Source: Thioclava atlantica
GTDB lineage: Bacteria; Pseudomonadota; Alphaproteobacteria; Rhodobacterales; Rhodobacteraceae
Reading direction: 5' to 3'
Assembly (NCBI RefSeq): GCF_000737065.1
Contig: NZ_AQRC01000012.1
Span: forward strand, 1 to 64,000
Length of the DNA: 64,000 nt
Below the pieces are notes generated by a model. That model worked only from the letters and a program-made list of their open reading frames with translations. It searched no databases and had not been told where the DNA came from. How positions within the stretch are numbered: position 1 is the stretch's first letter; each line of letters opens with the position of its first letter. This document shows positions 1 to 64,000 of the stretch, in pieces. A program made the position numbers and the translations under genes.

Positions 1-144
1 ATCGCGTCGCTCATCGAGACCGCAAAGATCAACGGCGTCGAGCCCTTCGCCTATCTCAAGGCCACCCTCGAAGCCATCGCCGCCGGCCATCCGCAAGGCC
101 GCATTGATGAACTTCTCCCGTGGAACTTCAAGCCGTCAAGCTGA
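1..144 (+). CDS. IS66-family transposase TnpC, C-terminal fragment
   Basis: This is an open frame from the window edge to a TGA at 142-144, covering the last 47 residues. It contains the C-terminal IS66 signature: ETAKINGVEPFAYL followed by GHP, then IDELLPW. In IS66 elements this segment closes the DDE transposase (TnpC/orfC), which cuts and joins the element ends. The family is usually about 500-540 aa, so most of the gene lies to the left of the window. The stop lies just before the element terminal repeat, as expected for an intact right end. Whether the rest is functional cannot be seen. Confidence 0.75.
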   Translation: MASLIETAKINGVEPFAYLKATLEAIAAGHPQGRIDELLPWNFKPSS

Positions 145-173
145 ACCTGGGGTGGGATGCAGCCGCCGCTTAC
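1..173 (+). mobile_element. IS66-family insertion sequence, right end (partial)
   Basis: The left edge of the window cuts an IS66-type element. Its transposase tail ends at 144. About 7 bases further on, the stretch 151-173 reads GTGGGATGCAGCCGCCGCTTAC after one leading base pair. Its reverse complement starts GTAAGCGGCGG, the usual start of IS66-family terminal inverted repeats, so the element should end at 173. The next 8 bases (174-181) would be one half of the target duplication expected for this family. The other end is outside the window, so neither the duplication nor intactness can be tested. Confidence 0.7.
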
Positions 174-434
174 GAAGAACGAAACCGAGTATCACTGGAC
201 GAAGGAGGCCACTGCTTGATCTGAATTCTCGCCGGAAAGGCGGGAAGCGAAGTCCTGATGGGACGGAGGCAGATTGATCTCGCAAGACACGTTGGGGCGA
301 ACGATCATCCTAACCCCGCTAACGACATTGGAGACAATCCGCCCTCGAACACCATTGTGAGGCGCAAAGGCTGCGACCTCGGAGAGAACCATGACCCGGA
401 CGGACGTCGCGATCCGCACTTGACGAAGCCGCAA
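174..434. other. Stretch without a convincing gene, left part of island
   Basis: Between the IS66 end (173) and the 86-aa minus-strand ORF there are about 260 bases. Short overlapping frames exist on both strands (80 aa at 192-434 minus, 96 aa at 258-548 plus), but none has a recognisable domain or a good ribosome binding site. It may be decayed island DNA. I see no hairpin terminator or repeat here. Confidence 0.5.
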
Positions 435-695
435 TCAGAGAACAGCCGGTTGGAAGAGTGTCCGCTCAACCGGCACTGCGAGAAGGTTTTCGATAAGCAA
501 CCGGGCTCCAACCAAGCTAGTGCAGTGGTTTGTGACCAGCTCAGCTAAAGATAGAAGGTAAGGGTGATCGACAAGTCGAGCGAACGCTTCAGCGTCCTTC
601 GGTTCTTGGAGCACCCTTAGAAGCTCTCCGTCCCGCGCACGGCGAGCCTCTCTAAGAGCCAGTGCGATCGTGTTTTGCTTCCGAATAGTCATCAC
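435..695 (-). CDS. Hypothetical small protein divergent from XRE regulator
   Basis: This 86-aa ORF is not a family I recognise. It is predicted soluble and mostly helical, with a basic N-terminal part (about residues 4-24, rich in Arg/Lys) and a leucine-rich second half. It is transcribed away from the XRE gene at 768. The 72-bp gap between the two starts carries two overlapping palindromes, which suggests a co-regulated divergent pair such as a regulator with its partner in an island maintenance or toxin-antitoxin module. That role is inference from layout only. The start has two consecutive ATG codons; either could be used. Confidence 0.45.
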   Translation of the reverse strand: MMTIRKQNTIALALREARRARDGELLRVLQEPKDAEAFARLVDHPYLLSLAELVTNHCTSLVGARLLIENLLAVPVERTLFQPAVL

Positions 696-711
696 TTTGG
701 CTCGCCTGCGA

Positions 712-747
712 ATTATCTGAATTTTAGATAATCTGAAAAGCAGATTA
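712..747. promoter_or_regulatory. Nested inverted repeats, likely operator of the divergent pair
   Basis: Two palindromes overlap. The first is ATTATCT (712-718) with AGATAAT (726-732), separated by 7 bases. The second is TAATCTG (729-735) with CAGATTA (741-747), separated by 5 bases. They sit between the start of the minus-strand 86-aa ORF (695) and the XRE gene (768). Short AT-rich dyads in such a position are typical XRE operators, so autoregulation of both genes is likely but not proven. Confidence 0.55.
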
Positions 748-767
748 CGGCAACCATGATCCTTTAG

Positions 768-1037
768 ATGTTGGTTGCTTTGCCGAAAACAATCAGAAGT
801 GCAGGACAGCTTGCACTGATCCAGTTACTTGTAGACGAGAGGAAGCGGGCGGGGCTGACGCAAGCTGACCTCGCGCTGCGGCTGCGGTGCCATCAGTCGC
901 TCGTTGCCAGGATTGAAAGCGGCGAGCGTAGGATCGACGTGGTGGAACTTGTCATACTGTCCCGCGCGATCGGTGTCCTGCCCGAAGATCTGACCAAGCG
1001 GGTCGCTGTCGAGGTGAGCGATGACGAGAGGTTATGA
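768..1037 (+). CDS. XRE-family helix-turn-helix transcriptional regulator
   Basis: This 89-aa protein is built almost wholly from one HTH_3/XRE domain (about residues 15-70). The turn segment is RAGLTQADLALRL and the recognition helix region is CHQSLVARIESGERR, followed by ELVILSRAIGV. Proteins of this size act as dimeric repressors in mobile elements, addiction modules and restriction controller systems. The nested palindromes just upstream are the obvious target. The start at 768 has no strong ribosome binding site, and an internal start is possible. It lies on the opposite strand from the recombinase operon, with stops converging across the 1038-1115 gap. Confidence 0.75.
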   Translation: MLVALPKTIRSAGQLALIQLLVDERKRAGLTQADLALRLRCHQSLVARIESGERRIDVVELVILSRAIGVLPEDLTKRVAVEVSDDERL

Positions 1038-1115
1038 TCGGCAAGTTTCCCGGCTCACGACTGATCCACACAAGGCCAATACTCCTGGCCAAAGCCATAG
1101 CGAACGAAATTTGGC

Positions 1116-1862
1116 TTAATTATCTGATCTTCCTAAGATTGATCGAAGCGCGTCCAATTCAGACTTCGACACGACGAGGGAATTGCTGAAGCTGAGAATG
1201 TCCCCTTGGTCCATCTTCAGCCCGAGATGGCGTAGCCTATCGATGTCGTCGAAACGATTCAGCATGCTTTGGATGGACGACAGGTGCTCCTCCGCAATAT
1301 CTCCGTTCGACATATCTGAGTGAAGAAATGTCCTGTCAGTGCCCGGCTTGCGTGCTGCCAATAGCAATGTCTGAAGGTCGATCTGCGGGATGCGTTTTAA
1401 TCCATTCTTGATCATATTTAATTCTTGCTCGATTTTCTTTCGGAGCTCGAGTTGATGTCTGAAAAATTGCCGCGTCTCAATATCTTCAATCTGGTCCAGA
1501 AGGCTTTCATACTGCGTCTTCGGCTTTCTCTTCTGCTCCGCACCAACAGCGGCACGCTCATTTTCTCGAGCGCGAATATATTCTATCAGGCCATTGCTTC
1601 TGTTGCTTAGGAAAGTCCTGGTAGGTCCGCTCCAACCTTGGCGCTTGGCATACGCTGCTATGTTCTGCGCAGTAATGCGGAGCAATCTTGGGTCGTGGCG
1701 ATTTTGGCTTCCGTCCTGAGCTCTGACAAGTTCGCCGCGCGCGATGGCGCTGCAAGCGACTGTCAATCTATCGATCGTCGCGATGCGTCGCTCAGGTTGC
1801 GCAAATTCCTGTGCTTCGTTTCTTAGGCGCGCCTCAATGACACTGCTTGTTGTCGGCTCCAT
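1116..1862 (-). CDS. gmtX: GmtX-like protein, third gene of the mobile trio
   Basis: The 248-aa protein has no enzymatic motif I can see. Residues about 115-165 form a strongly charged heptad-like segment (QIEDIETRQFF... ELRKKIEQELNMIKNG) that should be a coiled coil. It starts only 14 bases after the stop of the 1114-aa integrase, so it is the last gene of the same minus-strand operon. The order tyrosine recombinase, very large integrase, small coiled-coil protein matches the gamma-mobile-trio gmtY-gmtZ-gmtX. The name rests mainly on that layout and on size. Function in the family is not settled; a role in DNA integration with the two recombinases is assumed. Confidence 0.65.
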   Translation of the reverse strand: MEPTTSSVIEARLRNEAQEFAQPERRIATIDRLTVACSAIARGELVRAQDGSQNRHDPRLLRITAQNIAAYAKRQGWSGPTRTFLSNRSNGLIEYIRARENERAAVGAEQKRKPKTQYESLLDQIEDIETRQFFRHQLELRKKIEQELNMIKNGLKRIPQIDLQTLLLAARKPGTDRTFLHSDMSNGDIAEEHLSSIQSMLNRFDDIDRLRHLGLKMDQGDILSFSNSLVVSKSELDALRSILGRSDN

Positions 1863-1876
1863 GATCTACAACCGCC

Positions 1877-4800
1877 TCATCCGTAGGTGGGCTCAAGGAA
1901 AGTTGGGGGCATGTTCTCCAATTGCTCTCGGAGCGAGCTGACCGAAACTTCTGCGCGGCGGTTTTCGGGCACAGCCGCTAAAAGTGCCCCATAACGGTCC
2001 ATTGCCTCTTTTCGTTCGATCTCTGGCAATGAGAGCAGATACTGTCCAACGTCTCCGTTGCGCGCCGCAATCTCCCAGAGCATCTCATTTCTTCGTTCGA
2101 CTAAGCCGGTTGGCATGTCCATGCGTGCACCAACGATCATATCAGTATTTGACACGATCGTCTGGACGAGGTCAAAAAGGTCGCCCTCTCTGATGTAATG
2201 CGAAACGTGTCCTAGCTCGACAGGCATCGATGAATTCTCTTGTTCCTGTAGCTTCACGCACTCTTCGATCGTCTTATATTCAGCTGCCCAGTCCGCCCAG
2301 AGTTCGTCTCGAAAGCTCCGCTCCTGAGAGATCCTGGTTTCGATAACGCCGACAGGCTCGCCTTCACGGCCGGCGTTCAAGAGTTCCATATTCAGCTGTT
2401 GTTCCTTGCGAACGGAGTCGCCAATCTCCAAGATCAAGATGTTCGCGTTCATTACCAGTCCGTTAAGGAATGCGGGCCCTGTCAGTCTGAAACGACACCG
2501 CGAGCATGCCTTGTCGCGATGAACCCCGAAGTAATAGTTCCCCTTTTTCTCTCCGCCGGACGAACACGACGCACCAGGACATATACCATGGCTAAACACA
2601 GAGATGGCGTCTGGGGAGTTTGCCAGCGGGCCGCGCTTGGTGAGTAGCTCTTTGGCCAGCTGCAAACCTTCCCCCGATCCGACTTGTGCGGCGAGCCCGC
2701 CGAACAGCCCGTGGATAATCGAATCGAGTTCCTCTTCGCTCTCCGCTTCAGACAGCGCTCGGGCGGCCTTCACACGTCGTGCTTCGCGTGCGGCGTTGAT
2801 TTCAGCGTGCACCCGTTCAGGACTGTAGGCATGATAGTGTAGAGTCATTACGAGTGATGCGTGACCCAAGAAGTGCTGCACAACAGTAGGCGGCACTCCT
2901 TGATCCAGCAGCGTCGTGGCAACAGCCACCCGAATGCTGTGGATGTCCCAAACAGGGCTTCCTGACTTGTCGAAGAACGTGAGCCTTACCGCGTTCGGCC
3001 CAAGCTCTTTGACCCGCTTCTCATGAACTATATCCTCACATATCTTTAGCAGCTCGCGCCACCAGTAATGTAGAGAATTAGCGGAGATTGGATCTTCACC
3101 AGTTAGCGGGTTCAAGAAGAGAGGGTAAATATATAAATTGTTCGCCTGAAGGCTGGCGGAGGATTTTTCATCTACAGCCGCCACGGGTTCAGAGATTGGG
3201 TTGTGCAGTGATTGTGCGTCAGCGATGTATTCGAGCCTCCCGTGTATGTCATCCGGTAGGAACGGAATCTCAAGCGGTTGATCGTTCTTGGTCTTCAAGA
3301 GGAGTAGAGAGAAAATCTGATTGTCATCAGATATATCCATTATTTGAATGGCTCCAGCACGCCTTCCTTTCGTGGCGCTGATGTTAGTGTTCTGAACGAG
3401 TGCGCGACTCATCTTTTCGACACTAAATTCGTCTCCTTGCCCCGAGTCCATCCATCTGGCGGATGAACTGCGCATGCCAAAATTTAGGATGCAGTCGAGT
3501 GCAGCCGCCGTTGCGGGAATGATTTCCTCGGGTTGCTTTCCGTCAAGCTTAATGAGTGAACGCCCCTTGCTTCCTGACTTCCACCGTCTATACCGGGCAT
3601 ATGGTAATCCGTCATCGTCGGGCTTTGCATTTTCTTCGATTAATGTCTCTACGATCAAAGTTGGAATGGCTTTTCGACCTGTTCCAAATTTTTTGGGTGG
3701 GTTCCTCCAATCCCTTCCGGATTGGATTGGATTTCGATACTCGCCCTTCTGATCGCTTGCCCACAAGTCAAAGAGTTGCTGCAAGCTTCTAAGCGGTTCG
3801 CGAGTTGTAACTCCCCATTGCTCCAGAGCGGCTTTGAATGTAAAAATCCCTTGTTTGGAATGACCGGATATGTGCTCAGACCTAACTACTTCGGCGAAAT
3901 CACGTGGCGGATTTCTAAGCATGAAAATATACATTAACCAAAGTCGGCAGGATCGATAAATTTCATCGAATTTTCGACGTGGTGCGAGTTTAACAAGCCT
4001 GTCAAGATCATGGGCCCAGGATACTATCTCGGGCGGAAATGAGTCAGGGAATTTCTTTCCGGTTTTTTCTTCGAAGTTGCGAACTTGAACTGACATCGCG
4101 ATCTTTATTTTATATGGCTCCTCAGTAAAAAAGGCGAGAGGGGCTTCCATGTATGCTTTTGATTTGCGCTCTTTGAACTTCTGCATCCACTGTCGGGTCG
4201 TGTCTGAGGTTATCCCGTGAAAGTTTGCACATCCGTTCAGATATAACCTGAGGTCGTGCCTTTCTCCCTTCATCACGCCTCTGGTCATATAAAGATATTC
4301 TGGTTCAAATCCAGAACTATCGAAGTATGTCGTCCCACAGAAAATAGAAAAATTGTTAAGTGGAGATACTGATCGACATGCGTGATTTGTTCTAATATAT
4401 TGGTGCGCGTGAAGAAACTCGGATGTCCTCTGACGGGTCATGCGGAGAATAACTGGTCCTCGCATAATTGCCGGATAGAGATTTGACATCGCGCTCCGGG
4501 TATCTGCCATTCTTGATGTTGGCAGAAGTATCTGTCCGTCGTGCGCCAAGTAGTGCAAAATATGTAGTTGAGCACGGCGGATCGCGCTGAACCCAGGCTT
4601 CTTGTTTTGGTCCTTCTCAACCTTGAGAGCGTCTTCAAGTAAATGGTTCAGCGCCGTCGGTATATCAACTCGATCGGATTCCTGCCTTTCAAGGTCTTTG
4701 ATGACCTGATCGAAGTCTATCTCCAGGCTGGCTTCAAGAAACCCAGCTGTGAGCCCGACACGTGTATCGGGTTCAAGAATGTGTTTGGATAGAAAGGAGT

Positions 4801-5221
4801 CCAGTTTTGTATCAGACATTTCAAAGAAGTTTTGAGCAATGGGGAAGCCTTTCGGTAGACGGCTATAGGGTTGACCTCGGAAATTCTTGGATGGCAGATA
4901 CCCTTCTTGCTGTAGCCAATCTTTGCAGAGCGCGAAGCTCTTTATGTAGAAGAATTTTCTGGTATTCGCGGTTTCTGTGGATGACCGGATTAGTTTATCG
5001 TTATTCCCCTTGGTTTTTGGCTTTCGCTTTGCTGAATTAAAGGGGTGCCTATGTGCTTCATCCGCTGGGCCTGATAGTGTCGAATGCAATGCTTCTCTAT
5101 AAAGCTGCTCGGAGGCACCTATGGCGCAAATTAAGTCATCGTATGAAATCTTCCGACGAATGAAGAGTTCCTGCCCGCTATTGACGACAAACTTCCCGTC
5201 ATCAGATTCCAAAATAGTCAT
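1877..5221 (-). CDS. gmtZ: GmtZ-like large tyrosine-type integrase
   Basis: At 1114 aa this is about three times the length of a normal phage integrase. Tyrosine-recombinase catalytic boxes are visible: Arg I at R584 (FGMRSSSARW), H761-x-x-R764 (HSIR), G786-H787 (LGHAS) and a Tyr at 796 or 799. The long N-terminal ~500 residues have no domain I recognise. After the catalytic region there is a Cys cluster (C881, C886, C906, C909) followed by RLTGPAFLNGL, probably a zinc-binding knuckle. It overlaps the upstream recombinase gene by 20 bases and leads into the 248-aa gene. Together these features fit GmtZ of gamma-mobile-trio elements. GC is clearly lower than the chromosomal genes after 7 kb, consistent with transfer. 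Confidence 0.75.
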   Translation of the reverse strand: MTILESDDGKFVVNSGQELFIRRKISYDDLICAIGASEQLYREALHSTLSGPADEAHRHPFNSAKRKPKTKGNNDKLIRSSTETANTRKFFYIKSFALCKDWLQQEGYLPSKNFRGQPYSRLPKGFPIAQNFFEMSDTKLDSFLSKHILEPDTRVGLTAGFLEASLEIDFDQVIKDLERQESDRVDIPTALNHLLEDALKVEKDQNKKPGFSAIRRAQLHILHYLAHDGQILLPTSRMADTRSAMSNLYPAIMRGPVILRMTRQRTSEFLHAHQYIRTNHACRSVSPLNNFSIFCGTTYFDSSGFEPEYLYMTRGVMKGERHDLRLYLNGCANFHGITSDTTRQWMQKFKERKSKAYMEAPLAFFTEEPYKIKIAMSVQVRNFEEKTGKKFPDSFPPEIVSWAHDLDRLVKLAPRRKFDEIYRSCRLWLMYIFMLRNPPRDFAEVVRSEHISGHSKQGIFTFKAALEQWGVTTREPLRSLQQLFDLWASDQKGEYRNPIQSGRDWRNPPKKFGTGRKAIPTLIVETLIEENAKPDDDGLPYARYRRWKSGSKGRSLIKLDGKQPEEIIPATAAALDCILNFGMRSSSARWMDSGQGDEFSVEKMSRALVQNTNISATKGRRAGAIQIMDISDDNQIFSLLLLKTKNDQPLEIPFLPDDIHGRLEYIADAQSLHNPISEPVAAVDEKSSASLQANNLYIYPLFLNPLTGEDPISANSLHYWWRELLKICEDIVHEKRVKELGPNAVRLTFFDKSGSPVWDIHSIRVAVATTLLDQGVPPTVVQHFLGHASLVMTLHYHAYSPERVHAEINAAREARRVKAARALSEAESEEELDSIIHGLFGGLAAQVGSGEGLQLAKELLTKRGPLANSPDAISVFSHGICPGASCSSGGEKKGNYYFGVHRDKACSRCRFRLTGPAFLNGLVMNANILILEIGDSVRKEQQLNMELLNAGREGEPVGVIETRISQERSFRDELWADWAAEYKTIEECVKLQEQENSSMPVELGHVSHYIREGDLFDLVQTIVSNTDMIVGARMDMPTGLVERRNEMLWEIAARNGDVGQYLLSLPEIERKEAMDRYGALLAAVPENRRAEVSVSSLREQLENMPPTFLEPTYG

Positions 5222-6635
5222 TAGTTTTCTCCTGCGGAAAACCGCGCTTTAGAGCTGTCCGTAGTGCGTCGATGCTAACGCCGTAATCTTCTTGAGACTG
5301 TATGTTGGTGTCTCCTCTCATGACTTGGATCAATCGAGGCGGGAGTCCCAGCTCTTCGGCATAGGCTTTAGTAAAGTGGCGAAGGCCCTGAATATTCCTG
5401 CCCCGAATATTGGGCTCTATACCGACCCGCTTGCATGCGGCTTTCCAAGCTGCATCAACACGCGATTTTTTTATCGGCGAGCCATAGTGCGAACCCTTGG
5501 TGAGCATGTTCACGAAGAAATACGGGTGATACCGGCTTGTTCGGTGGTGTAGGTGGAAGGCTCGAATTTCATCGGCGCATTCGTCGAACTGTTGAGCTGC
5601 CTTCTTGCTCAACCAATACGTATCTGCCGTAGAATGTAGGCCGGACAGAACTTTGGTCTTAAAGCCGGCATATAGTTTATGTCTATTCGGTAATGTGCTG
5701 CGCGGGCGAAACCCGTAGCGTTCGATCATGAAGGCTTCGCGGGTCTGCTTTCCTCTATTCTGAAAGTCTCCCAAGTAGGTGCTATCGGTCGGATGGGCGA
5801 TTAGAACTAAAGGCCCTTCATCGTCGAAATAGGAGCCGAAAAACTCGCTACGATACTCACCGGGTAAAACGTCGGCTTGCCACAAGTTGAGCATCTCGGA
5901 CACACGATGTGAACCACCGTAGGCCAAAACGAGCCAAAGTGCGCGGAACACCGGGTTCGCTTCCCTTTCAATAATGAGGTCAACTTCTGATTTTGGCGGA
6001 AAAGGTCGGACTGTTCTCAGCGTGGGGTTGATGCGACCGCGTGATGGCATCTGCATAGTGGAAGTCGAGCGATGTTTTTCCCAGAACGAGCGAGATTTGT
6101 TAAGGTGCACCAACATGTCTCTCGAAGATGACTGAGCCTTCACCAGAGTAGAGAGCTTGGCGCGAGGCAGAGAAAGGACCTTGTTTCCGAGGGCACGGGT
6201 ATCACCGGCACTTGTCTCCTCGATGAACTGGAAGAAACGGATCAAGTCGGTGAACTCAATCCTGATAGTATTTCGCGAGACTGGTTTCCATTCCAAGGGA
6301 CGAAGAGGGTGTCCGGCTGCCATGCGTTCGGTGCCAGCTCTTCGGTAGTCGAGATAGGTAAAGATCAGTGCTGTCTGCTCATCGACGCTTTGGGGTGATC
6401 CATCTCCGAAAAGCCTTGAGAAGTTAATGAACCGGCACAGTGTTTGGACGCTTCGCAACACGGTCGGGAACTTCACGAATTGGGACAGGCTGATGGCCCA
6501 GGAGCATGCCAGCGGGTCCAGTTCTATGGTCGAGCCATCCGAACCTTCGTGGAAGATCACTGGGACCGCGGAGAGAGCGACGTCCTTGACGGCTAAAGTG
6601 ACGATAACAGCGAAAGGATATCGGCTGATTGTCAT
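5202..6635 (-). CDS. gmtY: GmtY-like tyrosine recombinase
   Basis: The 477-aa protein is the first gene of the trio operon. Its C-terminal half has the tyrosine-recombinase fold pattern: Arg I at R244 in GGSHRVSEMLNLW, Arg II at R419 in QGLRHFTKAYAEELG, and the presumed nucleophile Y451 in QSQEDYGVS. Two usual residues differ: the His of the HxxR box is Q416, and the GH dipeptide of the next box is G-D (D442). The enzyme would cut and rejoin DNA during island integration, acting with the neighbouring integrase. Translation of the next gene is probably coupled through the 20-base overlap. A 13-bp inverted repeat lies about 125-170 bases upstream of the start. Confidence 0.75.
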   Translation of the reverse strand: MTISRYPFAVIVTLAVKDVALSAVPVIFHEGSDGSTIELDPLACSWAISLSQFVKFPTVLRSVQTLCRFINFSRLFGDGSPQSVDEQTALIFTYLDYRRAGTERMAAGHPLRPLEWKPVSRNTIRIEFTDLIRFFQFIEETSAGDTRALGNKVLSLPRAKLSTLVKAQSSSRDMLVHLNKSRSFWEKHRSTSTMQMPSRGRINPTLRTVRPFPPKSEVDLIIEREANPVFRALWLVLAYGGSHRVSEMLNLWQADVLPGEYRSEFFGSYFDDEGPLVLIAHPTDSTYLGDFQNRGKQTREAFMIERYGFRPRSTLPNRHKLYAGFKTKVLSGLHSTADTYWLSKKAAQQFDECADEIRAFHLHHRTSRYHPYFFVNMLTKGSHYGSPIKKSRVDAAWKAACKRVGIEPNIRGRNIQGLRHFTKAYAEELGLPPRLIQVMRGDTNIQSQEDYGVSIDALRTALKRGFPQEKTNDYFGI

Positions 6636-6925
6636 GCAGGCACCTGTGGTTCTGAGTTCGTCGGCCGAAAGCCAATCAGCTGAGATTTCGCTAACTCTTC
6701 AATTAGGTCGTGCTTGCGATGGCTAGAGCGCTCGAAGGATCCGGGTGGCAGCGGTGACGCGCGCCAAGCGCTTGAGCTATTTGAGGGCTCCGCGCTTGGC
6801 GCGCTCGCTCCCCTCGAACCTTTCACTGTGTGGAGATGTTTTTTGGTGTCCGCGATTTCGACCATACTTTCAGCCTATGGTGCGGTGATAGGCCCCGCAA
6901 TACATTTTGCAAGACGGGGGTAAAA
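6636..6925. other. Island right-end non-coding stretch
   Basis: The 290 bases between the gmtY start and the GapR fragment contain the 13-bp inverted repeat and the presumed gmtY promoter. A 77-aa frame (6632-6865 minus) overlaps the gmtY start by 4 bases but has no recognisable domain and runs through the inverted repeat, so I do not call it. I cannot identify direct repeats marking the attachment site without the left end. Confidence 0.5.
6759..6804. repeat. 13-bp perfect inverted repeat near island right end
   Basis: GCGCGCCAAGCGC at 6759-6771 is repeated exactly in inverted orientation at 6792-6804, with a 20-base spacer. The spacer itself contains GAGC (6774-6777) and GCTC (6787-6790), so the whole can fold. 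It lies upstream of gmtY and about 120 bases from the gapR junction. It could be a recombinase binding site, an operator, or part of a palindromic intergenic repeat; a similar GCGCCAAGCG also occurs at about 19119-19128. Confidence 0.6.
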
Positions 6926-7042
6926 GGCTACGACACCAAGGTGATGAAGAAGCTGATCGCGATGCGCAAGCGCGACAAGAACGATCTGGCCGAGGAAGAG
7001 GCGATCCTCGATCTCTACAAATCCGCATTGGGGATGGGCTGA
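6926..7042 (+). pseudogene. gapR: GapR / DUF2312 nucleoid protein, C-terminal remnant
   Basis: The last 38 codons read GYDTKVMKKLIAMRKRDK, then NDLAEEEAILDLYKSALGMG, and stop. This is the C-terminus of the GapR (DUF2312) family, an alphaproteobacterial protein that binds overtwisted AT-rich DNA ahead of the replication fork. The family is about 80-90 aa, so roughly the N-terminal half is missing. Upstream of 6926 the frame stays open but no longer resembles the family. The break coincides with the island end, so the gene was probably split by integration. An intact copy may exist elsewhere, for example rebuilt at the other island end. Confidence 0.75.
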
Positions 7043-7054
7043 GCCCACCCCCGA

Positions 7055-7939
7055 TCAGGGTGCGATGAACTCGACCCCCGGGATCCGCGCGATCTCGGCC
7101 ACGTCGGCATCGTATTGCTCGGTGATTTCCTCGACCAGCGCCTCGGTCCAGCCGGGGAGGGGCGCCTCGATCTCGATCGCCTCGGGCCGGACGAACTTGT
7201 CGAGGAAGGCCGAGACGACCTTGCGCCGCTGAAGCGCGGATTTCGGCGGCCGGCTTTGCAGATATTCCTTGAGACGCGCGATTCCGTCGGGCGGCATGAT
7301 CTGCTCGAGGATCATCAGCTCGCCCTGCAGCGGCTGGGTCTCGGGCAGTCCCCCGACCGAGCGCAGCACCTCGGGCCAGATCATCGGCAGATCCTCGTTG
7401 CACCAGACCACGAAGCGCCGCCCGCCTGCGGCCGCCGCCATCTCGCGGATCACCGGCTCCCACCTGAGGTCGCGCGGATCATGCCCGGCCATCAGTTGAT
7501 CGTAGCTCGCCTTGGGCAGCCGCTGCGCGAGCTGCGGGATCAGGCTCGCGGGGTTGATCAGGGCGAGGTGGAACTCGGTCTCGGATTGCGGAAAGAGATT
7601 GGCCAGCGGGGCGAGCTTGCCCGGCGCCATCACGTAGAACCCGTTCTCGGTCACCACCCGTTCGGGGATGCACAGAAAGAATTCGTGGCTGAAGACCAGC
7701 CGTTCGATCGAGGGCTCGTCCGTGCAGGCTTCGAGGATCGCATCCTGCACGTCCTGCCCGGCGGGCCCGCCCTTCAGGGAGACGAGCGCGTCGCGCAGCA
7801 CCATCCGGTACCGGCGCGGCGGCGGCACGGCGATATGGTATTGCTCAAGCACCTTGGGATTGCCGGCCAATACGCGGACGATCCGGTCCTCGTCGGTGGA
7901 ATGCGCCCCGAGATGAAATACGACCTTCATGCTCCGCAC
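7055..7939 (-). CDS. Conserved hypothetical protein, sulfotransferase-like N-terminus
   Basis: This 294-aa soluble protein has no certain assignment. It opens with MKVVFHLGAHSTDED, which recalls the first strand and loop of P-loop sulfotransferase-like proteins (hLGxHKTGT), although the Lys/Thr of a functional phosphate loop are absent. Residues about 155-175 hold a GGRRFVVWCNEDLPMIWPE segment. No signal peptide or membrane segment is seen. An alternative start three codons in (7930) would remove MRS. It is divergent from the ABC permease at 8040, with about 100 bases between, and follows the gapR remnant on the opposite strand. Confidence 0.55.
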   Translation of the reverse strand: MRSMKVVFHLGAHSTDEDRIVRVLAGNPKVLEQYHIAVPPPRRYRMVLRDALVSLKGGPAGQDVQDAILEACTDEPSIERLVFSHEFFLCIPERVVTENGFYVMAPGKLAPLANLFPQSETEFHLALINPASLIPQLAQRLPKASYDQLMAGHDPRDLRWEPVIREMAAAAGGRRFVVWCNEDLPMIWPEVLRSVGGLPETQPLQGELMILEQIMPPDGIARLKEYLQSRPPKSALQRRKVVSAFLDKFVRPEAIEIEAPLPGWTEALVEEITEQYDADVAEIARIPGVEFIAP

Positions 7940-8039
7940 CCCTTGGAAATTCGCTTGGTGTCCAAGCTCTTATGATTTCGGCTCACTCTAGCTTCGGAAT
8001 TCTGGACAGGCAAACGCGTTTCGGGTTAGACCGGAGCAC

Positions 8040-9734
8040 ATGAATTCCGACCAAACCACTCAGGCAATCGGGCGCGGTCAGCGCCTCTCGCAGGCCGCGG
8101 GCCGCGCTCGGGGGACGACCTTGTGGTCGCTGGGCGCACTGGCCATCGCGGCGCTGATCGTCGCGCCGATCCTCGCGGTGGGGTGGATGGCGCTCGATCC
8201 GCGCGAGAATGTCTGGCCGCATCTGATCGCGACGACCCTGCCGCGCTATCTGGTCAACACGGCGGTCCTCACGCTGGGCGTCGGCGCGCTTGCCTCTGCG
8301 GTGGGGGCGGGCGCGGCTTGGCTCGTGGTGATGTACCGCTTTCCCGGTCACCGGCTGCTCGAATGGCTGCTTCTCCTGCCACTCGCGATCCCGGCCTATG
8401 TCGGGGCCTATGCGCTGACCGACTTTCTCGATTATTCCGGCCCCGTCCAGGTGGCCCTGCGCGAGGCCTTCGGCTGGGCATCGGCGCGTGACTACTGGTT
8501 TCCCGAGATCCGTTCGCGCGAGGCGGCCGTCGTCGTGCTCGCCGCGGCGCTCTACCCTTATATCTACCTGATCACCCGCGCCGCGCTGCGCGAGCAATCG
8601 GGGGCGAGCTACGAGGTCGCGCGCGCGCTCGGCACCGGACCCTTCCGCCTGTTCTGGCGCGTCGGCCTGCCGCTCGCGCGCCCCGCGATCGCAGCCGGGG
8701 CGGCGATCGCGATGATGGAGACGGTGGCCGATTACGGGGTGGTCGATCATTTCGGCGTGCAGACCCTGACCACGGGGATCTTCGCGACATGGCTGTCGGG
8801 CGGAAATGCCGGGGGGGCGGCGCAGATCGCGCTGGTGATCCTCGGGATCGTCTTCGCGCTCTTCGCGCTCGAGAAAGCCTCGCGGCGCAAGGTGCGTTAT
8901 TTCCAGACCGCGCGACAGTCCCGCCCGGTCCTGCCGCAACAGCTGCGCGGTCCGGCCGCCTGGGGGGCGGCGCTGCTATGCGCGGTGCCGGTGGCGATGG
9001 GCTTTGTCCTGCCGGTCGCGGTGATGGGCGCGCATGCGGCTGCCAACCCCGAGGCGTGGTTCGGTCGCGGCCTCGGGCTTGCGCTCTGGCACACGCTTTT
9101 CACGGGCGGGATGGCGGCGCTGATCACGGTGAGCCTCGCGCTCTTCATGGTCTATGGCGTGCGGCTTTCGGGGCGCAGACTGCCGCGTCTCGTGCTGCCG
9201 CTCACGACGCTCGGCTATGCCGCGCCGGGCGCGGTGCTCGCGGTCGGCATCCTGATCCCGCTCGCCGGTGTCGATCATGCGCTGGCCGATACCATCCTCG
9301 CGCTGACCGGGCACGATCCGGGGCTGTTGCTCACCGGTTCGGCGGCGGCGATCATCCTCGCCTATGTGGTGCGTTTCTTCGCGATCGCGCAGGGGGCCTC
9401 GGATGCCGCTTTCGGGCGGGTGCCGCCCTCGCTGCCGATGGCCGCACGCTCGCTTGGCCGCACGCCGGGCGGCGTGTTGCGCGTGCTCTACCTGCCGCTG
9501 ATGCGCGGTTCGGTGGCCTCGGCGCTGCTCCTCGTCTTCGTCGATTGCGTGAAGGAGCTGCCCGCGACCTTGCTGCTGCGCCCGTTCAACTTCGAGACGC
9601 TGGCCACCCGCACGCAGGAAAAGGCGAGCCTCGAGAACCTCGGCGACGCCTCGCCCGCGGCCCTGCTGGTGAGCGCGGTCGGCCTTGTCGCGGTGGCGAT
9701 CCTTGCGCGCGCCAATCTCGGCCGGCGCGGCTAA
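8040..9734 (+). CDS. Iron(III)-type ABC transporter permease (FbpB/AfuB-like)
   Basis: The 564-aa membrane protein has two repeated permease halves, each with about six hydrophobic segments and an EAA-type cytoplasmic loop: YEVARALGTGPFRLFWRVGLPLARPAI in the first half (split here across about residues 193-220) and MAARSLGRTPGGVLRVLYLPLMRG in the second. This fused arrangement is typical of ferric iron (FbpB) and related binding-protein-dependent importers. It would form the inner-membrane channel and couple to an FbpC-type ATPase and a periplasmic FbpA-type protein. Neither partner is next to it, so it is an orphan here. A GGAG lies just before the ATG. Substrate is inferred from family only. 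Confidence 0.75.
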   Translation: MNSDQTTQAIGRGQRLSQAAGRARGTTLWSLGALAIAALIVAPILAVGWMALDPRENVWPHLIATTLPRYLVNTAVLTLGVGALASAVGAGAAWLVVMYRFPGHRLLEWLLLLPLAIPAYVGAYALTDFLDYSGPVQVALREAFGWASARDYWFPEIRSREAAVVVLAAALYPYIYLITRAALREQSGASYEVARALGTGPFRLFWRVGLPLARPAIAAGAAIAMMETVADYGVVDHFGVQTLTTGIFATWLSGGNAGGAAQIALVILGIVFALFALEKASRRKVRYFQTARQSRPVLPQQLRGPAAWGAALLCAVPVAMGFVLPVAVMGAHAAANPEAWFGRGLGLALWHTLFTGGMAALITVSLALFMVYGVRLSGRRLPRLVLPLTTLGYAAPGAVLAVGILIPLAGVDHALADTILALTGHDPGLLLTGSAAAIILAYVVRFFAIAQGASDAAFGRVPPSLPMAARSLGRTPGGVLRVLYLPLMRGSVASALLLVFVDCVKELPATLLLRPFNFETLATRTQEKASLENLGDASPAALLVSAVGLVAVAILARANLGRRG

Positions 9735-9782
9735 GCCGCCGCTTGCGTGGCCGCGCGCGTCACGCTATTGCGGGCAAGATGC

Positions 9783-9858
9783 GCCGGCGTAGCTCAGTTG
9801 GTAGAGCGTCTGATTTGTAATCAGGGGGTCGGGGGTTCGAGTCCCTCCGCCGGCACCA
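9783..9858 (+). tRNA. tRNA-Thr (anticodon TGT)
   Basis: This is a full cloverleaf of 76 bases including encoded CCA. Acceptor GCCGGCG pairs with CGCCGGC, the D arm is GCTC/GAGC, and the anticodon loop is TTTGTAA with anticodon TGT at 9816-9818. The T arm carries GGTTCGAGTCC. It decodes ACA and possibly other threonine codons by wobble. It lies between the ABC permease and the Ton module. Confidence 0.95.
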
Positions 9859-9880
9859 GTTGTTTCCTGGAGGGGGCGCG

Positions 9881-10585
9881 ATGGGCACCACCGGCCAGAT
9901 CCCCGGCTCGATCCCGGGCCGCATGCTTGACGCGCTCATCCTGGGCGGGCCGGCGATGTGGGCGATCGCCCTGCTCTCGGTTCTCTCGCTTGCGCTGATC
10001 CTCTGGAAAATCTGGGACCTGCTCGCGGCTGGCGCTTGGTCGGGCGGGGCGCATACGCAGGCCGCGATCGAGGCCTGGTCGCGTGGCGATATCGACGCTG
10101 CCGAGGCACGGCTCTCGGGCCGCCGCTCGCTGCGCGCGCAACTGGCCCGTGCCGCGATGTCCGCCCTGCGCGACCCGCAGCTTCACCGCGACGGGGCCGA
10201 GGCCGAGACGGCCCGGGTCGCGCGTGCGCTTCTCGCCCGTGCCCGGAGCGGATTGCGGGGGCTCGAACTGGCGGTGGTGATCGGCCCGCTTCTGGGGCTT
10301 CTGGGGACGGTGGCGGGCATGATCGCGGCCTTCCGCGCCCTGCAGGAGGCGGGCGTTCAGGCCGATCCCGCGACGCTCGCGGGGGGCATCTGGGAGGCGC
10401 TGCTCACGACCGCTGCGGGCATGGCGGTCGCGATCCCGGCGCAGATCGCGCTGTCGGGCTTCGATGCGGTGGTGGACCGGCTGCGCCACGACATGGAGGA
10501 TGCGGCGACGCGGATCTTCGCCCGCGCGCCGAAATCCGAAGCTGCGAAGGCGCTCGAGGAGCGGCCCCGCGCCGCGGCGGAGTGA
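9881..10585 (+). CDS. exbB: ExbB/TolQ-family proton channel subunit
   Basis: The 234-aa inner-membrane protein has a first membrane segment at about residues 20-45 and two further ones in the conserved MotA/TolQ/ExbB domain (about residues 125-195), with GPLLGLLGTVAGMIAAF and LLTTAAGMAVAIPAQI. Those pore segments carry the conserved Thr residues of ExbB. It would form the pentameric channel that, with ExbD, uses proton flow to energise TonB for outer-membrane transport. I chose the ATG at 9881 rather than the upstream TTG at 9860 because GGAGGGG lies 6-12 bases before it. The stop overlaps the next start (TGATG), so the four Ton genes form a tightly coupled operon. Confidence 0.85.
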   Translation: MGTTGQIPGSIPGRMLDALILGGPAMWAIALLSVLSLALILWKIWDLLAAGAWSGGAHTQAAIEAWSRGDIDAAEARLSGRRSLRAQLARAAMSALRDPQLHRDGAEAETARVARALLARARSGLRGLELAVVIGPLLGLLGTVAGMIAAFRALQEAGVQADPATLAGGIWEALLTTAAGMAVAIPAQIALSGFDAVVDRLRHDMEDAATRIFARAPKSEAAKALEERPRAAAE

Positions 10586-10968
10586 TGTTTTCCTTCGGGC
10601 CCGATCGCCCGCGCCGCCGCCCGGCGCTCACCCCGATGATCGACGTGGTGTTCCTGCTGCTCGTGTTCTTCATGCTCGCCTCGCGCTTCGGGGTGGAGCG
10701 GACCTTGCAGCTCTCGCTTGGCGGAACCGGCGCGCAGGCCACCTGGTCCGGCCCCCCGCGCCTTGTCGATATCGGGGCGCAAGGCGAGCTCAGCCTCAAC
10801 GGCCGGAGCGTCGCGCTCGCCGATCTGGCGGGCGATCTCGAGCCGCTGATGGACGCCCCCGCCGATCCGGTCGTGCTGCGCCCAAAGGGCGGCGATCTGT
10901 CGGCGGTGACCGCGGTGATCGACGCCTTGCGCGCGGCGGGGCTTTCGCAATTGGTGCTCGTGCCATGA
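10585..10968 (+). CDS. exbD: ExbD biopolymer transport protein, first copy
   Basis: This 127-aa protein has a short cytoplasmic arm, one membrane helix and a periplasmic domain, the standard ExbD layout. The helix begins LTPMIDVVFLLLVFFML and keeps the Asp that carries protons in ExbD/TolR. It should sit as a dimer in the ExbB pore and drive TonB. Its start overlaps the exbB stop (TGATG) and its stop overlaps the second exbD start (ATGA), indicating translational coupling. The periplasmic domain is short but complete by comparison with family size (about 130-140 aa). Confidence 0.85.
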   Translation: MFSFGPDRPRRRPALTPMIDVVFLLLVFFMLASRFGVERTLQLSLGGTGAQATWSGPPRLVDIGAQGELSLNGRSVALADLAGDLEPLMDAPADPVVLRPKGGDLSAVTAVIDALRAAGLSQLVLVP

Positions 10969-11378
10969 GGTTGTTCGACGACCCTCCGCGGCGCAGCCTC
11001 CCCGAGCCGCTCCTGCCGATGATCAATGTGGTGTTCCTGCTTCTGATCTTCTTCCTGCTGGCCGCGACGCTCGCGCGCCCGGCGCCGTTCGCGGTCACCC
11101 CGCCGGAGGCAAGCGGGGAGGGCGAGGCCGACGCCGCAGGGCTGACGCTCTTTGTCGGTGCCGATGGCGAGTTGGGTTTCGGCTCGACGCGGGGAGAGGG
11201 GGCGCTCGCAGCGTTTGGCGCTGCAGCGCAAGAGGCGCGCGCGCAATGCGGGGACTGCGCGGACCGGCTCACCTTGCGCGCCGATGCGGCGCTCTCGGGC
11301 GAGACGCTGGCCCGGCTGATGCCGGAACTGGGCGGGCTGGGTTTCACCTCGCTCGACCTGGTGGTGCGGGGCAAATGA
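10965..11378 (+). CDS. ExbD-like protein, second copy lacking the proton-carrying Asp
   Basis: The 137-aa protein has the same topology as the first ExbD, but its membrane helix reads LLPMINVVFLLLIFFLL: the normally essential Asp is Asn. The periplasmic part contains two Cys close together (QCGDCAD, about residues 94-99) that could form a disulfide. It overlaps the genes on both sides by ATGA. One interpretation is that the ExbD dimer in this system is a heterodimer with only one protonatable chain. It could also be a structural subunit. That it is expressed with exbB, exbD and tonB is clear from the overlaps. Confidence 0.8.
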   Translation: MRLFDDPPRRSLPEPLLPMINVVFLLLIFFLLAATLARPAPFAVTPPEASGEGEADAAGLTLFVGADGELGFGSTRGEGALAAFGAAAQEARAQCGDCADRLTLRADAALSGETLARLMPELGGLGFTSLDLVVRGK

Positions 11379-12214
11379 GCGCGCGGCGGCTGGCTTTCGC
11401 GCTGGCGGTTCTGGCCGCGCTCGCGCTTCATGCGGCGGCCTTCGCGATCTGGCGCCCGCCAGCGGAGGGGGCGCAATCGGCCGGGAACGCGGGCGAGGCG
11501 CTGATTTCGCTCGCGCCGTCCTCGCCGGCGATGGCCGCGCGGGTGGCCGAGTGGGAGACACCGCCTGCAACCGCGACCGAGGCGCCGCAGATGACCCCGA
11601 CCGAGCCCCGGCAGGCAAGCGCGAACCTGCCCGTCCCCGACGAGGCCCCCGCACCCCCCACCGCGCCCCCCTCCGCAACGCCGCTGCCCGCGCTCACCGC
11701 ACCGCCGCAGCCCGACGCGCCGCTGCCCGCGCAGGCCGCGCCTGCAGCGCCGGCGCCGCAACGTCCGCCCGAGAAACCGCCGCGCCCCGATCCGCAGCCA
11801 AAATCTGCCCCGAAAGCGAAGACGGCCTCGCGCCCTGCGCCAGCCCAGCCGGAACAGACCGCCAAGGGGCAGGGGGATCAGGGCGCGGCCGGAGCGTCGC
11901 AACCGGGCGTTTCGGCCACGCTGTCGCCTGGGGCCGAACGCGCCCTGATCGCAAGCTGGGGCGGCGAGATCCGCGCCGCGATCGAGCGCCACAAGACCCC
12001 GCCCGCCGGCGCGGGACCGGGCCGGGTCCTGCTGGCATTGCGGATCGGACAGGACGGGCGGTTGCTGGGAGTTTCGGTCGCGCAAGGGTCGGGCAAGCCC
12101 GCCCTCGACCGGGCCGCGCTCGATGCGGTGCGCCGCGCGCGCCGCTTTCCCGCCGCGCCCGCCAGGCTGGACCAACCGAGCTACGCCTTCACGCTCCCGA
12201 TGGCCTTCCGCTGA
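11375..12214 (+). CDS. tonB: TonB-family energy transducer
   Basis: This 279-aa protein has the three TonB parts. An N-terminal membrane anchor (about residues 5-25) is followed by a long Pro/Ala-rich periplasmic spacer (about 65-175), with many PAP, PQP and KPP repeats. The C-terminal TonB domain (about 195-279) has GRVLLALRIGQDGRLLGVSV and LDRAALDAVRRA. It would span the periplasm and transmit ExbB/ExbD energy to TonB-dependent receptors for iron chelates or cobalamin. The usual YP before the domain is not clear (HKTPPAG instead). It starts inside the last codons of the second exbD. No receptor gene is present in the window. Confidence 0.85.
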   Translation: MSARRLAFALAVLAALALHAAAFAIWRPPAEGAQSAGNAGEALISLAPSSPAMAARVAEWETPPATATEAPQMTPTEPRQASANLPVPDEAPAPPTAPPSATPLPALTAPPQPDAPLPAQAAPAAPAPQRPPEKPPRPDPQPKSAPKAKTASRPAPAQPEQTAKGQGDQGAAGASQPGVSATLSPGAERALIASWGGEIRAAIERHKTPPAGAGPGRVLLALRIGQDGRLLGVSVAQGSGKPALDRAALDAVRRARRFPAAPARLDQPSYAFTLPMAFR

Positions 12215-12270
12215 CGCGCTTGCACCTGCCGCGCGGCCAATGCAGGGTGTGCGCGAACCAAGGAGCCGCC

Positions 12271-13443
12271 ATGCCGATCAAGAACCGATTTGCCGAGATG
12301 CTGCCCGAAGCGGTGGAATGGCGTCACGATTTCCACCGCAACCCCGAGCTGCTCTATGACCTGCCGCGCACCTCCGCGCGCGTGGCCGATCTGCTGCGCG
12401 CCTTTGGCTGCGACGAGGTGGTCGAGGGGATCGGCCGCTCGGGCGTCGTGGGCGTGATCGCAGGGACGGGCGCACGGGCATCGGGCCCGCGGGTGATCGG
12501 GTTGCGCGCCGATATGGATGCGTTGCCGGTGCGCGAGAAAACGGGCGCGCCGCATGCTTCCGAGGTGCCGGGCAAGATGCATGCCTGCGGCCATGACGGC
12601 CATACCGCGACGCTGCTCTCGGCCGCGAAATATCTGTGCGAGACGCGGGCCTTTGCGGGCCGCGCGGTGGTGATCTTCCAGCCGGCCGAAGAGGGCGGGG
12701 CGGGCGCGCGAGAGATGATCCGCGACGGCCTGATGGAGCGGTTCGGGATCGAGGAGGTCTATGCGCTGCACAACATGCCCGGCATGGCGCCCGGCAGTTT
12801 CGGCATCCGTCCCGGCGCGATGATGGCGGCGGCCGATTTCTTCGAGATCACACTCGAGGGCAAGGGCGGCCATGCGGCGAAACCGCAAGAGACCGTCGAC
12901 CCGGTTCCGGTCGCGGCGCATCTGATCCTCGCGCTGCAAAGCATCGTCGCGCGCGCCGCCGACCCGCTGCAGGAGATCGTGCTTTCCGTGACCACGCTCG
13001 AGAGCGACTCGCAGGCGCTCAACGTGATCGGGAACTCGGTCAAGCTCGGCGGCACGGTGCGCACGATGAGCGCCGAGACCCGCGATCTGGCCGAGACCCG
13101 TCTGCGCGAGATCGCCCAAGGGGTCGCCGCCACCCACAATGCCCGCGCCAGCGTCGATTACCGGCGCGGCTATCCCGTCACCCGCAACGATCCCGAGCGG
13201 GCCGAGGCGGCGGCGCAGGTGGCCGAGGCGGTGGCCGGAGAGGTCGACCGGATGGTCGATCCGATGATGGGAGCGGAGGATTTCGCCTATATGCTCGAGG
13301 CGCGCCCGGGTGCCTATGGCTTCATCGGCAATGGCGACAGCGCCCCGCTCCATCACGCGCAATACGATTTCAACGACGCGATCCTGCCCGCGGGTGCGAG
13401 CTGGTTCGTCGGGCTGGTCGAGGCGCGGCTCGCGGCGGAGTGA
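12271..13443 (+). CDS. M20-family amidohydrolase (hippurate hydrolase-like)
   Basis: The 390-aa protein belongs to the M20D metallopeptidase group that removes N-acyl groups from amino acids. Metal and catalytic motifs are in place: RADMDALPV, HACGHDGHTATLL, PAEEGGAGA (with the catalytic Glu pair), LHN, GKGGHAAKP and the late MMGAEDFAYML. The order and length are as in hippurate hydrolases and N-acetyl-amino-acid deacetylases. No signal peptide is seen, so it acts in the cytoplasm. AAGGAG lies 7 bases before the ATG. It stands alone after tonB with a 56-base gap. The exact substrate cannot be read from sequence. Confidence 0.85.
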   Translation: MPIKNRFAEMLPEAVEWRHDFHRNPELLYDLPRTSARVADLLRAFGCDEVVEGIGRSGVVGVIAGTGARASGPRVIGLRADMDALPVREKTGAPHASEVPGKMHACGHDGHTATLLSAAKYLCETRAFAGRAVVIFQPAEEGGAGAREMIRDGLMERFGIEEVYALHNMPGMAPGSFGIRPGAMMAAADFFEITLEGKGGHAAKPQETVDPVPVAAHLILALQSIVARAADPLQEIVLSVTTLESDSQALNVIGNSVKLGGTVRTMSAETRDLAETRLREIAQGVAATHNARASVDYRRGYPVTRNDPERAEAAAQVAEAVAGEVDRMVDPMMGAEDFAYMLEARPGAYGFIGNGDSAPLHHAQYDFNDAILPAGASWFVGLVEARLAAE

Positions 13444-13446
13444 GGC

Positions 13447-13854
13447 TCAGCGCATCACCATGACCGCGCAGGTCGCGTGACGCACCACGCGCCCGGCGGT
13501 CGAGCCGATGAGATAGTCGCCGAAGCCGGGGCGGTGCGAGGCGATGACGATGCAATCCGCGCCGATCTCCTCGGCATAGGTCAGGATCTCATGCGCGGCC
13601 TGGCCCGCGAGGATCTTCCAGGCCCCGTCATCGAATTCGGCGGCGCGCGATCTCAGCTCGCTCTCGATGGCGCCCTGCAGCTCCACGGCATACCCTTCGG
13701 GCATGTAGCTGATCGCGTAGGCCGGCACGTCCTCCATCACATGCAGCAGCGTCACCCGCGCGCCGTCGCTGGACAGGGCGCGCGCGACATTGAGCGCGGC
13801 GTCGGGATTGTGCTCTTCGTCGAAAGCCACCGGCACGAGGATATTCGAATACAT
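13447..13854 (-). CDS. Universal stress protein, UspA family
   Basis: The 135-aa protein starts MYSNILVPVAFDEE, the usual first strand of the Usp fold, and ends with the nucleotide-binding signature ASHRPGFGDYLIGSTAGRVVRHATCAVMV. Usp proteins bind ATP and help cells survive stress and low oxygen. I prefer the ATG at 13854, preceded by GGAG at a good distance, over the upstream ATG at 13884. The upstream region carries a 14-bp perfect palindrome and a half-conserved FNR-type site, so oxygen or redox control is possible. It converges with the M20 gene, three bases apart. Confidence 0.85.
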   Translation of the reverse strand: MYSNILVPVAFDEEHNPDAALNVARALSSDGARVTLLHVMEDVPAYAISYMPEGYAVELQGAIESELRSRAAEFDDGAWKILAGQAAHEILTYAEEIGADCIVIASHRPGFGDYLIGSTAGRVVRHATCAVMVMR

Positions 13855-13908
13855 GGTCTCACTCCGCTTGTCTGGCGTGTACACTCGCCCGAGCGGACCT
13901 GCGGTGCC

Positions 13909-13932
13909 TTGATTCAGGTCAGGTCGACCTGA
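13909..13932. promoter_or_regulatory. Palindromes upstream of the usp gene
   Basis: A perfect 14-bp palindrome TCAGGTCGACCTGA occupies 13919-13932. Overlapping its left edge, TTGAT-TCAG-GTCAG (13909-13922) matches one half of the FNR/FixK consensus TTGAT-N4-ATCAA well and the other half poorly. Both lie 55-78 bases upstream of the usp start and between it and the 3' end of moaA. A regulatory role for usp is plausible but not established. Confidence 0.35.
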
Positions 13933-13941
13933 GGCCGGTCC

Positions 13942-14949
13942 TCAGCCGCCGGTATGGCTCATATGGCGCGTCATCCGGCCCGAGACCGTCTGGCGCGAAT
14001 AGTCGAAATCGTGGCCCTTGGGCTTGCGCGCGATCGCGCCGCGGATCGCCTCGATCAGCGCGGCGTCATCCGCGCTCGCGCGCAGCGGGGCGCGCAGATC
14101 GGCATTGTCTTCCTGGCCGAGGCACATGAACAACTCGCCCGTGCAGGTCACCCGCACCCGGTTGCAATTCTCACAGAAATTATGGGTGAGGGGCGTGATG
14201 AAGCCGATCTTCTGCCCGGTTTCCTCGAGCCGGACATAGCGCGCCGGCCCGCCCGTGCTCTCGGCAAGCTCGGTCAACGTGAACCGCTCGGCCAGACGTT
14301 TGCGCAGATCGGAAAGCGGCCAGTACTGATCGAGCCTCAAGTCGTCGCCCATCTCGCCCATCGGCATGACCTCGATGAAGGTCAGGTCATGGCCCTCATT
14401 CGCGCACCAGTCGATCAGCGGGAACAGTTCGTCCTCGTTGAAGCCCTTGAGCGCGACGGTGTTGATCTTGACCTTCAGGCCTGCCCGCTTGGCGGCCTCG
14501 AGCCCTTCCTTGACCTGTTCGAGCCGGCCCCAGCGGGTGATCTGCGCGAACTTGTCGGCATCGAGCGTGTCGAGCGACACGTTGATCCGCCGCATCCCGA
14601 GCGCATGGAGATCGGCTGCGAAGCGTCCGAGCTGCGAGCCGTTCGTGGTCAGCGTCAGCTCGCGCAGCGCGCCGCTCTCGAGATGGCGCGACATGGCGCG
14701 GAAGAAGGTCATGATGTCACGCCGCACCAGCGGCTCGCCCCCGGTGATCCGCAGCTTCTTCACACCGAGTTCGACGAAGGCGCTGCACAGTCGGTCGAGT
14801 TCCTCGAGCGTGAGCAATTCCTTCTTGGGCAGGAACTGCATATGCTCGGCCATGCAATAGGTGCAGCGGAAATCGCAACGGTCGGTGACCGAGACCCGGA
14901 GATAGTCGATCGGACGGGCAAACGGGTCGATGAGGGGCGCGTATGTCAT
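13942..14949 (-). CDS. moaA: GTP 3',8-cyclase MoaA
   Basis: This 335-aa radical SAM enzyme makes the first intermediate of molybdenum cofactor from GTP. The N-terminal cluster motif is CDFRCTYC (C25, C29, C32). ITGGEP follows, and the second iron-sulfur site is in the C-terminal part ([13 protein letters not shown]). The protein ends in the double glycine SHTGG, which in MoaA reaches into the active site. I start at 14949 ([10 protein letters not shown]) because the upstream extension is proline-rich and unlike the family, and the resulting length is normal. Other moa genes are not nearby. Confidence 0.92.
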
Positions 14950-15146
14950 GCGCGAGAAGGTAATGCGCGGCCAAGGGGGCGGCAAGGGGCAAGCCGCCAC
15001 ACAGGGGGGTGTGCACGGGGATGGCGCGGGCGCCGCATCGGGGCTATGGTCGCGATACAACCCTTGCGGGAAGGGTGTGCGGCAATCCGGGCCCGGGCGG
15101 GACCGGCGAGCCGTGGCTCCGCTTTCCGCGCTGCCCGGGAGGTTTC

Positions 15147-15599
15147 ATGCTCCTCGATCTCTGGCGTGATGTCGACATTCCGCCGCTCTGGCTGGGCCTG
15201 TGCCTCGCCCTGGTATGGAAGCTGGGGCAGGTGATGCCCATGGCGTTCCCCTTCGAGCCCATCATCGGCGCGGCCCTCATCCTGATCGGGCTGGTTCTGA
15301 TGGGCGCGGCGCTCATTCAGATGTTGCTGCACCGCACGACGTTCATTCCCCGGCGCGATCCCCATGCGCTGGTGACCGGCGGGGTGTTCTCGCTTTCGCG
15401 CAATCCGATCTATCTGGGCGATGCGCTCGTGCTCGCCGGTGCGGCCCTGTGGTGGAACGCCCCCTACGCGCTGGCGCTCGTGCCGGTGTTCATGTGGTTT
15501 CTCACCTGGCGCTACATCCGCGGCGAGGAGGCGACGATCGCGGCCCATTTCGGCGAGGAATACGCCGCCTACAGGTCCCGGGTGCGGCGTTGGATCTGA
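15147..15599 (+). CDS. Isoprenylcysteine carboxyl methyltransferase-family membrane protein
   Basis: The 150-aa protein has three to four membrane segments and the family C-terminal signature: GVFSLSRNPIYLGDAL, then RYIRGEE...HFGEEYAAYRSRVRRW. In this superfamily (ICMT/PEMT, NnrU-like) that part binds S-adenosylmethionine. Bacterial members are often annotated as methyltransferases or protein-S-isoprenylcysteine methyltransferase homologues, but the physiological substrate is unknown. The ATG at 15147 follows GGGAGG; the longer frame from 15009 has no support. It is divergent from moaA. Confidence 0.75.
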   Translation: MLLDLWRDVDIPPLWLGLCLALVWKLGQVMPMAFPFEPIIGAALILIGLVLMGAALIQMLLHRTTFIPRRDPHALVTGGVFSLSRNPIYLGDALVLAGAALWWNAPYALALVPVFMWFLTWRYIRGEEATIAAHFGEEYAAYRSRVRRWI

Positions 15600-15887
15600 G
15601 TGCGGCGTGATGAAAATGTTTCAGCGGAAAATTTCTCTTTTTCGCGACTGCTGAGGTTCCTGGCGTCCGCGCGCCTTCAAGTGACTGAATTGAAATGAAA
15701 AACACCGAATAAATACAGTATTCTTAGGTATACAATCAGGAAAGGAAATCATTCAAAGCGATTAAGATCCTTTTACGCCCTATCCGTGCTTGTGAAACAT
15801 TCTTGCGCGATGCTAAGGAAGGCGTCGCCAGATTCCGGGCTCGCAAATTCGTGAGAGAAGCGGGCCGCTATCGAAGGGGGAGTTAGA
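15600..15887. other. AT-rich intergenic stretch before pntA
   Basis: This gap of 288 bases has clearly lower GC than its surroundings, especially 15610-15790 with several A/T runs. It should contain the pntAB promoter. I see no clear palindrome or terminator. No ORF with family resemblance is present. Confidence 0.4.
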
Positions 15888-17462
15888 GTGAAAATCGGAG
15901 CTCCGAAGGAGATTTTCGAGGGCGAGGCGCGTGTCGCCATGACGCCCGACTCGGCTCTGCAACTGCAGAAGCTGGGCCATGAATGCTTCATCGAGACGGG
16001 GGCGGGCCTGAAGGCCGGCTTCACCGACGAGGCCTATGAAGCCGCCAACGTGACCGTGATCAAGACCGCCGCCGCGCTCTTCAAGGAGGTGGATTTCCTG
16101 ATCAAGGTCCGTCCGCCGACCGATACCGAGGTCAAGCGGCTCAAGCCCGGCCAGACCCTGATCTCCTTCTTCTATCCGGCGCAGAACGAGGCGCTGCTGA
16201 AGGCCGCCGAGAAGACCGGCGCGAACGTGATCGCGATGGACATGGTGCCGCGGATCTCGCGCGCCCAGAAGATGGACGCATTGTCGTCCATGGCCAATAT
16301 CGCGGGCTATCGCGCGGTGATCGAGGCGGGCAACAATTTCGGCCGCTTCTTCACCGGCCAGGTGACGGCGGCGGGCAAGGTGCCCCCGGCGAAGGTCCTC
16401 GTGGTCGGTGCAGGTGTGGCGGGTCTCGCCGCGATCGGCACCTCGACCTCGCTCGGTGCGATCACCTATGCGTTCGACGTGCGTCCCGAGGTGGCGGAAC
16501 AGATCGAGTCGATGGGCGCCGAATTCGTCTATCTCGAATTCGAGGAAGAGCAGACCGACGGCGCCACCACCGGTGGCTACGCCGCGCCCTCTTCGCCGGA
16601 GTTCCGCGAGGCGCAACTCAAGAAATTCCGCGAGCTTGCGCCCGATATCGACATCGTCATCACCACCGCGCTGATCCCGGGCCGCGACGCCCCGGTGCTC
16701 TGGACCAAGGACATGGTCGAGGCGATGAAGCCCGGCTCGGTCATCGTCGACCTCGCCGCCGAGCGCGGCGGCAACTGCGAACTGACCAGGCCCGACGAGA
16801 AGATCGTCAGCGACAATGGCGTGACCATCGTCGGCTATACCGACTTCCCCTCGCGCATGGCCACGCAATCCTCGACCCTCTACGCGACCAATATCCGTCA
16901 CATGATGACGGATCTGACGCCCGAGAAGGACGGTGTCGTCGTCCATAACATGGAAGACGATGTGATCCGCGGCGCGACCGTCGCCTATCAGGGCGAGATC
17001 ACCTTCCCGCCGCCGCCGCCGAAGGTGGCTGCGATCGCGGCGAAGAAGCCGACCGAGAAGCCGAAGGAACTGACGCCCGAGGAAAAACGGGCGCAGGAAA
17101 TCGCGGCCTTCAAGAAGCAGACCAAGAACCAGGTCACGCTGATCACGATCGGCGCGGTGCTGCTGCTCGGCGTGGGCCTCGTCGCGCCCGCCAGCTTCAT
17201 GCAGCACTTCATCGTCTTCGTGCTGAGCTGCTTCGTCGGCTTCCAGGTGATCTGGAACGTCTCGCATTCGCTGCACACGCCGCTGATGGCGGTCACGAAC
17301 GCGATCTCCTCGATCATCATTCTCGGCGCGTTGCTGCAGATCGGCTCGGGCTCGTGGCTCGTGATCCTGCTCGCCGCGCTCTCGGTCTTCATGGCCGGGA
17401 TCAACATCTTCGGTGGCTTCATGGTCACCCGGCGCATGCTCGCCATGTTCCAGAAATCGTAA
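15888..17462 (+). CDS. pntA: NAD(P) transhydrogenase subunit alpha
   Basis: The 524-aa subunit contains the NAD(H)-binding domain I (about residues 1-370; [20 protein letters not shown] at the start, [14 protein letters not shown] around 170). A Pro/Lys-rich linker follows, with four membrane helices at the C-terminus (about 420-515). With PntB it forms the inner-membrane proton pump that reduces NADP+ with NADH. The alpha subunit is in one piece, as in enterobacteria. Some alphaproteobacteria split it. The GTG start is chosen because GGGGGAG lies 6-12 bases upstream and the resulting N-terminus matches the family. pntB follows after 13 bases. Confidence 0.93.
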
Positions 17463-17475
17463 GGGGGCCGGGATT

Positions 17476-18909
17476 ATGGAAAACGGATTCTCGACCGCCG
17501 CCTATGTCGTCGCGGCTGTTCTCTTCATCCTCTCGCTCGGCGGCCTCTCGGGGCAGGAGAGCGCGAAACGCGCCGTGTGGTACGGCATCGTGGGCATGGC
17601 GCTGGCGGTTGTCGCCACGCTGATCGGTCCCGGCTCGGGCCTGTGGCTGCTTTCGGTCGTTCTGATCGCGGCGGGGGGCATCATCGGCTGGTTCGTCGCG
17701 AACCGCGTGCAGATGACCGAGATGCCGCAGCTCGTCGCCGCGATGCATTCGCTGGTGGGCCTCGCGGCGGTCTTCGTGGGCTATAACGCCTATATCGAGG
17801 CCGCGCGCGTCGGCGCGATGGACGAAGCCGCACGCGCTTCGCTGACCGGTTTCGCCGCGATCCTCGCGCATAAGAGCCCGGTGGAGCTGTCGATCCTGCG
17901 CGTCGAGCTGTTCCTCGGCGTATTCATCGGGGCGGTGACCTTCACCGGCTCCGTGGTCGCCTTCGGCAAGCTCGCGGGCAAGGTGACCTCGAAGGCCACG
18001 AAGCTGCCCGGCGGTCACATGCTCAACGCGACCGCCGCGATCCTCTCGGTTCTGCTGCTCATCGCCTTCCTCAACGGGGCAGGGGCCTGGGCGCTGATCG
18101 CGATGACGCTCCTAGCCTTCTTCATCGGTTTCCACCTGATCATGGGCATCGGCGGCGCCGACATGCCGGTCGTGGTCTCGATGCTGAACTCCTATTCGGG
18201 CTGGGCCGCGGCGGCGATCGGCTTCTCGCTGGGCAACGATCTGCTGATCGTGACCGGTGCGCTGGTCGGCTCCTCGGGTGCGATCCTGTCCTACATCATG
18301 TGCAAGGCGATGAACCGCTCGTTCATCTCGGTCATCCTCGGCGGCTTCGGCAATACCTCGGGCCCCGCGATGGAGGTCGAGGGCGAGCAGGTGTCGATCG
18401 ACGCGGACGGCGTGGCGAACGCGCTCAAGGATGCCGACTCGGTCATCATCGTGCCGGGCTACGGCATGGCGGTGGCGCAGGCCCAGCAGGCGGTCTCGGA
18501 ACTGACCCGCAAGCTGCGCGCCGCCGGCAAGGAGGTGCGCTTCGCGATCCATCCGGTCGCCGGTCGCCTTCCGGGCCACATGAACGTGCTTCTGGCCGAG
18601 GCGAAGGTGCCTTACGACATCGTTCTGGAAATGGACGAGATCAACGAGGACTTCCCCGATACCGACGTGGTGATCGTGATCGGCTCGAACGACATCGTGA
18701 ACCCCGCAGCCCAGGAAGACCCGAACTCGCCGATCGCCGGCATGCCGGTTCTCGAAGTGTGGAAGGCCAAGCAGGTGTTCGTCTCGAAGCGTGGTCAGGG
18801 CACGGGCTATTCGGGCATCGAGAACCCGCTCTTCTACAAGGAGAACACGCGGATGTTCTATGGCGATGCGAAGAACTCGGTGAACTCGCTGCTGCCGCTG
18901 ATCGACTGA
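17476..18909 (+). CDS. pntB: NAD(P) transhydrogenase subunit beta
   Basis: This 477-aa partner of PntA has an N-terminal half with about eight to nine membrane helices and a C-terminal NADP(H)-binding domain III (from about residue 290). That domain contains [36 protein letters not shown] and [12 protein letters not shown]. Domain III faces the cytoplasm and exchanges hydride with PntA. The start ([10 protein letters not shown]) is 13 bases after pntA. The operon ends with a strong terminator just downstream. Confidence 0.93.
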
Positions 18910-18929
18910 TCTTCGGGCAAAGGAAATGG

Positions 18930-18960
18930 AAACGGCCGGTCGCTGGACCGGCCGTTTTTC
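18930..18960 (+). terminator. Rho-independent terminator of pntAB
   Basis: A 12-bp perfect stem (AAACGGCCGGTC with GACCGGCCGTTT, loop GCTG) is followed by further T residues. It lies 20 bases after the pntB stop. Confidence 0.9.
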
Positions 18961-18973
18961 TTTGGAGGGACAA

Positions 18974-19106
18974 GGGCTGCGCCCGACCCTTGGGTGGGCG
19001 CTTTGCTGCCCTTGAGGTCTACGCTTTATCTCAAAAGCCCGAATGTCGCTTGAACCCGCGAGCCATCGCCAACGCGCTCTCCCGGGGGGAGGGTCGGGCG
19101 CAGCCC
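18974..19106. repeat. 17-bp perfect inverted repeat, 99-bp spacer
   Basis: GGGCTGCGCCCGACCCT at 18974-18990 occurs in exact inverted orientation at 19090-19106. The stretch between and after it is dense in further G/C palindromes (GGGCGC, GCCCGG, CGCCCCG). It lies between the pntB terminator and the convergent sufE gene, with no ORF of its own. It resembles palindromic intergenic repeats common in this group; a search of the genome would show copy number. Confidence 0.65.
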
Positions 19107-19151
19107 GGGGCTGGTCGCCCCGCGCCAAGCGTTTAATGGAGAGGTGCCGAC

Positions 19152-19580
19152 TTAGGCGCTCGCCGCTTCGCCAGCCAATTTCCGGATCCGCTCGACCATC
19201 GCGCGCAGCCCGTTCGAGCGTTGCGCCGAGAGATGCTCGTTCAGCCCCAACCGGCCCAGCTCGGCGGCGGCATCGACCTCGAGAACCTCGGTGACGCTCA
19301 GCCCGGAATAGAGCGCGTGCAGGATCGCGATCAGCCCCTGCACGATCATCGCGTCGCTCTCACCGTCGAAATCGAAGATCGCCTGCGGGCCCGTACCCTC
19401 GATCCGGGGCAGGAGCCAGACCTGGCTCGCGCAGCCCTCGACCTTGGTCGCGGGCACCTTCACCGCCTCGTCGAGCGGTGCCATCTCGCGTCCGAGCTCG
19501 ATCACATGCCGGTAGCGATCCTCCCAGTCGTCGAGGAATTCGAAGGTCTCGGCAATCTCTTCAAACGCTTCGCTGGCCAT
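19152..19580 (-). CDS. sufE: SufE-family sulfur acceptor
   Basis: The 142-aa protein carries the SufE domain throughout, with the acceptor cysteine C50 in VEGCASQVWL. SufE takes sulfur from the cysteine desulfurase SufS and passes it on for iron-sulfur cluster assembly. The start at 19580 is preferred because GGAGG sits 9 bases before it; the ATG three codons upstream lies directly on that same motif and is too close. No other suf gene is adjacent, so it is a stand-alone copy. Confidence 0.85.
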   Translation of the reverse strand: MASEAFEEIAETFEFLDDWEDRYRHVIELGREMAPLDEAVKVPATKVEGCASQVWLLPRIEGTGPQAIFDFDGESDAMIVQGLIAILHALYSGLSVTEVLEVDAAAELGRLGLNEHLSAQRSNGLRAMVERIRKLAGEAASA

Positions 19581-19719
19581 CTCTCGCATCCTCCGGATCT
19601 AGGGGGCGCCGCCCATGGGACGCCCCTTGCCTAGCGACTTGCGAAGCCAGCGTCCAGACGCGCCTTTTCAAAAGCCGCGCGATCGGCTACCAGAGGTCAG
19701 GGACAGCTCCGGAGCAACC

Positions 19720-20220
19720 ATGAAAAAAGCCCTGATCGCGGCATTTGCCCTGACCCTCGCCACCGCCGGCTGCGGCACGATCCGCGAGAGCAGGCTCAAC
19801 CCGTTCAACTGGTTCGGCAAGGATCGCGCCGAGGCGCAGGCGACGACGCTCGCGCCGCGCGGCGGCTACCCGGTCAAGGTCGGCAAGCCCGGCCAGCAGC
19901 CGGTCGCCACGGTCTCGAGCCTGAGCGTCGAGAAGATCCCGACGGGGGCCATCATCACCGCGATCGGCTTGCCTCCGACGCAGGGCTTCTGGGATACCGA
20001 TCTGGTCGCGCTCAACGACGGGCTGCCGGATGCGAATGGCACGCTGACCTATCGTTTCATGGTCACTCCGCCCCCCGCCGAGAGCCTCGATGCGCGCCGC
20101 GTCTCGACGCCGCAATCGCGCGAGCTCTCCGCCGCCGCCTTCCTGAGCAACTACAAGCTCGAAGGCGTGCGCAAGATCGTGGTCGAAGGCGTGGGCAATG
20201 CACGTTCGGTGCAGCGGTAA
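19720..20220 (+). CDS. Hypothetical lipoprotein
   Basis: This 166-aa protein has a lipoprotein signal peptide: MKKALIAAFALTLATAGC with the modified Cys at about residue 18. The mature part has no domain I recognise, though a stretch around residues 65-100 (SLSVEKIPTGAIITAIGLPP, TQGFWDTDLVALN) looks like a compact beta-rich fold. It is probably anchored to a periplasmic membrane face. It resembles conserved hypothetical lipoproteins of the Rhodobacterales. It is divergent from sufE and convergent with rnd. Confidence 0.75.
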   Translation: MKKALIAAFALTLATAGCGTIRESRLNPFNWFGKDRAEAQATTLAPRGGYPVKVGKPGQQPVATVSSLSVEKIPTGAIITAIGLPPTQGFWDTDLVALNDGLPDANGTLTYRFMVTPPPAESLDARRVSTPQSRELSAAAFLSNYKLEGVRKIVVEGVGNARSVQR

Positions 20221-20291
20221 GCCACTTCACTGACCTGGTGTGACGACGGCAGGCACGGCCCGGGGGATGCCCCGGAGGCTGCGCGCCGGTG

Positions 20292-21455
20292 TCAGACGTC
20301 GATCAACCGCACCGCGCCGCTATCCGCCGTCAGCGCGACTTCGCCCTTGGCGAGCCGCAGCGCATCCTTGCCGAAGACTTCCGCACGCCAGCCATGAAGC
20401 GCGGGGACATCACGCTTGCCGGCCGCGATCCGGTCCAGATCCGACGAGGTCGCGATCAGTTTCGCCGCGACGCCGGTCTCCTGGCTCTTGGCCTTCAGAA
20501 GCACCCGAAGAAGGTCGCCAAGCGCGGTGTCGACCTGCAATTGCTGCGCCTGGTCGGAGGGACGCGGCAGCTTGTCGGCGGGGGCTTCGAGCCCTTCCTT
20601 CACCGCGTTCAGGATGCCTTCGGCGATCTCGCCGCGCCGCGCCTCGCGCAGCAGCAACCGCGAGCGGCCAAGCTCGTCGATCGAGGTCGGCTTGGTCGAG
20701 GCCAGCTCAAGCAGCGCGTCGTCCTTGAAGATTCGGCTCCGCGGGATGTTGCGGTTCTGGGCATAGCCTTCGCGGAACCGCGCCAGCTCGCGCACGATGG
20801 CGAGGAAGCGGCCCGAATTGGTCCGGGTCTTCACCCGCGTCCACGCATCCTCGGGGCGGTTGATATAGGTCTCGGGGTTCAGCAAGACCGCCTCTTCCTC
20901 CTCGACCCAGGGCTCGCGGCCCGACTTCTTGAGCTGCTCCGACAGGAATTCGTAGATCACCCGCAAATGGGTGACATCGGCGATCGCGTATTTCTTCTGC
21001 GCCTCGGTCAGCGGGCGGCGCGACCAGTCGGTGAAGCGCGACGACTTGTCGAGCGACTGCTTGGCGATCTTGCGCACCAGCGTCTCGTAACCCACCTGCT
21101 CGCCGAAGCCGCAGACCATCGCGGCGATCTGCGTGTCGAAGAGCGGATCGGGGAAGACCTGCGCATCGGTGAAGAAGATCTCGAGATCCTGCCGCGCGGC
21201 GTGGAAGACTTTCACCGTCTCCTTGTGGCGGAAGAGATCGTAGAGCGGCTCGAGCGACAGCCCGTCAGACAGCGGATCGACCAGCACCGCATCGTCATCC
21301 TGACCCTCGCGCTCGGGAAGTGCCATCTGCACGAGGCAGAGCTTGGACCAGTAGGTTCGCTCGCGCAGGAACTCGGTGTCGATGGTGACGTAGGGCTCGG
21401 ACTTCGCCTTTTCGCAGAAGGCTGCGAGGGCGTCGGTCGTGGTGATGGTCTGCAT
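20292..21455 (-). CDS. rnd: Ribonuclease D
   Basis: This 387-aa 3'-5' exoribonuclease acts in tRNA 3' end maturation. The DEDD exonuclease domain is visible, with D26 and E28 in TIDTEFLRERTYW. Further acidic residues lie in VFHAARQDLEIFF and in YAIADVTHLRVIYEFL (Tyr and Asp of the last motif). An HRDC domain follows at about residues 205-290 and a helical tail completes the RNase D length. It stands alone and converges with the lipoprotein gene; the 70-base gap between the stops is G/C palindromic. Confidence 0.9.
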   Translation of the reverse strand: MQTITTTDALAAFCEKAKSEPYVTIDTEFLRERTYWSKLCLVQMALPEREGQDDDAVLVDPLSDGLSLEPLYDLFRHKETVKVFHAARQDLEIFFTDAQVFPDPLFDTQIAAMVCGFGEQVGYETLVRKIAKQSLDKSSRFTDWSRRPLTEAQKKYAIADVTHLRVIYEFLSEQLKKSGREPWVEEEEAVLLNPETYINRPEDAWTRVKTRTNSGRFLAIVRELARFREGYAQNRNIPRSRIFKDDALLELASTKPTSIDELGRSRLLLREARRGEIAEGILNAVKEGLEAPADKLPRPSDQAQQLQVDTALGDLLRVLLKAKSQETGVAAKLIATSSDLDRIAAGKRDVPALHGWRAEVFGKDALRLAKGEVALTADSGAVRLIDV

Positions 21456-21580
21456 ATCGTGCTTTCAAGATGGTGCGGGGTCATCCCGCTCGATCCATTT
21501 CCCCTAAACGCTCGGAGGCGGAAAGGGAAGGGTGGGGCGGAACGGGTCTTGAAAAGCGTGTCCCGAGTGCCCAGTCGGCC

Positions 21581-22333
21581 TCAGAGATGCAACATGTAGG
21601 CCGCCCAGACGAGGCCGTAGAGCACGGGTTGGTGAATGAGATAGATCGGCAGGGTATGGCGCCCCGCAAAGAGCGCGATCTTCAGTGCGCCGGTAACCTC
21701 CTCGGGCCGGTAGCGCGCGGCTCGCGCCCAAAGGCCCGTCCGCTCGAAGAGCTTGGCCGCCGCCATCCCCCACAGGAAGGGGCCGAGCCAGGGAAAGACC
21801 GGCTCGAAATCCATCGAGGGCCGCCAATGGGTCGAGAGCCCGAGCCACCACAGCCAGGGATGGTCGAAGGCGGGCGAGACGAAAGCGAGGTGTATCCAGA
21901 TCGCGCCCGCCCCGAGCGCCGCGAGAACGGGCCAGGGCAGCCATAGCAGCGCCGCCCCGATCAGCGAGCTGACCGCGATCGAATGCAGGATGCCGTAATA
22001 GATGAAGACCTGCGGCATCATCACATAGGTCGCCGCGCTCACCAGGGCCGCTGCGCCCGCCACCTTGCCCAGACGCCGCCAGAACGGCCCCGCGCGGAAA
22101 CCGCGGCGATGGGCGAGCACGAGGCTCAGCCCCGCCATGAAGACGAAGGTGCCCGCGACGAGCCGCGCGAAGTTCATCCAGGGGGCGGAGAAGATCGTGC
22201 CCGGCGGCGCGAAGCCGAAATTCTCCAGATCAAAGGTGAAGTGGAACGCCGCCATGCCGATCAGCGCCACCGCCCGCACCAGGTCGGGCAGGATCAGCCG
22301 TCCGCGCGGGGGGGTAGGGCTCTGCGTGTCCAT
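21581..22333 (-). CDS. DUF1624 / heparan-alpha-glucosaminide N-acetyltransferase-like membrane protein
   Basis: The 250-aa protein has about seven hydrophobic segments. The start of the conserved domain reads LPDLVRAVALIGMAAFHFTFDLENFG, and the C-terminal pattern is GRHTLPIYLIHQPVLYG. These fit DUF1624, a bacterial relative of lysosomal acetyl-CoA:heparan N-acetyltransferase and of acyltransferase-3 proteins. It may acetylate an envelope sugar, but no substrate can be inferred. It follows purN on the same strand with a gap of about 70 bases. Confidence 0.75.
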   Translation of the reverse strand: MDTQSPTPPRGRLILPDLVRAVALIGMAAFHFTFDLENFGFAPPGTIFSAPWMNFARLVAGTFVFMAGLSLVLAHRRGFRAGPFWRRLGKVAGAAALVSAATYVMMPQVFIYYGILHSIAVSSLIGAALLWLPWPVLAALGAGAIWIHLAFVSPAFDHPWLWWLGLSTHWRPSMDFEPVFPWLGPFLWGMAAAKLFERTGLWARAARYRPEEVTGALKIALFAGRHTLPIYLIHQPVLYGLVWAAYMLHL

Positions 22334-22404
22334 TCCGCTTTCATGCGCGAAGCCGGGCGCGCCCGCAAGCGGGCCTTGCGCATTTCGGCGTGAGCGTGCC
22401 GCTT

Positions 22405-22992
22405 TCAGAGAAAGACCGGCTCGCGTTTGCCTTCGGCGAAGCGGCGCAGCACGGCCGGGTAGAGGCGATGCTCCTGCACCAGCACCCGCGCGGCCAATTC
22501 GTCGGGGGTGTCGCCCGGCTCGACCGGCACCCGCGCCTGCCCCAGGATCGGCCCGTCATCGAGCACCGGCGTGACTTCGTGGACGGTGCAGCCCGCCTCC
22601 GTGTCGCCCGCCTCGATCGCGCGCCTGTGGGTGTGCAAACCGGGATATTTCGGCAGGAGCGAGGGATGGATGTTCAGCATCCGGCCCGCGAACCGTTCGA
22701 CGAATTCGGGCGTCAGGACCCGCATGAAACCCGCAAGGCACAGGATGTCCGGCTTTACCGCGAGGATCGGCTTGAGAAGCTCGGCCTCGAAACCGGTGCG
22801 GTCCTTGCCATAGGGGCGGTGGTCGATCGCCGCGGTCGGCACGCCCATCCGCGCGGCCTTGTCGAGACCCGTGGCCCGGGCGTCGTTCGAGGCGACCAGA
22901 ACCGGGCGGGCAGGGTGATCGTCCACCATGCTCTCGACGAGGCGGACCATGTTCGACCCGCCGCCCGAGATCAGGATCGCGACGCGGATCAC
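22405..22992 (-). CDS. purN: Phosphoribosylglycinamide formyltransferase
   Basis: This 195-aa enzyme transfers the formyl group from 10-formyl-THF to GAR, the third step of purine synthesis. Motifs seen are [10 protein letters not shown] at the phosphate-binding start, [22 protein letters not shown] with the catalytic Asn and His, and [13 protein letters not shown] with the catalytic Asp. The start codon is GTG and overlaps the purM stop (GTGA), so the two are translationally coupled. Confidence 0.92.
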
Positions 22993-24035
22993 AGCAGGCG
23001 GCCCTCATAGGCCACGCCCTCGCCCGCAGTGACCGTACCGATGCGGGTGACCTGCTCGCCCTCTGCCGCAAGCAGCGCCGCGATCTCGTCCGCGCGCTCG
23101 GCGGCGACCACGACGATCATGCCGATGCCGCAGTTGAAGGTCTTGAGCAGCTCGCGCTCCTCCATCGCCGCGGTCTCGGCCAGCCAGCGGAAGACGCCCG
23201 GCAGTTCCCAGCTATCGAGGTCGATCTTTGCGCCCATCCCCTCGGGCAGCACGCGCGGCAGGTTCTCGGTCAGGCCGCCGCCGGTGATATGGGCGAGCGC
23301 ATGAACGCCGCCCGCGCGCACCGCCGCGAGGCATTGCTTGACGTAAAGCCGCGTGGGCGCCAGCAGCGCCGCGCCCAGCGTGCCCTCGCCGAAGGGGCAA
23401 TCCGCCTCCCAGCCGAGGCCCGACATCTCGACCACCTTGCGCACGAAGGAATAGCCGTTCGAATGCACGCCGTTCGAGCCGAGCCCGAGCAGCACGTCGC
23501 CCTCGGCCACGCCGCTTGGCAGATCGCTGCCACGCTCCATCGCCCCCACGGCAAAGCCCGCGAGGTCGAAATCGCCCTCGGAATACATGCCCGGCATCTC
23601 CGCCGTCTCGCCGCCGATCAGCGCACAGCCCGATTGCGCGCAGCCCTCGGCGATGCCCTCGACGATGCGCGCGGCCTGATCGACCTCGAGCTTGCCGGTC
23701 GCGAAATAGTCGAGGAAGAACAGCGGCTCGGCGCCTTGGCAGACCAGATCGTTGACGCACATCGCGACCAGATCGATCCCGATCGTGTCGACATTGCCGG
23801 TGTCGATCGCGATGCGCAGCTTGGTGCCCACCCCATCGGTCGCGCCCACGAGGATCGGGTCGGAATAGCCCGCCGCCTTCAGATCGAAAAGCGCGCCGAA
23901 GCCGCCCAGGCCCGACATCGTGCCGGGGCGTTGCGTGCGCTTGGCCGCGGGCTTGATCCGTTCGACCAACGCGTTGCCCGCGTCGATATCCACGCCCGCA
24001 TCTGCATAGGTCAGGCCCGGCTTCTTCTCACTCAT
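22989..24035 (-). CDS. purM: Phosphoribosylformylglycinamidine cyclo-ligase
   Basis: This 348-aa AIR synthetase closes the imidazole ring in the fifth purine step using ATP. The N-terminus [19 protein letters not shown] and the segments [34 protein letters not shown] and [15 protein letters not shown] are diagnostic. The start at 24035 (MSEKKPGL) is chosen by family alignment; the longer frame upstream is unsupported. purN follows with a 4-base overlap. Pathway neighbours other than purN are not in the window. Confidence 0.93.
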
Positions 24036-24168
24036 CGCGGCGCACTCCGTCAGGGATTCTTGCGGCGAAGCCCTAGCGTAATGCCACGCCTCCCGCAACG
24101 TCTCAGCCCCCGTATGCGCGGCTTTTCTTGACGCCCGCGCCCTCCGTGATAGAGGAAAACGCAATGGT

Positions 24169-24245
24169 GGGCCTGTAGCTCAATTGGTTAGAGCAGGGCG
24201 CTCATAACGCCTTGGTTGGGGGTTCGAGTCCCTCCGGGCCTACCA
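24169..24245 (+). tRNA. tRNA with CAT anticodon, probably Ile2 (lysidine type)
   Basis: The cloverleaf is 77 bases including CCA. The acceptor pairs GGGCCTG with CGGGCCT using two G-U pairs, and the anticodon loop CTCATAA has CAT at 24203-24205. CAT can mean initiator Met, elongator Met or Ile2. The C4-G69 and C5-G68 pairs are features reported for recognition by TilS, which would convert it to an AUA-reading tRNA-Ile. G1-U72 argues against a canonical initiator. Elongator Met cannot be fully excluded. Confidence 0.85.
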
Positions 24246-24399
24246 GTTCACCTCTCCTTCCCCGTGGAAATCCGGTGCGCCCGAGCCCCGGCGCGACCCG
24301 CTCCCGCATCTCGCCGGGATGTGAAGCCCGGAGCGCGTCCTGTCCGGAACCGGCCCGCGCGCTAGCTGTTGGCCCGATGACAGCAACAAGGAGCGCGCG

Positions 24400-25227
24400 A
24401 TGACCGTCCCGACGATCACCCTCAACGATGGCACCCGGATCCCCCAGCTCGGGCTCGGGGTCTGGAAGATGGAGGATGGCGCGGTTTCCGGCATCATCCG
24501 CAGCGCCCTCGGCGCGGGCTATCGCCATATCGACACCGCCGCCGCCTATGGCAATGAGGCGGGCGTCGGTCGTGGCATCGCGGAATGCGATCTCCCGCGC
24601 GAGGAGATCTTCGTCACCTCCAAGCTCTGGAACGACAAGCAGGGCTATGACGCCGCGCTGCGGGGCTTCGACGAGACGATGGGCAAGCTCGGTCTCGACC
24701 GGCTCGATCTCTACCTGATCCACTGGCCGATGCCGCATCAGGGCCTCTATGTCGAGACGTGGAAGGCGCTGATCCGTCTGCGCGAGGAGGGGCGGGTGCG
24801 CGCGATCGGCGTGTCGAACTTCCTGCCCGACCATCTCGAGAGGCTGATCGAGGAAACCGGCGAGGCCCCGGCGATCAACCAGATCGAGCTGCATCCCCGC
24901 TTCCAGCAGGCCGCCCAACGCGAGGTGCATCGCAAGCTCGGGATCGCCACCGAATGCTGGTCGCCACTGGGGCAGGGCGAGGCGCTCGCGCATCCGGACC
25001 TGAAACGGATCGGCGCGCGCTACGCCAAGTCGCCCGCGCAGGTGATCCTGCGCTGGCAGATGCAGCTGGGCTGCGTCTCGATCCCGAAAAGCGCGAACCA
25101 CGAGCGGCTGCGCGAGAATATCTCGATCTTCGATTTCGAGTTGACCGAGGAGGAGATGGCGCAGATCAAGGAACTCGACGCCGGAGAGGGCCGGATCGGC
25201 CCGGACCCGGCCACCGCGAGGTTCTGA
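24400..25227 (+). CDS. Aldo/keto reductase
   Basis: This 275-aa single-domain (beta/alpha)8 NADPH oxidoreductase is of the 2,5-diketo-D-gluconate reductase type. The catalytic tetrad is visible: Asp and Tyr in YRHIDTAAAYGNE, Lys in VTSKLWND, and His in LYLIHWPMP. The cofactor-binding end has IPKSANHERLRENI. Members reduce a wide range of aldehydes and ketones in the cytoplasm; the natural substrate is unknown. It is followed after 10 bases by the YbaK gene. Confidence 0.85.
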   Translation: MTVPTITLNDGTRIPQLGLGVWKMEDGAVSGIIRSALGAGYRHIDTAAAYGNEAGVGRGIAECDLPREEIFVTSKLWNDKQGYDAALRGFDETMGKLGLDRLDLYLIHWPMPHQGLYVETWKALIRLREEGRVRAIGVSNFLPDHLERLIEETGEAPAINQIELHPRFQQAAQREVHRKLGIATECWSPLGQGEALAHPDLKRIGARYAKSPAQVILRWQMQLGCVSIPKSANHERLRENISIFDFELTEEEMAQIKELDAGEGRIGPDPATARF

Positions 25228-25237
25228 GAGGGCGCCG

Positions 25238-25717
25238 ATGGGCCATGCCACCCCGGCGACGCGGGCGCTGGATCGTGCCGGGGTCGCCTATCAGCTGCAC
25301 GAATATGCCTATGAGGCCGGTCAGGAGAAGATCGGCCTCCATGCCGCCGAGGCGATCGGGGCCGACCCCGCCCGTGTGCTCAAGACGCTGATGGTCGAGG
25401 TCGATGGCAGGCCCGCCTGCGCCGTGATCCCCTCGGACGCCTCGCTCTCGATGAAGAAGGTGGCCGCGGCCTTCGGCGGCAAGTCCGCGGTGATGATGGT
25501 GCCCGCGAAAGCCGAGAGGCTCACCGGTTTCCATACCGGCGGCATCAGCCCCTTCGGCCAGAAACGTGCCAGTCCCTTAGCTTTTGAGGCCGGCGCGCTG
25601 GATTGCGCGCGGATCATCCTCAACGGCGGCAAGCGAGGGCTGATGGTGGAGCTGTCGCCCGACGATGCGCTGGCGGCCGCCCGCGCCGAGGCCCGGCCCC
25701 TGATCGCCGATCAGTGA
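25238..25717 (+). CDS. ybaK: Cys-tRNA(Pro) deacylase, YbaK family
   Basis: This 159-aa protein is the size of YbaK/EbsC. It hydrolyses Cys-tRNA(Pro) formed by error of prolyl-tRNA synthetase. Diagnostic segments are ADPARVLKTLMVEVDG, KKVAAAFGGKSAVMM and GFHTGGISPFGQKR. It ends 7 bases inside the 3' end of the convergent DUF3422 gene. It is probably cotranscribed with the aldo/keto reductase. Confidence 0.88.
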   Translation: MGHATPATRALDRAGVAYQLHEYAYEAGQEKIGLHAAEAIGADPARVLKTLMVEVDGRPACAVIPSDASLSMKKVAAAFGGKSAVMMVPAKAERLTGFHTGGISPFGQKRASPLAFEAGALDCARIILNGGKRGLMVELSPDDALAAARAEARPLIADQ

Positions 25718-27000
25718 CCGCCCATGCCCTTGCGGATGCGCCGGATCATCAGCCAGACGAGCACGATCACGACGGGCGTGAGCCCCGCCATCAGGATCTC
25801 CTTGGCCAGCCCGATCTGCTTGGCGACCGGATAGGCGAGGTAGCCCGCCACCGAGATCGCGTAATAGCTGATCGCGACGACCGAGAGCCCTTCGACCGTG
25901 TGCTGGAGGCGCAATTGCAGGTCCGAGCGGCGGTCCATGCTCTCGAGCAGCTTCTGGTTCTGCGCCTGGCGCTCGACATCGACCCGGGTGCGCAACAGCT
26001 CGCCCGCGCGCGCCGCCCGCGTCACCATCTGCTGCAACCGCGCCTCGGCCGATTTCACCGTGCGCACCGCCGGATCGTAGCGCCGCGCCATGAATTCGCT
26101 GAGCTTCTGGCGCCCCTCGAACCGGCTTTCGCGCAGGCTCTCGACACGTTCGCGCACGATCGCCTCATAGGCGCCGGTCGCCGAGAAGCGGAAGGAATGC
26201 TGCACCGCGAGGCTCTCGAGCTCGGCCGAGATCTCGAGCAGTTCGTGCAGCGTCGTCTCGGCCGAGCGCGCATCGTCGACCATCCCCGCGACCAGTTCGG
26301 TGAGCTTCGGATCGAGCGCGTTCAACCGCTTCGACAGGTCACGCGCCCGCGCCAGCCCCAGCATCGACATCGCCCGGTAGGTCTCGAGCTCGCAGATCCG
26401 CTGCACCGTGCGCCCGATCCGGCCCGGGCCGGTGCCCGGCCGGGCGAAGATCGCAAACCGCATCTGGCCGTTCGGATCGATGCGGAAATCGCCCGCCACC
26501 ACCGCCGCCCCGTCGAGCACCCAGGTGCACACGAGGCTCTCGGCCACGAACCACTGCCCGAGCAGCGGCGCGATATCGTCCGGGTCCTCGGGCAGCGCCT
26601 CGATCCGGATCTGCACCGCCGCGAGACGGCCGCCGGGTCCCTCCGCGATCCAGTTCTCCGGGAAGATCTCGGTCTCGGCCGGATCGAACGCGCGTGACGA
26701 GACGCCGGGCCCGAAGGCGAGATAGGTGGTGAACTCGGTATGGCTTTCCCATTTCAGCTGGTGCCGGCCGATCTTGCCCGCGTAATGGGTGATCCCCGCC
26801 TGCGGCAGTTCCGCCCCGTTGCGGGTGAGTAGATCGACGAGATGCGCATGGTCGCGCGCGCGGTCGCGGATCGCGGCGTCGCGCGGCTCCTTGAACGCCA
26901 GATAGACCGCATGGCCCGGAACGCCGATCTTCGGATAGGGCCGGGCATGAAGCTCGTTGACGAGCGCATAGCGCTGAGGATGGTCTGAAGTCTGGGTCAT
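25711..27000 (-). CDS. DUF3422 family membrane-anchored protein
   Basis: The protein is about 429 aa. The N-terminal part (RYALVNELHARPYPKI) and the middle helical region (about 240-360, many Arg/Glu heptads) belong to DUF3422. Two hydrophobic segments at the C-terminus (about 375-425, ending LVWLMIRRIRKG) anchor it in the inner membrane. The function of the family is unknown; the coiled-coil region plus two C-terminal helices recalls CorA-like or Fzo-like architecture, but I do not claim either. The start at 27000 (MTQTSDHP) is likely; a GTG at 27018 is an alternative. Confidence 0.8.
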   Translation of the reverse strand: MTQTSDHPQRYALVNELHARPYPKIGVPGHAVYLAFKEPRDAAIRDRARDHAHLVDLLTRNGAELPQAGITHYAGKIGRHQLKWESHTEFTTYLAFGPGVSSRAFDPAETEIFPENWIAEGPGGRLAAVQIRIEALPEDPDDIAPLLGQWFVAESLVCTWVLDGAAVVAGDFRIDPNGQMRFAIFARPGTGPGRIGRTVQRICELETYRAMSMLGLARARDLSKRLNALDPKLTELVAGMVDDARSAETTLHELLEISAELESLAVQHSFRFSATGAYEAIVRERVESLRESRFEGRQKLSEFMARRYDPAVRTVKSAEARLQQMVTRAARAGELLRTRVDVERQAQNQKLLESMDRRSDLQLRLQHTVEGLSVVAISYYAISVAGYLAYPVAKQIGLAKEILMAGLTPVVIVLVWLMIRRIRKGMGGH

Positions 27001-27327
27001 GTCGCTCGTCGCAGTCACGCGGGTGTTACCCTTTGCCTGCTGCGAAACCGCGTCGCGATCAAGCATTCGGGGGCATGCATCGGCATACCGTGCAAATCTG
27101 CCACAGGGCAGCGAGGCGGCCAAGCGGGCAGGGGGGGCGCTGCCCCCTCTTTCCTGACGGAAATTCACCCCCGGGATATTTGGATCAAGAGGAAGGAAGG
27201 GCGCGGGATTTTTCTCGCGCCTTTTGACTGTGCGTTCGCGCCGCGGGGAGGCCGTTTTCGGCGGCGAAGGGGCGGTTTCGGCGATTGGGGCTTGTCAGCG
27301 CGGCGCGCGCTCGGCTATGCGAGTCTG
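27001..27327. other. Intergenic stretch upstream of DUF3422 and gcv operon
   Basis: These 327 bases hold the DUF3422 promoter side, one copy of the palindrome-plus-tail repeat (27129-27200) and, at the right end, the presumed promoter for the glycine riboswitch leader. Short frames run through it but none is gene-like. Confidence 0.5.
27129..27200 (+). repeat. REP-like repeat, copy A
   Basis: The G/C palindrome GGGGGCGCTGCCCCC is followed by a spacer and the tail CCCCCGGGATATTTGGATCA, then AGAGGAAGGA. The 30-base tail is identical to that of the copy at 40011-40077. Related copies lie at 50841-50876 (inverted) and 57893-57955. None is coding. Confidence 0.75.
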
Positions 27328-27510
27328 TGTCGGATACGGGAGAATCCGGGCTCAGCCCCGGTGCCGAAGGAGCAACCGCCCCGGTAAACTCTCAGGCAAA
27401 AGGACCGCATCCGGCAAAGGACTCTGGAGAGAGGCGCCCCGTCGCGAGACGAGCGCGCCCGCCGAAGGGATAACGATCTCAGGCGCCCGCTTGCCGGGCA
27501 GGGACAGAGG
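27328..27510 (+). ncRNA. Tandem glycine riboswitch (gcvT element)
   Basis: Two consecutive aptamers precede gcvT. The first (about 27328-27418) has the glycine-riboswitch start GGATACGGGAGAATCC, then GCCGAAGGAGCAACC and AACTCTCAGGCAAAAGGACC. The second (about 27419-27510) has GGACTCTGGAGAGAGGC, then CGCCGAAGGGATAACGATCT and CAGGC...GGGACAGAGGGG. These are the conserved pieces of the family. Binding of glycine normally switches on the cleavage operon. The control step (translation or transcription) is not obvious; the second aptamer ends about 70 bases before the gcvT start. Confidence 0.95.
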
Positions 27511-27582
27511 GGGCATCGGGCGGGCCGGGATCGGCCCATGGATCGATGCCGGGTCATCCGGCTTTGGAGAGAGAGGGCCGCG

Positions 27583-28686
27583 ATGAGCGATTTGAAACGC
27601 ACGCCGCTATACGATCTGCATGTCGAGCTGGGCGCGAAGATGGTGCCCTTCGCGGGCTACGATATGCCGGTGCAATACCCGCTGGGCGTGATGAAGGAGC
27701 ATCTGCATACCCGCGCGCGGGCCGGGCTCTTCGATGTTTCTCACATGGGGCAGGTGATCTTGCCGGGTGCCGATGCGGCGCGGGCGCTCGAGGCGCTGGT
27801 TCCGGTCAGCCTGCTGGGGCTCAAGGAGGGGCGCCAGCGCTATGCGATGTTCACCAATGATGCGGGCGGCATTCTGGACGACCTGATGGTGGCCAATCGC
27901 GGCGACCATCTGTTCGTCGTGGTGAACGCGGCCTGCAAGGAGGCCGATCTGGCCCATATGCGCGCCCATATCGACGGGGTCGAGGAGATCACCGACCGGG
28001 CGCTGCTGGCGCTGCAGGGGCCGGCGGCCGAGGGCGTGCTCGAGGCGCTCGTGCCGGGTGTGGGGGCGATGCGCTTCATGGATGTCGGCGTCTTCGTGTG
28101 GAACGGCGCGGAGCTCTGGATCTCGCGCTCGGGCTATACCGGCGAGGATGGCTACGAGATTTCCGTGCCCGAGGGCCGGGCGGTCGACTTCGCCCGTGCG
28201 CTTCTGGCCGATGAGGCGGTGGAGCCGATCGGGCTGGGTGCGCGCGACAGCCTGCGCCTCGAGGCCGGGTTGTGCCTGTACGGCCATGACATCGACACCG
28301 CCACCAGCCCGGTCGAGGCGAACCTGGCCTGGGCGATCCAGAAGGTGCGGCGCGCGGGCGGGGAGCGCGAGGGCGGCTTTCCGGGCGCGGATCGGATCCT
28401 GAAGGAACTGGAAGACGGGCCCGTGCGCCTGCGCATGGGGCTGCGCCCCGAGGGTCGCGCACCGATGCGCGAGGGCGTCGAGATCTTCGCCAGCGCCGAG
28501 GGCGGGGAGCCGATCGGCCGCGTCACCTCGGGCGGCTTCGGCCCCTCGATCGAGGCGCCGATGGCGATGGCCTATCTGCCCGCCGACACGGAGGAAGGCA
28601 CCACCGTCTATGGCGAGCTGCGCGGCAAGCGCCTGCCCGCGCAGGTCGTGCCGATGCCCTTCCGCCCCGCCACCTACAAACGCTGA
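27583..28686 (+). CDS. gcvT: Aminomethyltransferase (glycine cleavage T protein)
   Basis: The 367-aa T protein passes the aminomethyl carbon of glycine to tetrahydrofolate. The start MSDLKRTPLYDLHVELGAKMVPFAGYDMPVQY (two contiguous halves) and the segments FDVSHMGQ, GYTGEDGYEISVP and LGARDSLRLEAGLCLYG are diagnostic. GGAGAGAGAGGG precedes the ATG at 27583; the frame's earlier ATG at 27538 would start inside the leader RNA. It is the first gene of the riboswitch-controlled operon, 24 bases before gcvH. Confidence 0.93.
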   Translation: MSDLKRTPLYDLHVELGAKMVPFAGYDMPVQYPLGVMKEHLHTRARAGLFDVSHMGQVILPGADAARALEALVPVSLLGLKEGRQRYAMFTNDAGGILDDLMVANRGDHLFVVVNAACKEADLAHMRAHIDGVEEITDRALLALQGPAAEGVLEALVPGVGAMRFMDVGVFVWNGAELWISRSGYTGEDGYEISVPEGRAVDFARALLADEAVEPIGLGARDSLRLEAGLCLYGHDIDTATSPVEANLAWAIQKVRRAGGEREGGFPGADRILKELEDGPVRLRMGLRPEGRAPMREGVEIFASAEGGEPIGRVTSGGFGPSIEAPMAMAYLPADTEEGTTVYGELRGKRLPAQVVPMPFRPATYKR

Positions 28687-28710
28687 AAAAACAACCGGGA
28701 GACCTGAGAG

Positions 28711-29070
28711 ATGAAATTCACCGAAGATCATGAATGGCTGAAGGCGGAAGGCGATCTGGTGATCGTCGGGATCACCGAGCATGCCTCCGAGCAACTGGGC
28801 GACGTCGTCTTCGTCGAACTGCCCGACGTGGGCGACGAGGTGTCCAAGGGCGACGAGATCTGCGTGATCGAGTCGGTCAAGGCCGCCTCTGACATCCTCG
28901 CGCCGCTCGATGGCGAGATCGTCGCGATCAACGAGGATCTGGCCGACAATCCGGGCCTCGTGAACGAGGATCCGCTGGGCAAGGCCTGGTTCTTCAAGAT
29001 GAAACTCGCCGATCAATCGGCGCTCGAGGGCTTCATGGACGAGGCCGCCTACAAGGACTTCATCGGATAA
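28711..29070 (+). CDS. gcvH: Glycine cleavage system H protein
   Basis: This 119-aa lipoyl carrier shuttles the aminomethyl group between P and T proteins. The lipoylated lysine is K57 in [11 protein letters not shown]. The N-terminus KFTEDHEWL and the segments [19 protein letters not shown] and [15 protein letters not shown] are typical. GGGAGA precedes the start. gcvP follows after 6 bases. Confidence 0.95.
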
Positions 29071-29076
29071 TCAGCC

Positions 29077-31914
29077 ATGTTCACCCCCACGAGCTATGAC
29101 ACCTATGACTTCGCCAATCGCCGCCATATCGGGCCCTCGCCGTCGGAGATGGCAGAGATGCTCAAGGCCGTGGGGGCGCGTGACCTCGACGCGCTGATCG
29201 ACGAGACGGTCCCGAAGAGCATCCGGCAGGAGACGCCGCTGAGCTGGGCGCCGCTGACCGAATACGGGCTGCTGCAGAAGATGGAGGAGGTCGCCAAGAA
29301 GAACCGCGTGATGGTCAGCCTGATCGGGCAGGGCTATTACGGCACGGTCACGCCGCCCGCGATCCAGCGCAACATCCTGGAGAACCCGGCCTGGTATACC
29401 GCCTACACGCCTTATCAGCCCGAGATCGCGCAGGGCCGCCTCGAGGCGCTTCTGAACTTCCAGACCATGGTGTCGGACCTGACGGGGCTGCCGGTGGCGA
29501 ATGCCTCGCTGCTCGACGAGGCGACGGCGGCGGCGGAAGCCATGGCGATGGCGCAGCGCGTCGCGAAATCGAAGGCGACCGCGTTCTTCGTGGATGAGAA
29601 CTGCCACCCGCAGACGATCGGGGTGATCGAGACCCGCGCGCAGCCGCTCGGGATCGAGGTGATCGTGGGCGCGCCGGAGGATCTCGAGGCCGAGAAGGTC
29701 TTCGGCGCGATCTTCCAGTATCCGGGCACCTATGGCCATGTGCGCGACTTCACCGCCCAGTGCGAGGCGCTCCATGCGGCGAAGGCCGTAGCGGTGGTCG
29801 CGACCGATCTGCTGGCGCTGTGCCTGCTCAAGGAGCCGGGCGCGATGGGTGCCGATATCGCCGTGGGCTCGGCGCAGCGCTTCGGCGTGCCGATGGGCTA
29901 TGGCGGCCCGCATGCGGCCTTCATGTCCTGCACCGACGGGATGAAGCGCGCGATGCCGGGTCGTATCGTCGGCGTGTCGATCGACAGCCACGGCAACCGC
30001 GCCTATCGGTTGAGCCTGCAGACCCGCGAACAGCATATCCGCCGCGAGAAGGCGACCTCGAATGTCTGTACCGCGCAGGCGCTTCTGGCGGTGATGGCGA
30101 GCTTCTATGCGGTCTTCCACGGCCCCAAGGGGCTGCGTTCGATCGCGGAGCGGGTGCATTTCACCACCGTGCAGGTGGCCGAGGCGCTGAAAGCGGCAGG
30201 GGCCATCGTCGAACCCGATGCCTTCTTCGACACGATCACCGTGAAGGTGGGCGTGGGCCAGCAAGGCATCCTCGCCGCCGCGCGCCATCGCGGGATCAAC
30301 CTGCGCAAGGTCGGGCGCGACCGGGTCGGGATCTCGATCGACGAGGCCACCGATGCGGCGATCGTGACCCGCCTTCTCGACGCGTTCGGGATCACCGAGG
30401 CGGCGCCCGAGGCCAGCGCACCGGGCGTGCCGGAGGCGCTGTTGCGCGAAAGCGAGTACCTGACCCATCCGGTCTTCCACATGAACCGCGCCGAATCCGA
30501 GATGATGCGCTACATGCGCCGCCTGTCGGATCGCGACCTCGCGCTGGACCGGGCGATGATCCCGCTCGGCTCGTGCACGATGAAGCTCAACGCGGCGGCC
30601 GAGATGATGCCGCTGACCTGGCCGGAATTCGGCTCGCTCCATCCCTTCGTGCCGCTCGATCAGGCGCAGGGCTATCACGAGGCGATCACCGACCTGACCG
30701 GGAAACTGTGCGAGATCACCGGTTATGACGCGTTCTCGATGCAGCCCAATTCGGGCGCGCAGGGCGAATATGCCGGTCTTCTGACCATCGCGGCCTATCA
30801 CCGCGCCAATGGCGACGATCAGCGCGATATCTGCCTCATTCCGATGTCGGCGCACGGGACCAACCCGGCCTCGGCACATATGGCGGGGATGAAGGTCGTG
30901 GTGGTGAATTCCGCCCCCAATGGCGACGTGGATCTCGAGGATTTCGAGGCCAAGGCGCGCGAGGCGGGCGACCGTCTGGCGGCCTGCATGATCACCTATC
31001 CCTCGACGCATGGCGTGTTCGAGGAGACCGTCCGCAAGATCTGCGACATCACCCATGACCATGGCGGCCAGGTCTATCTGGACGGGGCGAACATGAACGC
31101 GCTGGTCGGGCTCGTGAAGCCGGGCGAGATCGGCTCGGATGTGAGCCACCTGAACCTGCACAAGACCTTCGCGATCCCGCATGGTGGCGGCGGCCCGGGC
31201 ATGGGGCCGATCGGGGTGAAGGCGCATCTCGCGCCCTTCCTGCCCGGCCATCCCGAAACCGGCGGCGAGGAAGGCCCGGTCTCGGCCGCGCCCTATGGCT
31301 CGGCCTCGATCCTGCTGATCTCCTGGGCCTATGTCCTGATGATGGGCGGTGAGGGGCTCACCCAGGCGACCCGCGTGGCGATCCTGAACGCGAACTACAT
31401 CGCGGCGCGTCTGAAATCGGCCTATCCGATCCTGTTCATGGGCAATCGCGGCCGGGTGGCGCATGAATGCATCCTCGACACCCGGAAGTTCGCCGAAGTG
31501 GGCGTGACCGTGGACGACATCGCCAAGCGGCTGATCGACAACGGCTTCCACGCGCCGACGATGAGCTGGCCGGTGGCGGGCACGCTGATGGTGGAGCCCA
31601 CCGAATCCGAGACCAAGGCCGAGATCGACCGCTTCATCGCCGCGATGCTGGCGATCCGCGACGAGATCGCCACGGTCGAGGCCGGCGAGATCGCGCCCGA
31701 GGACAGCCCGCTGCGCCATGCGCCGCACACGGTCGAGGATCTGGTGGCGGACTGGGACCGCAAGTACACCCGCGAACAGGGCTGCTTCCCGGCGGGTGCC
31801 TTCCGCGTCGACAAGTACTGGCCGCCGGTCGGGCGGGTCGACAATGTCTATGGCGACCGCAACCTGATCTGCATCTGTCCGCCGGTCGAGAGCTACGCCG
31901 ACGCGGCGGAATAA
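29077..31914 (+). CDS. gcvP: Glycine dehydrogenase (decarboxylating), P protein
   Basis: This 945-aa PLP enzyme decarboxylates glycine and loads the H protein. It is the long one-chain form with both halves (in some bacteria split as GcvPA/GcvPB). The PLP lysine is K696 in [17 protein letters not shown], followed by the glycine-rich loop. The N-terminal half starts [15 protein letters not shown]. It ends the operon and is followed by a terminator. A very long frame on the opposite strand is only a composition shadow. Confidence 0.95.
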
Positions 31915-31931
31915 GAGGCCGCCGAAATTGC

Positions 31932-31969
31932 GAAAGGCCGGGGCATCGCGCTCCGGCCTTTCCACTTTT
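31932..31969 (+). terminator. Terminator of gcvTHP operon
   Basis: The stem GAAAGGCCGG (31932-31941) pairs with CCGGCCTTTC (31953-31962) and is followed by CACTTTT. It lies 17 bases after the gcvP stop and between convergent genes. Confidence 0.85.
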
Positions 31970-32019
31970 CCTTGATGAAGTAGCCCCGCGAGGGGACGCG
32001 ACGCCCCTTCGCGATCCGA

Positions 32020-32985
32020 TCAGCGCACCGGGTTGCGGTAGATCATCCGCCGTACCGAGCCGGTTTTCGAGCGCATCAGGATGGTCTCGGATTCGATGAA
32101 GGTCGGCTCGCGCTTCACGCCCTTCACGATCGAGCCGTTGGTCACGCCGGTCGCCGCGAAGATCACGTCGGCGCGCACCATCTCGTCGCGGTTGTAGACC
32201 TTGTCGAGATCGGTGATCCCGGCCTTCTTCGCCCGCGCCCGCTCGTCATCGTTGCGAAACAGCAGCTTGCCCCACATCTGGCCGCCCATGCATTTGAGCG
32301 CCGATGCCGCCAGCACGCCCTCGGGTGCGCCACCCGCGCCCATATACATGTCGATGCCGGTGAAATCGGGCTCGGCGCAATGGATGACGCCGGCCACGTC
32401 GCCATCGGTGATCAGGCGGATCTTCGCGCCGGTCTCGCGCACCTCGGCGATCATGTCCTCGTGGCGGGGGCGGTCGAGGATGCACACCGCGATATCCTTG
32501 GGCTGCACGCCCTGCGCCTTGGCGAGCGAGAGGACGCGCTCGGTCGGGCTCATGTCGAGGCTGACCACGTCCTTCTCGTAGCCCGGGCCGACCGCGAGCT
32601 TTTCCATGTAGGTGTCAGGCGCGTGCAGCAGCGTGCCGCGCGGCGCCATCGCGATCACGGTGAGCGCGTTGGGCATGTCCTTGGCGGTCAGCGTGGTCCC
32701 TTCGAGCGGGTCGAGCGCGATATCCACCTCGGGGCCCGAACCCTGACCCACTTCCTCGCCGATATAGAGCATCGGCGCCTCGTCGCGCTCGCCCTCGCCG
32801 ATCACCACCACGCCCCGGATTTCCAGCTTGTTGAGCTGGTCGCGCATCGCGTTCACCGCGGCCTGGTCGGCGGCCTTCTCGTCGCCGCGCCCGATCAGGT
32901 CGGCGGAGGCATGGGCCGCGGCTTCCGAGACGCGGGCGAGGCCCAGCGAAAGCATGCGGTCGTTGAAATCACTCGGAGGGGTCAT
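32020..32985 (-). CDS. glpX: Class II fructose-1,6-bisphosphatase
   Basis: The 321-aa metal-dependent phosphatase is of the GlpX type and is used in gluconeogenesis and, in autotrophic relatives, the Calvin cycle. Motifs seen are VVVIGEGERDEAPMLYIGE, IALDPLEGTTLTA (metal site DPLEGTT), RLITDGDVAG and MGAGGAPEGVLAA. The start at 32985 (MTPPSDFND) follows AGGAAGAG. It is the first of the convergent genes opposite gcvP; the hom and VOC genes upstream are on the same strand, with an 84-base gap. Confidence 0.92.
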   Translation of the reverse strand: MTPPSDFNDRMLSLGLARVSEAAAHASADLIGRGDEKAADQAAVNAMRDQLNKLEIRGVVVIGEGERDEAPMLYIGEEVGQGSGPEVDIALDPLEGTTLTAKDMPNALTVIAMAPRGTLLHAPDTYMEKLAVGPGYEKDVVSLDMSPTERVLSLAKAQGVQPKDIAVCILDRPRHEDMIAEVRETGAKIRLITDGDVAGVIHCAEPDFTGIDMYMGAGGAPEGVLAASALKCMGGQMWGKLLFRNDDERARAKKAGITDLDKVYNRDEMVRADVIFAATGVTNGSIVKGVKREPTFIESETILMRSKTGSVRRMIYRNPVR

Positions 32986-33069
32986 CTGTCTCTTCCTGTC
33001 TGCCAAGGGGCGGTTTCGGGCCGCGCACAGGTAAAGCCTGCCGCGTCGGCAAGGGCAACCCTGTGATCG

Positions 33070-33480
33070 CTAACGGGTTGCTTCGGGTACAAAATGGCAC
33101 GCGACGCAGAGCTTGTTGCCATCGAGGTCGCGGAAATAGGCGCCGTAATAATCGGGATGGTAATGGGCGCGCAGCCTCGGCGCCCCTTCATCCGCGCCGC
33201 CTAGCTCCAACGCAAGCGCGTGAACGGCATCGACGGTCTCGCGGTCAGGCGCGTTGAAGGCGACCATCGGGCCGTTTCCGGGGGCAGGCGCGTGTCCGTC
33301 GAAGGGGCGGGTGATGAAGAAGATCGGGCGATTGCCCGCCGCGTCGGTCCATCCCGCCCAGGCCTTCTCCGGTTCGGCAAAGCGCAGGCGCAGGCCGAGC
33401 CGCTCCATCAGCGGGGTGTAGAAAGCCAGCGCGCGGTCGTAATCCGAGATGCCCAGCGAGAAATGGCTGAGCATCTCCAT
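33070..33480 (-). CDS. VOC-family (glyoxalase/dioxygenase fold) protein
   Basis: The 136-aa protein is made of one paired beta-alpha-beta-beta-beta domain: LSHFSLGISDYDRALAFYTPLM at the start and YHPDYYGAYFRDLDGNKLCVACH at the end, where the metal-binding Glu of true glyoxalases would lie. Members are small isomerases, hydrolases or antibiotic-binding proteins. The substrate is unknown. It starts 3 bases after the hom stop and is likely cotranscribed with it. Confidence 0.8.
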   Translation of the reverse strand: MEMLSHFSLGISDYDRALAFYTPLMERLGLRLRFAEPEKAWAGWTDAAGNRPIFFITRPFDGHAPAPGNGPMVAFNAPDRETVDAVHALALELGGADEGAPRLRAHYHPDYYGAYFRDLDGNKLCVACHFVPEATR

Positions 33481-33483
33481 CGC

Positions 33484-34788
33484 TCAGACTTCCTCGATGC
33501 GGATCGCGACGGGCTCCCCCTCGACGACGCGGGTCGCGGGCAGGCCTGCGATCGCGACGTCGATCGCGTCGCGGGTGGTCTTGTGGGTGACGATCAGCAC
33601 CGGCGCGGAGGTGTCGGCGTGCCCGTATTGCCGCATCCGGCTGATCGAGACGCCCGACTCGCCCAGCACCGTCGCGACCTTGGCCAGCGCGCCCGGCTTG
33701 TCGGAGAGTTGCAGCCGCAGGTAGTAGGGCGCGGCGATCGAGGTTGCGGCCGGAGTCGGGCGGGCGAGGCTGTCGGCGGGCTGGCCGAAGACCGGCAGGC
33801 GCATTCCGCGCGCGAGATCCATCACGTCGCCCATCACGGCGCTCGCGGTCGGGCCTTCGCCCGCACCCGCGCCGCGCAGCACGATCTGGCCGACCGAGTC
33901 GCCTTCCAGCACGACCATGTTGGTGCCGCCCGTGAGCTGGCCCAGCGGCGAGGTCGCGGGCACGAGGCAGGGCGTCATGCGCTGTTCCAGCCCGCGGCCG
34001 GTCATCTGCGCCACGCCGAGGAGCTTGATCTTGTAGCCCATGTCGCCCGCGCGGCGGATATCGTCGATCGAGATCCGCCCGATCCCCTCGAGCACCACAT
34101 TGTCGAAGCTCACCTGCGTTCCGAAGGCGATGGAGGCGAGAATGGCGAGCTTGTGGCCCGCATCGATCCCGCCCACGTCGAGGTTCGGGTCGGCCTCGAG
34201 ATAGCCGAGCTGGCGCGCCTCCTCGAAGACCGTGTCATAGGGCAGGCCCGCATCCTCCATCCGGGTCAGGATGTAGTTGCAGGTGCCGTTCATCACGCCC
34301 ATCACGCGGCGGATGCCGTTGCCGGCGAGCCCCTCGGTCAGCGTCTTGATCACCGGGATGCCGCCCGCGACCGCAGCCTCGTAGCGGATCGTGCGGCCGA
34401 GGCTCTCGGCGAGTTCCGCCAGCGCCTGCCCGTGATGGGCCAGAAGCGCCTTGTTCGCGGTCACCACGTCCTTGCCCGCGCGCAGGGCCGCTTCGGTCGC
34501 GGCCTTCGCCGGGCCGTCATGGCCGCCCATCAGTTCGACGAAGACATCGACATCCGCGCGGGTCGCGAGCGCCACGGGATCTGTCTCCCAGGCGTAGGCG
34601 GACAGGTCCGCGTCGCGGTTCTTGGTGCGGTCGCGTGCCGAGACGGCGGTGATCTCCACCGGGCGGCCGGAGCGCGCCGCGAGCATCTCGGCATGGCGCT
34701 GGACGATCTTCACCACGCCGATCCCCACAGTGCCGAGCCCTGCGATGCCAAGGCGCAGCGGTGCAGCTTTGTCGGTGACGCGGGACAT
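33484..34788 (-). CDS. hom: Homoserine dehydrogenase
   Basis: The 434-aa enzyme reduces aspartate semialdehyde to homoserine for threonine and methionine synthesis. The N-terminal NAD(P) site is LGIAGLGTVGIGVV. The middle has VMNGTCNYILTRM and AEADPNLDVGGIDAGHKLAIL-like motifs (here YLEADPNLDVGGIDAGHK), and the C-terminal ~75 residues form an ACT domain (YLRLQLSDKPGALAKVATVL) that usually mediates threonine inhibition. The ATG at 34788 is preferred because GAGG lies in range; the ATG at 34800 lacks a site. Confidence 0.92.
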   Translation of the reverse strand: MSRVTDKAAPLRLGIAGLGTVGIGVVKIVQRHAEMLAARSGRPVEITAVSARDRTKNRDADLSAYAWETDPVALATRADVDVFVELMGGHDGPAKAATEAALRAGKDVVTANKALLAHHGQALAELAESLGRTIRYEAAVAGGIPVIKTLTEGLAGNGIRRVMGVMNGTCNYILTRMEDAGLPYDTVFEEARQLGYLEADPNLDVGGIDAGHKLAILASIAFGTQVSFDNVVLEGIGRISIDDIRRAGDMGYKIKLLGVAQMTGRGLEQRMTPCLVPATSPLGQLTGGTNMVVLEGDSVGQIVLRGAGAGEGPTASAVMGDVMDLARGMRLPVFGQPADSLARPTPAATSIAAPYYLRLQLSDKPGALAKVATVLGESGVSISRMRQYGHADTSAPVLIVTHKTTRDAIDVAIAGLPATRVVEGEPVAIRIEEV

Positions 34789-34861
34789 GGAGGACCTCAT
34801 GAAAGGATGGTTTGCGCCCTGTTAGCGGGAAAGGCGCGCCCACGCAACGCGGCGAGGGCGC

Positions 34862-35077
34862 TCACGGGGCGGCTGTGGTGCTTTCTTCGGCCCGCAAGGC
34901 ATCGGCGCGGGCGCGCAGGGCGTCGGCGCGGGCCGAGAGCTCGGCGCTGGTATCGGGTTCGGGAGGCGTCTCGACGAGGATCTCGTCAAGCGGCAGGAGC
35001 GTGGGATACCCCTCGCCCGAGAAGGCGGAGCAGCCCGTGAGGCAGGCCATCGCAGTGATCAGGGCAAGCGCGCGCAT
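34862..35077 (-). CDS. Small hypothetical lipoprotein
   Basis: The 71-aa protein has a lipoprotein signal (MRALALITAMACLTGC, Cys at about 16). The mature part is short, ending in a heptad-like repeat of ARADALRA that may form a short coiled coil. Size and pattern recall small Lpp-like lipoproteins, but without a C-terminal Lys for peptidoglycan linkage. AGGAG lies 8 bases before the ATG at 35077. It is divergent from the TetR gene. Confidence 0.65.
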   Translation of the reverse strand: MRALALITAMACLTGCSAFSGEGYPTLLPLDEILVETPPEPDTSAELSARADALRARADALRAEESTTAAP

Positions 35078-35158
35078 GAGGGCTCCTTTCACGGCGGCAC
35101 GTTATTGCGCCGGGGGCCGCTTTTCCAGCGCCGAATGCGTGCAGATCGGGTTTGATAA

Positions 35159-35172
35159 TGAACGCCCGTTCA
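35159..35172. promoter_or_regulatory. TetR-type operator palindrome
   Basis: TGAACG-CC-CGTTCA, a perfect 14-bp inverted repeat, ends 14 bases before the TetR start codon. The half-site GAACG/CGTTC is common for TetR-family repressors, so autoregulation, and possibly control of the divergent lipoprotein at 35077, is likely. Confidence 0.7.
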
Positions 35173-35186
35173 GTTAGCGTCGCTCC

Positions 35187-35777
35187 ATGGCACGCAAGAC
35201 AGGCTCCCATTCCGAGATCACCGGCCCGAAGATCCGCGCAGAGGCGCAGCGGCTCTTCGCACGTCATGGTTTCGCGGCGGTCTCGATGCGCCAGATCGCG
35301 GCGGCGGTGGGGGTGCAGGCGGGGGCGCTCTATCTCTACACCTCCGACAAGGAAGCGCTGCTCTTCGATCTTCTCAAGACCCATATGGACGAGTTGATTG
35401 CGGCCTGGCGCGCCGAGGCGCCCGCCGGAGCGGAGCCGCTCGCGGCGCTCGAGGCTTTCGTGCGCTTCCATATTCGCTTCAACCTCGAACGCGCCGAGGT
35501 GGTGTTCCTCAGTTACATGGAGCTGCGCAATCTCTCGGAGGAGAATTTCGCGGTGATCGAGGGGCTGCGGAAGACCTACGAGACCGAGCTTGAACAGATC
35601 CTGATGGCGGGGCAGGCGGCGGGTGTCTTCCTGATCCCCGACACCAAGCTCGCCACGATGGCGATCATCGCGATGCTGACCGGGGTGAACACCTGGTATC
35701 GCGAAGGCGGGCGCCTGAGCCGCGCGACCGTCGCCGATATCTACTGGGACATGGTGCGCAAGGCGGTCGGCGCCTGA
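35187..35777 (+). CDS. TetR-family transcriptional regulator
   Basis: The 196-aa protein has an N-terminal TetR HTH (about residues 12-58: AEAQRLFARHGFAAVSMRQIAAAVGV, AGALYLYTSDKEALLFDLL) and a ligand-binding helical C-terminal domain. The C-terminal part (about 80-190) resembles the group that senses acyl-CoA or related compounds (KstR2-like), but ligand assignment is inference. Its own operator lies just upstream. No metabolic operon is directly downstream on this strand. Confidence 0.85.
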   Translation: MARKTGSHSEITGPKIRAEAQRLFARHGFAAVSMRQIAAAVGVQAGALYLYTSDKEALLFDLLKTHMDELIAAWRAEAPAGAEPLAALEAFVRFHIRFNLERAEVVFLSYMELRNLSEENFAVIEGLRKTYETELEQILMAGQAAGVFLIPDTKLATMAIIAMLTGVNTWYREGGRLSRATVADIYWDMVRKAVGA

Positions 35778-35784
35778 GCGATGG

Positions 35785-35808
35785 AAAAGGGGCGGCCGGG
35801 CCGCCCCT
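35785..35808 (-). terminator. Terminator at 3' end of minus-strand outer-surface gene
   Basis: The hairpin AGGGGCGG.../...CCGCCCCT (35788-35808) has AAAA on its left, which is TTTT after the stem when read on the minus strand. It lies just after the stop of the 35835-36287 gene and may also help end the TetR transcript. Confidence 0.75.
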
Positions 35809-35834
35809 CACGCGGCCGGTGCGGCGTGACGCAC

Positions 35835-36287
35835 TTAGCCGGGCGTCGGTTCCGGAACCGGCGCCGGTGCCGGGGCCGGCTTGTCGATCTTGAGCGTGTG
35901 CAGGCCGAGATAGCCTTCCCAGCCGCCGTTGAAATAGAGATCGCCGCCGAGATTCCAGTGCTCGCCCCAGACGCCGCCGGTGCCGAAGAAGCCGTGGCTG
36001 CCATAGCCGAGGCCGAGTTCGCCCATCGCGTCGTTCTTGCCGGTCAGCCCGGTGAGCTTGATCTTGCCCTGAACAGGGCCCGGGCCGAAGCCCAGGTGCA
36101 GCGCGAGTTTGGCGCCGTTCGTGTCGCCGTCCGGATCGACGTCGTAATTCATCGCGCCGATGAAGCCTTCGAGCCCGCTCGCGTCCGGCCCGAAAGTCCA
36201 GTTCAGGCCGACGAAACCTTTCGTCTCATTCGCGGATGCCGCCCCCGCCAGGCAGATCGCCGCTGCTGCGATTGTGAGTTTGTTCAT
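35835..36287 (-). CDS. Hypothetical secreted/outer-surface protein
   Basis: This 150-aa protein has a clear signal peptide (MNKLTIAAAAICLAGAASA, cleavage before NET). The mature part is rich in Gly and aromatic residues in alternating strands (LGFGPGPVQGKIKLTGLTG, LGLGYGSHGFFGTGG), as in small beta-barrels or surface proteins. It ends in a Pro/Ala tail (PAPAPAPVPEPTPG). No family is recognised. GGAGG precedes the ATG at 36287. A palindrome ATGAT-CTGG-ATCAT 65-80 bases upstream resembles a CRP/FNR-type site. Confidence 0.65.
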   Translation of the reverse strand: MNKLTIAAAAICLAGAASANETKGFVGLNWTFGPDASGLEGFIGAMNYDVDPDGDTNGAKLALHLGFGPGPVQGKIKLTGLTGKNDAMGELGLGYGSHGFFGTGGVWGEHWNLGGDLYFNGGWEGYLGLHTLKIDKPAPAPAPVPEPTPG

Positions 36288-36351
36288 GTCGCTTCCCTCC
36301 ACACATGGTCTCAACACAACCAGATCGTGCAGGAAAGCGGCGTCGTCGCGC

Positions 36352-36367
36352 AATGATCTGGATCATT
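36352..36367. promoter_or_regulatory. FNR/CRP-like palindrome
   Basis: AATGATC-TG-GATCATT forms 7-bp arms. It fits the FNR-family layout TTGAT-N4-ATCAA except for one symmetric change (ATGAT-N4-ATCAT). It lies between hisA and the surface-protein gene, upstream of the latter's start, so it could make that gene oxygen- or nitric-oxide-responsive. Confidence 0.4.
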
Positions 36368-36398
36368 CCGCCGAGGTGGTGCGCCGGGGCCGGAAAGC

Positions 36399-37118
36399 TC
36401 AGCCGCGCAGGGCGGCGAGAGCCTCTTCGAGATCGAGCGCCCCGTCATAGATCGCCCGCCCCGAGATCGCCCCCGCGATCACGCCGGTATCGCGCAGCGC
36501 GATCAGGTCGGTCAGCGACGACACGCCCCCCGATGCGATCACCGGGATCTCGACCGCGCGGGCCAGGGCCTCGGTCGCCTCGATATTGGGGCCGCCCATC
36601 GCGCCGTCGCGCATGATGTCGGTATAGATGATCGCGGCCACGCCGGCATCCTCGAAGCTCTTCGCCAGGTCGGTGACCATCACGTCGGTCTCCTCTGCCC
36701 AGCCCTTCGTCGCCACGCGGCCGTTGCGCGCGTCGATCCCCACCGCGACCTTGCCGGGGAACGCCTTTGCCGCCTCGCGCACCAGCTCGGGGTTCTCGAC
36801 CGCGACCGTGCCGAGGATCACCCGCGCGAGGCCCTTGTCGAGCCAGCGTTCGATCGTGGCCATGTCGCGGATCCCGCCGCCGAGCTGGGCGGGCACCTTG
36901 ATCCGGGCGAGGATCGCCTCGACGGCCGCCGCATTCACCGGCTCGCCCGCGAAAGCGCCGTTCAGGTCCACCAGATGCACCCATTCGCAGCCCGCCGCCT
37001 CGAACTTGGCCGCCTGCGCCGCCGGGTCGTCGCCGAAGACGGTGGCCTTGTCCATCTCGCCATGCAGCAGACGCACGCATTGGCCATCCTTGAGGTCGAT
37101 CGCGGGGTAGAGGATCAT
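36399..37118 (-). CDS. hisA: Phosphoribosylformimino-5-aminoimidazole carboxamide ribotide isomerase
   Basis: The 239-aa TIM-barrel enzyme of histidine synthesis has [20 protein letters not shown] (first catalytic Asp at residue 8), [16 protein letters not shown], and [18 protein letters not shown] with the second catalytic Asp, then [13 protein letters not shown]. It is separated from hisH and hisB by the DUF71 and DUF2147 genes. hisF, its usual partner, does not follow. Confidence 0.93.
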
Positions 37119-37273
37119 GTCGGCACTCCTGTACTGTCGCCGCGCCTATTGCCACGGGCACGCCCGCGCGGCAAGCCGCCGATCCCGGGTGACGCGGACG
37201 TCACGTCAGTCTTGCCGGGAATCGGGGCGCATGGCCTGATGAGCGCCAACAGGCAAAAGGGAGGAGATTTGCC

Positions 37274-37660
37274 ATGAAGAAACTGATGCTGGCCGGGGTG
37301 GCGCTGGCCCTGAGCGCGGGCGCGGCGCTCGCCGATCCCATCGAAGGGGTCTGGAAGACCCAGCCCGATGACGGCTCCTATGCCTATGTCACGATCAAAC
37401 CCTGCGGCGCCAATTTCTGCGGCGACATCACCCGCACCTTCAAACCGGAGGGCGAATACAAGTCGCCCAATCTCGGCAAGCAGATCGTGATCAACATGGC
37501 GCCCAAGGGCGGCGGCAAATACGAGGGCAAGGTCTGGCGTCCGGCGAACAACAAGATCTATCTCGGCAAGATCAAGGTGAACGGCAACGGGATGGCGCTG
37601 GCCGGCTGCGTGGCGGGCGGTCTCTTCTGCAAGTCGCAGGACTGGCAGCGGGTGAAGTGA
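37274..37660 (+). CDS. DUF2147 domain periplasmic protein
   Basis: The 128-aa protein has a signal peptide (MKKLMLAGVALALSAGAALA, cleavage before DPI). The mature domain reads EGVWKTQPDDGSYAYVTIKPCGANFCGDI, with a short Cys pair, and ends AGGLFCKSQDWQRVK. This is DUF2147, a small beta-barrel of unknown function often linked to envelope or exopolysaccharide genes. GGAGG lies before the ATG. It sits on the plus strand inside an otherwise minus-strand his region and converges with the DUF71 gene. Confidence 0.82.
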   Translation: MKKLMLAGVALALSAGAALADPIEGVWKTQPDDGSYAYVTIKPCGANFCGDITRTFKPEGEYKSPNLGKQIVINMAPKGGGKYEGKVWRPANNKIYLGKIKVNGNGMALAGCVAGGLFCKSQDWQRVK

Positions 37661-37669
37661 GCCCCCGCC

Positions 37670-38335
37670 CTAGTCCGGAATGAGATCGGCATAGGCGAAA
37701 CCGTCGCGCATCACGGTTTCGCCGACCCGGACCGGGATCGGGGCCGAGAAGATCGGCCCCGCCGAGACCGCGGTGTGGAACTCGCCGTTCTCGCCGCAGG
37801 GATCGACGCCTTCGGGCAGATCGGCCAGCAGGCTTTCATCGAATCGACGGCCCGCGAAGCTCGGGTCGAGTTGGTTCGGATCGACGGTGACCAGATGCGT
37901 CTCGAAACCCGCCGCGATCATTTCGCGCGCAAGCCGGTCGGTGGGGCGTTTCCACAGGGGGAAAAGTGCCGCGACCCCGAGCGGTTTCAGCTTCTCGATC
38001 CGGTAGTCGCGCACGTCCTCGAGAAACAGGTCGCCGAAGACCATCGTATCGACGCCGAGCGCCTTCACCCGGTCCATCGCGCCCGCCATCCGCGCCTCGT
38101 AATCGTCGTTCGAGCAGGGCCAGGGCAGCGGGACCTCGATCAGCGGCAAGCCTGCGGCCCTGGCCTGGGCGCGCAGGAGCTGGTTGCGCGTGCCATGCAT
38201 CGCGACCCGGTCGAAGGCCTCGTTGGTCGTCGACAGCAGCGCCACGATATCGGCCAGCCCTTCGCTGCGGCAGACATGCAGTGCCATCGCGCAATCCTTG
38301 CCCGAGGACCAGCTCAGGACCGCCTTCGGCGCCAT
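37670..38335 (-). CDS. Dph6-like ATP-binding protein (DUF71, adenine nucleotide alpha hydrolase fold)
   Basis: The 221-aa protein has the ATP-pyrophosphatase P-loop LSWSSGKDCAMAL near the N-terminus and continues as DUF71/ATP_bind_4 (VFGDLFLEDVRDYRIEKL, and GENGEFHTAVSAGPIF at the end). Eukaryotic and archaeal relatives are diphthine-ammonia ligases, but bacteria lack diphthamide, so the bacterial substrate is unknown. The start shares one base with the hisH stop (TGATG), so it is coupled to histidine genes. Whether it has a role in that pathway is not known. Confidence 0.82.
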   Translation of the reverse strand: MAPKAVLSWSSGKDCAMALHVCRSEGLADIVALLSTTNEAFDRVAMHGTRNQLLRAQARAAGLPLIEVPLPWPCSNDDYEARMAGAMDRVKALGVDTMVFGDLFLEDVRDYRIEKLKPLGVAALFPLWKRPTDRLAREMIAAGFETHLVTVDPNQLDPSFAGRRFDESLLADLPEGVDPCGENGEFHTAVSAGPIFSAPIPVRVGETVMRDGFAYADLIPD

Positions 38336-38973
38336 CAGGGCTTCCAGCCGAGGAAGTTCGCGATCAGCCGCAGCCCGACCGCCTGCGATTTCTCGGGGTG
38401 GAACTGGGTGCCCACCACATTGTCGCGCCCGACGATCGCGGTGATCTCGCCGCCGTAATCGACATGGGCGAGTCGATGTTCGCGCTCGGCCACGTTGAAG
38501 TGGTAGCTATGCACGAAATAGGCATGATCACCGGTCGCGATGCCGTCGAGCACCGGGTGCGGATGGTCGATCACCAGATCGTTCCAGCCCATATGCGGCA
38601 CTTTCAGCGCCGGGTCCGACGGCTCGATCTTCACCACCTCGCCGGGGATCCAGCCGAAACCTTCGGTCTCCTCGAATTCGAGCCCGCGCGTGGCCAGCAT
38701 CTGCATCCCGATGCAGATCCCGAGGAAGGGGCGGCCCTTGACGGTCACCGCCTCCTCGATCGCCTGGGCGAGTCCCTGAAAGCGGTAGAGAGCGGCGCGG
38801 CAGGAGGGATAGGCCCCGTCGCCCGGCAGCACGATCCGGTCGGCGCGGACAACGACATCGGGCTCCGAGGTCACGACGATCGTGCCGTGCCCGGTCTCGT
38901 TGGCCATGCGCTGGAAGGCTTTCTCGGCCGAGTGCAGGTTGCCGCTATCGTAATCGACAAGCGCGGTGAGCAT
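38335..38973 (-). CDS. hisH: Imidazole glycerol phosphate synthase subunit HisH
   Basis: This 212-aa class-I glutamine amidotransferase makes ammonia for HisF. The nucleophile Cys is in LGICIGMQML and the catalytic His/Glu in GTQFHPEKSQAVG. The start at 38973 overlaps the hisB stop by one base, and the long frame upstream lies inside hisB. Its partner gene hisF is not in this window. Confidence 0.93.
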   Translation of the reverse strand: MLTALVDYDSGNLHSAEKAFQRMANETGHGTIVVTSEPDVVVRADRIVLPGDGAYPSCRAALYRFQGLAQAIEEAVTVKGRPFLGICIGMQMLATRGLEFEETEGFGWIPGEVVKIEPSDPALKVPHMGWNDLVIDHPHPVLDGIATGDHAYFVHSYHFNVAEREHRLAHVDYGGEITAIVGRDNVVGTQFHPEKSQAVGLRLIANFLGWKP

Positions 38974-39560
38974 CAAAGCGCCCCTTTCGTCGAGGGCAGC
39001 ACGTCGCCCATGCGCGGATCGGTCTCGACCGCCATGCGCAGCGCGCGCGCGACCGATTTGAATGCGGCCTCGGCGATGTGGTGGCTGTTGAACCCGTGCA
39101 CGCGGTCGATATGCAGCGTGATCCCGCCATTGGTGGCGAGCGCCTGGAAGAACTCGCGCACCAGTTCGGTGTCGAACGTGCCGATCTTCGGCGTGGGCAT
39201 GTCGCAATTCCACACGAAGAAGGGGCGCGCCGAGAGGTCGAGCGCGCAGGACACCTGCGTGTCGTCCATCGCCAGCGCGAAATGGCCGTAGCGCCGGATG
39301 CCGCGCTTGTCGCCGAGCGCCTTCACTAGCGCCTGACCGAGCGCGATCCCGGTATCCTCGACCGTGTGGTGGTCGTCGATATGCAGATCGCCCTCGGCGC
39401 GGATCGTCATGTCGATCAGCGAATGCCGCGCCAGCTGGTCGAGCATGTGGTCGAAGAAGCCCACGCCGGTCTTGTTGTCATACTGACCGGTGCCATCGAG
39501 ATTGATCTCGACGGTGATGTCGGTCTCGGCGGTCTTGCGGCTGATCGTGGCCTTGCGCAT
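38973..39560 (-). CDS. hisB: Imidazoleglycerol-phosphate dehydratase
   Basis: The 195-aa monofunctional HisB is a manganese enzyme of histidine synthesis. Metal motifs are [31 protein letters not shown], and the repeated second half with [27 protein letters not shown] lies upstream of the ATG at 39560; the apparent extension to 39734 runs through a tRNA gene and is not real. It is the first gene of the hisB-hisH-DUF71 set. Confidence 0.93.
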
Positions 39561-39648
39561 CGCTCGCGCCTCCTTGATTTTCACCGCCTTATAGGCCGGG
39601 GCAGGGGGCACGCTCAAGCCGGTCGGTCGGAATCGGGCGCGGCTGCGA

Positions 39649-39682
39649 CGGAAAAGACAAAAGCCTCCCCGAAGGGAGGCTT
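39649..39682 (-). terminator. Terminator of the tRNA-Gly pair
   Basis: Read on the minus strand: AAGCCTCCC-TTCG-GGGAGGCTT followed by TTGTCTTTT. It lies 8 bases beyond the CCA end of the first tRNA-Gly. Confidence 0.85.
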
Positions 39683-39689
39683 GTTGTAA

Positions 39690-39764
39690 TGGAGCGGGCG
39701 AGGCGATTCGAACGCCCGACCCTAACCTTGGCAAGGTTATGCTCTACCCCTGAGCTACGCCCGC
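39690..39764 (-). tRNA. tRNA-Gly (anticodon GCC), copy 1
   Basis: 75 bases with encoded CCA on the minus strand: acceptor GCGGGCG/CGCCCGC, anticodon loop TTGCCAA (GCC), T loop TTCGAAT. It decodes GGC and GGU. It is identical to the copy at 39787-39861, 22 bases away. Confidence 0.95.
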
Positions 39765-39786
39765 ATCCTTGGGTATATGGCCGAAC

Positions 39787-39861
39787 TGGAGCGGGCGAGG
39801 CGATTCGAACGCCCGACCCTAACCTTGGCAAGGTTATGCTCTACCCCTGAGCTACGCCCGC
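39787..39861 (-). tRNA. tRNA-Gly (anticodon GCC), copy 2
   Basis: The sequence is identical to copy 1 over the full 75 bases. On the minus strand it is transcribed first. The pair probably forms one transcript ending at the hairpin at 39661-39682. Confidence 0.95.
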
Positions 39862-40010
39862 ATGCCCGGTTCGGTGGAGGCGGATTTAGGGGATAGCGCC
39901 GTGGGCTGCAAGAGGAAATTTCACCGCGAGCGGAAATTTCCTGCGCGGCGCGGGTGGCATGGGCGAGGGGGCGCTGCCTCCGTCGCCGCATGGCGACAAT
40001 TATCGGTGTA

Positions 40011-40077
40011 AGAGGGGGCGCTGCCCCCGCTGGCGTGCCGCCAGCCCCCCGGGATATTTGGATCAAGAGGAAGGAGC
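40011..40077 (+). repeat. REP-like repeat, copy B
   Basis: AGAGGGGGCGCTGCCCCC is followed by a second small hairpin (GCTGGCG/CGCCAGC) and the same 30-base tail as copy A (CCCCCGGGATATTT, GGATCAAGAGGAAGGA). A degenerate half copy of the palindrome (GAGGGGGCGCTGCCTCC) lies at about 39965-39981. Together they fill the gap between tRNA-Gly and the pyc 3' end, where I see nothing else. Confidence 0.75.
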
Positions 40078-40141
40078 CGGAAATGCGAAACGCGCGCCGG
40101 GCGAGGGCCGCGGCGCGCGTCGGGTTGAGGTCGGCTGCCGA

Positions 40142-43100
40142 TCACTCCAGCTCGATCAGCAGGTCCTTGGCGTCGATCTGGGCGCCCGGCGTCACGTGAA
40201 GCGCCTTCACCGTCGCTTCGCGATCGGCGTGGATGCCGGTCTCCATCTTCATCGCCTCGATGGTCAGGAGCATGTCGCCCGGCTTCACCTTCTGCCCCGC
40301 CGAGACCGCGATCGAGGCGACCGAGCCCGGCATCGGCGCGCCGACATGGTTCGGGTTGGCCGGGTCGGCCTTGGGCTTGGCGGCCGTCGTCGCCTTGACC
40401 GCGCGGTTCGGCACGCGCACGGCGCGGGGCTGGCCGTTGAGCTCGAAATAGACCTTCACCTCGCCCAATTCGTCGGTATCGCCCTGGGTGAGATAGCGGA
40501 TCTCGAGCGTCTTGCCGGGGTCGATCTCGGCCGAGATCTCGTCTTGCGGCTCCATCCCGTAGAAGAAGACCTTGGTGGGCAGCGTGCGCACCGGACCATA
40601 GGCCTCGTGCCGGGTCGCGTAATCGGTGAAGACCTTGGGATACATCAGGTAGCCCGCGAGGTCCTCGTTGTCGATTTCCACGCCGCCGAGCTGCTCGGAC
40701 AGATCCTTGCGGGTCTTTTCCAGATCGACGGGGGGCAGATGCTTGCCCGGGCGCACGGTCGAGGGCGTGTCGCCCTTGAGCACCTTCTTCGCGATCGCCT
40801 CGGGCCAGCCGCCGGGCGGTTGGCCGAGATTGCCGCGCATCATGTCGACGACCGAATCGGGGAAGGAGACATCCTTGTTCGGATCCAGCACGTCTTGCTT
40901 GCTCAGGCCCTGCGCGACCATCATCAGCGCCATGTCACCCACGACTTTCGAGGACGGCGTGACCTTCACGATATCGCCGAAGATCTGGTTCGCATCGGCA
41001 TAGGCCTGCGCCACCTCGTGCCAGCGTTCCTCCAGCCCCAGTGAGCGCGCCTGCGCCTTGAGGTTGGTGAACTGCCCGCCCGGCATCTCGTGCAGATAGA
41101 CCTCGGAGGCCGGGGCCTCGAGACCGCTCTCGAAGGCCGCATATTGATGGCGCACCGCCTCCCAGTAGTTCGACACCGCGCGGATCGCGCCGATATCGAG
41201 CCCGGTTTCGCGATCGGTATGGGCCAGCGCCTCGACGATCGAGCCGAGGCAGGGCTGCGAGGTGCCGCCCGAGAAGGCGTCCATCGCCGCATCAACCGCA
41301 TCGACCCCGGCATCGGCCGCGGCCAGCACGGTCGCGCCCGCGATGCCCGAGGTGTCATGGGTGTGGAAATGGACCGGGATGCCGATCTCGTCCTTCAGGG
41401 CCGCGATCAGCTTGCGCGCGGCGGCGGGCTTGAGAAGACCAGCCATGTCCTTGAGGCCGAGCACATGGGCGCCCGCGGCCTCCAGTTCCTTGGCCATGCC
41501 GACATAGTAGTTCAGATCGTATTTTGCGCGGTCGGGATCGAGGATGTCGCCGGTGTAGCAGATCGTGCCCTCGCAGATCTTGCCGCTCTCGATCACGGCA
41601 TCCATCGCGACGCGCATGTTCTCGACCCAGTTCAGGCTGTCGAAGACGCGGAACACGTCGACGCCGGTCTCGGCGGCCTGCTTCACGAAGAACTGCACCA
41701 CGTTGTCGGGATAGTTCGTGTAGCCCACGCCGTTCGAGGCGCGCAGCAGCATCTGGGTGAGGATGTTGGGCATGTGGCTGCGGATGTCGCGCAGGCGCTG
41801 CCAGGGGCATTCCTGCAAGAACCGGTAGGCCACATCGAAGGTCGCCCCGCCCCAGCACTCGACCGAGAACAGATCGCCGAGGTTGGAGGCGTAGACCGGC
41901 GCGGCCTCGATCATGTCGATCGAGCGCATCCGGGTCGCCAGCAGCGACTGGTGGCCGTCGCGCATCGTCGTGTCGGTCAGCAGCAGCTTGGTCTGGGCGA
42001 GCATCCAGTCGGCCACGCCCTTCGCGCCCTTCTCCTCGAGCAGCTGGCGCGTGCCCGGCTTGGGCTCGCCCTTCAGGTCGGGCAGGCGCGGCGGCTTGGC
42101 CTCGGCATGGGGCTTCGGCCGGCCCGCGGTCTCGGGGTGACCGTTCACGGTGATATCCGCGATATAGGTCAGGATCTTGGTGCCCCGGTCGCGACGCTGC
42201 TTGAAGTCGAACAGATCGGGTGTCGTGTCGATGAATTTCGTCGTGTAGCTCATGTCCAGGAAGGTCGGATGCTTGAGCAGGTTGATGACGAAATCGATAT
42301 TGGTGCTGACGCCGCGGATCCGGAATTCGCGCAGCGCGCGGTCCATCCGGCGGATCGCCTGATCGGGATCCTGCGCCCAGGCAGTGACCTTGACCAGGAG
42401 CGAGTCGTAATAGCGGGTGATGACGCCGCCCGCATAGGCGGTGCCGCCATCCAGCCGGATGCCGTTGCCGGTGGCCGAGCGATAGGCGGTCAGGCGGCCG
42501 TAATCGGGGATGAAGTTGTTCTGCGGGTCCTCGGTCGTGACCCGGCATTGCAGCGCGTGGCCCGAGAGGGTGACGTCCTCCTGCGCGGCCGTGCGGGTGG
42601 CCTCGGCCAGAGTCGCGCCCTCGGCGATCCGGATCTGGGCCTGCACGATGTCGATGCCGGTGACCTCCTCGGTCACGGTATGCTCCACCTGCACGCGCGG
42701 GTTCACCTCGATGAAGTAGAACTTGTCGGTTTCCATATCCATCAGGAATTCGACGGTGCCCGCGTTCTGATAGCCGACCGCGCGGCCGATCCGCAGCGCG
42801 AGATCGCAGACCTCCTGGCGCTGCTCTTCGGAGAGATACGGGGCAGGGGCGCGCTCGACGACCTTCTGGTTGCGGCGCTGAACGGTGCAGTCGCGCTCGT
42901 AGAGGTGGTAGAGATTGCCATGGGTGTCGCCCAGCAGCTGCACCTCGACATGGCGCGCGCGGGTGATCATCTTTTCCAGGTAGCCCTCGCCATTGCCGAA
43001 GGCGGCCTCGGCCTCGCGGCGGCCTTCGCGGACCTTCTCGATCAGTTCCTCGGGGCCGAGGATCGGGCGCATGCCGCGCCCGCCGCCGCCCCAGCTCGCC

Positions 43101-43576
43101 TTGAGCATCAGCGGGTAGCCGATCTCGGCGGCCTCTTTCTTGATCGCGTCGAAATCCTCGCCCAGCACGTCGGTTGCCGGGATCACCGGCACGCCGGCCT
43201 TGATCGCGACCTTGCGGGCCGAGGCCTTGTCGCCAAGCGCGCGCATCGTCTCGGCCTTGGGGCCGATGAAGGTGATGCCGGCCTTGGCGCAGGCTTCCAC
43301 GAATTCGGGGTTTTCCGAGAGCAGCCCGTAGCCCGGATGGATCGCATCTGCGCCCGATTCCTTCGCCACGCGGATGATTTCGGGGATCGAGAGATAGGCG
43401 CCGACGGGGCTCAGGCCCTCGCCGATGCGATAGGCTTCGTCCGCCTTGAAACGGTGCAGGCCGAGCTTGTCTTCCTCGGCGTAGACGGCGACGGTTTTCT
43501 TGCCCAGCTCGTTGGCGGCGCGCATCACCCGGATCGCAATCTCGCCGCGGTTGGCCACAAGAATCTTGTTGAACAT
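40142..43576 (-). CDS. pyc: Pyruvate carboxylase
   Basis: This 1144-aa biotin enzyme converts pyruvate to oxaloacetate. The N-terminal biotin carboxylase domain (about 1-455) has KILVANRGEIAIRVMRA and the ATP loop KASWGGGGRGMR. The carboxyltransferase domain (about 540-810) has LLTDTTMRDGHQSLLATRMR and HTHDTSG. The C-terminal biotin carrier has K1110 in EAMKMETG. Length and order match the single-chain tetrameric form activated by acetyl-CoA. It stands alone and is divergent from trkH. Confidence 0.95.
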   Translation of the reverse strand: MFNKILVANRGEIAIRVMRAANELGKKTVAVYAEEDKLGLHRFKADEAYRIGEGLSPVGAYLSIPEIIRVAKESGADAIHPGYGLLSENPEFVEACAKAGITFIGPKAETMRALGDKASARKVAIKAGVPVIPATDVLGEDFDAIKKEAAEIGYPLMLKASWGGGGRGMRPILGPEELIEKVREGRREAEAAFGNGEGYLEKMITRARHVEVQLLGDTHGNLYHLYERDCTVQRRNQKVVERAPAPYLSEEQRQEVCDLALRIGRAVGYQNAGTVEFLMDMETDKFYFIEVNPRVQVEHTVTEEVTGIDIVQAQIRIAEGATLAEATRTAAQEDVTLSGHALQCRVTTEDPQNNFIPDYGRLTAYRSATGNGIRLDGGTAYAGGVITRYYDSLLVKVTAWAQDPDQAIRRMDRALREFRIRGVSTNIDFVINLLKHPTFLDMSYTTKFIDTTPDLFDFKQRRDRGTKILTYIADITVNGHPETAGRPKPHAEAKPPRLPDLKGEPKPGTRQLLEEKGAKGVADWMLAQTKLLLTDTTMRDGHQSLLATRMRSIDMIEAAPVYASNLGDLFSVECWGGATFDVAYRFLQECPWQRLRDIRSHMPNILTQMLLRASNGVGYTNYPDNVVQFFVKQAAETGVDVFRVFDSLNWVENMRVAMDAVIESGKICEGTICYTGDILDPDRAKYDLNYYVGMAKELEAAGAHVLGLKDMAGLLKPAAARKLIAALKDEIGIPVHFHTHDTSGIAGATVLAAADAGVDAVDAAMDAFSGGTSQPCLGSIVEALAHTDRETGLDIGAIRAVSNYWEAVRHQYAAFESGLEAPASEVYLHEMPGGQFTNLKAQARSLGLEERWHEVAQAYADANQIFGDIVKVTPSSKVVGDMALMMVAQGLSKQDVLDPNKDVSFPDSVVDMMRGNLGQPPGGWPEAIAKKVLKGDTPSTVRPGKHLPPVDLEKTRKDLSEQLGGVEIDNEDLAGYLMYPKVFTDYATRHEAYGPVRTLPTKVFFYGMEPQDEISAEIDPGKTLEIRYLTQGDTDELGEVKVYFELNGQPRAVRVPNRAVKATTAAKPKADPANPNHVGAPMPGSVASIAVSAGQKVKPGDMLLTIEAMKMETGIHADREATVKALHVTPGAQIDAKDLLIELE

Positions 43577-43738
43577 GCGTTCGCTCCCCCTACGTCAGAT
43601 CGGCGCAAACCTAGCGTTGCCGCGCCGCAGCGCAAGGGTATTTTGCGAAACCGAGCAAATTTACTGACCAATCCTAGAGGGTTTGCAAACCTTCTCGCGG
43701 CTATTGACTAGGGCCGAGCGCTGGGCAAGGTGGGGCGC

Positions 43739-45187
43739 ATGATCGATCTGCGCCCGGTTGGATATATCATCGGAATGCTGACATCCGTGCTGGGGCTGAC
43801 GATGCTGATCCCGGCGGCGGTCGATCTGGGTTATGAACGGGCCCATTGGAAGGTTTTCGTCGAGAGCGCGATCCTCACGACGACGGCGGGCGGGTTGCTC
43901 GCCCTTGCCTCGCGCGACGCGCTGCGGCGCACGCTCTCGATCCAGCAAAGCTTCATCCTCACCACGCTGGTCTGGATCACGCTGCCCTTCTTCGGGGCGC
44001 TTCCCTTCATGCTGGGCGTGCCGCATCTGAGCCTCACCGACGCCTATTTCGAGGCGATGTCGGGCCTGACGACGACCGGCACCACGGCGATCCCGAAACT
44101 CGACGGGCTGCCGCCGGGGGTGAACCTGTGGCGCGGCATCCTGCAATGGCTCGGCGGCCTGGGGATCATCATCGTCGCGATGATTTTTCTGCCGGTGATG
44201 AAGGTCGGCGGGATGCAGTTCTTCCGCTCGGAAGGGTTCGACACGCTGGGCAAGATCCTGCCGCGCGCGATGGATATCTCGAGCGCGCTGATCCGGATCT
44301 ATGTCGGGCTGACCCTCGCCTGCATGGCCACCTATATGGCGCTCGGGATGAAGGGCTTCGATGCGGTGATGCACGCGCTGACCACGCTCAGCACCGGGGG
44401 GTTCTCGAATTACGATGCGAGCTTCGCGACCTACAAGGGCGCGCCGGAATATGCCGCCTCGATCTTCATGGCGCTCGCGGCGATGCCCTTCATCCGCTTC
44501 GTGCAGGTGATGCGCGGCGATGTGGTGCCGCTCTGGCGCGACCCGCAGGTGCGCGCCTTCCTGCGCTGGATGGGCTATGCGGTGGCGGTGATCGTGATCT
44601 ACCGGATGGTGCGCCACGAGGCGGCGTTCTGGCCGACGCTGCGCGAGGTGACCTTCAACGTGGTCTCGACCTTCACCGGCACGGGCTACGCCTCGGAGGA
44701 CATCACGCAATGGGGGCACCTGGCCTTCACCGTGCTGATCATCTCGGGGCTCATTGGGGGCTGCACCTCCTCGACCGCCTGTTCGGTCAAGGTGTTCCGC
44801 TACCTGATCCTGCTCGAGGCGATCAAGACGCAGATCCAGCGGCTCTATTCGCCCCATCGCCTGCTCAAGGTCCATTACGACCGGCGGCCCGTCGAAGACA
44901 GCGTCGTGAACTCGGTGATGGCCTTCTTCTCGCTCTTCATCCTCAGCTATGGCGTGCTGATCATCGCGCTCACCTTCACCGGGCTCGAGACCGAGACCGC
45001 GATGACCGCCGCCTGGACCTCGATCGCCAATATCGGCCCCGCCTGGGGGCCCGAGATCACCGCGAACGGCTCGGTCGCGGATTTCCCGGCCTCGGCGAAA
45101 TGGCTGATGAGCGGCGCGATGTGTCTCGGCCGGCTCGAACTGATGAGCGTGCTCGTGCTGCTCCTGCCGCGCTTCTGGCGGAGCTGA
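43739..45187 (+). CDS. trkH: Trk-type potassium uptake channel subunit TrkH
   Basis: This 482-aa membrane protein has four M1-P-M2 repeats. Filter Gly segments are SGLTTTGTT, TTLSTGGFSN, STFTGTGYAS and ASIANIGPAW-like (here TSIANIGPAW). It carries K+ into the cell together with the NAD-binding protein TrkA, which is not in the window. The ATG at 43739 is used; the GTG at 43730 is possible. It converges with the next gene with adjacent stops (45187/45188). Confidence 0.9.
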   Translation: MIDLRPVGYIIGMLTSVLGLTMLIPAAVDLGYERAHWKVFVESAILTTTAGGLLALASRDALRRTLSIQQSFILTTLVWITLPFFGALPFMLGVPHLSLTDAYFEAMSGLTTTGTTAIPKLDGLPPGVNLWRGILQWLGGLGIIIVAMIFLPVMKVGGMQFFRSEGFDTLGKILPRAMDISSALIRIYVGLTLACMATYMALGMKGFDAVMHALTTLSTGGFSNYDASFATYKGAPEYAASIFMALAAMPFIRFVQVMRGDVVPLWRDPQVRAFLRWMGYAVAVIVIYRMVRHEAAFWPTLREVTFNVVSTFTGTGYASEDITQWGHLAFTVLIISGLIGGCTSSTACSVKVFRYLILLEAIKTQIQRLYSPHRLLKVHYDRRPVEDSVVNSVMAFFSLFILSYGVLIIALTFTGLETETAMTAAWTSIANIGPAWGPEITANGSVADFPASAKWLMSGAMCLGRLELMSVLVLLLPRFWRS

Positions 45188-46999
45188 TCACTTCCAGCAG
45201 GTGACCTGGACCACCATCCCGCGGGCGAGTTTCTGCAGCTCCTCCGGCGCGCGCGGAATCGCGAGGCCGGATGCCTCGGGCGCGAAACCCTTCGCGGCGA
45301 GATCGGGGGTCATCGCACCGGCCTGCAATGCGACCGTGAGCCCCTTGGGCAGAACGCGGCTGTCATCGCCCGGGACCGGCAGCAACATGCCCACTACCGC
45401 GCCCGACCCATCGAGCACCGGTCCGCCGACATCGCCCTTGCGGGTCTGCGCCTCGAGCCGCGCCTGGCCGGTTTCGCCGCCGAGGCCCTTGAGCGCGGTA
45501 AGCGTGCCGAAATTGAGAACCGGCGCGGGCAGGGCTTCGGGGTAGGAGAAGCCCGCCACCGCGATCTGGCTCCCGGCCTGCGGCTCATCGGGGCGGAATT
45601 TCGCGACCTGTTTCGGGGAGAGCTGATCGCGCGGCGTGAGCACGGCGAAGCCCGCATCGGTCGCGTCGACGCTGAGATCCGCGGGATGATCGTCGACCGT
45701 GACCCGGCCGCATTCCGACAGGCCCGCGCCCGCCGTCAGGACATGGCCCTGCGCGTCGATATAGAAGCCCGAGCGCGCGAAGACCGGCGCGCGTTTCTCG
45801 ATCCCGGCCATCAGCGCGGCGCGGCTCACCGACATCGGCTGGCCGAGCGTGCTGTCGAGCGTGGTCGTGCCAACGGGGCGGAAGCTCGACTTCATCGCCT
45901 CGAGAACGCGGGACATGCGGGCATCGTCGCCGACGGGCCAGACGAGGGTGAAGCCCTTGATCAGCCCTTTCGAGAGCGTCGCCTGGGTGAAGGAATGGAC
46001 CTTCGCGTTCTGCCCCTCGATGGTGAAGCTATCGCCGCGCAGGCTGCGGTCTCCGTCGAGCGGGACGACCTCGAGCGTCTGCATCGCGTCGTAGAGGCCG
46101 CGCAGGCGCGCCTGATCGCCGGGTTGCGAGATCAGCAGCACCTGCACGCCGCTGCCGTCCTTGGGCGCATAGGTCACGAAAGGCGGGTTGTAGCGGGCGA
46201 ACTGCACCAGCCCGAGCGGCAGCTCGATCGAGATCCCGGCCTCCTTTTCCTCGACCGGTTGCAGTCCGAGCGCGGCGCGCTGCGTGGCCACCGTGTCCAT
46301 GAGCTTCATCTGCTGCGCCGAGGAGAGCACGCCGGTCGGCTCGAAGCCGTTCTTCATCTGCCAGTCCGCGATCGAGGAACGGGTGCCCGCCCCGAAGATC
46401 CCGTCGATCGCGCCCGCATACTGGCCTTCCCATTCAAGCGCGCTCTGGATGTCCATCCGCTCCGAACGGGTGAGATTCGCCTCGCGGCGGCGCGACTCGG
46501 CCAGTGTCTCGACCTGCGTCACGGCCTGCGGGTCCGGCTGTGCCTCCGGGGCAGGGGTGTCGGCCTGCGGCAGATCCTGCACCTGGACCGTTCCCTGATC
46601 GGGGGGCGTGGGCAGGTCGGTCGCGGGGGGCGTGCCGGGCGGGGTCACCCCGCCGAAGCTCGCGCCGACGGGCCAGAACTGCTGGCCGTAATTGCCGCCG
46701 TCCGAGATGTAGCTGTCACGCTGGATCAGGCCTTCGCGGCGCAGCACCTGACGGCGGTCATTCGCGCTCTGATCGTCGGCGAAGGGCCCGAGGGCGATCG
46801 CATACCAGCCGGTCGCCATCCGGAAGCCCGCGACGTCGGGAAACATCCCCGCCCAGTCGCGCGCCCGGGCCTCGGCCTGGGCCAGCGAGGGTTTCGCTTC
46901 GATCTGGAGCCACGATTCCGCCCAGGCGCTGCCGGTCCAGACCATGCCGGTCAGGGTGGCGCCAACGATGATCGAAACCGTGCGGGAAACTGCGCTCAT
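45188..46999 (-). CDS. Secreted SPOR/peptidoglycan-binding protein with inactive trypsin-like domain
   Basis: The 603-aa protein has a signal peptide (about 1-27). A SPOR-like repeat follows (about 30-95), then a Pro-rich linker, a PG_binding_1 domain (about 180-235, IQSALEWEGQYAGAIDGIFG), an unassigned domain (255-375) and a C-terminal trypsin-like barrel (about 405-565). In that barrel the Ser motif GNSGGP is G522-DVGGP with Val at the Ser position, and the His motif is LTAGAGLSEC without His. It therefore should not cleave peptides and may bind cell wall or protein partners in the periplasm. The family is seen in Rhodobacterales with serine-protease annotation. Confidence 0.75.
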   Translation of the reverse strand: MSAVSRTVSIIVGATLTGMVWTGSAWAESWLQIEAKPSLAQAEARARDWAGMFPDVAGFRMATGWYAIALGPFADDQSANDRRQVLRREGLIQRDSYISDGGNYGQQFWPVGASFGGVTPPGTPPATDLPTPPDQGTVQVQDLPQADTPAPEAQPDPQAVTQVETLAESRRREANLTRSERMDIQSALEWEGQYAGAIDGIFGAGTRSSIADWQMKNGFEPTGVLSSAQQMKLMDTVATQRAALGLQPVEEKEAGISIELPLGLVQFARYNPPFVTYAPKDGSGVQVLLISQPGDQARLRGLYDAMQTLEVVPLDGDRSLRGDSFTIEGQNAKVHSFTQATLSKGLIKGFTLVWPVGDDARMSRVLEAMKSSFRPVGTTTLDSTLGQPMSVSRAALMAGIEKRAPVFARSGFYIDAQGHVLTAGAGLSECGRVTVDDHPADLSVDATDAGFAVLTPRDQLSPKQVAKFRPDEPQAGSQIAVAGFSYPEALPAPVLNFGTLTALKGLGGETGQARLEAQTRKGDVGGPVLDGSGAVVGMLLPVPGDDSRVLPKGLTVALQAGAMTPDLAAKGFAPEASGLAIPRAPEELQKLARGMVVQVTCWK

Positions 47000-47207
47000 G
47001 CCTCATGCCCTTTTTGCAATGCATTTTTATTTACCGCGACCTTAGCGGAACTGCGCCTGCCGTCACCCCCTTGCAAGTGGGTTTCGCCCGGGAAAATCGG
47101 GGATGTGGGGTGCGGGTCGCAGATCGTGGGGGCTTCCCCCCGTGCTGGGCGTTGACGCTCGCGCCCCCCTTGCCTAGAGAGAAGGCGCTTTGAGAGAGGT
47201 GCGAGAC

Positions 47208-48131
47208 ATGGCCAAACCCGACGCTCCCAAGTCGTTTCAGGAGATCATCCTGCGGCTCATGACCTATTGGGCCTCGAAGGGATGCGCGGTGCTGCAACCC
47301 TATGACATGGAGGTCGGGGCGGGGACGTTCCACCCGGCCACGACCCTGCGCGCTCTGGGCGAGAAGCCCTGGGCCGCCGCCTATGTCCAGCCCTCGCGCC
47401 GTCCGACCGACGGCCGCTATGGCGAGAACCCGAACCGCTTGCAGCACTATTACCAGTATCAGGTGCTCATCAAGCCGAGCCCGCCCGATCTGCAGGAACT
47501 CTATCTCGGCTCGCTCGAGGCGATCGGGGTGGATCTCGACCTGCACGACATCCGCTTCGTCGAGGACGATTGGGAAAGCCCGACGCTCGGCGCATGGGGC
47601 CTGGGCTGGGAAGTCTGGTGCGATGGCATGGAAGTCAGCCAGTTCACCTATTTCCAGCAGGTCGGCGGCCATGATTGCAAACCGGTCTCGGGCGAGCTGA
47701 CCTACGGGCTCGAGCGCCTCGCGATGTATGTGCTGGGCATCGACCATGTGATGGAGATGCCCTTCAACGATCCCGCCGCGCCGATCGCGCTGAGCTATGG
47801 CGACGTGTTCCGCCAGACCGAGCAGGAATATTCGCGCTGGAACTTCGATCAGGCCGAGACCGACATGCTGCTGCGCCATTTCGAGGATGCCGAGGCCGAA
47901 TGCGAACGCATCCTCGCCGCGCCCGCGACCGACGATGCGGGCCGCCAGATCATCATGGCGCATCCGGCCTATGACCAGTGCATCAAGGCCAGCCACCTGT
48001 TCAACCTGCTCGACGCGCGGGGCGTGATCTCGGTCACCGAACGTCAGGCCTATATCGGCCGCGTGCGCGCGCTCGCGAAGAAATGCGCCGACGCCTTCGT
48101 GCAGACCGAAGCGGGCGGGGCGGCAGCGTGA
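47208..48131 (+). CDS. glyQ: Glycyl-tRNA synthetase alpha subunit
   Basis: The 307-aa catalytic subunit is of the bacterial alpha2beta2 type. [37 protein letters not shown] at the start (motif region shown in parts) and [19 protein letters not shown], with the class II motif 2 Arg, are diagnostic. GAGAGG lies upstream of the ATG at 47208. Its stop overlaps the next gene's GTG (GTGA). Confidence 0.95.
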
Positions 48132-48604
48132 AGGGAAAGCTGATCGGAGGCGGCATCGTTGCGATCGCGCTCGTCTTCGGCGCGGTCGTCTACTACACGC
48201 AGGAATACTACTATTACGAGCCGGTCCCGGCCGATGCGCCCGCCGCCGCGATCACGCTGACCGAGCAGGACGGCGCCACGCGCGACCGGCTCGCGATCTC
48301 GGGCTTCGAGGGGATCGACGCGTCGAGCTCCCCGTTGCGCTACCGGGCCTGTTTCCACACCGATCTGACCCCCGATCAGGCGACGGCGCGCTATCAGCCC
48401 TACCCGGACCCGACGCCCCTGATCGGGCCGAAATGGTTCGAGTGCTACGACGCGAAGACGATCGGCACCGATCTCGAACAGGGACGCGCCACCGCCTTCC
48501 TGTCGCATCATGACATCCACCCCGGCGTCGATCGCGTGGTGGCCCTTTATCCCGATGGCCGGGCCTATGTCTGGCACCAACTGAATGACGAAGCGGAGAA
48601 GTGA
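48128..48604 (+). CDS. DUF6446-type membrane-anchored protein between glyQ and glyS
   Basis: The 158-aa protein has one N-terminal membrane segment (about residues 5-23, [19 protein letters not shown]) and a periplasmic domain with a Cys pair ([10 protein letters not shown] and KWFECYDAK). I recall this family as DUF6446; its function is unknown. Its GTG start overlaps glyQ and glyS begins 2 bases after its stop, so it is translated within the synthetase operon. A direct role in tRNA charging is unlikely given its location in the envelope. Confidence 0.7.
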
Positions 48605-48605
48605 G

Positions 48606-50840
48606 ATGCCCGATCTTCTGATTGAACTGTTCTCCGAAGAAATCCCTGCGCGGATGCAGCCCAAGGCCCGCGAGGATCTGAAGAAGCTGATCACCGACGG
48701 GGTGGTCGAGGCGGGGCTGACCTATGCCTCCGCCGGGGCCTTCTCGACCCCGCGCCGCCTCGTCCTGACCGTCGAGGGGCTGACCGCCAACTCGCCCACC
48801 CTGCGCGAGGAACGCAAGGGCCCGCGCACCGACGCGCCCGAAAAGGCGATCGAGGGCTTCCTGCGCTCGACCGGGCTGAGCAAGGACCAGCTCGAGATCC
48901 GCGACGACAAGAAGGGCCAGGTCTATTTCGCCGTGGTCGAGAAGGCGGGCCGTCCCGCCACCGAGATCGTGGCCGAGGTGCTCGAACATGCGATCCGCAA
49001 CTTCCCCTGGCCGAAATCGATGCGCTGGGGTGCGGGCTCGTTGCGCTGGGTGCGCCCGCTGCATTCGATCCTCGCGATTCTCTCGGACGAGGCGGGCGCC
49101 ACCGTCGTCCCGCTCGAGGTCGACGGGATCAAGGCCGGCGACACCACGCGCGGCCACCGCTTCATGGCCCCCGAGGTGATCCGGGTCGCGGGTTTCGAAA
49201 GCTACGCCAAGCAGCTCAAGGCGGCCAAGGTGATGCTCGACCCGGCCGAGCGCGAGGCCGCGATCTGGCACGATGCCGAGCAGATGGCCTTCGCCAAGGG
49301 CTGGGAAGTGGTGCCGGACAAAGGCCTCCTGGCCGAGGTGGCGGGGCTTGTCGAATGGCCGGTGACGCTGATGGGCGAGATCGGCGCCGAATTCCTCGAC
49401 CTGCCCCCCGAGGTGCTGCAGACCTCGATGAAGGAGCACCAGAAATTCTTCTCGGTGAAGAACCCGAAAACCGGCCGGATCGAGGGCTTCGTCACCGTCG
49501 CCAACCGCGAGACCGCCGATCACGGCGCGACGATCCTCGCGGGCAACCAGAAGGTGCTCTCGGCGCGGCTGTCGGACGCGAAATTCTTCTGGGAGAACGA
49601 CCTGCGCGCGGTGAAGGCGCATGGGCTCGAGGGCATGGCCCGCGGGCTCGACGCGGTGACCTTCCATAACCGGCTCGGCAGCCAGGGCGACCGGATCCGC
49701 CGGATCGCGGCGCTGGCGCGCGAGATCGCGCCCCGCGTCGGTGCCAGACCCGGCCTCGCCGCCGAGGCCGCCCGCGTCGCCAAGGCCGATCTGCGCTCGG
49801 AAATGGTCTACGAATTCCCCGAGCTGCAAGGGGTGATGGGCCGCTACTACGCCCAGGCCGCGGAGCTCGACCCGGACGTGGCCGATGCCTGCCGCGACCA
49901 TTACGCCCCGCTCGGCCCCTCGGATGACGTGCCCACCGAGCCGGTCTCGGTCGCGGTGGCGCTGGCCGACAAGCTCGACACGCTGACCGGCTTCTGGGCG
50001 ATCGACGAGAAGCCCACCGGCTCGAAGGATCCCTTCGCGCTGCGCCGCGCGGCACTCGGGGTGATCCGGCTGGTCCTGACCAACGCGACGCGCTGCAATC
50101 TCGACCGCTTCATCGACGCGCAGCTCGTGCGGCACAAGGTCAACCTCACCCAGGAGGAGCTGGACGAGGACCAGATCGAGCAGTTCGAGGCGCTTCTGCA
50201 CGAGATCGCCGATCACGGCGTCTTCGGCAGCGCCTTCAACGCGCTCAAGGCGCGCTTCCATGTCGACAGCCACGCCGCGATGGAGCGCGTGGTCGGCGGC
50301 GTGCCGGATATCTCGGATGATCTGCTCTCCTTCTTCCACGAGCGCCTCAAGGTGCACCTCAAGGGCGAGGGCATCCGTCATGACGTGATCGACGCCGTGC
50401 TCGCGATGCCCGGCTCCGACGATCTCACCCTCGTCGTTAAACGCGCCGAGGCGCTGTCGGACTTCCTCAAGACCGAGGATGGCGAGAACCTGATCCAGGG
50501 CTTCAAGCGCGCGAACAACATCCTCACCCAGGCCGAGGAGAAGGACGGGGTCGAATACAGTTTCGGCGCCGATGCCAAATTCGCCGAGAGCGAAGAGGAG
50601 AAAGCCCTCTTCGCCGCCCTCGACGCGGCCGAGGAGACGATCTCCCCGGCGATGGAGGCCGAGGATTTCGCCGCCGCCATGTCCGCGATGGCGCGCCTGC
50701 GCGCCCCGATCGACGCCTTCTTCGAGGCGGTCCAGATCAATTCCGACAACGAGGTGATCCGCCGCAACCGCCTCAACCTGCTCTCGCGCATCCGCCAGAT
50801 CTGCCTCGACGTGGCGGACCTGACGAAGATCGAGGGCTGA
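48606..50840 (+). CDS. glyS: Glycyl-tRNA synthetase beta subunit
   Basis: The 744-aa beta subunit binds tRNA-Gly. The start is PDLLIELFSEEIPARMQPKA. The middle has the HD-like region (STFWLPAG-type region GNQKVLSARLSDAKFFWENDL), and the C-terminal anticodon-binding domain (DALR-like) lies at about 600-744. Length is slightly above the E. coli protein (689). The start at 48606 follows GGAGAAGTGAG. An inverted partial REP-like repeat lies just after the stop. Confidence 0.95.
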   Translation: MPDLLIELFSEEIPARMQPKAREDLKKLITDGVVEAGLTYASAGAFSTPRRLVLTVEGLTANSPTLREERKGPRTDAPEKAIEGFLRSTGLSKDQLEIRDDKKGQVYFAVVEKAGRPATEIVAEVLEHAIRNFPWPKSMRWGAGSLRWVRPLHSILAILSDEAGATVVPLEVDGIKAGDTTRGHRFMAPEVIRVAGFESYAKQLKAAKVMLDPAEREAAIWHDAEQMAFAKGWEVVPDKGLLAEVAGLVEWPVTLMGEIGAEFLDLPPEVLQTSMKEHQKFFSVKNPKTGRIEGFVTVANRETADHGATILAGNQKVLSARLSDAKFFWENDLRAVKAHGLEGMARGLDAVTFHNRLGSQGDRIRRIAALAREIAPRVGARPGLAAEAARVAKADLRSEMVYEFPELQGVMGRYYAQAAELDPDVADACRDHYAPLGPSDDVPTEPVSVAVALADKLDTLTGFWAIDEKPTGSKDPFALRRAALGVIRLVLTNATRCNLDRFIDAQLVRHKVNLTQEELDEDQIEQFEALLHEIADHGVFGSAFNALKARFHVDSHAAMERVVGGVPDISDDLLSFFHERLKVHLKGEGIRHDVIDAVLAMPGSDDLTLVVKRAEALSDFLKTEDGENLIQGFKRANNILTQAEEKDGVEYSFGADAKFAESEEEKALFAALDAAEETISPAMEAEDFAAAMSAMARLRAPIDAFFEAVQINSDNEVIRRNRLNLLSRIRQICLDVADLTKIEG

Positions 50841-50876
50841 TCCTTCCTCTTGAGGAAAATATCCCCGCCGGAGGCT
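50841..50876 (-). repeat. REP-like repeat tail, inverted copy
   Basis: On the minus strand this reads GGCGGGGATATTTTCCTCAA followed by GAGGAAGGA, a diverged version of the GGGATATTTGGATCAAGAGG tail of copies A and B. The G/C palindrome part next to it is weak. It lies directly after the glyS stop. Confidence 0.55.
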
Positions 50877-50971
50877 CCTCCCGTCCCCGCCTCTCTCCGG
50901 GGGCGGGGCGATGCGCGGGGGTGACGCCGCGTTCTTGGCGGAAAGGACAGCCTTGCGAGTGCCGGGAATCA

Positions 50972-50997
50972 GCCTATTCTGCGAAAGATGAATAGGC
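50972..50997 (+). promoter_or_regulatory. Inverted repeat overlapping the first start codon of the PPDK-like gene
   Basis: GCCTATTC (50972-50979) pairs with GAATAGGC (50990-50997) across a 10-base loop. The right arm overlaps codons 1-4 if translation starts at 50988. It could hide the start in mRNA, act as an operator, or mean that the ATG at 51006 is the true start. Confidence 0.45.
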
Positions 50998-53546
50998 ATG
51001 CCGCAATGCAGAAACCCGTTGAAATTTCAGAGTTTGTGACGCTGACGCCGACGGCGCGGGTTGAAAAGCCGCGCCATGGCTGGCGTGCGAAATGCCTGCA
51101 GCGGCTGATCCGACTCGACCTGCCGGTGCCGAAGACCGTCGCTCTGCCGGTGGAAACGGTGCGCGCGATCGCGGCAGGGCAGGTCTTCGACGCGCAGGCG
51201 CTCGCGGCCGAGTTCGGCCCCGAGATGCTGGTTTCGGTGCGCCCGAGCCCGGAAAATCCCGAATGGGGCGGGCCGGGGACCGTGCTCAATGTGGGCATGA
51301 ATGACGAGATGCACGCGATCTTGTCGAATACCCACGGATCGGAGGCGGCCGACGCGCTCTATCTGCGCTTCGTGCAGGGCTACGCGCTCCATGTGGCGCG
51401 GCTCGACCCCGACATGTTCCAGCAGGAGCCGGGCCCGGGCGCGCTCGAGGCCGCGCTCGATGCCTATGAGGAAGAGACCGACGAGCGGTTCCCGCAATCG
51501 GGCGCCCAGCAGCTGGCCGAGGTGCTGCGCTCGATGGCGCGGGCCTGGGAAGGCACGACCGCCCGTCTGTTGCGCCAGGCCAAGGGCGCGCCGCCCGATG
51601 CGGTGCTGGGGCTTCTGGTGCAGGAGATGGTGCTGGGGATCGGGCCGGGGCTCTCGGGATCGGGGACGATGCAGTTCATCGACAGCGTCACCGGCGCGCC
51701 GCAGATCACCGGACGGTTCCGCGGCCAGAGCCAGGGCCGGACCGCGGCGGTCGAGACGCTCTATCTCACCCAGGATCCGCGCGGGGCCTCGCTCGAGGAG
51801 GCCGATGCGGAGGTCTTCGACGAGCTCAGGAGCTATGGTGCGATCTGCCGCGAACGGCTGCGCGAGGAGATGCAGATCGAGTTCACCATCGAGAGCGGCA
51901 AGGTCCATCTGATCGACGCCGTGCGCACGCCGCGTTCGGCGCGCGCGGCGGTGCGCGTCGCGGTCGCGCTGGCCGAAGACGGGGTGATCTCGCGCGAGGA
52001 TGCGCTCTTGCGCGTCGAGCCGCGCGCGATCACCGAGCTTCTGCACTACCAGGTCGACCCGCGCGCGCCGCGCGATGTGCTCGCCCGCGGCATCGCCGCC
52101 TCTCCGGGCGCGGCCACCGGCAAGATCGTGTTCTCGGCCGCCGCCGCCCAGGCCTCGGCCGCACGCGACGAGCCCTGCATCCTGGTGCGCCGCGAGACCT
52201 CGCCCGAGGATATCCGCGGCATGCATGCCGCCGTCGCGGTGCTGACCGGGCGCGGCGGGATGACCAGCCATGCCGCGGTGATCGCGCGCGGCCTCGGGCT
52301 GCCCTGTATCGTCGGCGCGGAGATCGAGATCCAGAGCCGCGAGCGCCAGTTCCGCGGCCCGCGCGGGCGCATCTTCCGCGAAGGCGACATCGTCACGCTC
52401 GACGGTACCAATGGCGAGATCCTCGTGGGTGCGGCCGAGATGCTGGCGCCGGCGCTCGATGACGGGTTCCGTACCCTGCTGCAGTGGGCCGATCTGGTGC
52501 GCGATATCGGCATCCGCGCCAATGCCGACACCCCCGATGACGCGCGCACCGCGCTGATGTTCGAGGCGGACGGGATCGGGCTGTGCCGGACCGAGCACAT
52601 GTTCTTCGACGAGGATCGCCTGACGGTGATGCGCGAGATGATCTTCGCCGATAGTCCCGAGGACCGGCGCGCGGCGCTCGAGCGGCTGCTGCCGATGCAG
52701 CGGGCCGATTTCCTGACCCTGTTCGAGCTGATGAAGGGGCAGCCGGTCTGTATCCGCCTCTTCGACCCGCCGCTCCACGAATTCCTGCCCCACGACCGCG
52801 AGGGGATGCGCGAACTCGCCGAGGCGCTCGACCGTCCGCTTTCGGAGGTGACGCGCCGCGTCGCGGCGCTGTCGGAATTCAACCCGATGCTCGGGATGCG
52901 CGGGGTGCGCCTTGGCGTGACCGTGCCGGAGATCTACGACATGCAGGCGCGGGCGATCTTCGAGGCGACGGTGGAGGCGGCGCGGCGCGGCGCCGAGGTC
53001 GTGCCCGAGATCATGATCCCGCTCGTCTCGGCCTCGCGCGAGGTCGAGATCGTGAAGACCCGCGTCGATGCGGTCGCCGCCGCGGTGCGCAACGAGACCA
53101 AGTCCGATTTCACCTACCGGCTCGGCGTGATGGTCGAGACGCCGCGCGCGGCGCTGCGCGCGGGCGAAATCGCCGAACATGCGGCTTTCCTCTCCTTCGG
53201 CACGAACGACCTCACGCAGATGACCTACGGGCTCTCACGCGACGATGCGGGGCGCTTCATGTCCACCTATGTGAACCAGCAGGTCTATAGCGAGGATCCG
53301 TTCCACATTCTCGATGTCGAGGGGGTGGGCGAGCTTCTCCTGATCGGCGCGGGGCGCGGGCGCTCGGCGCGGCCCGACGTGACGATCTCGGTCTGCGGCG
53401 AACATGGCGGCAATCCCGAATCAATCGCGTTTTGCCGCGCCGCGGGCTTCGATTACGTCTCGTGCTCGCCCTTCCGGGTTCCCGTCGCGCGCCTCGCAGC
53501 CGCGCATTACGCGCTCCTTGCTCCGCGCCGCGGTTCGGGAGCGTAG
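50988..53546 (+). CDS. ppdK: Pyruvate phosphate dikinase-like protein with degenerate nucleotide half
   Basis: The 852-aa protein follows the PPDK layout. The central phospho-His domain is intact (H428 in GRGGMTSHAAVIARG), and the C-terminal PEP/pyruvate barrel has CIRLFDPPLHEF, SFGTNDLTQMTYG and SVCGEHGGNPES. The N-terminal ATP domain is not intact. The usual GGKGxxLxEM start is replaced by PRHGWRAKCLQRL, the GFTRNPxTG region reads LSGSGTMQFIDSVTG, and the DMEFTIExGKL...QTR site reads QIEFTIESGKVHLIDAVR. Nucleotide phosphotransfer is therefore doubtful. It follows glyS by about 150 bases and precedes the cell-wall hydrolase. The start could be 51006. Confidence 0.75.
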   Translation: MNRHAAMQKPVEISEFVTLTPTARVEKPRHGWRAKCLQRLIRLDLPVPKTVALPVETVRAIAAGQVFDAQALAAEFGPEMLVSVRPSPENPEWGGPGTVLNVGMNDEMHAILSNTHGSEAADALYLRFVQGYALHVARLDPDMFQQEPGPGALEAALDAYEEETDERFPQSGAQQLAEVLRSMARAWEGTTARLLRQAKGAPPDAVLGLLVQEMVLGIGPGLSGSGTMQFIDSVTGAPQITGRFRGQSQGRTAAVETLYLTQDPRGASLEEADAEVFDELRSYGAICRERLREEMQIEFTIESGKVHLIDAVRTPRSARAAVRVAVALAEDGVISREDALLRVEPRAITELLHYQVDPRAPRDVLARGIAASPGAATGKIVFSAAAAQASAARDEPCILVRRETSPEDIRGMHAAVAVLTGRGGMTSHAAVIARGLGLPCIVGAEIEIQSRERQFRGPRGRIFREGDIVTLDGTNGEILVGAAEMLAPALDDGFRTLLQWADLVRDIGIRANADTPDDARTALMFEADGIGLCRTEHMFFDEDRLTVMREMIFADSPEDRRAALERLLPMQRADFLTLFELMKGQPVCIRLFDPPLHEFLPHDREGMRELAEALDRPLSEVTRRVAALSEFNPMLGMRGVRLGVTVPEIYDMQARAIFEATVEAARRGAEVVPEIMIPLVSASREVEIVKTRVDAVAAAVRNETKSDFTYRLGVMVETPRAALRAGEIAEHAAFLSFGTNDLTQMTYGLSRDDAGRFMSTYVNQQVYSEDPFHILDVEGVGELLLIGAGRGRSARPDVTISVCGEHGGNPESIAFCRAAGFDYVSCSPFRVPVARLAAAHYALLAPRRGSGA

Positions 53547-53789
53547 ACGGAAAGCCACAGCGGCGCGATTCTTAGGATTTTTTCCAAATATGGTTGGCAA
53601 ATCTCCGCGCGGTGCGTTATCGCCACCATGAGGGACATAGCACGCGTTTTCCCGTGCATTTCGGCGTGAAACCGCCGTGAGCCTGACGGGCTTGCGGGCG
53701 TTTCTGGACTCCTAGGCATCTTTCGGCTATTGGCATCGCGGTCGCGGCTCTTGGGGGGGCGCGGCGATTGTCCTTATCGGAAGATAAAC

Positions 53790-54479
53790 ATGTCAGTGCT
53801 GAAAAGCTGGACGGGGGGCGCGATCGTCCTCCTGGCCCTGGCCGGAGGCTTGCGTGCCGAAGTAACGGTAAGCCAGTCGAACGACCCTACGGAGGTTGCC
53901 GAGCAGGGTCTGATGACGGTTCTGTGGCAGGAGCGCTCCGCGATGAGCGCGATCGACAAGCGTCGTGTGACCGCGCTCACCATGGCGCCCGCCCGGTCCA
54001 AGAAAGTCGCCAATAAATCCGTGCTGCCGACGGTCCTGTCGGCCAAATGGTTGGCCGAGCAGCCCGCCGCCAAGGGTGGCGAGCAGTTCCAATGCCTGTC
54101 GCAGGCGCTTTACTTCGAAGCGCGCGGCGAGGGCGTGAAGGGCCAGCAGGCGGTGGCGGAAGTGATCCTCAACCGCGTCGACGATCCCCGTTTCCCGGGC
54201 TCGATCTGCGGTGTGGTCCATCAGTCGAGCAGCCGCGGCTGCCAGTTCAGCTGGTATTGCGACGGCAAGCCCGAGCATGTCGGCAACAAGGCGGTCTATG
54301 CGCGGGTGGCCAAGGTCGCGCGCGCGATGATGGACGGAGCGCCCCGCAGCCTTACCGACGGCGCCACCTACTTCCATACGCATTACGTGCATCCGCGCTG
54401 GTCGCGCCGCTTCGAGAAGACCGCCTCGATCGGGCGCCACGTCTTCTACGCGGATCCGGTGCGCACCGCCTCGAACTGA
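53790..54479 (+). CDS. SleB-like cell wall hydrolase
   Basis: The 229-aa protein has an N-terminal signal or anchor segment (about 6-24). The Hydrolase_2 (SleB) domain is at about 105-225: CLSQALYFEARGEGVKGQQAVAEVILNR with the catalytic Glu, then PGSICGVVHQ, GCQFSWYCDG and DGATYFHTHYVHPRW. It acts on peptidoglycan in the periplasm, probably as a lytic transglycosylase in growth or remodelling. The ATG at 53790 follows GGAAG. The 243-base gap before it shows no gene. Confidence 0.85.
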   Translation: MSVLKSWTGGAIVLLALAGGLRAEVTVSQSNDPTEVAEQGLMTVLWQERSAMSAIDKRRVTALTMAPARSKKVANKSVLPTVLSAKWLAEQPAAKGGEQFQCLSQALYFEARGEGVKGQQAVAEVILNRVDDPRFPGSICGVVHQSSSRGCQFSWYCDGKPEHVGNKAVYARVAKVARAMMDGAPRSLTDGATYFHTHYVHPRWSRRFEKTASIGRHVFYADPVRTASN

Positions 54480-54572
54480 GGTCGCCGGGCGGCGGCGAAA
54501 TGACGCTTGAGGGTGGGCTTCGGTCCGCCCTTTTTCTATGCTCGACATGACCCAAGAATTCCCGAGGCGCGC

Positions 54573-55493
54573 ATGAGTTCCGACATCTCCCTGGCGTTTT
54601 CCCATCCCGAGGCGCGGGCGGAGGCCTCCGCGCCCGCCGATCCGCGCGACCGGATCTCCCTGCGCGACCATGTCGTGGAGGCCGAGATCGGCGCTTTCCA
54701 GCAGGAGCGCGGCCATACGCAGCGTCTGCAATTCAACGTGGTGGTCGAGGTGCGCCCCGCGCCCGAGCCGCTCGAGGACGATGTCGACCGCATCCTGTCC
54801 TACGACAAGATCACCGAGGCGATCGCCGCCGAGCTGGCCGAAGAGCGGGTGAACCTGCTCGAGACGCTCGCCGCGAAGGTGGCCGAGCGCGTCCTGGCCG
54901 CGCCGCAGGCGATGCGGGTCTTCGTGCGCATCGAGAAGCTCGACCGCGGCCCCGGCGCGCTCGGGGTCGAGATCGTGCGCTCGCGTGCCTCCGCTCCGGT
55001 GAAGGCGACGGATGCGAGCGGGGCCGAGGAAAGCCTGCACCCGGTCGTCGCCTATCTCTCCAATGCCGCGATCGAGGCGCCCGATCTCTCGGCCCGGCTC
55101 GATCGCCTGCAGGAGACCGGCGCGCCGGTGATCCTCGCCGTGGGGCTGCCCGAAGGCCCGGTTCCCGAAAGCGGGCAGGGGCCCACGCAGCGCCGCATCG
55201 ACCTGCTCGCGATCGAGCAGAATGCCTGGCGGCTCGCCGCGAAGGACCGCCGCTGCGTCGTCGTCGCCACCCGCACCGAGATCGACTGGGCGATGCGCCA
55301 CGGCCAGATGGTGGTCTGGGCGCCGTCGAAAATCGTGCTCGACGCGACCGACGGCCCGAAAAGCCCCGCGCGCGACGCGGTGGCGCTCGCGCTGTGGCTG
55401 GCCGAGCAGATGGCCGCGCGCCGGCTCGAACTTCACGGGGATGTTTCAGCTCCGGCGGGAAGCCGCGTGCCGGTGGAGCCCAGGCCGCTCTGA
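54573..55493 (+). CDS. folB: Dihydroneopterin aldolase-like protein with C-terminal extension
   Basis: This 306-aa protein has FolB similarity at about residues 28-150 (DRISLRDHVVEAEIGAFQQE, ILSYDKITEAI, LLETLAAKVAERVL). The catalytic Lys usually found before Pro in (I/V)xKP is not clear; the segment reads EKLDRGPGALG. A further ~150 residues (LHPVVAYLSNAAIEAPDL... to AEQMAARRLELHGD) have no FolB counterpart and no domain I know. It probably acts in folate synthesis, as folP follows after 31 bases, but a changed activity is possible. Confidence 0.75.
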   Translation: MSSDISLAFSHPEARAEASAPADPRDRISLRDHVVEAEIGAFQQERGHTQRLQFNVVVEVRPAPEPLEDDVDRILSYDKITEAIAAELAEERVNLLETLAAKVAERVLAAPQAMRVFVRIEKLDRGPGALGVEIVRSRASAPVKATDASGAEESLHPVVAYLSNAAIEAPDLSARLDRLQETGAPVILAVGLPEGPVPESGQGPTQRRIDLLAIEQNAWRLAAKDRRCVVVATRTEIDWAMRHGQMVVWAPSKIVLDATDGPKSPARDAVALALWLAEQMAARRLELHGDVSAPAGSRVPVEPRPL

Positions 55494-55524
55494 TCCGCTT
55501 GAAACGGCCGGGTTTTTGGGGTGA

Positions 55525-56553
55525 ATGGGGCGCATGGAGAAGATCTATTACCGCCCCATCGCCCGCAGCGACGATGCCCGCCCCGACACCGCCCTCACGC
55601 TGGCCGGCGGCTGGTGCTGGTTCGACGAGGTCGAACTGATCCGCCGCGACGGCCCGTCCGAGATCATTCCCGCCGCGCATCTGCCCGAGGAGATGCATGA
55701 GCGCCTCACCGGTTCGCGCGCGCCGCTTGCGGGGCTCGCGATGGATGCGCCGCGGATCATGGGGATTCTCAACATCACCCCCGACAGTTTCTCCGATGGC
55801 GGCCGCTTCGATGTCGAGGAGGCCGCGATTGCCCATGCGCTCGAGCTGCGCGCGGCGGGGGCCGACATTCTCGATATCGGCGGCGAGTCGACCCGCCCGG
55901 GCGCGCTCGAAGTGCCCGAGGACGAGGAGATCGCCCGCACCGCGCCGGTGATCGCCACGCTGGTCGAGGACGGGTTCGACGCGCCGATCTCGATCGACAC
56001 CCGCAAGTCTCTGGTGGCCGATCAGGCGCTCGAGGCGGGGGCCGCGATGCTCAACGACGTGTCGGCGATGGAATTCGACCCGGCGATGGTCGAGGTCGCC
56101 GCGATCTCCGGCGCGCCGATCTGCCTGATGCATGCGCAGGGCCTGCCCGAGACGATGCAGGACGATCCGGACTACACGGACGTTCTGCTCGACGTCTACG
56201 ACTATCTCGAGGACCGGATCGCGCTGGCCGAGGCGCATGGCGTCGCGCGCGCCTCCGTCATCGCCGATCCGGGCATCGGCTTCGGCAAGACGATCCAGCA
56301 CAATCTCGCGCTGATCCGCGGCCTGAGCCTGTTCCACGCGCTCGGCTGCCCGATCCTGCTGGGCGCCTCGCGCAAGCGGTTCATCGGCACGATCGGCGCG
56401 GCCGAAGAGGCCGATCGCCGGATGCCGGGCACGCTCGCCGTCACGCTCGCGGGGCTCGAGCAGGGCGTTCAGATCCACCGCGTCCACGATGTCGCGGAAA
56501 TCGCGCAGGGCCTGCGCCTGTGGAGCGCGATCAAGAAAGGGTACGAGGAATGA
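55525..56553 (+). CDS. folP: Dihydropteroate synthase
   Basis: This TIM-barrel enzyme joins pterin and p-aminobenzoate. Domain motifs are [39 protein letters not shown] and [12 protein letters not shown]. The protein has an N-terminal extension of about 75 residues before the barrel, which is longer than in E. coli (282 aa). An ATG at 55534 is an alternative start nine bases in. Its stop overlaps glmM by ATGA. It is the target of sulfonamides. Confidence 0.92.
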
Positions 56554-57893
56554 GCAGGAAACTCTTTGGCACCGATGGCGTGCGCGGCGAGGCGAATTCC
56601 GGCCACATGACCGCCGAGATGGCGCTCAAGCTCGGCGCGGCGGCGGGGCGCTATTTCCGTCAGGACGATTCGCGCGGACATCGGGTGGTGATCGGCAAGG
56701 ACACGCGGCTCTCGGGCTACATGTTCGAGAACGCGCTGACCGCGGGGCTGACCTCGACGGGGATGAACGTGCTGCTGCTCGGGCCGGTACCGACGCCCGC
56801 GGTGGGCTATCTCACCCGCTCGATGCGCGCCGATCTGGGGATCATGATCTCGGCCAGCCACAACCCGGCCAAGGATAATGGCATCAAGTTCTTCGGCCCC
56901 GACGGGTTCAAGCTGTCGGACGATGCCGAGGCCGAGATCGAGGCGCTGCTCGATGGCGAGATCCGCCTCGCCAAGCCCGAGAATATCGGCAATGCGAAGC
57001 GCATCGACGACGGGCTGGGGCGCTATGTCGAATATGCCAAGACCACCTTCCCGAAACTGTGGAAACCCGAGCTGAAGGTCGTGGTCGACTGCGCCAATGG
57101 CGCGGCCTATCGTGCGGCGCCCGCGGTGTTGTGGGAGCTCGGCTGCGAGGTGATCCCGGTCGGCGTCTCGCCCAACGGGCGCAACATCAACGACCGCTGC
57201 GGCTCGACCCATACCCAGACCTGCGCCGAGGCGGTGGTCGCGCATGGCGCCGATCTCGGGATCTCGCTCGACGGCGACGCGGACCGGGTGATGATCATCG
57301 ACGAGACCGGGCAGGTCGCGGATGGCGATCAGATCATGGCGCTCTTCGCGGCCCGCTGGGCCGAAAGCGGTCAACTCAGGGGCGGCGCGCTGGTCGCGAC
57401 CGTGATGTCCAATCTCGGGCTCGAGCGGTTCCTCGAAGGGCGCGGGCTGCGGCTCGAGCGCACCAAGGTCGGCGACCGCTACGTGGTCGAGCGGATGCGC
57501 GAGGGCGGCTTCAACCTGGGCGGCGAGCAATCGGGCCATATCGTGATGACCGATTACGCGACCACCGGCGACGGGCTGATGGCGGGGCTGCAATTCCTCG
57601 CCGCGATGGCCGAGACCGGCAAGCGCGCCTCGGAACTGGTGTGCCAGTTCGAAACCGTGCCGCAGATGCTCAAGAACGTGCGCTACGGCGCGGGGCAGGA
57701 GCCGCTGAGCGCACCCGGTGTCACCAAGGCGATCGCGGCGGCCGAGGCGCGCCTGTCGGGGCAGGGCCGCCTGCTGATCCGCAAATCGGGGACCGAGCCG
57801 CTGATCCGGGTGATGGCGGAATGCGAGGACGAGGCGGTCCTGGCCGAGACCGTCGACGGGATCGTCGCCGCGGTCGAGGCCGAGACCGTGTAA
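56550..57893 (+). CDS. glmM: Phosphoglucosamine mutase
   Basis: The 447-aa enzyme interconverts glucosamine-6-phosphate and glucosamine-1-phosphate for peptidoglycan and LPS. The N-terminus is [14 protein letters not shown]. The phosphoserine is S103 in [12 protein letters not shown], the metal loop is DGDADR, and GEQSGHIV plus the C-terminal [12 protein letters not shown] phosphate site are all present. The folP-glmM coupling is common in proteobacteria. It is followed by a REP-like repeat. Confidence 0.95.
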
Positions 57894-57955
57894 GGGGGCG
57901 CTGCCCCCTCGGGCCCCGGGCCCTCACCCCCGGGGTATTTCGCTCTAGGTGAAGA
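57893..57955 (+). repeat. REP-like repeat, copy C
   Basis: AGGGGGCGCTGCCCCCT overlaps the end of glmM (57893) and is followed by a G/C hairpin and the tail CCCCCGGGGTATTTCGCTCT, then AGGTGAAG. The tail is diverged from copies A and B but keeps GGG-TATTT and GAAG. Confidence 0.65.
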
Positions 57956-58345
57956 TCAGGTCTGGACGAGCCCGAGACCGATCCAGATCAGCAGCGTCGC
58001 CTCGAAGATCGTCCAGGCGATCCCGATCCGGGCCCAGCCTTTGGGGCCGGACGCGCGGCGCACGCTGCGAAACAGCCCGCTGAGCACCGCGATGCGATAG
58101 ATCCCGGCCAGGATCGCGGTGCCGCCGAAGAGCGGTCCGAGATGGCCGGGCGCGATCTTCGCGGTAAAGAGCGCGATCAGTACCAGAAGCGGAACGACCA
58201 GCATTGCAGGCCCGTAATTGCCCGCCCAGAACGTGTCGCCCGGGCTGAGGCGGCCCGCGAAGAGATCGGCGAACCAGCGCGGGGTGAAGAATTTCGCGCG
58301 CTCCGCCTGGATCGCGTCGAATTCGTCTTGCGGCATGTCCTGCAT
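57956..58345 (-). CDS. Hypothetical inner-membrane protein
   Basis: The 129-aa protein has a soluble N-terminal ~45 residues and three predicted membrane helices (LVVPLLVLIALFTA, LFGGTAILAGIYRIAVLSG, IAWTIFEATLLIWIGLGL). No family is recognised. AGGAGG lies 5 bases before the ATG at 58345; the upstream frame to 58444 is not supported. It is divergent from the YaaH-like gene. Confidence 0.65.
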   Translation of the reverse strand: MQDMPQDEFDAIQAERAKFFTPRWFADLFAGRLSPGDTFWAGNYGPAMLVVPLLVLIALFTAKIAPGHLGPLFGGTAILAGIYRIAVLSGLFRSVRRASGPKGWARIGIAWTIFEATLLIWIGLGLVQT

Positions 58346-58528
58346 GGGGCCTCCTGAGCTTTGCTGCGACCTTTTCAGGAAATGCGCCCCCGGGCAAGCG
58401 GGTGCGCCAATCGGGCGGAGGGCGGCCGCGCACGCCTCGCTCAAGACAATGTAAATGAACCGGAGGCCGCGCGCGCGGGTTGAGGTGACGGAGGAGAAGA
58501 GGAGAGCTCGAGAAGAGGAGGTCTCGCA

Positions 58529-59134
58529 ATGAATGGCTCAACCGTATTTCCGATTTCACATTTCTGGCCGGTGGCGATCGGGTTCCTGGCGCTGTCGATC
58601 AACTATTTCGTGCAAGGCGGCGCCGCGGTCGCACACGGGCCGCGATGGTCGGGCGACGAGGTGAAATGGGGGCGCACCCTCGGGCTCTGGGGGATCTTCC
58701 TCGGCGGGGTCGGGCAGCTCGTCACCGGCATCTACCTGATGGTCGGCCTGACCTGGTTTCCGGTCTTCGACAACGCCGCGCCGCTCTACATGGCCGCGGT
58801 CGCCTTCTCGATCTACGGCATCCACTGGATCGTGATCGGCGCGCGGCGGTTTCTGGGGGCCGATAGCGGGCCCGAGGCCTGGATGGCGATCCCGCTCTTC
58901 GGGCTCAGCGCGCTCGGGATGATCTCGTTCTTCGGCAATGGCGACACGCCCGTGGGGATCCTGTTCATCGGGCTGGTGCTGATCTATGTCGCCGAGATCT
59001 ACACCCGCTGGACCAATAGCGAGAGCGGCGAGCGCTGGACCGGCTATTTCCAGCTCGCGACCGGGGCGTGGCTGTTCTACCTCGCCTTCGCCGTGACGCT
59101 GAACATGGCCAACGGCATGAACTGGTGGGTGTAA
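58529..59134 (+). CDS. Six-helix membrane protein, GPR1/FUN34/YaaH-like
   Basis: The 201-aa protein is almost entirely membrane, with about six helices. GIFLGGVGQLVTGIYLMVGL and FSIYGIHWIVIG resemble the GxxGGxxQ and YGxFW parts of the acetate/succinate uptake family (SatP/YaaH), although the N-terminal NPAPLGL motif is missing. A small-molecule channel role is likely, the solute is not known; UreI-type channels have a similar size and fold. AGGAGG precedes the ATG. A bidirectional terminator follows. Confidence 0.55.
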   Translation: MNGSTVFPISHFWPVAIGFLALSINYFVQGGAAVAHGPRWSGDEVKWGRTLGLWGIFLGGVGQLVTGIYLMVGLTWFPVFDNAAPLYMAAVAFSIYGIHWIVIGARRFLGADSGPEAWMAIPLFGLSALGMISFFGNGDTPVGILFIGLVLIYVAEIYTRWTNSESGERWTGYFQLATGAWLFYLAFAVTLNMANGMNWWV

Positions 59135-59156
59135 GCCCGCGCGCCCCTGGAAAATG

Positions 59157-59186
59157 AAAAACCCCGGCGCCGAGGCCGGGGTTTTC
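59157..59186. terminator. Bidirectional terminator between YaaH-like gene and ilvC
   Basis: The stem AAAACCCCGGC (59158-59168) pairs with GCCGGGGTTTT (59175-59185). With A-run on the left and T-run on the right it can stop transcripts from both sides. Confidence 0.88.
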
Positions 59187-59206
59187 CTGTTCTTGATAGG
59201 GCGCGA

Positions 59207-60809
<1,603 letters not shown>

Positions 60810-60813
<4 letters not shown>

Positions 60814-61271
60814 GCCTCGATCTCGACGATACCGACCGGGCTATCCTGCGCGCGCTCAGCCGCGATTCGACGCAAAGCGCGGGTGCGCTCGGGCGCAAGC
60901 TGGGTCTGTCGCAGCCCGCGACATGGCGCCGAATTCGTCGGCTCGAGGAGGCGGGGGTGATCGCGGGGCGCCGCGTCGTCGTCGATACCGAGGCGCTCGG
61001 CTTCGGCGTGACGGTCTTCCTGGGGGTGAAGCTGGCCGCGAAGGGGCGCGTCAGCCTCGAGGATTTCGAGCGCGCCGTGACCGCGATCCCCGAGGTGCAG
61101 CTGGTTCAGCACGTCCTTGGCCTCTTCGATTACCGCCTGCGCGTCACCGCGCGCGATCTGGCCGATTTCGAACGCGTGTTGCGGCGTCGGATCATGACGC
61201 TGCCCGGGGTGGGGCAGGTCGAGGCGAATGTGCTTCTGAGCGAAGAACGGCGGCCCGGCCCGCTGGGCTGA
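60810..61271 (+). CDS. Lrp/AsnC-family regulator, second of a pair
   Basis: The 153-aa protein has the same architecture as the previous one: an N-terminal HTH (LDDTDRAILRALSRDSTQSAGALGRKLG, LSQPATWRRIRRLEEAGVIAG) and a C-terminal RAM domain ending ANVLLSEERRPGPLG. The two are clearly related but only moderately similar, so they are not a recent duplication. Co-translation hints at mixed oligomers. A 16-bp dyad follows its stop, upstream of ureD. Confidence 0.88.
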
Positions 61272-61274
61272 TTC

Positions 61275-61290
61275 ATTTTCAGTTGAAAAT
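61275..61290. promoter_or_regulatory. AT-rich dyad upstream of urease operon
   Basis: ATTTTCA-GT-TGAAAAT, with 7-bp perfect arms, lies 3 bases after the second AsnC stop and about 120 bases before ureD. The two-base centre makes it an operator rather than a terminator candidate. The binding protein is unknown; an Lrp-type or nitrogen regulator would fit the context. Confidence 0.4.
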
Positions 61291-61411
61291 TTGGGCGTTC
61301 TGCGCGCCAAATGGGCGGGTTGCCCGCTTCGATCTCGCCATGGCGCGTGTTGGGAAGCGGAAGGCATGGACCGTCCCTCCGGTGCGGTCTTGGATCGGGA
61401 GGGAGGGACCG

Positions 61412-62236
61412 ATGCTCGACGCCACTATCCAGACCAAGACTGCGCCCAAGATGCAGCGTTCGCGTGGAGCCGCGCGGGCGGGATTCGACGGTGCGCGGCT
61501 GGTCGGGCTGCATCAGAGTGGGTCGGCCAAGGCTATCCTGCCCCGCGTCCCGGGCGCGCCCGAAGTGGTTTTTCTCAATACCTCCGGCGGTTTGACCTCG
61601 GGCGACCGGCTTTCCTATGAGACGGATCTCACGGGGGGCGCGCGGCTGGTCGCCACGACCCAGGCCGCCGAGCGCGCCTATCGCGCCGATGACGGACGCG
61701 CCGAGGTGAGCGTGCATCACAGGGTCGGGGCTGGCTGCCATCTCGACTGGCTGCCGCAGGAGACCATCCTCTTCGATCGCGCCAAGCTTTCGCGCGACAC
61801 CGTGATCGAGCTTGCCCCCGACGCGTCCTGCCTGATGCTCGAGGCGGTGGTGCTCGGCCGGATCGCGATGGGCGAGCGGGTCCGCGATCTGCAGTTCCTC
61901 GACATGCGCCGGATCGAGCGCGTCGGCCGCCCCGTCTTCATCGAACCTTTCGCGCTTGGCTCCGAGCTTCTCGCCAAGGGTGCGCGCGGCGCGATCCTCG
62001 GCGAGGCCCGAGCCTTCGCGACGCTGGTGCTCTGCGCACCCGGCGCCGAGGATGCGGTGGACCCGGTGCGCGCGGTGCTCGACGAACCCGGCGTCGAGGG
62101 CGCCGCCTCGGGTTTCGACGGGAAATGCGTGATCCGATTGCTGGCGGAGGAGAGCTGGCCGATGCGCCGCCAGATCCTGCGCCTGATGGAAACCTTGCGG
62201 CGCGGGCAACAAGCCCCGCGCGTCTGGCAGATCTGA
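61412..62236 (+). CDS. ureD: Urease accessory protein UreD
   Basis: This 274-aa protein helps UreF and UreG insert nickel into urease. Family motifs are LPRVPGAPEVVFLNTSGGLTSGDRLSY (two parts), TTQAAERAYRA and WLPQETILFDRAKLSR. GGGAGGGAGGG lies before the ATG. It is the first gene of a urease operon (ureD-ureA-small gene-ureB-ureC) that runs past the window end. Confidence 0.93.
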   Translation: MLDATIQTKTAPKMQRSRGAARAGFDGARLVGLHQSGSAKAILPRVPGAPEVVFLNTSGGLTSGDRLSYETDLTGGARLVATTQAAERAYRADDGRAEVSVHHRVGAGCHLDWLPQETILFDRAKLSRDTVIELAPDASCLMLEAVVLGRIAMGERVRDLQFLDMRRIERVGRPVFIEPFALGSELLAKGARGAILGEARAFATLVLCAPGAEDAVDPVRAVLDEPGVEGAASGFDGKCVIRLLAEESWPMRRQILRLMETLRRGQQAPRVWQI

Positions 62237-62245
62237 GGAAGAAAG

Positions 62246-62548
62246 ATGAACCTGACACCGAGGGAAAAGGACAAGCTGATGATCAGCCTCGCCGCGATGG
62301 TCGCGCGGGGCCGGCTCGAGCGCGGCATGAAGCTCAACCATCCCGAGGCGATCGCGATCATCTCGGATTTCGTGGTCGAGGGCGCGCGCGCGGGCCGTTC
62401 GGTCGCCGATCTGATGGAGGCGGGCGCGGGCGTGATCTCGGCCGATCAATGCATGGAGGGGATCCCCGAGATGATCCATTCGATCCAGGTCGAGGCGACC
62501 TTCCCCGACGGGACCAAACTCGTCACCGTCCACCATCCGATCCGCTGA
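62246..62548 (+). CDS. ureA: Urease gamma subunit
   Basis: The 100-aa subunit has [24 protein letters not shown] at the start, [19 protein letters not shown], and the C-terminal [15 protein letters not shown]. Length and sequence are normal for UreA. AGGAAGAAAG precedes the ATG, 9 bases after ureD. It forms the trimeric urease with UreB and UreC. Confidence 0.95.
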
Positions 62549-62549
62549 G

Positions 62550-62593
62550 ATAAGTTTCGCTAATCCAACCCGCCCTGAAATAAGTTTTGCTTA
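62550..62593. promoter_or_regulatory. 30-bp-spaced direct repeat between ureA and the small gene
   Basis: ATAAGTTTCGCTAA (62550) and ATAAGTTTTGCTTA (62580) differ at two positions and start exactly 30 bases apart, close to three helical turns. They lie just after the ureA stop and before the small gene at 62607. They may be sites for a metal-responsive or other regulator acting on an internal promoter. Confidence 0.5.
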
Positions 62594-62606
62594 CGTGAGG
62601 CCCTCC

Positions 62607-62786
62607 ATGAAGAAACTCGCCGCTCTCGCCACTCTCGCCCCCTCCGCCGCGCTCGCCCATCCCGGCCACGGCGCGGGGACGACGCTGTTCTTCCATGACG
62701 GCCCGCTCGTCGCCGTGCTCGTGCTCGCAGCGCTCGCCTATGTCGGGCCCGAGCTGGCCCGCGCCCTGCGCCGCAAAAAGGATTGA
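62607..62786 (+). CDS. Small secreted/membrane protein with HupE/UreJ-like start
   Basis: The 59-aa protein has a signal peptide ([17 protein letters not shown]), then mature [15 protein letters not shown], then one hydrophobic segment ([18 protein letters not shown]) and a basic tail (RALRRKKD). HPGHG after the signal is typical of HupE/UreJ nickel permeases, which are about 190 aa; here only this start and one helix remain. The His residues could bind nickel or another metal. It sits inside the urease operon, 4 bases before ureB. Function is inferred from motif and place. Confidence 0.65.
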
Positions 62787-62790
62787 ACCG

Positions 62791-63057
62791 ATGATCCCCG
62801 GAGAGATCCTGCCCGCCGCGGGCGACATCACGCTCAACGAGGGGCTCGAGGCGATCACGCTGATGGTCGCCAATACCGGCGACCGCCCGGTGCAGGTCGG
62901 CTCGCATTACCATTTCGCGGAGACGAATTCCGCGCTCGCCTTCGATCGCGCAGCTGCGCGCGGTTACCGGCTCGATATCGCGGCGGGAACGGCGGTGCGC
63001 TTCGAGCCGGGCCAGAGCCGTGAAGTGCGCCTCGTGCCCTATCGCGGGGGGGCGTGA
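62791..63057 (+). CDS. ureB: Urease beta subunit, C-terminus lost by frameshift
   Basis: The first 80 or so residues are normal UreB ([50 protein letters not shown]). The frame then hits a TGA at 63055 after a run of seven G (63046-63052), giving 88 aa instead of about 101. Reading with one G fewer continues [14 protein letters not shown] and stops at 63095-63097, overlapping the ureC ATG as TGATG. That is the usual UreB end, so a one-base insertion in the G tract is the likely cause: sequencing error, slippage variation or a real mutation. Confidence 0.85.
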
Positions 63058-63096
63058 AGTCTATGGATTCAATCAGAAAGTGATGGGGGCGCTCTG

Positions 63097-64000
63097 ATGC
63101 CGGCTTTGATCCCGCGCAGCACCTATGCCGACATGTTCGGCCCCACGACCGGCGACCGGGTGCGGCTCGCCGATACCGATCTCATCATCGAGGTCGAGCG
63201 CGACCTGACCACCTATGGCGAGGAGGTCAAGTTCGGCGGCGGCAAGGTGATCCGCGACGGGATGGGCCAGAGCCAGATCTCGCGCGCGGGCGGGGCGGTC
63301 GATACCGTCATCACCAATGCGCTGATCGTGGACCATACGGGCATCTACAAGGCGGATGTCGGGCTGAAGGGCGGGGTGATCGTGGCGATCGGCAAGGCGG
63401 GCAATCCCGACACCCAGCCGAATGTCGACATCATCATCGGGCCCGGGACCGAGGCCATTGCGGGGGAAGGGAAAATCCTGACCGCAGGCGGGTTCGACGC
63501 GCATATCCATTTCATCTGCCCGCAGCAGATCGAGGATGCGCTGGCCTCGGGGATCACGACGATGCTGGGCGGCGGCACCGGCCCTGCGCATGGCACGCTG
63601 GCCACGACCTGCACGCCGGGGCCGTGGCATATCGGTCGGATGCTGCAAAGCTTTGACGCCTTCCCGATGAACCTCGCGCTGGCGGGCAAGGGCAATGCCT
63701 CGCGCCCCGAGGCGCTGGTCGAGATGGTCGAAGGGGGCGCCTGCGCGCTGAAGCTGCACGAGGATTGGGGCACCACGCCGGGCGCGATAGATTGCTGCCT
63801 GTCGGTGGCCGACGACATGGACGTGCAGGTTATGATCCATACCGACACGCTCAACGAGAGCGGCTTCGTCGAGAATACGCTCGCCGCGATCAAGGGCCGC
63901 ACGATCCACGCCTTCCATACCGAGGGCGCGGGCGGCGGCCATGCGCCCGATATCCTGAAGGTGGTCAGCGCGCCGAACGTGATCCCGTCCTCGACGAACC
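63097..64000 (+). CDS. ureC: Urease alpha subunit (partial)
   Basis: The first 301 residues of the catalytic subunit are present; the window ends inside the gene. It has [17 protein letters not shown], the nickel ligands in [12 protein letters not shown], the lysine that becomes carbamylated in ALKLHEDWG, and [10 protein letters not shown] and [13 protein letters not shown]. UreC hydrolyses urea at a dinickel centre. Its ATG overlaps the ancestral ureB stop, so its translation may depend on ribosomes finishing ureB in the original frame. Confidence 0.95.

What the first reader, a model, noticed from the sequence alone, without database searches (positions are those of the whole stretch)
63040..63099. 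One-base insertion in a G7 tract truncates UreB and uncouples ureC
With one G fewer the frame continues to [12 protein letters not shown], the normal UreB end, and terminates on the ureC start (TGATG). In the given sequence UreB ends 13 residues early, and 37 bases separate its stop from the ureC stop-start site. The cause could be a sequencing error, a fixed mutation, or reversible slippage acting as an on/off switch for urease.
Basis: partly seen in the sequence, partly recalled or inferred. Interest (0 to 1): 0.68.

Follow-up and report, generated by a model that had tools for sequence, protein, structure and literature searches.

The report
Urease gene with a one-base frameshift
In this marine bacterium's genome sequence a run of seven G's puts the small urease gene ureB out of frame just before its end; it is most likely a recent copying slip (or a sequencing slip) in an otherwise intact urease operon, and nothing seen points to an evolved on/off switch.

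Summary
ureB (62791) runs into a G7 tract (63046-63052), then stops at 63055-63057 after 88 aa. The usual end, [14 protein letters not shown], lies in another frame and meets ureC at TGATG. None of 109 other ureB loci is truncated. The genus is Thioclava, marine bacteria. Its seven closest relatives have a Ser codon (TCG) inside the run; this genome lost it, which left an uninterrupted run. The rest of the operon is intact: the tail is unchanged, UreC has no change at 350 conserved positions, and there is no second ureB. The event is therefore very recent or not real. A census of 28% of the genome found no frame change inside a gene at 4,336 testable runs of 4-8 bases, so the assembly is not error-prone in general; the one testable G10 run, in a portal gene, is also frameshifted. 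If the strain is T. atlantica, as its G+C suggests, the type strain is reported urease-positive. I favour an accidental slip in the sequenced lineage (0.5) over a consensus error (0.37). Uncoupling of ureC is doubtful, because ureC has its own Shine-Dalgarno-like site. A reversible switch is not supported. Low interest.

The parts
61412..62236 (+). ureD-like gene (274 aa), open
   Evidence: inside an open frame, read from ATG 61412; orthologues in G001, G003, G007 and G010, 81-88% identical. No NCBIfam match: named by position and recall.
62246..62548 (+). ureA, urease gamma subunit (100 aa), intact
   Evidence: NF009712 over its cut-off
62607..62786 (+). small ORF (59 aa) between ureA and ureB
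   Evidence: matches in 13 of 15 other genus genomes, two of them weak; the 11 close matches lie next to ureB; dN/dS 0.13-0.36 between G000 and four relatives; a slightly longer reading has no Pfam or NCBIfam match
62791..63057 (+). ureB as it stands: 88 aa, truncated beta subunit
   Evidence: Pfam Urease_beta matched to profile position 84 of 98, against 97 of 98 in a full-length relative
63046..63052 (+). G7 run that puts ureB out of frame
   Evidence: seven genus relatives have GG-N-TCG here; longest run at the site in other genus genomes is four or less; 2 of 109 other loci have six or more, both in frame
63055..63057 (+). premature TGA stop
63053..63097 (+). out-of-frame codons of the normal UreB end ([14 protein letters not shown], then TGA)
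   Evidence: amino acids identical to G001, G003, G006, G007, G010, G013 and G015
63085..63089 (+). GGGGG, likely Shine-Dalgarno site of ureC
   Evidence: duplex energy -8.4 kcal/mol; 5.8% of 500 random 20-mers of the window score as low
63097..64000 (+). ureC, urease alpha subunit (568 aa; continues to 64803 of the contig), intact
   Evidence: NF009686; ORF to 64803; 0 of 350 conserved positions changed

Best explanation
In the lineage of this Thioclava strain the serine codon that breaks up a glycine-rich stretch near the end of ureB was lost, leaving an uninterrupted run of G. Strand slippage then added one base, very recently. UreB now ends 13 residues early, without the last two predicted strands of its fold. 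The rest of the operon is still intact, so this is a fresh, accidental loss (or impairment) of urease, perhaps confined to the sequenced culture, and not an evolved switch. Shown: the sequence, the interrupted run in the closest relatives, the intact operon. Inferred: that the insertion is in the DNA, that slippage made it, and that it harms the enzyme.
For: The seven closest genus relatives have GG-N-TCG-CG (RGSRE) at the site, and no other genus genome has a run longer than four there. All 109 other loci keep the tail. The census of 1.095 Mb of this genome (28%) found no frame change inside a gene at testable runs of 4 (0 of 3558), 5 (0 of 673), 6 (0 of 92), 7 (0 of 11) or 8 (0 of 2), so the assembly is not generally error-prone at such runs. 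The one testable run of 10, in a portal-protein gene, also became uninterrupted by losing a serine codon and is also frameshifted, as slippage at newly made long runs would predict. The tail and UreC are unchanged at conserved sites, which fits a very recent event. No second ureB exists. The tail holds residues conserved in at least 90% of a 35-row alignment (R88, G92, F93, G99, L101) and two predicted strands.
Against: No reads and no second strain were available. The G+C of this genome (65.67 +/- 0.26% over 40 stretches of the larger contigs; 65.11% in a 695-kb sample that includes contig starts) lies nearest, among the seven Thioclava type strains of PMC5508018 Table 3, to T. atlantica (65.3%; the next is 64.1%), which is scored urease-positive there in API 20NE and API 20E. 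If that is the strain, either the insertion is not real or it does not abolish urease. dN/dS gives at most weak support for relaxed constraint: urease ratio 1.87 (1.36-2.55) against controls 1.13 (0.97-1.33) with G007 as third species, but 1.58 (1.20-2.10) against 1.40 (1.17-1.66) with G010. The census scan cannot see a shift this close to a gene's end; ureB itself is not among its events. In four relatives (292 kb) 0 of 21 coding runs of six or more changed frame, against 4 of 81 here, of which three are gene boundaries and one is the portal gene. In both frameshifted runs the relatives' serine codon gave way to G's with a net gain of one base, which could also hint at a local sequence-specific artefact, although GGGTCG is not depleted in this genome.
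Confidence: 0.5

Rival explanations
1. The extra base is an error of sequencing or assembly; the strain's ureB is normal.
For: Tail, UreC and operon show no decay at conserved sites. If the strain is T. atlantica it is urease-positive. The other frameshift found is also in a long G run, the kind of place where consensus calls fail.
Against: No frame change inside a gene at 765 testable runs of 5-6 and 13 of 7-8 bases in 28% of the genome, so the assembly is clean at ordinary runs. The 46 contigs suggest short reads (inference), which rarely miscall seven G (recalled). The identical contig L205 (6,941 of 6,941 bases, portal region only) is probably the same genome and so no independent check.
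Confidence: 0.37
2. The insertion is real but tolerated or bypassed: the truncated UreB still assembles, or slippage of RNA polymerase or ribosome on the G run yields some full-length UreB.
For: Would reconcile an intact operon and a possible urease-positive phenotype. [quoted passage not shown]
Against: Those Blochmannia runs are poly-A or poly-T in an AT-rich genome; this is seven G. All 109 other loci keep the tail, so it is probably needed. I saw no recoding signal on reading the site; none was searched for by a tool.
Confidence: 0.08
3. Reversible slippage at the G run is a selected on/off switch (contingency locus) for urease.
For: A G run inside a coding region near the end of a gene, with the tail kept intact. 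C. [quoted passage not shown]
Against: No other Thioclava genome held has the run. Of 109 other loci only two have a run of six or more there, both in frame. Seven is short for such loci (recalled). mutS and mutL are open. No mixed reads or variant strains could be seen.
Confidence: 0.05

Closest known systems
Urease silencing in Yersinia pestis by one G residue in ureD (Sebbane et al. 2001; paper not held; title seen in the reference list of PMC9248902)
   Same: One G residue decides whether a urease operon that is otherwise kept is active (title; that it is an added G is recalled).
   Different: There it is ureD, with silencing and reactivation reported in the title, and listed among inactivations during adaptation to flea-borne transmission (PMC9248902, passages); here it is the structural gene ureB in a marine bacterium, unverified, with no sign of selection.
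Homopolymer frameshifts in Blochmannia genes (PMC3017870, passages)
   Same: Short indels in homopolymers of genes that otherwise show no decay.
   Different: Poly-A/T in an AT-rich endosymbiont, eight genes in one genome, some shared between species; here one G run in one genome.
Poly-G contingency loci (Campylobacter jejuni; PMC4965091, abstract in listing)
   Same: G run inside a reading frame.
   Different: No evidence here of length variation, of conservation of the run, or of switching.
UreABC operons of the genus and family (loci)
   Same: ureB followed by ureC, with the TGATG overlap in the close relatives; the flanking urease genes have orthologues in four relatives.
   Different: ureB is frameshifted only here among the loci examined.

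Membership tests
Urease beta subunit (Pfam PF00699 / TIGR00192) | Profile match over the curated cut-off | tested here: met
   135.3 bits against a cut-off of 25; TIGR00192 128.5 against 90.3
Urease beta subunit (Pfam PF00699 / TIGR00192) | Full length including the conserved C-terminal tail | tested here: not met
   88 aa, profile positions 1-84 of 98; full-length relative 1-97 of 98
Simple-sequence contingency locus (phase variation) | Run kept among relatives, with lengths in and out of frame | tested here: not met
   no other genus genome has a run above four at the site; 2 of 109 other loci have 6 or 8 G there, in frame
Simple-sequence contingency locus (phase variation) | Length variants within a clonal population | not testable with these tools
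   no reads held
Recent pseudogene | Truncating lesion absent from relatives | tested here: met
   0 of 109 other loci truncated
Recent pseudogene | Relaxed constraint on the gene and operon | tested here: inconclusive
   dN/dS ratio raised with one third species, not clearly with another; UreC 0 of 350 conserved positions changed
Programmed frameshift or transcriptional slippage | Slippery run conserved across relatives | tested here: not met
   relatives need no shift; the run is interrupted in the genus
Assembly artefact | Excess of intragenic frame changes at homopolymers across the genome | tested here: not met
   0 of 4336 testable runs of 4-8 bases in 28% of the genome; 1 of 1 run of 10
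Assembly artefact | Reads disagree with the consensus at the site | not testable with these tools
   no reads held

The most novel reading that the evidence does not exclude
Newly uninterrupted G runs in this Thioclava lineage work as unstable switches: ureB (G7) and a portal gene (G10) flip in and out of frame, so that a culture is a mixture of urease-positive and urease-negative cells, and a positive phenotype of the species and the broken sequence are both true.
Probability: 0.05. Interest if true: 0.45.

Novelty: new member of a known kind. Interest (0 to 1): 0.17.

Why it matters
Little, unless confirmed. It warns that this genome's urease call (broken ureB) may contradict a urease-positive phenotype, and that G runs which lost an interrupting codon are where this assembly or this lineage slips. 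One amplicon would settle it.

Tried and rejected
An error-prone assembly in general: rejected by the census. A first hidden-Markov scan of frame changes was too noisy (199 events in 695 kb, 71 in 292 kb of four relatives, strands treated apart; output partly cut) and was replaced by a run-by-run scan. A site that looked strong in the first scan (L161:6542) is an ordinary gene overlap. In the run-by-run scan the frame changes at runs of 4, 5, 6 and 7 numbered 20, 8, 2 and 1, 1 and 0 (none at 8). I take all of them for gene boundaries: the 31 carry a start codon near the stop in the script's listing, and the 17 were checked, where a start overlaps or closely follows the upstream stop in each (for four of them by reading the printed ATGA or GTGA). 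The count 'no start near' printed is a labelling slip of my script and was not used. Only the run of 10 is inside a gene. Runs within 400 bases of a stretch end, or without strong codon signal on both sides, were not tested; the scan was not calibrated on known frameshifts, apart from finding the run of 10.

A mutator strain: mutS and mutL are open. A backup urea pathway: urea carboxylase is not over its cut-off. A second ureB: none. A systematic miscall of GGGTCG: not depleted in this genome (ratio 1.12 to relatives). Other strains of the species: none reachable; a pattern scan of viral contigs for the ureB site found nothing, and the portal-gene pattern found one contig, identical over 6,941 bases, probably the same genome. 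A first dN/dS table contained control ORFs that are likely spurious and left ureD out of the urease set; one search repeats it with 7 urease genes and 13 hand-picked controls.

Naming the genus: a plasmid of relative G015 is T. electrotropha NZ_CP053563.1, 100% over 12 kb; a contig of G003 (2,098,934 bases) has the same length as the largest N50 in PMC5508018. The species T. atlantica is inferred from G+C, with motility genes in agreement, and is not proven. An earlier count said that L180-L187 all have TCG in the portal run; L184 has TCT, as stated in the full report.

Full report
What is there. The window is the first 64 kb of contig 12 of a 3,925,460-base genome in 46 contigs. Its end holds ureD, ureA, a 59-aa ORF, ureB and the start of ureC; ureC, ureE, ureF and ureG are open beyond it (ureD and ureF are named by position and recall, since neither matched NCBIfam). 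ureB begins at 62791. After ...LVPYRGG it meets G7 (63046-63052), reads one Ala and stops at 63055-63057. The codons for the usual end follow in another frame and end in TGATG with ureC.

Comparison. In 109 other ureB loci from two searches (at least two pairs are the same contig) none is truncated: 107 end at 101-112 aa, and two run past the usual stop but keep the tail. In the seven closest genus relatives the site reads CGC GG-N TCG CGY GAA, that is RGSRE; the other eight genus genomes have other residues there and no run of G above four. Here the serine is gone and the G's run on, with one base more. Two genomes outside the genus have long runs at the same place, six G (L019) and eight G (L063), both in frame. 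G7 runs are fewer in the window than in shuffles (5 against 17.7).

State of the operon. UreC is unchanged at all 350 positions that are at least 90% conserved among 88 sequences (97 of 109 sources gave a UreC match, 88 of them longer than 300 aa). The UreB tail is identical in amino acids to the seven closest relatives. dN/dS of seven urease genes on this branch is 0.183 with G001 and G007 as the others, against 0.082 and 0.113 on their branches; 13 neighbouring control genes give 0.172 against 0.141 and 0.165. With G010 in place of G007 the ratios are 1.58 (urease) and 1.40 (controls) with overlapping intervals. So there is no decay, and relaxed constraint is at most weakly indicated. A real insertion must be very recent.

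Error or mutation. I scanned 1.095 Mb of the same genome (28%) for runs of 4 or more identical bases with strong codon signal for 120 bases on both sides. Same-strand frame changes at runs of 4-7 (48 events, some sharing one boundary; none at 8) were at gene boundaries: 0 intragenic of 3558, 673, 92, 11 and 2 runs of length 4, 5, 6, 7 and 8. The only intragenic change is at the single testable run of 10, in a portal-protein gene (PHROGs portal). Of 12 genus relatives shown for that gene, eight have TCG and two TCT inside the corresponding glycine-serine stretch (TCG in L180-L183, L185-L187, L189; TCT in L184, L190), one has TCG in another context (L188) and one has no serine there (L191); all 12 are open. 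The scan needs 40 codons after the run and so cannot detect ureB itself. The assembly is thus clean at short runs, and both lesions known to me sit at runs that are uninterrupted only in this genome among the genus genomes compared. That is what replication slippage predicts; it is also where a consensus call is most likely to fail.

Phenotype clue. The genus is Thioclava (plasmid of relative G015 identical over 12 kb to T. electrotropha NZ_CP053563.1). The G+C of this genome, 65.67 +/- 0.26% over 40 stretches of the larger contigs (65.11% in the earlier 695-kb sample), is nearest among the seven type strains of PMC5508018 Table 3 (sections 15-17 read) to T. atlantica, 65.3%; the next is 64.1%. 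That strain is listed as motile and as urease-positive in API 20NE and API 20E; flagellin genes are present here. Species described later are not in that table, so the identity is inferred. If right, it speaks for an error, a tolerated truncation, or a change confined to the sequenced culture. The paper scores six of seven type strains urease-positive.

Consequences if real. The lost residues include positions conserved in at least 90% of a 35-row alignment and two strands in an AlphaFold2 model of a full-length relative, at low confidence there (mean pLDDT 61 and 52 in the last two blocks). Of 15 matching PDB sequences, 1a5k_B and 1fwa_B align through residue 101 and the others to residues 96-100. 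Loss of function is likely but untested. Uncoupling of ureC is doubtful: ureC has a good Shine-Dalgarno-like GGGGG at seven bases, and gaps of 38-92 bases between ureB and ureC occur in 7 of the 52 loci (of 109) where the ureC start could be placed.

Known parallels. One G residue in ureD decides urease silencing in Y. pestis (title of Sebbane et al. 2001 seen in the references of PMC9248902; the paper is not held). Homopolymer frameshifts in otherwise intact genes are described in Blochmannia (PMC3017870, passages). I saw no report of a ureB homopolymer frameshift in the listings of four searches (20 of 27 papers listed, 12 of 16, 10 of 21, 3 of 3), which cover only the open-licence library.

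Verdict. A true reading of the sequence. Most likely a recent accidental slip, with a consensus error close behind. No evidence of a switch.

Noticed in passing
L165:5057-5066 (G000 contig 2, about 205057): A portal-protein gene beside a terminase-like gene (gene-transfer-agent-like by recall) carries an out-of-frame G10 run where most genus relatives have a serine codon inside the stretch; the same kind of change as in ureB.
   Followed up: partly
63250-63537, minus strand: Rfam 5_ureB_sRNA (RF02514) matches antisense to ureC at 89.6 bits; the ureC region of three relatives, 3 of 3 loci given, matches too, so the hit may only reflect coding conservation of the alpha subunit.
   Followed up: partly
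62607-62786, plus strand: Small ORF with a signal-like start and an HPGHG motif between ureA and ureB, matched in 13 of 15 other genus genomes, two of them weakly; a slightly longer reading has no Pfam or NCBIfam family.
   Followed up: partly
L112:4809-5204, minus strand (contig 64808-65203): 131-aa ORF antisense between ureC and ureE, with coding-like third-position G+C; no family and no match in the stretches held of four relatives.
   Followed up: no
27327-27417, plus strand: Glycine riboswitch aptamer (RF00504), upstream of genes at 27538-31914 that look like glycine cleavage genes (by recall).
   Followed up: no
L063 (MAG ZodW_maxbin.058), ureB site: Eight G in frame at the same place in ureB: a natural long run that keeps the frame.
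   Followed up: no
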